Source of the DNA: a virus
Reading direction: 5' to 3' (one strand)
IMG/VR virus record: IMGVR_UViG_3300017786_000134
Coordinates: 1 to 24,542 of that record
Length of the DNA: 24,542 bases
Made by a program: the position numbers and the translations under genes. The notes beneath the pieces were generated by a model. That model had not been told where the DNA came from. It made no database searches and was given only the letters and a program-made list of their open reading frames with translations. Every line of letters starts with the position of its first letter. Position 1 is the first letter of the stretch. Shown here one piece after another: positions 1-24,542 of the stretch.

Positions 1-16
1 AATCCCATTTGGTGCA

Positions 17-37
17 CCCCCCCTCTCTCACTCTCAC
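17..37. other. Pyrimidine-rich tract at window edge
   Basis: A run of seven C followed by CT/CTCAC repeats lies just inside the left edge. It sits in non-coding sequence next to the terminator of the left block. Such tracts occur near phage packaging sites and genome ends, but nothing here proves this is one; it may simply be the edge of an assembled contig. Confidence 0.25.
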
Positions 38-64
38 TGATACCCGTGAGGCTCTCTGAATGGC

Positions 65-202
65 GTGCTGGCGAAAAAAACAAGCAAGGCAATACGATTA
101 GGCGAGTATATAGGGAAATCGCTTAGAAAGGCAACGGTGCGTTATAGTTTAAAAGGTATTGTGCCAAGGGCAGAAATATATATTTTAAAGATATTCGATT
201 GA
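65..202 (+). CDS. Possible small basic protein (45 aa), start uncertain
   Basis: An open frame from a GTG at 65 to a TGA at 200-202 would encode a 45-residue, lysine/arginine-rich peptide that is not repetitive and looks protein-like. The only ribosome-site candidate, GTGAGG at 47-52, is 12 nt upstream, which is long. It points toward the minus-strand genes of the left block, with the terminator at 221-247 between them. The frame is closed upstream by TGA at 47-49, so it is not the tail of a longer gene. I do not recognise the sequence. Otherwise bases 1-220 hold nothing I can name. Confidence 0.25.
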   Translation: MLAKKTSKAIRLGEYIGKSLRKATVRYSLKGIVPRAEIYILKIFD

Positions 203-220
203 TTTGGTTAAATAGAGGGC

Positions 221-247
221 AAAAAAAAGCCGATAATTAAACCGGCT
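221..247 (-). terminator. Intrinsic terminator of the left minus-strand block
   Basis: Read on the minus strand, AGCCG pairs with CGGCT around a 10-nt AT-rich loop and is followed directly by eight T. This is a textbook rho-independent shape. It lies about 60 nt past the last small gene (309-404) and so most likely ends the leftward transcript of the left block. Confidence 0.75.
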
Positions 248-308
248 CTTAAGTGTTTTCTTATATGTATTTGTCTATAGGTGAAGGTGACAGACTCCAA
301 ATTTACAG

Positions 309-404
309 CTATTGATCCTTATCATTGAATAACAGATCAATGGACTGATATATAAAAATGAATCCCGCGAGTATTAATATTACTTGTTCTATATCGCTTA
401 TCAT
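309..404 (-). CDS. Small single-pass membrane peptide (31 aa)
   Basis: ATG at 404-402, stop TAG at 311-309. The upstream gene's last codons supply the ribosome site: GGAG eight nt before the ATG. The peptide is short and acidic at the start (MISDIEQ), then has a hydrophobic helix (VILILAGFIFIY, about residues 8-19) and a polar tail, so one transmembrane segment is expected. It is the last gene before the terminator at 221-247. The function is unknown. The good SD, position in the operon and clear membrane segment favour a real gene, though peptides this short are hard to prove. Confidence 0.5.
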   Translation of the reverse strand: MISDIEQVILILAGFIFIYQSIDLLFNDKDQ

Positions 405-405
405 C

Positions 406-681
406 TTAATGACTCCAATCTTTAGGGTTGCTAAGGAATTGTTCTAAATCCCGCTTTCGCTGTATGCGGTCAATTATAGCCAGTGATAGCGTTAGCGCAT
501 CATATAACGCGCGTTTACTATTAAATAACGCTATTGATTCAAAACGGCCGCTTGCATTGCCGTTAGAGTCTAAGCTATATGATTGACCAAACTGGCTATA
601 GCAATATGCCTTGCGCCCTAGTTCTATGTTTAGCCGTTCAATTTGTGCCGCTATATCGTTTAATTTAACTCTATTTTTCAT
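406..681 (-). CDS. Hypothetical protein (91 aa)
   Basis: Starts at ATG 681 with an AAAGGGCG ribosome site about eight nt upstream. Mostly helical by composition: an N-terminal amphipathic stretch (DIAAQIERLNIELGRKAYCY), a short polar turn rich in Ser, Asn and Gly, then a longer helix ending in RKRDLEQF. No known domain recognised. It is the penultimate gene of the leftward left block. No transmembrane segment or signal peptide. Possibly a small cytoplasmic regulator or host-takeover protein, but that is only a guess from size and place. Confidence 0.6.
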   Translation of the reverse strand: MKNRVKLNDIAAQIERLNIELGRKAYCYSQFGQSYSLDSNGNASGRFESIALFNSKRALYDALTLSLAIIDRIQRKRDLEQFLSNPKDWSH

Positions 682-704
682 AATATCGCCCTTTAATTAT
701 AACA

Positions 705-998
705 TTAAACCGTTGATTTTAGTGTATTTAATGGTGCTATATTCCTTGAAACATAGCCGCTTACTTTACCGCGATAAACCTTTAACTGGTCAGTTTTAAA
801 CGCGGGGTTCGTAGTATTAAAAAACACCCTAAAATTTACTGTTAAGTCTAACGGATGCCGGTTTTCTTTATACTTTTCCGCGTAAGTATCAACAATCGAT
901 TGCGCGTGTTTGATGCCGCGTGATTTAAAGTTAGCGGCTATTCTTTCATATAGTCCGCCGTCAGTATGGAATACTTCAAAAACACAATAATTAAACAT
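705..998 (-). CDS. Hypothetical protein (97 aa)
   Basis: ATG at 998 is preceded by the block's typical A-rich site AAAAAAGGGG with 8 nt spacing. The protein is basic and mixed alpha/beta, with a helix around residues 30-46 (KHAQSIVDTYAEKYKEN) followed by a probable beta strand (LTVNFRVFF). I do not recognise the family. Its start lies one nt past the stop of the 63-aa gene at 1000-1191, so the two are almost certainly co-transcribed and may be translationally coupled. Confidence 0.6.
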   Translation of the reverse strand: MFNYCVFEVFHTDGGLYERIAANFKSRGIKHAQSIVDTYAEKYKENRHPLDLTVNFRVFFNTTNPAFKTDQLKVYRGKVSGYVSRNIAPLNTLKSTV

Positions 999-999
999 T

Positions 1000-1191
1000 T
1001 TAAAAACCCCTTTTTTGCTGGTTGTGGTGAATCTGAATCAATGCCTTTAGCCAAGCGTGTCGGGATTGCCGCTTTGCTCTCGTTAAGCCGCTTTTTTTAA
1101 GTTTAGTACGCGCCGCTTTTATTAATTGTCTGTCACTAGCATAAACGCCGCCCGCTTGTTTTTGTATTCTCAAATATTGCCCGCTAAACAT
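1000..1191 (-). CDS. Small basic protein (63 aa)
   Basis: ATG at 1191 follows an AAAAGGGG ribosome site. The product is strongly basic (many Lys and Arg, for example TKLKKSGLTRAKRQSRHAW) and could bind nucleic acid, but no named domain is visible. It lies 13 nt downstream of the GP88-like gene and immediately upstream of the 97-aa gene, in the same leftward operon. The function is unknown. Confidence 0.55.
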   Translation of the reverse strand: MFSGQYLRIQKQAGGVYASDRQLIKAARTKLKKSGLTRAKRQSRHAWLKALIQIHHNQQKRGF

Positions 1192-1204
1192 AATAAAACC
1201 CCTT

Positions 1205-2044
1205 TTATAATAGTGCTGCTAATTTGTTTAAAGTATTTACATTAAAGAAAAAATTGCTTCTCTTTTCGTCAATTGCGCGCGCTTTCTTGTTGCTACCTTT
1301 ACGTTTTAAAGTACCTACCGCGCCCGCTATATCGTTAAAACGATAATCTGTCTTATCCATATCAATTAAGGGGATTCTATTAAGCGTTTTCGGGCGTTTA
1401 TATTCGCCCCTTGTTTCGGCCGTGTTGATAGCGATAACGGTATTTAAACCGCCATTAATAGCCGATGCCGTATGCTTTAACGTGCGCGCATTGTTAGCAC
1501 TACCGCTAAAAGTTAAATGATAATTATTTAAATTATTTTTCTTTATATAACTAATAATTTTAGTGTAATCATAAAACCCGATATTAGGCATAGAAGCGAT
1601 AAACGATAACCAATTGATATCGCTTGTACCGTTTAATCTTATCCGCAATTTGTCGCCGTGTTTTTGATAGTGGCGGTTTATTTCAATTTTTAAGCATTGT
1701 TCGAACCGTTCGCGCTCTAATGCGAATAATATAGTCCTTTTTATTTTTGCATTGTCGCCCGCCTTCATCCCTAATTGACCGCTTGATTCAAGGCAATCTT
1801 TTTTACATCCGTAAAGCTTAGCCGCCGGACATAGCGTTTTAACGGTTATACTATCGGCTGGCTTAAGGTATAAAATCCCTATTGCATAGCCTTCACCCTT
1901 TTTCGTTTTCGCGCTTGAACTAACATTAATAAGCGGCGTATCCGTGTTGACTAGGTATTGCCAGTTAACGCGCGCCCATTGCTTAGCCGCGTCCGTGAGT
2001 AATTCGCTATTAAATACCGCTCTTCTATAAAGTGAAAATTTCAT
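1205..2044 (-). CDS. GP88-like phage protein (279 aa)
   Basis: The largest gene of the left block. It resembles the phage 'gene product 88' (GP88) family: an N-terminal cysteine cluster (C72, C80 and C84, in LCPAAKLYGCKKDCLES), a central RLNGTSDINW segment near 136-145 and FYDYTKI near 157-163, a motif order I recall from that family. The spacing of the three cysteines suggests a metal or Fe-S site, but the biochemical role of the family is not established to my knowledge. The ATG at 2044 follows AAAAAAGGGG at a good distance. Codon use is rich in GCG, CGC and ACG compared with the tail genes, by eye. Family call is moderately sure; any enzymatic role is inference. Confidence 0.65.
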   Translation of the reverse strand: MKFSLYRRAVFNSELLTDAAKQWARVNWQYLVNTDTPLINVSSSAKTKKGEGYAIGILYLKPADSITVKTLCPAAKLYGCKKDCLESSGQLGMKAGDNAKIKRTILFALERERFEQCLKIEINRHYQKHGDKLRIRLNGTSDINWLSFIASMPNIGFYDYTKIISYIKKNNLNNYHLTFSGSANNARTLKHTASAINGGLNTVIAINTAETRGEYKRPKTLNRIPLIDMDKTDYRFNDIAGAVGTLKRKGSNKKARAIDEKRSNFFFNVNTLNKLAALL

Positions 2045-2059
2045 TTTTAAACCCCTTTT

Positions 2060-2233
2060 TTATAAGTAAATAAAGACAAGGACGGGCGCAAGTATTAAAA
2101 CCGCGCCCGCAATGCCCGCTAATGTATCAACAATAAAATTTTTAACAGTGTATTTGCCGTTATATGTTGCGCCGCTTTTGCTTTTGCGCGTATCGTATTT
2201 ATACGCGCCGTTTTTGAAATCGCTTGTTATCAT
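2060..2233 (-). CDS. Small C-terminally anchored membrane protein (57 aa)
   Basis: ATG at 2233-2231 overlaps the TAA of the upstream gene (TAATG), with GGAGG ten nt before it. The N-terminal half is basic and polar with many Lys, Ser and Tyr; from about residue 34 comes a long hydrophobic helix (LAGIAGAVLILAPVLVFIYL) running to the C-terminus. This is the topology of a tail-anchored inner-membrane protein. The function is unknown. The coupled start and strong SD argue it is real. Confidence 0.6.
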   Translation of the reverse strand: MITSDFKNGAYKYDTRKSKSGATYNGKYTVKNFIVDTLAGIAGAVLILAPVLVFIYL

Positions 2234-2397
2234 TATTCGCTAGCCTCCATAAATGAAACCGCAACGGATAAATAAGCCGCTAATTGTTCGCGGCTTATCC
2301 CGTTACTAATCATTTTTTGAATTTGCGGCTCTCGCATTAACAATTGCGGATCAACTAAAAACGAATGACAAACTTGTTCAAATTGCTGTTTTGACAT
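2233..2397 (-). CDS. Small helical protein (54 aa)
   Basis: ATG at 2397-2395 with GGGAG about nine nt upstream; stop TAA overlaps the next start. The sequence (MSKQQFEQVCHSFLVDPQ then helices with an SNGISREQLAAYLSVA stretch) looks like a compact helical bundle with a possible helix-turn-helix around residues 32-50. It is the first well-supported gene after the divergent control region, where phage regulators often sit. I do not recognise it; a transcriptional regulator is possible but unproven. Confidence 0.55.
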   Translation of the reverse strand: MSKQQFEQVCHSFLVDPQLLMREPQIQKMISNGISREQLAAYLSVAVSFMEASE

Positions 2398-2591
2398 TTT
2401 TAAACTCCCACGGGCAATGCCCTTTTATTGATTGAATTTCAATAATAGTCTAATAATTTCAATTAATCACCCCTTTTTTTTAAATTATCCCACTATTTAA
2501 CAATTCCGCACGGCGCGACAATGTACCCACATTAAAGCGTATTTTTTATTGCTTCATTTATACGCCTAATTTTTTTGCGGCCTTTGCTGGC
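2398..2591. other. Non-coding spacer with small inverted repeats and mini-ORFs
   Basis: No convincing gene. It holds an 11-bp dyad GGGCAATGCCC (2413-2423), a wider inverted repeat GCGTAT (2537-2542) with ATACGC (2560-2565) around an AT-rich spacer, and three GGCC sites at 2579-2601. On the minus strand a good AAAAGGGG ribosome site leads into TTG at 2462 and a 7-residue reading frame whose TGA overlaps another TTG (2442). These look like leader sequences of the left operon rather than genes, but no clear -35/-10 pair was found. Confidence 0.4.
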
Positions 2592-2714
2592 CTATATGGC
2601 CTTTAAAATACTGTTTAAATTTTCGCCTAAAAAATCCAAAATTTGAGAATTTTCTGCGATAAACCAAAAAAAACCCACGGCAAACCGCAAAAAAAACCAC
2701 CTCAAAAAATACAA
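2592..2714 (-). CDS. Possible TTG-start membrane peptide (40 aa)
   Basis: A TTG at 2714-2712 lies eight nt after GGGAG, the last of three tandem copies of that ribosome site (repeat 2723-2782). The 40-residue product is very hydrophobic and aromatic at its start (MYFLRWFFLRFAVGFFWFIA) and then polar and acidic, so it would insert once in the membrane. The same SD motif and spacing precede the TTG-start lysozyme at 9331, which is the best argument that this start is used. Against it: the DNA is T-rich, so a hydrophobic frame can arise by chance. Confidence 0.35.
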   Translation of the reverse strand: MYFLRWFFLRFAVGFFWFIAENSQILDFLGENLNSILKAI

Positions 2715-2722
2715 GAAAAAAG

Positions 2723-2782
2723 CTCCCAAAATTTCAATGAAATACCTCCCAAAATTTCAATGAAATACCTCCCAAAATTTCA
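2723..2782. repeat. 23-bp tandem direct repeat, 2.6 copies, carrying SD-like sites
   Basis: The unit CTCCCAAAATTTCAATGAAATAC occurs at 2723-2745 and 2746-2768, and its first 14 bases again at 2769-2782. Read on the minus strand, each copy gives TTTTGGGAG, a strong Shine-Dalgarno sequence; in two copies it is followed after seven nt by TTG, which overlaps a TGA stop. The 15-mer AAAAGCTCCCAAAAT at 2718-2732 is repeated in the same orientation at 9335-9349. It could act on translation (tandem ribosome sites) or be a protein-binding array. Confidence 0.85.
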
Positions 2783-2832
2783 GGCAGTCACAAAAATTTA
2801 GTTGGCAAAAATAATTATTTATTACAACTAAC

Positions 2833-2860
2833 TTGCAATTGCGCGTATAAACTATATAAT
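2833..2860 (+). promoter_or_regulatory. Sigma70-like promoter of the early operon
   Basis: TTGCAA (2833-2838) and a perfect TATAAT (2855-2860) are separated by 16 bp. The first gene starts at 2890 with GAGGAGA as ribosome site, leaving a short leader. This is the only strong promoter in the divergent region and fits the start of the plus-strand early genes. A related GCGCGTA word sits near the -10 of the second promoter at 4571. Confidence 0.75.
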
Positions 2861-2889
2861 GTTTAAATAATTTAAAGAGGAGAGTAAGT

Positions 2890-3132
2890 ATGACAGCACA
2901 AATTTATGACGGTTATTATGTTGAGCCGATAGAGATTAAAACTGGTTATGGTTATAGCGTTGATTGTTACGGAGATATAGATAGCGATTCAGTTATCGTT
3001 ATGGCTTTTAATGATGAAAACTTTGACGGTATTTCTGAGTCTAGCTTTGACACTTGGAGTGAAGCAGTTAAAGAGTGCTCTGATTACGCAAAATCGGTAG
3101 GAACAACATTAATTCAGTTGGAGGCAGAATAA
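2890..3132 (+). CDS. Hypothetical early protein (80 aa)
   Basis: First gene of the early operon, just downstream of the promoter at 2833-2860, with a strong GAGGAGA site before its ATG. The product is acidic and rich in Tyr, Asp, Ser and Glu (DCYGDIDSDSVIVMAFNDENFDG), mixed beta strands then a C-terminal helix. No cysteines pattern, signal or membrane segment. Unrecognised. First-expressed small acidic phage proteins often target host factors or act as DNA mimics; that is only a possibility here. Its stop overlaps the next start (TAATG). Confidence 0.7.
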   Translation: MTAQIYDGYYVEPIEIKTGYGYSVDCYGDIDSDSVIVMAFNDENFDGISESSFDTWSEAVKECSDYAKSVGTTLIQLEAE

Positions 3133-3332
3133 TGCAATACACCACAGCCAGCCAGTACGCTAAATTTCACGGTATGAAGTCACTGAAGGAAGTAGCCGAT
3201 ATGACTAATCAATCGTCAGAGACTCTAATAAATTGGTACAAAAAGAAGCGCGAATTGTTCGAGGTCGTTATAGTTGGCTGCGTAGTCACTAAACGAATGA
3301 ATGAGATGGAGCAGGAAGTAGATGGGGATTAA
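3132..3332 (+). CDS. Small HTH-like protein (66 aa)
   Basis: ATG overlaps the stop of the upstream gene. Residues about 16-45 (KSLKEVADMTNQSSETLINWYKKK) read like a helix-turn-helix with a basic recognition helix, suggesting a DNA-binding regulator. The C-terminal part is acidic (EMEQEVDGD). Its last codons overlap the start of the NinG-like gene by 11 nt. The family is not identified. A role in early-gene control is plausible from position and fold only. Confidence 0.6.
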   Translation: MQYTTASQYAKFHGMKSLKEVADMTNQSSETLINWYKKKRELFEVVIVGCVVTKRMNEMEQEVDGD

Positions 3333-3753
3333 GAGAGATGCGGCAGATAACTGGTTTTCAAAATGTGTCCGTGAGCGCACTAATTACACCTGTGAAGTGT
3401 GCTTCAAGCAATATGAGCGCAGCTCAACTGGTCTGCATTGCTCTCATTACCACGGTAGGGCAAATAAATCCGTTAGATGGCACGGTGACAATGCCTTCGC
3501 CCACTGTTTCGGCTGTCATCAAAAAATGGGAGCAAATCCACACGAGTTTCAGATATGGGCAGAGAATATATTAGGCTCTGGTAGGTATGACCTACTAACT
3601 GAACGCAAGAATGATACCAATTTAGGCAAGCAGTTACATAAAGATAATAAAGCAGGTTTAATTGCTAAGCACTATAAAGAGCAACACGCCATATTGTCGG
3701 AAAAGCGGGCAGATGGTGAAACTATGTACTTAGACTTTGAGGAATACTCGTGA
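3322..3753 (+). CDS. ninG: NinG/Rap-like HNH-type recombination protein (143 aa)
   Basis: ATG at 3322 has AGGAAG six nt upstream. The protein carries a zinc-finger/HNH-like core: C24-x2-C27, then LHCSHYHGRA (residues 38-47), N57, and HCFGC (61-65). This matches the order seen in phage lambda NinG (Rap), a structure-specific endonuclease acting on recombination intermediates, and in related HNH phage proteins. The C-terminal third is basic and helical. A NinB-like gene further along the same operon (7891-8352) supports the reading, because ninB and ninG accompany each other in lambdoid phages. An unrelated HNH nuclease is the alternative. Confidence 0.6.
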   Translation: MGIKRDAADNWFSKCVRERTNYTCEVCFKQYERSSTGLHCSHYHGRANKSVRWHGDNAFAHCFGCHQKMGANPHEFQIWAENILGSGRYDLLTERKNDTNLGKQLHKDNKAGLIAKHYKEQHAILSEKRADGETMYLDFEEYS

Positions 3754-3941
3754 GCGCAGTAAATAAATTTAGAGAAAAGCAAAAAGAAAAGGGCAACGCA
3801 GAAGTGCGTGGTCTATATTGTAAAAAAGAATGTCACAAAGACATCAAGTCACACATTAAACACATTTTAAGATTACACGACAAAGGGATAACCGATGAGC
3901 AAATCCGTAGTAGACTGGCTAGAATTGATCTGGAAAATTGA
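3750..3941 (+). CDS. Small basic protein (63 aa)
   Basis: Starts at GTG 3750, overlapping the TGA of the upstream gene (GTGA), with GAGG eight nt upstream. Very basic N-terminus (NKFREKQKEKGN), a central KKECHKDIKSHIKH stretch with a lone Cys-His pair, and a C-terminal helix. Its end overlaps the initiator gene by 47 nt in another frame, which supports tight translational coupling. No family recognised. Confidence 0.55.
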   Translation: MSAVNKFREKQKEKGNAEVRGLYCKKECHKDIKSHIKHILRLHDKGITDEQIRSRLARIDLEN

Positions 3942-4557
3942 TCTACCTAGCAACTCCAAATATGTAGCAAGTTACCTTAGAACTTATATGAATATGAAGC
4001 GCGACCTTTGCTGGCCGTCAGTTGGTCGTATAAGCAAAGAAACTGGGCTATCTGAGCAAACAGTAAGGGCGCACATCAAGAAGCTAGAGGCGGCTGGGTG
4101 GCTTACAGTAGATAGAAGTGAAGGTGGGCATAGTGGCACAACAAATCGCTATAAAGCGACCATACCTGATACCCCTGCAACCATTGCACCCCTGCAACCA
4201 TTAGACCCCACCCCTGCAACAGTTGCACCCCTACCCCTGCAACCATTAGAGGGGAATAAACAATACAATAAACAAGTAAATAAACAATTATTAAATAAAG
4301 AGATTCCTGATGAGTTAGCTGCGGCTGCAACTGCGTACTGGCTCAAGAAGGGCGCGAGCCTCGATATGGAAGAACAGTGGCTGTTATTTACTTCTCATCA
4401 TCAAGCTAAAAAGACTAATGTTCACAACTACGCGGCGGCTTGGAGAACGTGGTACGTCAATGCCGTTAGATTCAATGCTAATCGACCTGAGAAAAAGGAA
4501 AAGGTTTTCAATAGATTACAAGATGATTCTTGGGCAAATGGCTTTATTGATAAATAA
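3895..4557 (+). CDS. HTH replication initiator, lambda O-like (220 aa)
   Basis: ATG at 3895 with AAAGGGAT about nine nt upstream. The N-terminal domain (about 20-88) is a winged helix-turn-helix: CWPSVGRISKETGLSEQTVRAHIKKLEAAGWL, the pattern of phage replication proteins of the lambda O/Rep type. Next comes a Pro/Thr-rich linker (about 91-120) built of repeated PATxAPLxPL words, then Asn/Lys-Gln repeats (NKQYNKQVNKQ), then a C-terminal domain rich in Trp and Ala (about 135-220). As in lambda O, the linker DNA is itself repetitive (four iterons plus an AT-rich tract, see 4172-4302), so the protein probably binds its own gene to start replication. No helicase or helicase loader gene is visible, so host helicase recruitment is inferred. 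Confidence 0.75.
   Translation: MSKSVVDWLELIWKIDLPSNSKYVASYLRTYMNMKRDLCWPSVGRISKETGLSEQTVRAHIKKLEAAGWLTVDRSEGGHSGTTNRYKATIPDTPATIAPLQPLDPTPATVAPLPLQPLEGNKQYNKQVNKQLLNKEIPDELAAAATAYWLKKGASLDMEEQWLLFTSHHQAKKTNVHNYAAAWRTWYVNAVRFNANRPEKKEKVFNRLQDDSWANGFIDK
4172..4302. other. Candidate replication origin: four iterons plus AT-rich tract
   Basis: Inside the initiator gene, CCCCTGCAACCATT occurs at 4172-4185, 4189-4202 and 4234-4247, and a variant CCCCTGCAACAGTT at 4211-4224. Start-to-start spacings are 17, 22 and 23 bp. Two copies form dyads (TGCAACAGTTGCA at 4215-4227 is a perfect inverted repeat; TGCAA-CCA-TTGCA at 4176-4188). The array is followed at once by about 50 bp almost free of G and C (4254-4302), a likely unwinding element. 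The order iterons then AT-rich DNA within the initiator gene copies the plan of the lambda origin. Confidence 0.7.
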
Positions 4558-4570
4558 TTTAAAATAAAGT

Positions 4571-4599
4571 TTGACAAATGATAGATATGCGCGTAATCT
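4571..4599 (+). promoter_or_regulatory. Second early promoter (sigma70-like)
   Basis: A consensus TTGACA (4571-4576) is followed after 17 bp by TAATCT (4594-4599), a weaker -10. It lies in the 80-bp gap after the initiator gene and before the gene at 4638, the first real gap in the early operon. The GCGCGTA word just upstream of the -10 is shared with the first promoter. Confidence 0.55.
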
Positions 4600-4637
4600 T
4601 ATAAACATCAAGTCATCAAATGCAAAGGGAGCATAAA

Positions 4638-4910
4638 ATGATAAACGATAACCCAGCACGAGTAGCACCTCCAGAGTCACCAGTTGAGCCAGACCTTAGA
4701 AAGTTGAAGTACGATTTTCTACACGATTATCTCGACAGCGATAATACTGACTCTGCTTTCCACGAAGCCTTAGAAGATCACATTTTTGAGAGCGGCTTAA
4801 TCCACCACTGGTTGCGTAAACTATACACTCATAAAGCTGACCAAGTGCAGCTGGATATGCAAGACGTTCTTAGTGATTTTGTATCAGACTATATTGAGGC
4901 GAAGCTATGA
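4638..4910 (+). CDS. Hypothetical protein (90 aa)
   Basis: An in-frame ATG exists at 4620, but AGGGAG (4627-4632) sits five nt before the ATG at 4638, so the later start is chosen. The product is acidic and helical with a Pro-rich N-terminus (ARVAPPESPVEPD) and aromatic/His residues (HHWLRKLYTHK). It is the first gene after the second promoter. No family recognised; no membrane segment. Its stop overlaps the next ATG (ATGA). Confidence 0.65.
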   Translation: MINDNPARVAPPESPVEPDLRKLKYDFLHDYLDSDNTDSAFHEALEDHIFESGLIHHWLRKLYTHKADQVQLDMQDVLSDFVSDYIEAKL

Positions 4911-5140
4911 AAACTAAAGAATTGAAAGGCGCGTTAGTTGATGAATCTATCGGTGACGCTCACTCTCACAAAGAGTGGGCTGGCTGGTTGGAAGCAAACC
5001 TAATGTCGATGATGGCCGATTACGCTAGAGAAGCTGGTTATCCGAATGGTTATGAGTTCGGTAAAGGTATGGAAGCAATGGCTCTTGAGATATGGGAGCT
5101 AATGAACGATAAGCATCAAGAAGAAGGAGTACCATTCTAA
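4907..5140 (+). CDS. Hypothetical protein (77 aa)
   Basis: ATG overlaps the TGA of the upstream gene. Acidic, helical, rich in Met, Trp and Glu (HKEWAGWLEANLMSMMADYAREAGYPNGYEFGKGMEAMALEIWELM). It looks like a compact soluble helical protein. Unrecognised. It continues the coupled run of small early genes; the stop overlaps the start of the zinc-ribbon gene (TAATG). Confidence 0.65.
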   Translation: MKTKELKGALVDESIGDAHSHKEWAGWLEANLMSMMADYAREAGYPNGYEFGKGMEAMALEIWELMNDKHQEEGVPF

Positions 5141-5280
5141 TGGCTATGTATACTTGCGATAACTGTAATGAACTGAAAGACGATGACTGGTCGCCCTGCA
5201 CCGCTACTAAAACGATGGACTGGGTTTGCGAGGATTGCTTGCCCGAAGTTGAAGAAGAAGAAGATGAGCAGACCAGTTAA
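5140..5280 (+). CDS. Small zinc-ribbon protein (46 aa)
   Basis: ATG at 5140-5142 overlaps the previous stop. The 46 residues contain two CxxC knuckles (C6-x2-C9 and C30-x2-C33) plus C20, followed by a poly-Glu acidic tail (EVEEEEDEQTS). This is the look of a one-domain zinc ribbon. Such small phage zinc ribbons can bind nucleic acid or host proteins; the function is not known. AAGAAGGAG upstream is a good ribosome site. Its end overlaps the next gene by 17 nt. Confidence 0.65.
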   Translation: MAMYTCDNCNELKDDDWSPCTATKTMDWVCEDCLPEVEEEEDEQTS

Positions 5281-5560
5281 ATTTACTCCTGCTACATTTC
5301 AGCACAGAGGGACTGCCTACCAAAAACATCACGATCGAATGATAGGCGGCTCAAGAAGATTTATAGCTAACGAGCCTTGCCCGATATGCGGAGATTATCT
5401 TAGAAAGTGGAGAACGCAGAGAGAAGATCAAAAAACGTCAGCTTGTGTTAGCTGTACACAGGAAGCAAAAAACAAAAAAGCAGATAAAGTTAAATGCGAT
5501 AAACGCAGAGCAATTGAAGAACACCAAAACAAAATGGGAGATTACGATGACTATTTATAA
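5264..5560 (+). CDS. Zinc-finger phage protein (98 aa)
   Basis: The start at ATG 5264 (MSRPVKFTP) is preferred; the frame is open further upstream only because it overlaps the zinc-ribbon gene. Features: basic N-terminal half, two CxxC pairs (CPIC near residue 42-45 and CVSC near 64-67) forming a likely zinc knuckle, and a basic C-terminal helix (KNKKADKVKCDKRRAIEEHQ). Probably nucleic-acid binding. It overlaps the ERF gene by 14 nt and encodes that gene's ribosome site, so the two are likely coupled. The family is not identified. Confidence 0.6.
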   Translation: MSRPVKFTPATFQHRGTAYQKHHDRMIGGSRRFIANEPCPICGDYLRKWRTQREDQKTSACVSCTQEAKNKKADKVKCDKRRAIEEHQNKMGDYDDYL

Positions 5561-6149
5561 AAAATTAGCAACAGCTAGAACCAAACTTCAATCTATGCCG
5601 CTCAAGAAATCAGGGCATAATAAGTTTGCTGGTTACAACTACTTCGAACTAGGTGACTTTTTACCTGCCTGTAACGATATATTCGCAGACCTAGGCTTAT
5701 GCGATGTTATTAGATTTGGTATAGACCAAGCTACACTCACTGTCTACGATACTGAGACAAGCGAGAGCGTAGTATTCAGCTCACCAATGGCATCAGCTAA
5801 TCTAAAAGGCTGCCACGATATTCAGAATCTAGGCGCGAGCCAGACCTACTTACGCAGATACTTATGGCAAACCACTATGGGTATGGTTGAGCACGATGCG
5901 CTAGACGCTTCTAAGCCCGACCAGCCTAGCCGCGAGGAGTTATGTGCTAATGCGGTACACGCTCACATTGAATCGCTAACGTATATCCGAAGAATGTTAG
6001 GCGACCCTACACCTGAAAATGTTGCACTAGCTAAAGAAGCATTCGGTGAGATACCTGATGCTGACCAGCGAGCTATGTGGGTTGCTCCAACTAAATGCTC
6101 TACTGCATTCTTAACAACCGAGGAGCGTAGACTGCTTAAAGGCGCGTGA
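5547..6149 (+). CDS. erf: ERF-family single-strand annealing protein (200 aa)
   Basis: Start at ATG 5547 because GGGAG lies at the right distance; the longer open frame upstream overlaps another gene. ERF hallmarks are visible: an N-terminal helix (KKLATARTKLQSM), AGYNYFELGDFLPACNDIFADLGL (about 28-51), a beta-rich middle, and QNLGASQTYLRRYLWQTTMGMVEHDALDAS (about 95-124), which matches the conserved GS..TY..RY...GI...D signature. ERF proteins anneal complementary single strands in phage recombination and replication. Together with the NinB/NinG-like proteins, the SSB-like protein and the PD-(D/E)XK nuclease it makes a recombination set. The C-terminal 70 residues are more variable. Confidence 0.8.
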   Translation: MTIYKKLATARTKLQSMPLKKSGHNKFAGYNYFELGDFLPACNDIFADLGLCDVIRFGIDQATLTVYDTETSESVVFSSPMASANLKGCHDIQNLGASQTYLRRYLWQTTMGMVEHDALDASKPDQPSREELCANAVHAHIESLTYIRRMLGDPTPENVALAKEAFGEIPDADQRAMWVAPTKCSTAFLTTEERRLLKGA

Positions 6150-6367
6150 GAATATCTGACGACCTAAAGATGAGGATAGTTAAGATGCTGCACTTTACAC
6201 AATTAACTTATTCTGAAATATCACGCTCGATAGGTGTACGAAGAGAGGTAGTTTATAAGGTCGCCAAAGATGCTCTACAAGATAAGCCACTAACCGATGA
6301 GGAGCTGGCTTGCACGAACGTAACTAAAGGCTTTATGAATTATTTAGAGAGAAATAGAAATGAGTGA
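6146..6367 (+). CDS. Small HTH protein (73 aa)
   Basis: GTG at 6146 overlaps the stop of the ERF gene (GTGA). Residues about 8-42 (MRIVKMLHFTQLTYSEISRSIGVRREVVYKVAKDAL) form a clear helix-turn-helix of the kind seen in sigma region 4 and transposase-like DNA-binding modules. The rest is acidic then basic. Probably a regulator of early or late genes, but the target is unknown. Its stop overlaps the next start. Confidence 0.6.
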   Translation: MRISDDLKMRIVKMLHFTQLTYSEISRSIGVRREVVYKVAKDALQDKPLTDEELACTNVTKGFMNYLERNRNE

Positions 6368-6533
6368 TGATAAAGTACTTGATAAGTTAGATTTAAAGGA
6401 ATGGGAAAGCCTGTTTAAGTTAAGAGATGCTTGGATTAAAAGCGATGATGTAGAGCCAGAAATAGCAAGCGATCTTTTTTATACTACGGCTCGGTATTTA
6501 GCGAATAAGCAAGGGGCTAGGAGAGATGGATGA
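6360..6533 (+). CDS. Small acidic helical protein (57 aa)
   Basis: ATG at 6360 overlaps the end of the HTH gene by 8 nt; stop TGA at 6531-6533. The peptide is mostly helical and acidic at first (MSDDKVLDKLDLKEWESLF) and basic at the end (NKQGARRDG). Unrecognised. It is too short for usual gene-calling cut-offs but fits the coupled operon, and its end encodes the AGGAG ribosome site of the next small gene. Confidence 0.5.
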   Translation: MSDDKVLDKLDLKEWESLFKLRDAWIKSDDVEPEIASDLFYTTARYLANKQGARRDG

Positions 6534-6612
6534 TGAGGATTGGTTCGAGGTTATTGTTGGTTTAATAATAATTGGTGTCGGTTTTATTTTTATAATTCAA
6601 ACTTTACATTAA
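6526..6612 (+). CDS. Tiny single-pass membrane peptide (28 aa)
   Basis: ATG at 6526 lies five nt after AGGAG; stop TAA at 6610-6612. Acidic N-terminus (MDDEDWFEV) followed by a clean hydrophobic helix (IVGLIIIGVGFIFII) and a short tail. One transmembrane segment with the N-terminus probably outside or short cytosolic. It sits directly before another membrane gene. The function is unknown; a small inhibitor or membrane-disturbing peptide is possible. Confidence 0.5.
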   Translation: MDDEDWFEVIVGLIIIGVGFIFIIQTLH

Positions 6613-6623
6613 GGAGTAAGAAA

Positions 6624-6806
6624 ATGAGCGAAGAAAATTCTGTATATATTGCACTGGCGTTAATGTTTGTTTCAGTAGGCGCGTGGTTTACACATATTAT
6701 CCACTGTCTTATCCACGCTAAGTATCTTTTACTTATTGCTGGAGCGTTTATGTTCCCTGTTGGAATCATCCACGGTGTCGGCATTTGGTTTGGGGTTAGC
6801 TGGTAA
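6624..6806 (+). CDS. Two-pass membrane protein (60 aa)
   Basis: ATG at 6624 with AAGGAG nine nt upstream; an earlier in-frame ATG at 6540 lies inside the preceding peptide gene and lacks a ribosome site. Two hydrophobic helices (about 8-24, IALALMFVSVGAWFTHI; and about 34-55, LLLIAGAFMFPVGIIHGVGIWF) are joined by a His-rich loop (HCLIHAK). The four histidines and Cys could bind metal. Not in the lysis module, so a holin role is less likely than an early membrane function such as superinfection control; that is speculation. Confidence 0.6.
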   Translation: MSEENSVYIALALMFVSVGAWFTHIIHCLIHAKYLLLIAGAFMFPVGIIHGVGIWFGVSW

Positions 6807-6970
6807 TGGGTACTAAGGGTATTGATCAACGCCCTTATGATCGAGATAAATTTAATAATAACTTCGATGCAATTTTTGGTAAGAAGAAAGAAAAAAAAGA
6901 GGAGGTGAAACTTGAACGAAGAAGTAATACAGGAAGGCGATCTTATGATCGCAATAAAGAAAGCACCTGA
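6806..6970 (+). CDS. Small basic phage protein (54 aa)
   Basis: ATG overlaps the TAA of the membrane gene (TAATG). The sequence (MGTKGIDQRPYDRDKFNNNFDAIFGKKKEKK) resembles a small protein that I recall in many phage genomes with an RPYDRxKFxxNFDxIFGKK-like core. The C-terminal 23 residues overlap the next gene by 59 nt in another frame and are strongly basic. No domain with known function. The SD is weak, so translation probably depends on coupling to the upstream gene. Confidence 0.5.
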   Translation: MGTKGIDQRPYDRDKFNNNFDAIFGKKKEKKEEVKLERRSNTGRRSYDRNKEST

Positions 6971-7115
6971 TGGTGAGTCGTATTTTTTATTAATATCAAC
7001 CGACCAGACAACAAGTATTTTTGATGTCGGTGATAAAGACGACCTAAAAGCATTGGGTGAGATATTTTTAAATCTTAGAAATTCAATAATTGATATAACA
7101 AGGGAGTTACATTGA
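6912..7115 (+). CDS. Hypothetical protein with TTG start (67 aa)
   Basis: TTG at 6912 is preceded by a near-perfect AGAGGAGGTG ribosome site, so the TTG start is secure. The product is acidic with alternating beta and helix (IAIKKAPDGESYFLLIST, then DKDDLKALGEIFLNLRNSI). The pattern suggests a small alpha/beta soluble protein. Unrecognised. It overlaps the upstream basic gene by 59 nt and its TGA overlaps the next ATG. Confidence 0.65.
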   Translation: MNEEVIQEGDLMIAIKKAPDGESYFLLISTDQTTSIFDVGDKDDLKALGEIFLNLRNSIIDITRELH

Positions 7116-7429
7116 TGCTTAATTTAATAGATGCAGAAGTGCAGTTTGAAGAAAGAAAAGAGCAAGCGTTTAAAGAAAAACAAAAAGTCACTCAATACAA
7201 CAGGGTTAAGCAGCACTTAGAATCAGGTAAGACGCTAACAAGATTAGAGGCTTTAAATGATTTAGGTATCTTAAACCCAACCGCACGAATATCAGAATTA
7301 AGGGCAGATGGAATACCTGTAGAAACAAGAATGGTTGGTGTTTATAACCGATGGGACGCGAAAGTTAAGGTTGCCCAGTGGTTTATAACCCCACCAGAAA
7401 ACCCCTTAGTAAGACGTACTCGCAGCTAG
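7115..7429 (+). CDS. Helix-turn-helix protein, HTH_39-like (104 aa)
   Basis: ATG at 7115, eight nt after AGGGAG; a TTG three bases earlier is less well spaced. A charged N-terminal helix (about 8-27) leads into a winged-helix region (about 28-75): QYNRVKQHLESGKTLTRLEALNDLGILNPTARISELRADGIPV. This matches the phage HTH_39-type layout (RxxxHLxxGxxLTxLEAxxxxGIxxxxARIxELRxxGxxV). Likely binds DNA as a regulator or replication accessory factor. The tail is Pro- and Arg-rich. Followed by two hairpins and the SSB-like gene. Confidence 0.7.
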   Translation: MLNLIDAEVQFEERKEQAFKEKQKVTQYNRVKQHLESGKTLTRLEALNDLGILNPTARISELRADGIPVETRMVGVYNRWDAKVKVAQWFITPPENPLVRRTRS

Positions 7430-7477
7430 GCAGCACTTCCTTGCGCTGCCGCTGGTCAGCGTTACCTAGCAACCAGC
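7429..7477 (+). other. Two adjacent inverted repeats between early genes
   Basis: GGCAGC (7429-7434) pairs with GCTGCC (7445-7450), and GCTGGT (7451-7456) pairs with ACCAGC (7472-7477). Neither is followed by a T run, so these are not standard terminators. They lie in an 80-nt gap, rare in this tightly packed operon, just before the SSB-like gene, and may tune mRNA processing or stability. Confidence 0.4.
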
Positions 7478-7509
7478 AACCTTATTAATTAACTAAAGAG
7501 AGTATAACT

Positions 7510-7788
7510 ATGCAATACGATGATGATAACAAAGGTGCACTATGGCCCGCCAAAGACCGAGCTTCTGATAAGCACCCACACTTCACTGGTAAAGCTATGG
7601 TGGGCGGGGTTGAGTATTATGTTTCAGGCTGGAAGCGCGACCCTAACGGCAACCCCAAAGCACCTTCGGTTAAGTTTAGCTTCAAGGCCGTAGACGAAGT
7701 TAAAGCGAAAACTATGCAACAAGTACCACAACAAACGCAGCCAGCTCAGGCAGCACCGATTGATTTTGATGATGATATTCCGTTTTAG
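7510..7788 (+). CDS. SSB-like single-stranded DNA-binding protein (92 aa)
   Basis: ATG at 7510 after AAAGAGAG. The C-terminus is DFDDDIPF, the acidic tip (DDDIPF) by which bacterial SSB binds its partner proteins. It is joined by a Gln/Pro/Ala-rich linker (TMQQVPQQTQPAQAAP) to a short beta-rich N-terminal domain (about 1-62) with GALWP, HPHFTGKAMVGGVEYYVSGW and aromatic residues spaced as in a small OB-like fold. It is much shorter than E. coli SSB (178 aa), so this is a minimal phage form. The role, coating single strands and recruiting partners in replication or recombination, is inferred from the tail and operon context. Confidence 0.65.
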   Translation: MQYDDDNKGALWPAKDRASDKHPHFTGKAMVGGVEYYVSGWKRDPNGNPKAPSVKFSFKAVDEVKAKTMQQVPQQTQPAQAAPIDFDDDIPF

Positions 7789-7801
7789 AGCCTTCTGCGG
7801 A

Positions 7802-7853
7802 GCTGGAAGATACCCAGCGGGGTTATGGTGACGACCTCTGATAATAAGTCACC
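7802..7853 (+). other. Inverted repeats in the gap after the SSB-like gene
   Basis: GCTGG (7802-7806) can pair with CCAGC (7814-7818), and GGTGAC (7827-7832) with GTCACC (7848-7853). No T run follows. The 102-nt gap before the next gene also holds an AT-rich stretch (about 7856-7880). The SSB-like gene is therefore bracketed on both sides by hairpin-forming gaps. Confidence 0.35.
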
Positions 7854-7890
7854 ACAATTATAAAAGGCATTTAATAAAAGGTGAGCTAAT

Positions 7891-8352
7891 GTGCGTGAAT
7901 TTATAATTAACACAGATAATCAAGATTCTGTTGATGATTTTGTTAGCTATTTAGATGAAACCTTGCAAGGCAGTGGCTTACTTAAAGTCACTGTTAAGCA
8001 GGTTAAAGACAGGTCACTGTCACAGAATGCTTTACTCCACATATGGTTTAGAGAGTACGCAGCAATGCGCCTTAATAAGCCCCTCAAGAAGATTACTCAA
8101 GACGATACCGATTCTATTAAGTTACTTGTTAAACAAGCCTGTTACGGTGACACGAAGTACGACTGGCTATGTCAGCGTATTACTAATATAGACACTGGTA
8201 TCTCAGCTTTTGTTTTAAGGTCTACCAGTAGATACGACAAGGGCGAAATGTTTATGTTTATGGAGTGGTTTCAGGCGTTCGCAGCACAAAAAGGTTTATT
8301 ACTTGAATCAATGGGTGAATACGGGAGATTAAAAGATGAAACCAACCAGTAG
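7891..8352 (+). CDS. ninB: NinB-like recombination protein (153 aa)
   Basis: GTG at 7891 with AAGGTGAGC at good spacing; the ATG two bases earlier is in another frame and closes at once. A core DRSLSQNALLHIWFREYAA (about 40-58) resembles the RSLxQNxxxWxxLxxIA signature of phage NinB (lambda Orf), a recombination mediator that helps annealing proteins act on SSB-coated DNA. The N-terminal 38 residues are beta/alpha with basic strands (LLKVTVKQVK), the C-terminal part is helical (DKGEMFMFMEWFQAFAAQKG). Placement between the SSB-like and nuclease genes and the presence of ERF fit that role. Family call is by motif only. Confidence 0.65.
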   Translation: MREFIINTDNQDSVDDFVSYLDETLQGSGLLKVTVKQVKDRSLSQNALLHIWFREYAAMRLNKPLKKITQDDTDSIKLLVKQACYGDTKYDWLCQRITNIDTGISAFVLRSTSRYDKGEMFMFMEWFQAFAAQKGLLLESMGEYGRLKDETNQ

Positions 8353-8515
8353 AGATAAATGCGAAAGTTATAAAGATATTTGCGAGGTCAGGTTCTTACT
8401 TTATATGGCGTACCAGTGCGACAGTGTGACAGAAAAGAAAAAGTTAATTGATGACGCTATGATTAAGGTTGACGCTTATATCTGGGAGGATTTTGCGGAG
8501 TACCGTACTAAATGA
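8336..8515 (+). CDS. Small early protein (59 aa)
   Basis: ATG at 8336 overlaps the NinB-like gene by 17 nt; GGGAG lies about nine nt upstream. Helical, charged, with three cysteines (C9, C16, C29) that do not form an obvious CxxC pair (DKCESYKDICEVRFLLYMAYQC). The function is unknown. The stop overlaps the start of the nuclease gene (ATGA), so it is clearly part of the same coupled run. Confidence 0.6.
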   Translation: MKPTSRDKCESYKDICEVRFLLYMAYQCDSVTEKKKLIDDAMIKVDAYIWEDFAEYRTK

Positions 8516-8940
8516 GATATGCGAGCCACTACAAAGATGACCCTAACGAAGATAGAATAATCGCTCACGCTTGTAAGGCTTGGAAGTGCCAAGCGAGAAA
8601 AATCCCACCCCATTACGTTTTAGACTTCGCTATGCTGCGTAAAGGTCAGATAGTCGGCTTTGTTGAAGTTAAGAAGCGACACTTCCACTACGATAAATTC
8701 CCAACAACAATTATCCCATTCAATAAAATAATTAAGGCTAAGGATATGCTCAGGTTCGGCTATCCGTCATTCTTTATGGTTGAGTGGAACGATAGAGTGG
8801 GCTGGGTAAACCTAGACAGTAAGCCTGAAAAGATAACCGTGGAAGGCCGTACAGACCGAGGCAGACCCGATGATATACAGCCTATGGCGCATTACAGTAT
8901 AGAACAGTTTACTTTTCTGAACTGCCAGCCAGTTGATTAG
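8512..8940 (+). CDS. PD-(D/E)XK-fold nuclease (142 aa)
   Basis: Motifs of the PD-(D/E)XK fold are visible: E13 in the first helix, VLDFAML with D38, and GFVEVKKR with E52-x-K54, separated by a beta hairpin. Size and layout fit small phage Holliday-junction resolvases and VRR-NUC-type nucleases. In this operon (ERF, NinB-like, SSB-like, NinG-like) a junction-resolving or end-processing role is likely. It is the last early gene; its 3' end overlaps the convergent lysozyme gene by 32 bp. The exact substrate cannot be read from the sequence. Confidence 0.65.
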   Translation: MRYASHYKDDPNEDRIIAHACKAWKCQARKIPPHYVLDFAMLRKGQIVGFVEVKKRHFHYDKFPTTIIPFNKIIKAKDMLRFGYPSFFMVEWNDRVGWVNLDSKPEKITVEGRTDRGRPDDIQPMAHYSIEQFTFLNCQPVD

Positions 8941-9331
8941 CTACGTCAATAGCTCGCTGACCTACTTGGTCGGCGTATCGGCTGTTAAGTAACTCAGCAC
9001 CAGCTAGGTCGAATTTACCCGCTTCAATGTGAGCGATTGTCTTTTTGAATTGCTTAAACTTCGATAACCCCATATTAAATACTAGGTTGATGATCGCCTC
9101 TTTACGCTCTGGCGACAATTCAGCAAACCACTCAAAGTTAGACCAGCACTGCCCAGCTACGCGAGCAATATCATTTTCTAGCAGGTAGGTGGCTTCCTCT
9201 TTTGATATTCCTACGTCATCGAGGTTGCGACCGACACCAATAGTTAATTTATTGGCTGTACACTTATAAGGCTCTAACTTTAAGCCTTCGTGAATTATTA
9301 ATTGTTTAGTTAGTCGTTCTTTATTAATCAA
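8909..9331 (-). CDS. GH24 (T4-type) lysozyme endolysin (140 aa)
   Basis: The TTG at 9331-9329 is the chosen start: GGGAG lies eight nt upstream, whereas the farther TTG at 9346 overlaps that ribosome site itself. The catalytic pattern E-8-C-5-T is complete (E15, C24, T30 in HEGLKLEPYKCTANKLTIGVG); many phage lysozymes have Cys in place of Asp. Then come GRNLDD, a helical domain and the VFNMGLSKFKQFKKTI region. It cleaves peptidoglycan between MurNAc and GlcNAc at lysis. No signal or SAR segment at the start, so a holin is needed; one lies directly upstream (9372-9851). Confidence 0.85.
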   Translation of the reverse strand: MINKERLTKQLIIHEGLKLEPYKCTANKLTIGVGRNLDDVGISKEEATYLLENDIARVAGQCWSNFEWFAELSPERKEAIINLVFNMGLSKFKQFKKTIAHIEAGKFDLAGAELLNSRYADQVGQRAIDVANQLAGSSEK

Positions 9332-9333
9332 TG

Positions 9334-9375
9334 GAAAAGCTCCCAAAATCTAATAGAAAAGCTCCCAAAAATTAG
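9334..9375. repeat. 22-bp tandem duplication of a ribosome-binding region
   Basis: GAAAAGCTCCCAAAATCTAATA (9334-9355) is followed by a near copy (9356-9375). On the minus strand each gives TTTTGGGAGCTTTT; the copy nearest the lysozyme is its ribosome site. The 15-mer AAAAGCTCCCAAAAT at 9335-9349 is identical to that at 2718-2732. Confidence 0.8.
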
Positions 9376-9851
9376 GAATCTTCTTTTGTATGACTTGCGC
9401 CAAAGTAAAATGAAGTAATTGCCGAGACAACACCACCCATATAACCTAAAACCAAGCTAACAATAGTATCGCTATTAGCGTCAGGAGGCTGAATGGTAAC
9501 AAGAAATATATAGCCCACAAAACCGATAAGCGAGACAAGGGCAACAATTCTAGGTGTCCAATCTCCTTTATGGGCTTTTCTTGCGTCTTGTACATCTTTC
9601 GCTTCCAGTGCAAAGATGTCAACATCCAGTTCTGCCATTTTACTTTCAAAATCAAGCTCCGCTTTTTTAACCTCAACAAGTTGCTCTGGTGACGCAGTTT
9701 GTAACGCTTTCTCAATACTTTTAGGGTCATTACTGCAACCTAAAGCCTTAGCAATAGCAGATGCGGCAGCGCCACCTAAAGGGCTACCTAGCGCAGTGCC
9801 AAGTACAGGCGCAACAGCACCGATAATCCCCTTAATCGCTCCAAAATTCAT
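9372..9851 (-). CDS. Holin of the 3-TM (GTA-type) family (159 aa)
   Basis: ATG at 9851. N-terminus is Gly/Ala-rich and hydrophobic (FGAIKGIIGAVAPVLGTALGSPLGGAAASAIAKALG), then a charged helical stretch (about 42-93, EKALQTASPEQLVEVKKAELDFESKM), then two transmembrane helices (about 98-117, IVALVSLIGFVGYIFLVTI; and about 127-150, IVSLVLGYMGGVVSAITSFYFG). This layout fits the three-TM holins known from gene-transfer agents and marine phages. It would form the membrane lesion that lets the lysozyme out. It lies directly before the lysozyme gene. Its start overlaps the TGA of the 32-aa basic gene. Confidence 0.75.
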   Translation of the reverse strand: MNFGAIKGIIGAVAPVLGTALGSPLGGAAASAIAKALGCSNDPKSIEKALQTASPEQLVEVKKAELDFESKMAELDVDIFALEAKDVQDARKAHKGDWTPRIVALVSLIGFVGYIFLVTIQPPDANSDTIVSLVLGYMGGVVSAITSFYFGASHTKEDS

Positions 9852-9946
9852 TTCTTTTTAGCCTTCTTCATTGGTTTAGCTTTTTTCTTCTTTGGCGCTG
9901 GTGGGCGACCAACTTTAGAACCGTATGTACCTTTACCTTGTGGCAT
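9848..9946 (-). CDS. Tiny lysine-rich protein (32 aa)
   Basis: ATG at 9946-9944 overlaps the TGA of the upstream gene (TGATG); its own TGA overlaps the holin start. The sequence begins MPQGKGTYGSKVGRPP and ends in a Lys/Ala/Pro run, a type I recall as a recurrent small phage protein. Nearly half the residues are Lys or Arg. Nucleic-acid contact or a structural role is possible. The GRPP stretch resembles an AT-hook core, though a single weak one. Confidence 0.6.
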   Translation of the reverse strand: MPQGKGTYGSKVGRPPAPKKKKAKPMKKAKKK

Positions 9947-10149
9947 CACTCAATCTCCTCAATCTCAGTATTACTAATAATTAATGTTGTTTTGGCCCAC
10001 TCTATAGCGCCTACAATCTCGCCATAAGTGAGTAAGCCTTGCTCTGCGTATTCGTCAATGAGAGCAATTATATCGTTATAGAAGTCATCTGTAGCCGCAT
10101 TACGATAGCTATAGTTGTTGTGCTTAGTTAAATCTTTAACGTCAGACAT
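9946..10149 (-). CDS. Hypothetical acidic protein (67 aa)
   Basis: ATG overlaps the stop of the metallophosphatase gene (TAATG). Acidic, helical, with a central DDFYNDIIALIDEYAEQGLLTYGEIVGAIEWAKTTLI segment. No cysteines, no membrane helix. I do not recognise it. It lies between the phosphatase and the small basic protein in a coupled run, so it is probably translated with them. Confidence 0.6.
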   Translation of the reverse strand: MSDVKDLTKHNNYSYRNAATDDFYNDIIALIDEYAEQGLLTYGEIVGAIEWAKTTLIISNTEIEEIE

Positions 10150-11303
10150 TATAACCTCTCAGTAGACCGCCTTACCTCACCCTTTTCTTTATCGAGAACT
10201 AACAGGCACATAGATTGACCACTCACATAACCGCTAGAATCGTGCCAAGCATCAGACGGCGGTAGACCTGCGAAGCTCTCGGTTATTGTTTGACCGTAGG
10301 TTTCGCGGCTAATTTGCTTACTGTGTATGTGGCCGTGCCAACACATTCTATGCGTGCTTGCGCCCCACTCTTCAGGGTATCTGGCTGCAAAATACTCAGC
10401 CATTTTAGCGTGTTTAATAGTGTCACCGTGAGTAACCATAAAGGCTGTTTTGCCGTGTTGGTACACCCAGCATACAGCAGGTGACATTTCTATTGTAACT
10501 CTTTTGTTGTTTCTCCAATAGGCTTGTTGCTGTGCTTTTAACGCCATAGAGGTTATAGCATCGTGATTTCCGCGACAGTGACGCACTATAACCTTGTTAA
10601 AACGCTTCAGAGCCTCTTCTACAATAAACGACATAACCTCAAGCCCTATTAGGAAAACGTGCTCCAGACGGCCATCAGTGTCCAATGGAGTGCCTTTAGT
10701 GGTCGTTCCTGTGTAAGTATCGGCGTGGTAATAGTCGCCTAGCTGGTTAATTACGATTGTGTCGCACTCAGGCGCATTGTTCATTAGGCGCATAAATACT
10801 TCTTTGTGGCGGCTTGCAGCAATCTTACAGTCGTAGTTGTCACCCGAGATGTCATCGTGAGCCAGCATACCGAAGTGAGCGTCACCGATATTAACAACGG
10901 CAAGCTCTTGATCTTTCAGCTTTTTCTTTGGTTTGGGTATTTTAGGTGATTTATTTTTGTGATCTTCTAAGAACTCATCGAGGGCGTTCTTAATACTTTG
11001 TATCTGATCTTCTTGCTTCAAATTGGTCTTGACCCACTGGGCTTTGACCTGACCATCTTCGGAGTAGAGTGTTGAAGTGCCTTTTACTAGGTGGGTGCTT
11101 GGCGCTGTGTGTATCATATCGTGGTTAGGTGAGTAGCCCTGCCCTGCTGCTCTACGAATAACTACTCTTTTATGGGATTGTACGGCAGACCTTGTAACAC
11201 CTAGTATTTCTGCACTTTTATTTTCTGACACACCTTCGAGATATAGCTTTATTACTTCTCGCTGCCTGTCCGTGGTACAGTAATCTAATAGCTTCTTTTC
11301 CAT
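10149..11303 (-). CDS. HTH plus calcineurin-like metallophosphatase (384 aa)
   Basis: ATG at 11303 after AAGGGTGG. Residues about 8-50 are a helix-turn-helix (TDRQREVIKLYLEGVSENKSAEILGVTRSAVQSHKRVV), like LuxR/sigma region 4. A charged linker follows, then a full metallophosphoesterase domain: GDAHFG (D141, H143), QLGDYYHADT (D190), RGNHD (246-248), THGD (H292) and GHIH (324-327), the di-metal ligand set of the family. A DNA-guided phosphoesterase or nuclease acting during packaging or host takeover is possible; the substrate is unknown. The same HTH-phosphatase combination is found in other phages of marine type. Confidence 0.8.
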   Translation of the reverse strand: MEKKLLDYCTTDRQREVIKLYLEGVSENKSAEILGVTRSAVQSHKRVVIRRAAGQGYSPNHDMIHTAPSTHLVKGTSTLYSEDGQVKAQWVKTNLKQEDQIQSIKNALDEFLEDHKNKSPKIPKPKKKLKDQELAVVNIGDAHFGMLAHDDISGDNYDCKIAASRHKEVFMRLMNNAPECDTIVINQLGDYYHADTYTGTTTKGTPLDTDGRLEHVFLIGLEVMSFIVEEALKRFNKVIVRHCRGNHDAITSMALKAQQQAYWRNNKRVTIEMSPAVCWVYQHGKTAFMVTHGDTIKHAKMAEYFAARYPEEWGASTHRMCWHGHIHSKQISRETYGQTITESFAGLPPSDAWHDSSGYVSGQSMCLLVLDKEKGEVRRSTERL

Positions 11304-11330
11304 AATTCCACCCTTGGGATTGCTTAAAGA

Positions 11331-11594
11331 TTATTTCTTTTTAGACTTCTTAGCTATATCTGCATCAGCTTTTCTAGCTCCACCTTTACCTGACACAAAA
11401 CTATTAACTCTACCCATAGCCCAAGCTGACATAGGTACGTTTCTTGAGCCGCTGGAAAGGTATGCGCCTTGACCTCTACGGTAAACTTTTTCTAGCTGGC
11501 TAGGAGTAAACTTTGTTCCATCTGCCTTTTTCTTTAGAGTAGCTTTAACGCTTGCGCTTAGTGGTTTTCTTGGCGGTGCTTTTTTTGCTGGCAT
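11331..11594 (-). CDS. DUF5824-like small basic phage protein (87 aa)
   Basis: The ATG at 11594 (MPAKKAPP) is chosen because GAGGAC lies upstream at a usual distance; an upstream in-frame ATG at 11618 is poorly placed. The middle (KVYRRGQGAYLSSGSRNVPMSAWAMGRVNSFV) matches the DUF5824 signature of phage and giant-virus proteins. Both ends are very Lys-rich. The function is not known; basic charge suggests nucleic acid or capsid contact. It overlaps the next upstream gene by 50 nt. Confidence 0.7.
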   Translation of the reverse strand: MPAKKAPPRKPLSASVKATLKKKADGTKFTPSQLEKVYRRGQGAYLSSGSRNVPMSAWAMGRVNSFVSGKGGARKADADIAKKSKKK

Positions 11595-11769
11595 TTTTTG
11601 CTGTCCTCGATTTTTCAACTGCTTTTAAGTCAATGAATTCACCAGCAGCATACTTTTTGGCTGTACGTTTAATCTCTGCCGCTTTCTTGGCTTTATTCTT
11701 AGCACCTGACAGGTACTTCTTAGCAACGCCTGTCTTTTTATCTTTTGCTACCTTTCTGAATTTAGCCAT
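11545..11769 (-). CDS. Small Lys-rich phage protein (74 aa)
   Basis: ATG at 11769 overlaps the TAA of the upstream gene; an ATG two codons earlier is inside that overlap. The protein has a KYLSGAKNKAKKAAEIKRTAKKYAAGEFIDLKAV core that resembles a short domain (DUF5872-like) I recall in phage and viral proteins, with a C-terminal tail of Lys, Thr and Arg. No acidic region to speak of. Probably DNA- or virion-associated. The family name is tentative. Confidence 0.6.
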   Translation of the reverse strand: MAKFRKVAKDKKTGVAKKYLSGAKNKAKKAAEIKRTAKKYAAGEFIDLKAVEKSRTAKNASKKSTAKKTTKRKR

Positions 11770-12053
11770 TACCACTTAACCTTGTCAGCCCAATAAGCCG
11801 CACTCATCTTACCCTTGGCTATGTTTTTAGCGTGTCGGGCTTTAAATGAGGCTCGTTTAGCTTTATCTGCTGCACTCTCACCCTTTCTAGGTGGCTTGGT
11901 ATCTGCGCCTTGTTGCCCAAATCTAATAAGTTTAGTCTCACTTCCTGATTTCGCAAGTACAACGTGCGATTTAGTTGGGTGACTAGGAGTGCGTTTAGGT
12001 TTATTAAAGCCTGACAATTTGTTTTTAGTTAGTCGTGGGTCTTTAGTAGCCAT
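11769..12053 (-). CDS. DUF6321-like basic phage protein (94 aa)
   Basis: ATG at 12053 with AGGA at eight nt. Contains SHVVLAKSGSETKLIRFGQQG (about 29-49) and KRASFKARHAKNIAKGKMSAAYWADKVKW, the order typical of the DUF6321 family in phages. Very basic overall. One of four consecutive small basic proteins in this region; they may coat DNA or act together in the capsid, but no biochemical role is established as far as I know. Confidence 0.7.
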   Translation of the reverse strand: MATKDPRLTKNKLSGFNKPKRTPSHPTKSHVVLAKSGSETKLIRFGQQGADTKPPRKGESAADKAKRASFKARHAKNIAKGKMSAAYWADKVKW

Positions 12054-12057
12054 AGTA

Positions 12058-12453
12058 TTATCCTAGCGGAGACGAGTTGCTTCTTTCAATCTTATAAATA
12101 ACCCTTTCAATCTTGCTTTCCAGATTGCTAATTCGGCTTTTATTGACGCGAACGCCGCTTTGAATTTCACTTGTATCCGTTTCTTTGATTCCACTAATCT
12201 TTGTTTCAACATTTTTTATATTCCCCTCAATTGTTGCTATGGTTGCTTGGATATGCCCTATATCGCTATTAGACTGCGTAACCTCTAGGGTTGTCAAACG
12301 CTTCTCTAAGCTGCGTATTTCTTCGACATTATAAATCTCAGCCATCTTGCCCTCGAGGGCTTCTAGCTTAGTTTCCATTGTGACAAACGAAGCTACAACG
12401 CCAGCGAAGGCTGTCGCTATTCCAATCCAAGTGCTTATTTGTTCTGCTTTCAT
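12058..12453 (-). CDS. N-anchored coiled-coil protein (131 aa)
   Basis: ATG overlaps the TAA of the upstream gene. One N-terminal hydrophobic helix (about 8-25, TWIGIATAFAGVVASFVT) is followed by roughly 95 residues of heptad-rich coiled coil (KLEALEGKMAEI, RSLEKRLTTLE, KNVETKISGIKE, RISNLESKIERVIYKIE). This topology (membrane anchor then long coiled coil) recalls inner-membrane spanins and XhlA-type proteins, though most of the chain would be periplasmic if so. It lies in the lysis/envelope group. Spanin is a hypothesis; no lipoprotein partner was found. Confidence 0.6.
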   Translation of the reverse strand: MKAEQISTWIGIATAFAGVVASFVTMETKLEALEGKMAEIYNVEEIRSLEKRLTTLEVTQSNSDIGHIQATIATIEGNIKNVETKISGIKETDTSEIQSGVRVNKSRISNLESKIERVIYKIERSNSSPLG

Positions 12454-13232
12454 TACGGTAACATCTCTATATCGTGGTCAGGATAAAACTCACCCTGCAT
12501 ATTTGTATTTACTAGCCAAAACTCATTCTCTACACCCACTACTTCACCAGCCCAAGCTACGTTAAGTTGGTTTAAGTACATCTGGTCTATGTTTACGGAT
12601 GCGGAATCGTAGAATGCCTGAACAGTATCGGAAGCCTGTGTGACAAAGGTCGTTGATTCAATTATCGCCCCTGCATACTGTTCAAGCATATTCTTTGTGC
12701 GACTAGCCACAACCATTCCTTCTATGCTGGCTGCGTAGTTGTCGCGGGTTTCTTGTTTGATTGATCTCAGGTCGTTATCGGTAGCATACTTTTCCATACC
12801 GATCTTAGTTGACTCATCGGCAACTTCTATTTCGGCAGCGATAGCGGTAACAGCAGCCATTTGCTCTGCTTCCTCTATCATTGCATTCTTTTGATTCTCG
12901 AACTCGACTTGCTGACCAATTATCTGATCTTGTATTAACAGACCAGTAAGGTGCTCTTGAGTGGATTGTTGTAAGGCAAGATCATAGGCAGCATTAAAGG
13001 AGTCAAGCTGCTCTTGAGTAACGTGGTATTCGACACCAGTGTCGGGGTCAACGATGACACTAGCACCAGTGACCATATTTTCAGCCATTTGCGAGATAAA
13101 ATTGTTAGCCTCACTTCCGATGAGGGAATTTATTACGGCTGTGTGATCTTGAAGCTCTGTCTGGCTTTTCGCGGTAAACGACAGGGCGATCAGGGACAGC
13201 ATCAGGGCGATTTTTGTAGAAAGTGTACGCAT
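12453..13232 (-). CDS. Secreted helical phage protein (259 aa)
   Basis: ATG at 13232 after AGGTCAAG. A clear signal peptide (MRTLSTKIALMLSLIALSFTAKSQ, cleavage likely after TAKS or AKSQ) is followed by a mostly helical, Gln/Glu/Ala-rich mature part with Asp-Asp and Thr patches (DPDTGVEYHVTQEQLDSFNAAYDLALQQS). It ends EFYPDHDIEMLP. Exported to the periplasm if expressed. The function is unknown; it might be a virion-associated or envelope-modifying factor. Its first 122 nt overlap the end of the upstream gene in a different frame. Confidence 0.6.
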   Translation of the reverse strand: MRTLSTKIALMLSLIALSFTAKSQTELQDHTAVINSLIGSEANNFISQMAENMVTGASVIVDPDTGVEYHVTQEQLDSFNAAYDLALQQSTQEHLTGLLIQDQIIGQQVEFENQKNAMIEEAEQMAAVTAIAAEIEVADESTKIGMEKYATDNDLRSIKQETRDNYAASIEGMVVASRTKNMLEQYAGAIIESTTFVTQASDTVQAFYDSASVNIDQMYLNQLNVAWAGEVVGVENEFWLVNTNMQGEFYPDHDIEMLP

Positions 13233-13695
13233 CTTGACCTATTAGTCCTTGGTTTGTGGGGCAGGGTGTACCCGATTCATATAATGCCCACCATACTCGG
13301 TGATCTTGGCACATTATAGATACAGCCCCCACTTTCAAGCCTAATGCCTGTAGCTGCTTACTGAGCTTCAATAGCTCACAATTATTATCTCGCACTGGAT
13401 TACCTATAGCAAGACCAAACATTTGAGTTTGTACGCCAGCGCCACCAGAAAACACACATACGTCCTGATTATACGCAGGTGAGCTAGGGGCTACAGCCGT
13501 ATTGACTACAGCGCCCTCTTGAGTAACGGTCGTAGTCGTCCTGTTATCAATGCTCTCGGCACTCTGCTGGTTATTAGACCCAAAGTCACCTACTGTGGCA
13601 GCCTGTTCCTCTTGTGCGCTAGATAAATTTGAGGATAGCAATAACAACAATAACAGGAGCAAGTGAGCACCCGATAACTGTTTTATAAAGTCCAT
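13111..13695 (-). CDS. Secreted cysteine-containing phage protein (194 aa)
   Basis: ATG at 13695 with AGAGGA nine nt upstream. Signal peptide MDFIKQLSGAHLLLLLLLLLSSNLSSA with a nine-Leu run, likely cleaved after SSA. Then a Thr/Gln-rich spacer and a conserved-looking region with cysteines (CVFSGGAGVQTQMFGLAIGNPVRDNNCELLKLSKQL, then SIMCQDHRVWWALYESGTPCP), which I recall in proteins of marine and podovirus-type phages. A C-terminal basic stretch follows. The start lies inside the XhlA-like gene and the end inside the next gene. The role is unknown, probably periplasmic, near the lysis genes. Confidence 0.65.
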   Translation of the reverse strand: MDFIKQLSGAHLLLLLLLLLSSNLSSAQEEQAATVGDFGSNNQQSAESIDNRTTTTVTQEGAVVNTAVAPSSPAYNQDVCVFSGGAGVQTQMFGLAIGNPVRDNNCELLKLSKQLQALGLKVGAVSIMCQDHRVWWALYESGTPCPTNQGLIGQDAYTFYKNRPDAVPDRPVVYREKPDRASRSHSRNKFPHRK

Positions 13696-13840
13696 CTAAC
13701 TTATCCTCTAATCTATCTAACCTAGTGCCGCGTTCCTCAAGTATGGCGACAATGTTTTTATATTGAACAGCGCATACCCTCTCGTGAGTCTCTATACTAG
13801 TGAGCGCCTGCTCAATTTTCTTTTCCATTTCCTTATCCAT
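13619..13840 (-). CDS. XhlA-like coiled-coil membrane protein (73 aa)
   Basis: ATG at 13840. Coiled coil (MDKEMEKKIEQALTSIETHE), then ERVCAVQYKNIVAILEERGTRLDRLEDKLDGLYKTVIG, then a C-terminal transmembrane helix (about 55-72, VIGCSLAPVIVVIAILKF). This is the layout of the haemolysin XhlA family, phage proteins that act with holins at lysis. Its 3' 77 nt overlap the secreted-protein gene in another frame. A GTA-type holin exists further down, so this is probably an accessory or second holin-like protein. Confidence 0.65.
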   Translation of the reverse strand: MDKEMEKKIEQALTSIETHERVCAVQYKNIVAILEERGTRLDRLEDKLDGLYKTVIGCSLAPVIVVIAILKFI

Positions 13841-13842
13841 TA

Positions 13843-14538
13843 TTAAACTATATCCCGAATCAGACCTTGCCCTTGCACAAAAGGATTTCTTTGTGATGAT
13901 AAGGTCACAAACAGGTCGGCGTGTTCTTCAATCGTTTGAGTGTAGCCAATCTTCTTCTGGTTTGTGTTTATTTCAGTGTCTTGAACCACTCCATAAACCC
14001 CAACGTGAGCCTCAGATTGTGCACCTTTAAAAATTAAAGTGCCTTCTGTTACTGTAAAGTTACCAATTTCAACGTGGCAACTCCCAATCATCGTGAAAAT
14101 GTTTTCAGCATAGTTTGGCGAAAAAGTAATGCTTTCACAATCTGTTGCTGATCTGTGGTTTGTGGTTGTAAATGATTCAACAAAACCAGTGGAACAAATC
14201 ACACCGCACCTCGCTCCACCAGTTGCAGTTGAGTCAAGTGTTGCAACAACATCAGCAGTCATTGCGCCAGCAGCAGAAACATCAAAGATTGCAGCTATAG
14301 TTGCCCTCGCGAACGTGTCAGCAGAAACATCAATTAAATGTGTTCTAATTGCGCTTGCGTTACCAAAGGTCAAATTTGTCAGGGTTCTTGCAGATTCAGC
14401 CAATGTCAATGCAGCCAAGATGATGACAGTGTTTGCTTCAGCAGGGATGACAACATCTTCAAAAGTTCTGTCAACCCCTGTGTTGCTTGTGGCTGCATAA
14501 TCTGTTGACTGTGCATTGATTATTGTGGGTTTAGGCAT
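13843..14538 (-). CDS. Beta-rich phage structural-type protein (231 aa)
   Basis: ATG at 14538 with GAGAGGAAG upstream. Mostly beta-strand composition with many Thr, Ala, Ser and Gly (FEDVVIPAEANTVIILAALTL, GARCGVICSTGFVESF), suggesting a virion or fibre-like domain. It sits between the receptor-binding group and the lysis group, where minor tail proteins are common. No named domain recognised. Confidence is high that it is a gene and low on role. Confidence 0.6.
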   Translation of the reverse strand: MPKPTIINAQSTDYAATSNTGVDRTFEDVVIPAEANTVIILAALTLAESARTLTNLTFGNASAIRTHLIDVSADTFARATIAAIFDVSAAGAMTADVVATLDSTATGGARCGVICSTGFVESFTTTNHRSATDCESITFSPNYAENIFTMIGSCHVEIGNFTVTEGTLIFKGAQSEAHVGVYGVVQDTEINTNQKKIGYTQTIEEHADLFVTLSSQRNPFVQGQGLIRDIV

Positions 14539-14558
14539 TGTAGCTTCCTCTCGTTAAG

Positions 14559-14819
14559 TTATGGCGCTCTATTCTCACCAATCCAGACTTGGCTTGTGCC
14601 GATACCTGCTGTTTGGTTTGAAGCCGAGCCACTTGCAACAAAGAAGGGAGTTAAAACAATTTCTTTAATAGTGTCTGCCGTAAATGATTCAATCAAAGTC
14701 CAATGAGTACCCTCAACACTACCCCATAGGTATACAGTTGTATCACCGTAATCTACCTGAAGTATTCCTGTATCTGAGTTTATGGGCTTAAAATTTGACC
14801 CTGCTGTTAGTTTTGCCAT
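14559..14819 (-). CDS. Small beta-rich protein (86 aa)
   Basis: ATG at 14819 after ACAGGTAAAG. Beta-rich, with TTVYLWGSVEGTHWTLIESF and a Ser/Ala/Gly-rich turn before SQVWIGENRAP. Probably a small virion or fibre-tip accessory protein, given its neighbours. No cysteine, signal or membrane helix. Unrecognised. Confidence 0.6.
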   Translation of the reverse strand: MAKLTAGSNFKPINSDTGILQVDYGDTTVYLWGSVEGTHWTLIESFTADTIKEIVLTPFFVASGSASNQTAGIGTSQVWIGENRAP

Positions 14820-14844
14820 TTTGCTTTACCTGTCTGTTAATTTG

Positions 14845-15450
14845 TTAATAAGTGTCTGGTAGAGATTGTATATTGTATGTATCTGAGCTTGGCGTTTTAA
14901 GTCTTTGTATGCCTAAATCGTGTTGAGCATCGCCCATAGGGTTAGATGTGTAAATGAATATATAAGCATTCCCACTAGTAAAGGTGCTTGATGTATTGCC
15001 ATCAACGGAAGCAATTTTAATTTTATCACCTGCTGCAAAAGTTAATTGATACCACGTTGAAACTGTGGTGACGCTTGCTGCTGTGGTTTGTATAACTGAG
15101 TCATTCTTATACAATTTAATCTGTACAGAGGAAGTGGAATTGCCGATAGAGACTAGGTGTACGGCATAACTACCACCTCTACCTACAAAATACTCAGTTG
15201 ACGGAACATCTGCGTTATTTTGGTTACCAGAGTTGTAGTCTCTTTTTCTAACTTTTGCACGAAAGACCGCAGTATCTTTAGTTTCAGCGTTAGAAGTTGA
15301 CTGTACTAATGCTGCTGGCTTAACTCTAGGCGCACTACCTTCACCCTCTGTTATAGCGGTTTGGTTGTCTTTAAGGGCTTGCATTAATGGCTGCGTTATT
15401 GGAGCGCCAGCCTCAACCTCTGAGTTTCCTATGTCTCTATATGTAGCCAT
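14845..15450 (-). CDS. Receptor-binding-type tail protein, paralogue C (201 aa)
   Basis: ATG overlaps the stop of paralogue B (TAATG). The N-terminal 45 residues (TYRDIGNSEVEAGAPITQ then LMQALKDNQTAITEGEGSAP) form a conserved anchor shared with the two genes upstream. The rest is a beta-sandwich-like domain: STSNAETKD, RGGSYAVHLVSIGN, VQIKLYKNDS, FAAGDKIKIAS and YTSNP. The plan (short anchor plus beta tip) fits a short tail fibre or receptor-binding protein attached to the tail tip. It is closest to paralogue B over the whole length. Confidence 0.65.
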   Translation of the reverse strand: MATYRDIGNSEVEAGAPITQPLMQALKDNQTAITEGEGSAPRVKPAALVQSTSNAETKDTAVFRAKVRKRDYNSGNQNNADVPSTEYFVGRGGSYAVHLVSIGNSTSSVQIKLYKNDSVIQTTAASVTTVSTWYQLTFAAGDKIKIASVDGNTSSTFTSGNAYIFIYTSNPMGDAQHDLGIQRLKTPSSDTYNIQSLPDTY

Positions 15451-16049
15451 TAGTATATATCCACTGCTAGGTTTTTAGCGTGTGCTTTAATAAAAGTAGC
15501 GCCGCCACTACTCTTATCTTTTTTAACCTCTATTCCGCCCAAGCACTCAAAGTCAGAAAAGGGATTACTAGTATATATGTAGCAGTGCATATACTCGTAT
15601 GATGAGCTATTACTTGCCGTTCTTAACTCAAAGTAAATTATATCACCGAGATTAACATTTATTACATACCACGCATTATCACTGGTGGAGGAATCAACCT
15701 CTATATCATTTACATAAACACGAGAGCTAGTGGAAGAGTTATCTACTTTATATAGATGTACAGCATACGAGCCACCTCTATTAGCCTTCCAGCGAGTTGT
15801 AAAAACATTATCCTCGCAGCCGTTACTACCTCTCCTTTGAACCAATCTATATGCAACTAGCCTATCTTTAGTTTCTGCATTACAGGTTGAGTCCTCTAAA
15901 CTTTCGATTTTAAAGGGTGGTGGAGTATCGCCAGTTTGCGAACCCTCGGCGGTAGCTAAAGGATTCAATCTCAGCTTATCGAATAACTGCGAAGTTAATT
16001 CGGCATCAACACGCACATCATTTTCATTTATATCTCTATAATCTGTCAC
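15450..16049 (-). CDS. Receptor-binding-type tail protein, paralogue B (199 aa)
   Basis: GTG start overlapping the TGA of paralogue A (GTGA). Same anchor at the N-terminus (DYRDINENDVRVDAELTSQLFDKLRLNP) but with a Pro insert (GDTPPPF), then the shared tip words STCNAETKD, RGGSYAVHL and IYTSNPF. It has four cysteines not present in paralogue C (for example STCNAE, GCEDN, MHCYIY, FECLGG), so disulfides or metal binding could stabilise it. Probably a variant tip. Confidence 0.65.
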   Translation of the reverse strand: MTDYRDINENDVRVDAELTSQLFDKLRLNPLATAEGSQTGDTPPPFKIESLEDSTCNAETKDRLVAYRLVQRRGSNGCEDNVFTTRWKANRGGSYAVHLYKVDNSSTSSRVYVNDIEVDSSTSDNAWYVINVNLGDIIYFELRTASNSSSYEYMHCYIYTSNPFSDFECLGGIEVKKDKSSGGATFIKAHAKNLAVDIY

Positions 16050-16708
16050 GTTTCAAAAATCCCAAAAGCTGATGCTTTATAATGCTGCGAGTAGCCAGTA
16101 GTGCTTTGTCTGTTTATTTGACCAATACCTGTTGTTTCAAAAAAAGAATTACTACTGTGCACCCTGACCATAGCGTTATAGAAAGAGTGAGTGCCAGCAA
16201 GACCTTCTGCCCTAACAGTTAATATATCGCCTATATCAAAGTCTGCGCTAAGGTCGTCTGGTATACCGTCCCACTCAAAGGTGAAACTTTGGCTAGTAAA
16301 AAATTGTGCGCCATTACGAAAAAGTTTAATCTTAACATTTGGAACATCCCACGCTCCAGCAACGATATTTATATTATAAGTTCCTGCGCGTCTAAATGTA
16401 TAACCTAAGGAATTTAGGTCATTATTTGTGCCACCGAAGCCATACAGGTCGCCATTATAGAACTCAATACTTGTAATTAAGTTATCGTTACCCATATCAG
16501 TATAATCTGTATTTGTAGGAAAACCACCAGTAAGCGTATTTCCTGAACCATCATTTATACTTTCATCTAAAGCCACCATCTGTATCTTTGGTGCGCCACT
16601 TTCCGCTTGGTTTATCGCCTCACCATTATCTCTCAGCGCGACCATAAGCGCATTATCTACTGGTGCGTCTACTGATACCTCTGAATCTGCTATAGTTCTA
16701 TAAGCCAT
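16046..16708 (-). CDS. Receptor-binding-type tail protein, paralogue A (220 aa)
   Basis: ATG at 16708, two nt from the stop of the hub gene. Anchor: AYRTIADSEVSVDAPVDN followed by LMVALRDNGEAINQAESGAP. The tip is the most diverged of the three but keeps the same order: RRAGTYNINI, VKIKLFRNG, FDIGDILTVRA and VHSSNSF. It directly follows the hub gene, which is where fibre and receptor-binding genes sit in many siphophages. A head decoration role is the alternative. Confidence 0.65.
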   Translation of the reverse strand: MAYRTIADSEVSVDAPVDNALMVALRDNGEAINQAESGAPKIQMVALDESINDGSGNTLTGGFPTNTDYTDMGNDNLITSIEFYNGDLYGFGGTNNDLNSLGYTFRRAGTYNINIVAGAWDVPNVKIKLFRNGAQFFTSQSFTFEWDGIPDDLSADFDIGDILTVRAEGLAGTHSFYNAMVRVHSSNSFFETTGIGQINRQSTTGYSQHYKASAFGIFET

Positions 16709-19700
16709 CTATGCCACCGTATAAGTTTCTTGACCACCAGACATTCTAGGTCTTTTTGTAATTCTTAACTGCAACCCTATACCAGTTCCACTACCAGTTC
16801 CCTGTACTATCTCTGTCCCAGTATAACCATCGTGGTCAGAGTCGGGATAAGCTAGAGCGGCAGTGTTAGATGTTACAGCAGTAATCGAAGTAATCTCACC
16901 ACCTGTTTGCGAGTAGGTGACGGCTAAATTTCTACCAGCACCCGCTGGTGTAAATGTTATTGTCTCTCCATCACCAAAATTTTGACCGCCATCAACAATA
17001 GAAACCGTTATATGGTTTGCATCTGATAAATAAGTATTGGAAGCTCTTACCCCTGTGTACGGGTCGTTTTCAGTACCAGCCCCGCCACCAGTAGAAAATG
17101 CAGCTACATTATCAGCGGCAATACCAGCCACATTTAAAGTGGCAAATCTGAACTGCTTAGACTTTATGACATAGCACTGTTTAGAGCTGTCAAATTTATT
17201 TGAAAGAACTTGCATCTCAGTAGTTGTAGGGATTCCATTAAAATCAACTATGTGCTTTGTAAGCAAAAAGAAATGGTCACCTGTGTATAGCTCCTGCTGA
17301 GAGGCATCAACTTTAAATGTAATAGTCTTGGGGGTGTTTTTGAATCTACTAAGAATCCTTTGCGATACACTTGTTGCGGTTGATGTATCAGTAACCCCAT
17401 AAGCGTAAATAGTTTTGTTTGACTCTTTGCCGTACTCAATAGGTAGCTCGCCATCTGAATCAATAGCTACATAAAGATTTTTAAAACTTTTTGGCTTATC
17501 TCTATCATCGGTATGGTTGCGCATATTATAGTAATAATAGACGCGAGAAACTCTATCTTTTTCAGAGTTAATAAATTTTAAAGAGTCCTCGATAATTGTA
17601 TCGTCAGTAATTGTAGGTATTACACTGCTATCCAGCTCTGGAGTTTCAGCCCGCATAACTATCTGGCTTGTTATGTCATCGTAAAAAAAGTTTACTCCGA
17701 CCATTGATGCTAATTGCGATAGTTGCTTATTTACCTCTTTAGGCTCAGAAAATATAGCATCTATCCTGTATACGCTTAACCAGTTTGTCTTTTCATCTAC
17801 CCAAGAATACTCGCCGCCCGACTGATTATTTATAGCTGCCGCAGGAACTCCAGCTTGATTAACTAACAAATCATAAGCTGCATCATTAATAGTGACTGCT
17901 GTACCGCCGCCATCGTACTGACCAAAGAACACGCATTTTTGTACTGTGTCACCTGCATCGTAAGCCTCAGTGTTACCTTTTGTACCCCACTCATTTCGAC
18001 CTGTTATATCTAATGCAGCTTCATTACCGCTTACATCTACTCTATAAGCTAAAATTTCATCATTAATCCTAACAAAGCCTGTGGCGTTATCTGCACCAAA
18101 CTCAGCAACAACTTTAGCTTTGTCTGCGGCCACCGAACCAACTAGGGCTACATCATCGAATTTTAAATTAATATGATTATGAGTCGAGGTATTTAAAGTC
18201 TGACCCAGTGAGAAGCTAGAAGGCATTGGCACTTTAGCTTTTAACTCATCAGCTAGAGTCATCGGGTCTTTACATTTAATACTCAACATATCGTTATCAA
18301 GCTGCATACCATCTATGATGTATTCTTTCTTTCCATCGTAGATTTGTAGGTTGCCCTCAAAGTCTATATACCCATCGTATATTTCTATAGGTCTATTAAT
18401 ATAATGTGGGTTTCTTTGTATTAGCTTTTGGAAGAAAGTACCGTTCTCTAGCGCAATAATATCTCTAGTTGCTGAATATAAATCAACATCTGAACCAGTT
18501 GATATGAAATCCCTTAGTTTTATAGATATATTGCCGCGAAGTGAAACACCTTTTGTTGGCACAATCTCAACTGGCGCACTGTTTATAGACACTAACGCTG
18601 GGTGTGTATTTGGTAGCTGACCTGTTAGCGTATTGCCTACCTCACTTGTGAACGTGTAGACCTGCTTGCCGTTAGTATCGACTCTGTAGTTGGTCAAGTC
18701 TTGGCAAGTGTGTCTTGTGTTATAGCACTCGCTACCAGTAGCGCCATTCGCTGTACAAATAGAAAGACCTCTATTGCTACCTGTTCCTGTTACTCCATAA
18801 ACATTATCACAAAAGTCTAAATACATTTTGACGACTTGCACTGGTCGCCTTGGTGATAACTTGTGCGCCCCATTGAACAAAGAGATTGCGTAAGCGGTCT
18901 GCTCGTAATACGGGTTCACTGGGTCTAGTGGTATCTTGTACTTTTGTGAAAGGTACGCTAAACACCGCGCCCTATTTTCGCCATCAAGAACCTTGTCAAA
19001 AACTAGAAGCTCGTGCAGTGTTCCAGCACTCTTTAAAGAAACGTACGGATTGGTATTTACGTTTTGAAATATAGTCCAGCGATAGTTACCTTGCGGGAAA
19101 GCCGCCTCAGCAGTGTTATTCATCCCAGTAGAATACGCGCCATCTAACGCCCTTAAATTACCGCTTTCATTTACTGGGCCAGCCTTTAACCTAACGTGAT
19201 AAATGTGTGGTACGTTTTCGTCAGTGTTGGTAAAAAAACTACTGTCTTGACCGCCTGTGGTTTTATATCTTACCCCAGCAGAAACAGTATGGTCGCCTGC
19301 GCCATCTTGTGAAAAATGTATATCATTCGTTCCACTGATATCGTCTAAGCCAATGAATGATATATTATTGTAATTCCTTGTGCGTATAGCGGCTGCAAAA
19401 TAAACATCAATCTCGGTAAAGGTATCAGTAAGCACTTCACTTTCTAGGCTATCCAGCCCCGAGGATTCTACGCCAGCAGATACAACTCCTCCCATTTCCC
19501 GCACTTTAGTAACAGTAAAAATACAATTTGTATTGCCGCTGTTCTGGTCAACTTTCTCTACTAAAGTATCGCCTACCTTGTAACCATAGTTGCCGCTTAT
19601 ACTTAGAACCTCAGTTACCGCACCATTGACTACTCTGTAATTAACAAAGATTTTATCGCTGCCTGTGCTTGGCGAAACTGGTTCTAACTCTATATCAAGA

Positions 19701-19963
19701 TGCACGCCACCATTACCAGCACCATAACCCGCACCACCAGAAACGCTCATCTCTACAGCTTGGTTTAAAACGTGTTGAGGATTGTTATATGCAGGGAATG
19801 GGTAAGCTGTGAACTTTACATTTCTTTTACTTTTATCTTTCCAATCCTCAAACGGTATACCCTCAACTGGTCTGCTATGGGAGTTGTTACCATTGGGGTC
19901 ATTACCATCTAACCATAAAGCTAGATTGTCATAAACGTGGTGTGGGTTCCAGAGCCTACTCAC
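16709..19963 (-). CDS. Large tail hub/tip protein with lectin-like domain (1084 aa)
   Basis: GTG at 19963 overlaps the TGA of the distal tail gene (GTGA). Residues about 1-345 read as a concanavalin/LamG-like domain (LALWLDGNDP, WKDKSKRN, and ends TLHELLVFDKVLDGENRARCLAYLSQKY). A cysteine group follows (C385, C403, C413, C420), as in DUF2163/BR0599-like tail-tip proteins, then a hub-like body (about 430-960). The last 100 residues form a beta domain (VDGGQNFGDGETITFTPAGAGRN) similar to an insert near 110-156 (YGYKVGDTLVEK). It likely builds the tail tip and presents sugar-binding parts to the host surface. Confidence 0.7.
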   Translation of the reverse strand: MSRLWNPHHVYDNLALWLDGNDPNGNNSHSRPVEGIPFEDWKDKSKRNVKFTAYPFPAYNNPQHVLNQAVEMSVSGGAGYGAGNGGVHLDIELEPVSPSTGSDKIFVNYRVVNGAVTEVLSISGNYGYKVGDTLVEKVDQNSGNTNCIFTVTKVREMGGVVSAGVESSGLDSLESEVLTDTFTEIDVYFAAAIRTRNYNNISFIGLDDISGTNDIHFSQDGAGDHTVSAGVRYKTTGGQDSSFFTNTDENVPHIYHVRLKAGPVNESGNLRALDGAYSTGMNNTAEAAFPQGNYRWTIFQNVNTNPYVSLKSAGTLHELLVFDKVLDGENRARCLAYLSQKYKIPLDPVNPYYEQTAYAISLFNGAHKLSPRRPVQVVKMYLDFCDNVYGVTGTGSNRGLSICTANGATGSECYNTRHTCQDLTNYRVDTNGKQVYTFTSEVGNTLTGQLPNTHPALVSINSAPVEIVPTKGVSLRGNISIKLRDFISTGSDVDLYSATRDIIALENGTFFQKLIQRNPHYINRPIEIYDGYIDFEGNLQIYDGKKEYIIDGMQLDNDMLSIKCKDPMTLADELKAKVPMPSSFSLGQTLNTSTHNHINLKFDDVALVGSVAADKAKVVAEFGADNATGFVRINDEILAYRVDVSGNEAALDITGRNEWGTKGNTEAYDAGDTVQKCVFFGQYDGGGTAVTINDAAYDLLVNQAGVPAAAINNQSGGEYSWVDEKTNWLSVYRIDAIFSEPKEVNKQLSQLASMVGVNFFYDDITSQIVMRAETPELDSSVIPTITDDTIIEDSLKFINSEKDRVSRVYYYYNMRNHTDDRDKPKSFKNLYVAIDSDGELPIEYGKESNKTIYAYGVTDTSTATSVSQRILSRFKNTPKTITFKVDASQQELYTGDHFFLLTKHIVDFNGIPTTTEMQVLSNKFDSSKQCYVIKSKQFRFATLNVAGIAADNVAAFSTGGGAGTENDPYTGVRASNTYLSDANHITVSIVDGGQNFGDGETITFTPAGAGRNLAVTYSQTGGEITSITAVTSNTAALAYPDSDHDGYTGTEIVQGTGSGTGIGLQLRITKRPRMSGGQETYTVA

Positions 19964-20886
19964 GACATATAACCCAGTGCACTAAAGCTCCAGTTAATTA
20001 TGGTCGGTGATGTGAATCTAGGCTGCGCCATTGACTTATCAATAGTGCAAAAATACATCTTATCTCTTTCCGCTTTTTGCTCTGCGAGAGTTCCAGACTT
20101 GCTTCTATTGTGCATTATAAAAAATGGGTGTCTAGATGCGTAATAGCCTACTAACTCAACCAACGGAAAGTTTTTTGTTTCACCGTTTATAGTGCTTTTA
20201 GTGTAATCATCTAAAGCAGAAGCCTGTTTAGTATAATTAAGAGTAGAGTAAAGGTCGGCTTCACTGTATTGATTAAGATTAATTTTTAACTTCTGCGGAA
20301 CTTTTCTAACATCACTTAATAAAGGATTACCTTTATTGTTACGCTTCATAGCGTTTTCTTGTGTAGCAAAAAAGGGCGGAGTGTAGGGCGCTGAAATCTC
20401 TATACCCTCATTGACCCACATCCCCATCGAAAGAATAGAAATGTAAGAGTCTGAATCCCAGCCTATTGTGGTAATCTTTATGCGCCTACATAAAAAAGAG
20501 GTAGTATCAGTAAAGTTAGCCCCGAACACTTTATATGAATTATCCGCTGGCTTATAAGTTGATGTATAAACATCCGTACCGTCAAAAAAACCACCATCCA
20601 CATCACCAGACGTATTAGCATCGAACTCAATTTTGATACCTTGGTCTTTGGTTAAGTTATGACCGTATATTGCAAAGCCGTTCATTATTTTTTGAGCATC
20701 AAAAGTAATAGTGATAACAGCTTGTCCACCACTAACTTTAAATGACGTACCTGCATTATCATCAATACAGTTTACAAACTCATAACCAGTTTGCTCAGTA
20801 GCACCAGTAACCGCTATCGTAGGCTTAGTTGTCTTGCGCCAGTATTCGTGGTGCAGTTTGTTTTCTACTAAAATTGCTCCAGACAT
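19960..20886 (-). CDS. Distal tail (Dit)-like protein with discoidin-type domain (308 aa)
   Basis: ATG overlaps the TAA of the tape-measure gene. It begins ILVENKLHHEYWRKTTKPTI; residues about 25-155 look like a discoidin/F5-8-type galactose-binding domain (NCIDDNAGTSFKV, ITITFDAQKIMNGFAIYGHNL, FLCRRIKITT). The C-terminal half (about 165-308) is typical of small tail proteins that follow the tape measure (VELVGYYASRHPFFIMHN, NWSFSALGYMS). Position between tape measure and hub matches Dit. The carbohydrate-binding fold is inferred from pattern. Confidence 0.6.
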   Translation of the reverse strand: MSGAILVENKLHHEYWRKTTKPTIAVTGATEQTGYEFVNCIDDNAGTSFKVSGGQAVITITFDAQKIMNGFAIYGHNLTKDQGIKIEFDANTSGDVDGGFFDGTDVYTSTYKPADNSYKVFGANFTDTTSFLCRRIKITTIGWDSDSYISILSMGMWVNEGIEISAPYTPPFFATQENAMKRNNKGNPLLSDVRKVPQKLKINLNQYSEADLYSTLNYTKQASALDDYTKSTINGETKNFPLVELVGYYASRHPFFIMHNRSKSGTLAEQKAERDKMYFCTIDKSMAQPRFTSPTIINWSFSALGYMS

Positions 20887-23354
20887 TATGAACCTACCAA
20901 TGCGTTAATTTCTAAGCCATCTTCAGTGGCTTCGTTTATAGCTTCTATGATACGTCTTGCACCCTCTGGGTCAATAGAGCCGTCTACTGTTACGTTTATA
21001 GCTTGTGGTGCTTGTGTTATTTCATCGTTAGCCGCTGGTTGTACTGGCGCTGTTTGAGCTGCTTCCGCTCCACCACCACCACCACCGCCACCACCGCCAC
21101 CACCGCCTCCGCCGCCGAGTCTGCCTGCCGCAGATGCAACGATGGCCGCAGCCCTTATTCCACCAAATACTTTTTCTTGTGCTGCCGCTGCCGCTGCTCT
21201 CGCAGGAGCGTCTGGAGTTGGAAGACTAAGTTGCGATTGTGCTGCTAGACCCATATTTACAGCAGTTGTTCTCGCGTTATCCGCAAGAGCCATACCTGTT
21301 TCAGCAACTATTATTGCTTTTCTGATTGTTTTACTCTTACCAGCAAATACACTTAAAAGCTGTATACCAGCTTGTACGCCTCGCCTTCTTGCGTCATATT
21401 CAAACTTCTCTGCTTTCTTTGCATCTGTTATTTTCTTTTTATTAAACTCAGCATCTGCAAGCCTTTCTTTTTCTCTTCTAATTGCAGCTAACTCATCTAA
21501 TCTTCCATATTTAAGGACTTCTGCTTCATACTCAAGTTCCGCCTGAGCGTAAGCGGTTTCAAGTCTTAGTGCATCAGCTTCTGCAATATCACCCTCTTCT
21601 CGCATCCTGCTTTCTTTCATTAAATCTTCTTTAATCTGTAATTTATTCCTTACTAATTCCATTTCGGCAGCAGCTTCAGCCTTAATTTCAAGTTGCTTTT
21701 GCGCTGCGGCAGCTTTTACAGCCTCTTGCGCCTTTTCTTCTTCGGCTATCTGATTTTTTAGCTGCTTTATTCTTTTCTGGACTGGGTCTTCTACGTTTTG
21801 CGTTCTACCACCTACAGTAGAAGATACACGCTTTTCCTTAACCTCTTTAGGAGTTCGGGTAAAATCTACATTTTGTGATCTACCGCCTACAGTTCTACTT
21901 GCAGTTCCTGTTTCCTGACCTAATAATCGAGCCAACTCCTCTTCAGGAGTCTCAATTATTTTATCAGCTAAAAAACCGAGCGCATTTGCAAGACCTAAAG
22001 TAGCCTTTGTTGCTATAGCGGCAAACCCAAACTCGTCTGCAATAGCGATATTTAATCTTTCAAAATTGTCTGCTGCCAAGTCTGCCGCACCAGATAAGCC
22101 GCCACCTGTACCCGCGCCACCAAGCTGATCTTGTAGGGTTTTAATAATAACTGCTTGCGCGCCTTGTAAGTCACCGCTTCTTTGTAATACGGTTATTCTT
22201 TCTTTCTCTTGCTTAGTGAAAGAAATACCAGCGCGAGTCAACCCAGTCATATTTCTAGCAGGGTCTTCTAAAGCCTTACCTAACTGTTTAGCACCCGAAG
22301 ATGCTGTCTGACCCATTGCCGCACCAATATCAACTGTAAGGCCAAGGGCAGACTCAAAAACATCACCAGATATTGCTTTAAATGTTAAGAGTATGCCTTG
22401 AGCGTTACGCATTTCATTAGCAGATGCCATTGTTGCTGTAGCTAACCCAACAGCCATCTCATTTAATTGTTTAGATGTAAAGCCAGCCGTACCCCCTGTT
22501 GATTTAACAAGAGCTTCAACTTTTAACATTTGTAATTCGTATTCTTGGAATACTTTAAGAGAGTTTCTTACAGCAAAAGCTAGACCAACAAAACTAGCAG
22601 AAATTGCTAGTCCCCCTATACCTATTCGACCTAAACCTGTAGCTATAAAAGATAATCGACCAGATAGACCATTCAATGGGCCTTGCAATGCTGCTGTCGC
22701 AGTAGAGGCGTTTCTAAAACTTTTAGCTAATTTTTCGTTAGCCCTTGTTAGTTTTTCTTCTTTTTTTGTGAGCTTACTACTAGCGGCTGCTGCCTTTTCT
22801 TTCATCTTAGCAGCTTCTTGGTAAGCTCTTATTTCAGCTCTTTTGATAGCGTTAGCTTTTTTTACTTCATCGCTATTTTTCTTTATTGCATTTTTATTTT
22901 GATTAGTTGACTGGATGGCCTTTTGCTTTCTAGTAGCCTCTTCTCTGTAAGCGTTTATCTCAGCCTTTTGAACTGCCAGTTTAATTTTTGTAGCTTCTTT
23001 TTCTTGAGCTTTAGCAGCAGCGAGTTTTTTGGCAGCATCGCTGCTCTCTTTCATTTTTTGTATAGATTCTTTTCTTTTTAAATTTTCTCTGTTGGCATTG
23101 ATCTCAGCCCGCTTCATTACTCTGGCTTGCTCGGCATACGCCTTTATTTCAGCCTTCCGTATAGCGTTTGCTTTCTTTTGCTCTTCTGTTTGAGCTTTCC
23201 TAGCTTTTGTAGACTTATTTGTAGCCTTAGTCTCTTCACCAATAGACTTGGTAACTGTACCAGACTCTTTTGCAAGTTTTTTTAACTCATCATTAGCTTT
23301 TTTAAGTTGAGCAGTATTAGCCTCAAATATCAGTCTTGCGATTGTGTCTGCCAT
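20886..23354 (-). CDS. Tape measure protein (822 aa)
   Basis: ATG at 23354 after GAAAGG. N-terminus (RLIFEANTAQLKKANDELKKLAKE) and about 200 residues of coiled coil with four copies of a RAEIxAYxExA-type motif (near 66-77, 81-90, 129-140, 171-182). A Gly/Ala-rich hydrophobic segment (about 228-262) and a TMP_2-type central region (LKVEALVKSTGGTAGFTSKQ, LTVDIGAAMGQTASSGAKQ) follow. Near 480-515 the word TVGGRxQNV occurs twice. Residues 747-762 are sixteen Gly. By the usual rule of about 1.5 Angstrom per residue the tail would be roughly 120 nm. It sets tail length. Confidence 0.85.
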   Translation of the reverse strand: MADTIARLIFEANTAQLKKANDELKKLAKESGTVTKSIGEETKATNKSTKARKAQTEEQKKANAIRKAEIKAYAEQARVMKRAEINANRENLKRKESIQKMKESSDAAKKLAAAKAQEKEATKIKLAVQKAEINAYREEATRKQKAIQSTNQNKNAIKKNSDEVKKANAIKRAEIRAYQEAAKMKEKAAAASSKLTKKEEKLTRANEKLAKSFRNASTATAALQGPLNGLSGRLSFIATGLGRIGIGGLAISASFVGLAFAVRNSLKVFQEYELQMLKVEALVKSTGGTAGFTSKQLNEMAVGLATATMASANEMRNAQGILLTFKAISGDVFESALGLTVDIGAAMGQTASSGAKQLGKALEDPARNMTGLTRAGISFTKQEKERITVLQRSGDLQGAQAVIIKTLQDQLGGAGTGGGLSGAADLAADNFERLNIAIADEFGFAAIATKATLGLANALGFLADKIIETPEEELARLLGQETGTASRTVGGRSQNVDFTRTPKEVKEKRVSSTVGGRTQNVEDPVQKRIKQLKNQIAEEEKAQEAVKAAAAQKQLEIKAEAAAEMELVRNKLQIKEDLMKESRMREEGDIAEADALRLETAYAQAELEYEAEVLKYGRLDELAAIRREKERLADAEFNKKKITDAKKAEKFEYDARRRGVQAGIQLLSVFAGKSKTIRKAIIVAETGMALADNARTTAVNMGLAAQSQLSLPTPDAPARAAAAAAQEKVFGGIRAAAIVASAAGRLGGGGGGGGGGGGGGGGAEAAQTAPVQPAANDEITQAPQAINVTVDGSIDPEGARRIIEAINEATEDGLEINALVGS
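21069..21116. repeat. Trinucleotide repeat encoding sixteen glycines
   Basis: A run of CCA/CCG/CCT/CCC-type triplets on the plus strand (GGT/GGC/GGA on the coding minus strand) lies inside the tape-measure gene, giving Gly 747-762. Mixed codons keep it from being a perfect microsatellite, yet slippage changing the count by whole triplets would not break the frame. Confidence 0.9.
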
Positions 23355-24024
23355 TGTTTTAGCCTTTCTTCATCTAAGCCTAAAATGGCATTTATCTGCC
23401 ATCTATCTAATTGTTCGTCATACAGTTTAGAGTAAGCCAATATATCTTGCAGACCTATACTCTCCACACCTTTAGAGATTAGACAGTAAGCATTCCAAGT
23501 GCTGATAAGGTGGTCGTCAAGGGTAGGCTGATCGTGCAACTCCTTAGGAGCGCGACCAGATATTCTTTCGATAGCTTTCCACTGTTCTAGCCTTGTGGAT
23601 TTACTACCCTTGATTCTACCGTTAGCAAAAAAAACCCATTTGCCAAACGCGATTATTTTTTCGGCTTGGCTGTCGTAAAATTTGACCTGTCAGCCATAAA
23701 AGTGTCAATCTGATCTCTGATGTAAGGGGCTTTTGTGTATAACTCCTTGCATAACTTTTTAGTGAACTTTTCGTCTGTGCCGCGCCAACCAATTGTCGAT
23801 GCAACCAAACTATCTATAGTCATTAACTCGTCATCAAAGTCCTTGTTAGCTCTTAGAGCCTCCATATATGATTTCTGCTGCTTCTTTGCTTGCGCTCGGA
23901 ATACAGGAGAGTCCATACCCATTACTTTAATGAAAAGACCTGTTTCATTACCTTGGTCGTCAATAATCTCTACTTCAGAGCCAGCTTCGTGTAAATCAGT
24001 TGTGTATAGTTCACTTACTTTCAT
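23330..24024 (-). CDS. Tail assembly chaperone GT fusion made by -1 frameshift (231 aa)
   Basis: The 123-residue chaperone frame (24024-23653) ends CCG AAA AAA TAA. The -1 frame is open from just before that stop to TGA at 23330, adding about 108 residues (KIIAFGKWVFFANGR, SKSTRLEQWKAIERISG, then TWNAYCLISKGV, LKQWQTQSQD). The extension overlaps the tape-measure start by 25 nt. This is the G/GT arrangement conserved in long-tailed phages, where the minor long form guides tape-measure and tail-tube assembly. A TTG start at 23539 could give a separate 69-aa product, but no start serves the upstream part, so frameshift fits better. Confidence 0.7.
23653..23662 (-). other. Frameshift site: G AAA AAA followed by stop
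   Basis: On the minus strand the last codons of the chaperone are AAA AAA, followed by TAA. A run of six A lets the ribosome (or polymerase) slip back one base just before the stop; the downstream -1 frame is open. The heptamer is G AAA AAA, not the classic A AAA AAG, so efficiency could be modest. Confidence 0.6.
23653..24024 (-). CDS. Tail assembly chaperone, short form G (123 aa)
   Basis: ATG at 24024 after AAAGGGTG. The product is MKVSELYTTDL through TDEKFTKKLCKELYTKAPYIRDQI, DTFMADRSNF, TTAKPKK; the KLYTxAPxIRxQIxxFxxDRxNF-like tail is typical of phage tail assembly chaperones. It lies between the tail tube and the tape measure, as expected. Binds the tape measure during tail assembly; not part of the mature virion. 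The C-terminal TAKPKK is replaced by the frameshifted extension in the long form. Confidence 0.75.
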   Translation of the reverse strand: MKVSELYTTDLHEAGSEVEIIDDQGNETGLFIKVMGMDSPVFRAQAKKQQKSYMEALRANKDFDDELMTIDSLVASTIGWRGTDEKFTKKLCKELYTKAPYIRDQIDTFMADRSNFTTAKPKK

Positions 24025-24049
24025 AAATCACCCTTTTTTAGTTAAGTAA

Positions 24050-24068
24050 AGCCCCGACTAGCGAGGCT
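24050..24068 (-). terminator. Hairpin after the tail-tube gene, weak terminator or attenuator
   Basis: On the minus strand AGCCTCG pairs with CGGGGCT (one G-U pair) around a five-base loop, followed by TTTACTT rather than a long T run. It lies between the major tail gene and the chaperone gene. A partial terminator here would keep the abundant tail protein at higher level than its downstream genes. Confidence 0.5.
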
Positions 24069-24079
24069 ATTGGTTTAAA

Positions 24080-24542
24080 TTATAAATCTGTGTCGATTGT
24101 TAATGCACCAACAGAAGGACTAGAAGCTACCGCTACGAAGTCCATAGCAACAGATAACAAGCCTTCACCGCCGACTTCAACAGCACCAGTAGTATATATG
24201 ATTTTAGGTAAATCAAACTTAATACCAGTAGCGCCACTGCCGAACTGTACACTCAATGCGCTTGAAGTGTTTGCAATAAACTTCTCTAGCAAAACAGAGC
24301 TTGTAAAATGACAAGTCATAGAGCCACTTACGCGACACTTACTAATACCACCTTGAATTGGAACAACAGCTCCAACAGAATTGGTAGTTTCTATACCATT
24401 CTCAATAGATAAAGAAAGGTCAGTACAAATTGAGTTTGCTGCACCCTCTACGATTACCGCTTGAGACGAGTGAAAAGGGTCGTTAGCCTCAATGTAATTC
24501 GTGCCACCATTGTCAGGGTCAGCATCATTACCAGCCGTTTCA
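24080..24542 (-). CDS. Major tail tube protein, C-terminal part (cut by window edge)
   Basis: The frame is open from the right window edge to TAA at 24080; the start is outside. The visible 154 residues are beta-rich: ANDPFHSSQAVIVEGAAN, CTDLSLSIENGIE, SGSMTCHFTSSVLLEKF, IIYTTGAVEVGGEGLLSVAMDFVA, ASSPSVGALTIDTDL. Such strand-rich C-termini ending in a set of anti-parallel strands are typical of phage tail tube proteins, and the position next to the chaperone fits. An ATG inside at 24319 is not the start, since coding continues upstream. Confidence 0.65.
   Translation of the reverse strand, partial: ETAGNDADPDNGGTNYIEANDPFHSSQAVIVEGAANSICTDLSLSIENGIETTNSVGAVVPIQGGISKCRVSGSMTCHFTSSVLLEKFIANTSSALSVQFGSGATGIKFDLPKIIYTTGAVEVGGEGLLSVAMDFVAVASSPSVGALTIDTDL

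Follow-up and report, generated by a model that had tools for sequence, protein, structure and literature searches.

A probable replication origin within the linker codons of a phage HTH_36 initiator gene

A gene for a predicted replication initiator of 220 aa was identified at positions 3895-4557 of the window, which is the whole 24,542-nt stretch of DNA analysed, the 24.5-kb virus record IMGVR_UViG_3300017786_000134 of IMG/VR. The N-terminus of the product matched HTH_36 (PF13730) at 5e-11, above the gathering score, and the product also matched PHROG 270 and 391 (replication initiation) at 3.7e-17 and 1e-13. PF04492 (Phage_rep_O), the family in which lambda O itself scores 5.7e-36, gave no match to the window initiator at E<=0.1, and the C-terminal domain was without Pfam match. 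Sequence and fold searches of the PDB returned only weak or generic winged-helix matches. The AF2 model was built from 16 sequences, a previous one with five close sequences having reached a pLDDT of 41 only. The wHTH had a pLDDT of about 83 in this model. Most of the linker encoded by the iterons and the AT-rich tract listed below (residues 99-160) had values below 50 and is predicted to be disordered. The initiator gene belongs to a rightward module that also encodes a NinG-like nuclease, an ERF annealing protein, an SSB-like protein, NinB and a PDDEXK nuclease. No helicase loader or helicase family, P-type loaders included, was recognised among the right-arm ORFs scanned, which did not include all of the smallest ORFs; in some relatives a DnaB-type helicase gene adjoins the initiator. 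A GP88-family protein (PF17338, 1.4e-22) is encoded at 1205-2044 on the minus strand, beside a divergent intergenic region. The features of the locus are as follows.

3895..4557, plus strand: predicted replication initiator gene, 220 aa, with wHTH, disordered linker and helical C-terminal part (HTH_36, PHROG, AF2)
4054..4092, plus strand: recognition helix according to the AF2 model, residues 54-66, beginning with Glu54
4054-4056, plus strand: Glu54 codon; across the family, this residue and the half-site of the iterons covary
4171..4187, plus strand: iteron 1, ACCCCTGCAACCATTGC, with the dyad TGCAAC.C.ATTGCA
4188..4204, plus strand: iteron 2, ACCCCTGCAACCATTAG, right side TAG instead of TGC
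4210..4226, plus strand: iteron 3, ACCCCTGCAACAGTTGC, with the perfect dyad TGCAACAGTTGCA
4233..4254, plus strand: iteron 4, ACCCCTGCAACCATTAG plus the outer half AGGGG, right side TAG instead of TGC
4255..4302, plus strand: AT-rich tract, candidate unwinding element, 48 bp, 85% AT, directly 3' of the iterons

Four ACCCCTGCAAC[C/A][A/G]TT repeats start at 4171, 4188, 4210 and 4233, at spacings of 17, 22 and 23 bp, and exact matches to ACCCCTGCAACNRTT were found at these four places only in the 24.5 kb. The array scored 35, a value not approached in shuffled sequences (at most 21 for 300 synonymous-codon shuffles, at most 20 for 300 codon-order shuffles). The dyad TGCAAY.RTTGCA is present in iterons 1 and 3, and iteron 4 has an outer dyad, CCCCT..AGGGG, at 4234-4254. 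The motif ACCCCYGCA-N5-TGC has its left half in all four iterons and its right half in two of the four. Among the 48-mers of the right arm (2890-8940), the one with the highest AT content starts at 4254 and adjoins the array. The original prediction had described four repeats at these spacings, two of them with dyads, inside the gene of an HTH initiator and directly followed by an AT-rich tract, and the anatomy found here agrees with it on every one of these points, all four repeats lying within the ORF with the N-terminal wHTH. The tract was also found to contain AATAAACAA three times at a 12-bp spacing (4255-4263, 4267-4275 and 4279-4287), a triplet that the original prediction had missed. 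The three units (AAT AAA CAA) are unchanged in three close relatives, L001, L027 and L029, while the intervening codons vary (Tyr/Cys/Gly and Val/Ser).

The window gene was compared codon by codon with the genes of these three relatives, the proteins being 88-98% identical. Variation was observed at 100 of 217 codons, and codons 93-117 formed a run of 25 codons without any base change, the next longest run being 5 codons (permutation p<1e-5). Where the amino acid is unchanged, identical codons were in excess (for L029, Fisher p=4.7e-5). The window iterons are read in two frames (0, 2, 0, 2), giving TPAT[I/V]AP for iterons 1 and 3 and PLQPL for iterons 2 and 4, which argues that selection acts on the DNA. 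Among the relatives iterons occur in all three reading frames, and neither a protein constraint nor a protein repeat can therefore explain them. Judged from these sequence comparisons, the iteron block is under selection at the DNA level. Relatives with 60-74% amino acid identity keep three to four iterons, some of them with changed dyad centres and changed amino acids (L030, L031 and L035). An alignment of the linker across related phages had been proposed together with the original prediction, and it came out in its favour, the iteron words being kept in these three relatives where the amino acids had changed. Few iterons were found in two other relatives, one full copy in L033 and two degenerate copies in L032, so the copy number is not fixed. 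Compared with the window, the close relative L005 (4431-5096; also L034; contig IMGVR_UViG_3300046167_000434) has a frameshift in the initiator gene, with the iteron block intact; the frameshift could be a sequencing error.

Distant initiators, about 30% identical, were gathered by tblastn against phages and by scans of viral contigs. They came from phages, prophages and phage-like plasmids of Vibrio, Klebsiella, Pseudomonas, Sphingopyxis, Sphingomonas and others, and nearly all of these HTH_36 initiator genes had direct repeats in the same linker, after the wHTH. Most of them had the iteron ACCCCYGCA-N5-TGC or ACCCCCGAA-N5-TTC, with a spacing of 17 bp and then of about 22 bp, as in L045 (17, 17, 17, 17, 22, 22 and 22). 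Over all collected genes, a spacing of 17 was observed in 250 cases, 22 in 176, 21 in 45 and 23 in 42. Initiators from Vibrio, Klebsiella and Microbulbifer had other repeat words in the same place, and linker repeats were also present in related initiators of circular phage-like plasmid records (Pseudomonas, Massilia, Piscirickettsia and Microbulbifer). When viral contigs were scanned by DNA pattern only, 129 of 137 GCA pairs, with four more at contig ends, lay downstream of an HTH motif encoded by the ORF that contained them, as did 67 of 68 GAA pairs. Far more than a hundred related phage genes showed this layout. In most genes (e.g. L041, L039 and L383) AACC[GA]T repeats at 10-12 bp follow directly 3' of the iterons, in all three frames and at a density of 2.25 per 80 nt compared to 0.018 in the wHTH part, a difference of about 120-fold. 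Such repeats are absent from the window group, where AATAAACAA is found instead. The role of this second array is perhaps in melting or single-strand binding. Among the related genes are HTH_36 genes of Klebsiella, Pseudomonas, Sphingopyxis and Vibrio phages named 'primosomal protein I / replication protein O-like', which share with the window initiator a homologous wHTH and linker repeats of similar spacing, but have other C-terminal domains, the Klebsiella one resembling DnaT (3.7e-5). A DnaT-like C-terminal domain was considered for the window initiator as well and rejected, being supported in the Klebsiella relative only. In the records examined, the annotation of these phage genes gives the gene name and lists no iterons or origin there.

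The iteron half-sites were compared with the residue at the start of the recognition helix in a table of 162 gene entries, two of which had mis-called helices (L109_APR and L161_SMR). Glu was found with GCA/TGC half-sites in 98 entries and with GAA/TTC in 2; of the Asp entries, 51 had GAA/TTC, 2 had GCA and 1 had mixed half-sites. These counts are to be read as those of a case-control design, since many of the genes had been selected for either of the two DNA patterns before the residue was looked up. GCA half-sites also went with Lys (4) and Ala (2) at this position. In the window, Glu54 is accompanied by six GCA/TGC and no GAA/TTC half-sites. The first covariation tables contained few switches, and a search for GAA pairs then added independent backgrounds and exceptions. 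Asp with GAA was found in the helix backgrounds KCSKSDRTVQ, RTCLSDRAVQ, KTGLTDRGVQ and RAGFSDRTIQ, and Glu with GCA in RTCLSERAVQ, KCSKGERTIQ, KTSKSERTVQ and the window's ETGLSEQTVR. The exceptions among Asp helices were L052 and L207 with GCA and L072 and L318 with mixed half-sites, and these four were possibly caught in transition. Glu with GAA..TTC was found in L368 and L373, both with T-E-R-G-V-Q helices, in which the Gly two residues past Glu may matter. On a tree built with the helix residue left out, each trait changed 10-11 times, and the independent pairs on well-supported branches gave about 5 changes in the same direction and 0 opposed, just short of significance in a sign test (p=0.06). 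The most direct comparison was between the near-isogenic genes L217 and L340. Their first 82 aa differ only by E50D, N55K and T79A, both half-sites of all six iterons are switched (12/12), and the linker words change accordingly from APPQEMHP to SPPNDVHP. The expectation in the original prediction that protein and origin evolve together is thus supported both by the way the half-site follows the helix residue and by the L217/L340 switch. The related statement that the repeats fix the linker words needs modification, since the words do change, and it is the DNA motif that is kept or is switched with the recognition helix.

Origins inside initiator genes are classical. In lambda and in the Stx phages P27 and 933W the initiator gene itself holds the iterons, in four (lambda) or six (Stx) copies placed after the segment for the DNA-binding domain; the copies are imperfect dyads, and an AT-rich tract lies 3' of them (PMC7466680, PMC5043065). 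The window shares with lambda O and ori-lambda the position of the iterons behind the DNA-binding domain of the initiator gene and the adjoining AT-rich tract (48 bp compared to about 40 bp). However, lambda O belongs to PF04492 and the window initiator to HTH_36. The lambda iteron ATCCCTCAAAACGAGGGA has spacings of 20, 24 and 23, whereas the window has ACCCCTGCAACCATTGC at 17, 22 and 23. Each lambda iteron is an inverted repeat of 18-19 bp; the window unit is of 17 bp, with a clear dyad in iterons 1 and 3, an altered right half in 2 and 4 and an outer dyad in 4. Lambda also has P next to O, whereas no P gene was found in the right-arm ORFs scanned in the window. Because PF04492 is not matched, the iteron is different and no P gene was found, the window initiator, as judged by its sequence, is not lambda O itself. 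The lambda-like logic of the original prediction, in which the gene of the initiator holds the iterons beside an AT-rich element, agrees with every test made. Its suggestion of a distinct iteron family holds in relation to lambda ATCCCTCAAAACGAGGGA, but the family is not private to this phage, since ACCCCYGCA-N5-TGC occurs in many others. Covariation of an initiator DNA-binding domain with the origin is also already known, from RepA of PLE, a Vibrio cholerae satellite, where it was shown between relatives and includes module swaps (PMC8263062). PLE RepA is a RepA_N initiator with three iterons of about 30 bp in the PLE origin, amplified as non-coding DNA, and whole domains are exchanged there (PMC8263062), whereas the change in the window family is at one helix position. 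PICI origins are located 3' of the rep gene with iterons flanking the AT-rich region on both sides (PMC6092414), and such a plan was rejected for the window, where the iteron/AT layout is different. The apparent novelties are the iteron of the HTH_36 family with its register, the additional array of repeats, the independence of reading frame and the rule that links one helix position to the half-site; no description of an HTH_36 CCCCY-dyad iteron family was found in a literature search of partial coverage.

The region 4171-4302, within the codons for the linker of the initiator, is very likely the replication origin of the phage, with iterons that the initiator would bind. We infer physical binding, dimer stoichiometry, melting and helicase loading at 4171-4302. 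Initiator dimers would bind the four 17-bp iterons through the N-terminal wHTH, and Glu54, where the recognition helix starts, would read the GCA/TGC half-site. Once loaded, the iteron array could then help to melt the AT-rich repeat tract immediately 3', and the host helicase would be loaded at the melted tract. The GC skew of the window tracks gene direction and does not locate an origin.

The sites could alternatively be bound by the initiator for autoregulation of the gene or operon, as a transcriptional roadblock or by repression, and not for replication. They do lie within the initiator's own transcription unit, and half-site covariation and the L217/L340 pair do not alone show replication. 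This explanation is nevertheless improbable, as the sites are more than 270 bp inside the gene and not at a promoter, an AT-rich repeat tract stands at a fixed place after them, and the anatomy equals that of mapped lambdoid origins. A proline-rich disordered linker grown by repeat slippage, with DNA repeats that have no function of their own, would fit the predicted disorder of the linker and the differing repeat number among relatives (4, 3 or 1-2). Slippage is hardly credible, however, in view of repeats that occur in different reading frames, 25 codons without a base change in a gene that otherwise varies, a 17/22 spacing that is fixed across distant phages, and 12 half-sites that switch together with the recognition helix. 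An origin outside this region, such as at the conserved tandem repeats of 23 bp (2719-2782), with 4171-4302 as a secondary element, is also very improbable. The intergenic region concerned (2045-2889) is divergent and AT-rich, holds 2.6 perfect copies and is in parts conserved in relatives. Its AAAGCTCCCAAAA word recurs, however, at 9336-9370, at another switch of transcription direction, which fits operator or boundary elements better, and no link of these repeats to the initiator is known, while covariation ties the iterons to it.

The balance tips slightly towards an apparently undescribed large class, in which wHTH initiators of phages and phage-plasmids carry a two-part origin in their own linker. 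The first part would consist of CCCCY-dyad iterons in a 17-then-22-bp register and in any frame, with the half-site set by the helix rule (Glu/GCA, Asp/GAA), and the second of a 10-12 bp array (AACCRT, or AATAAACAA in the window group) for melting or single-strand binding. If this is true, one or two substitutions, made along with a switch of all half-sites, could alter specificity, as in L217/L340. This natural pair lends itself to a comparison of how replicator and initiator may switch specificity together where one DNA stretch encodes both. The candidate origin would then lead to a rule that can be tested on a common kind of phage initiator, whose origins could be read from the gene and whose specificity could be predicted from one helix position. 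The frame-independent iterons clearly exemplify selection at the DNA level that shapes a disordered protein linker.

Repeats of the AAAGCTCCCAAAA type were observed in two blocks of the window, three at 23 bp in the divergent region (2719-2777) and two at 22 bp (9336-9370) where transcription converges near 9350. Seven matches were found compared to 1.3 expected, and the first block is partly conserved in relatives. These repeats are possibly operators or boundary elements.
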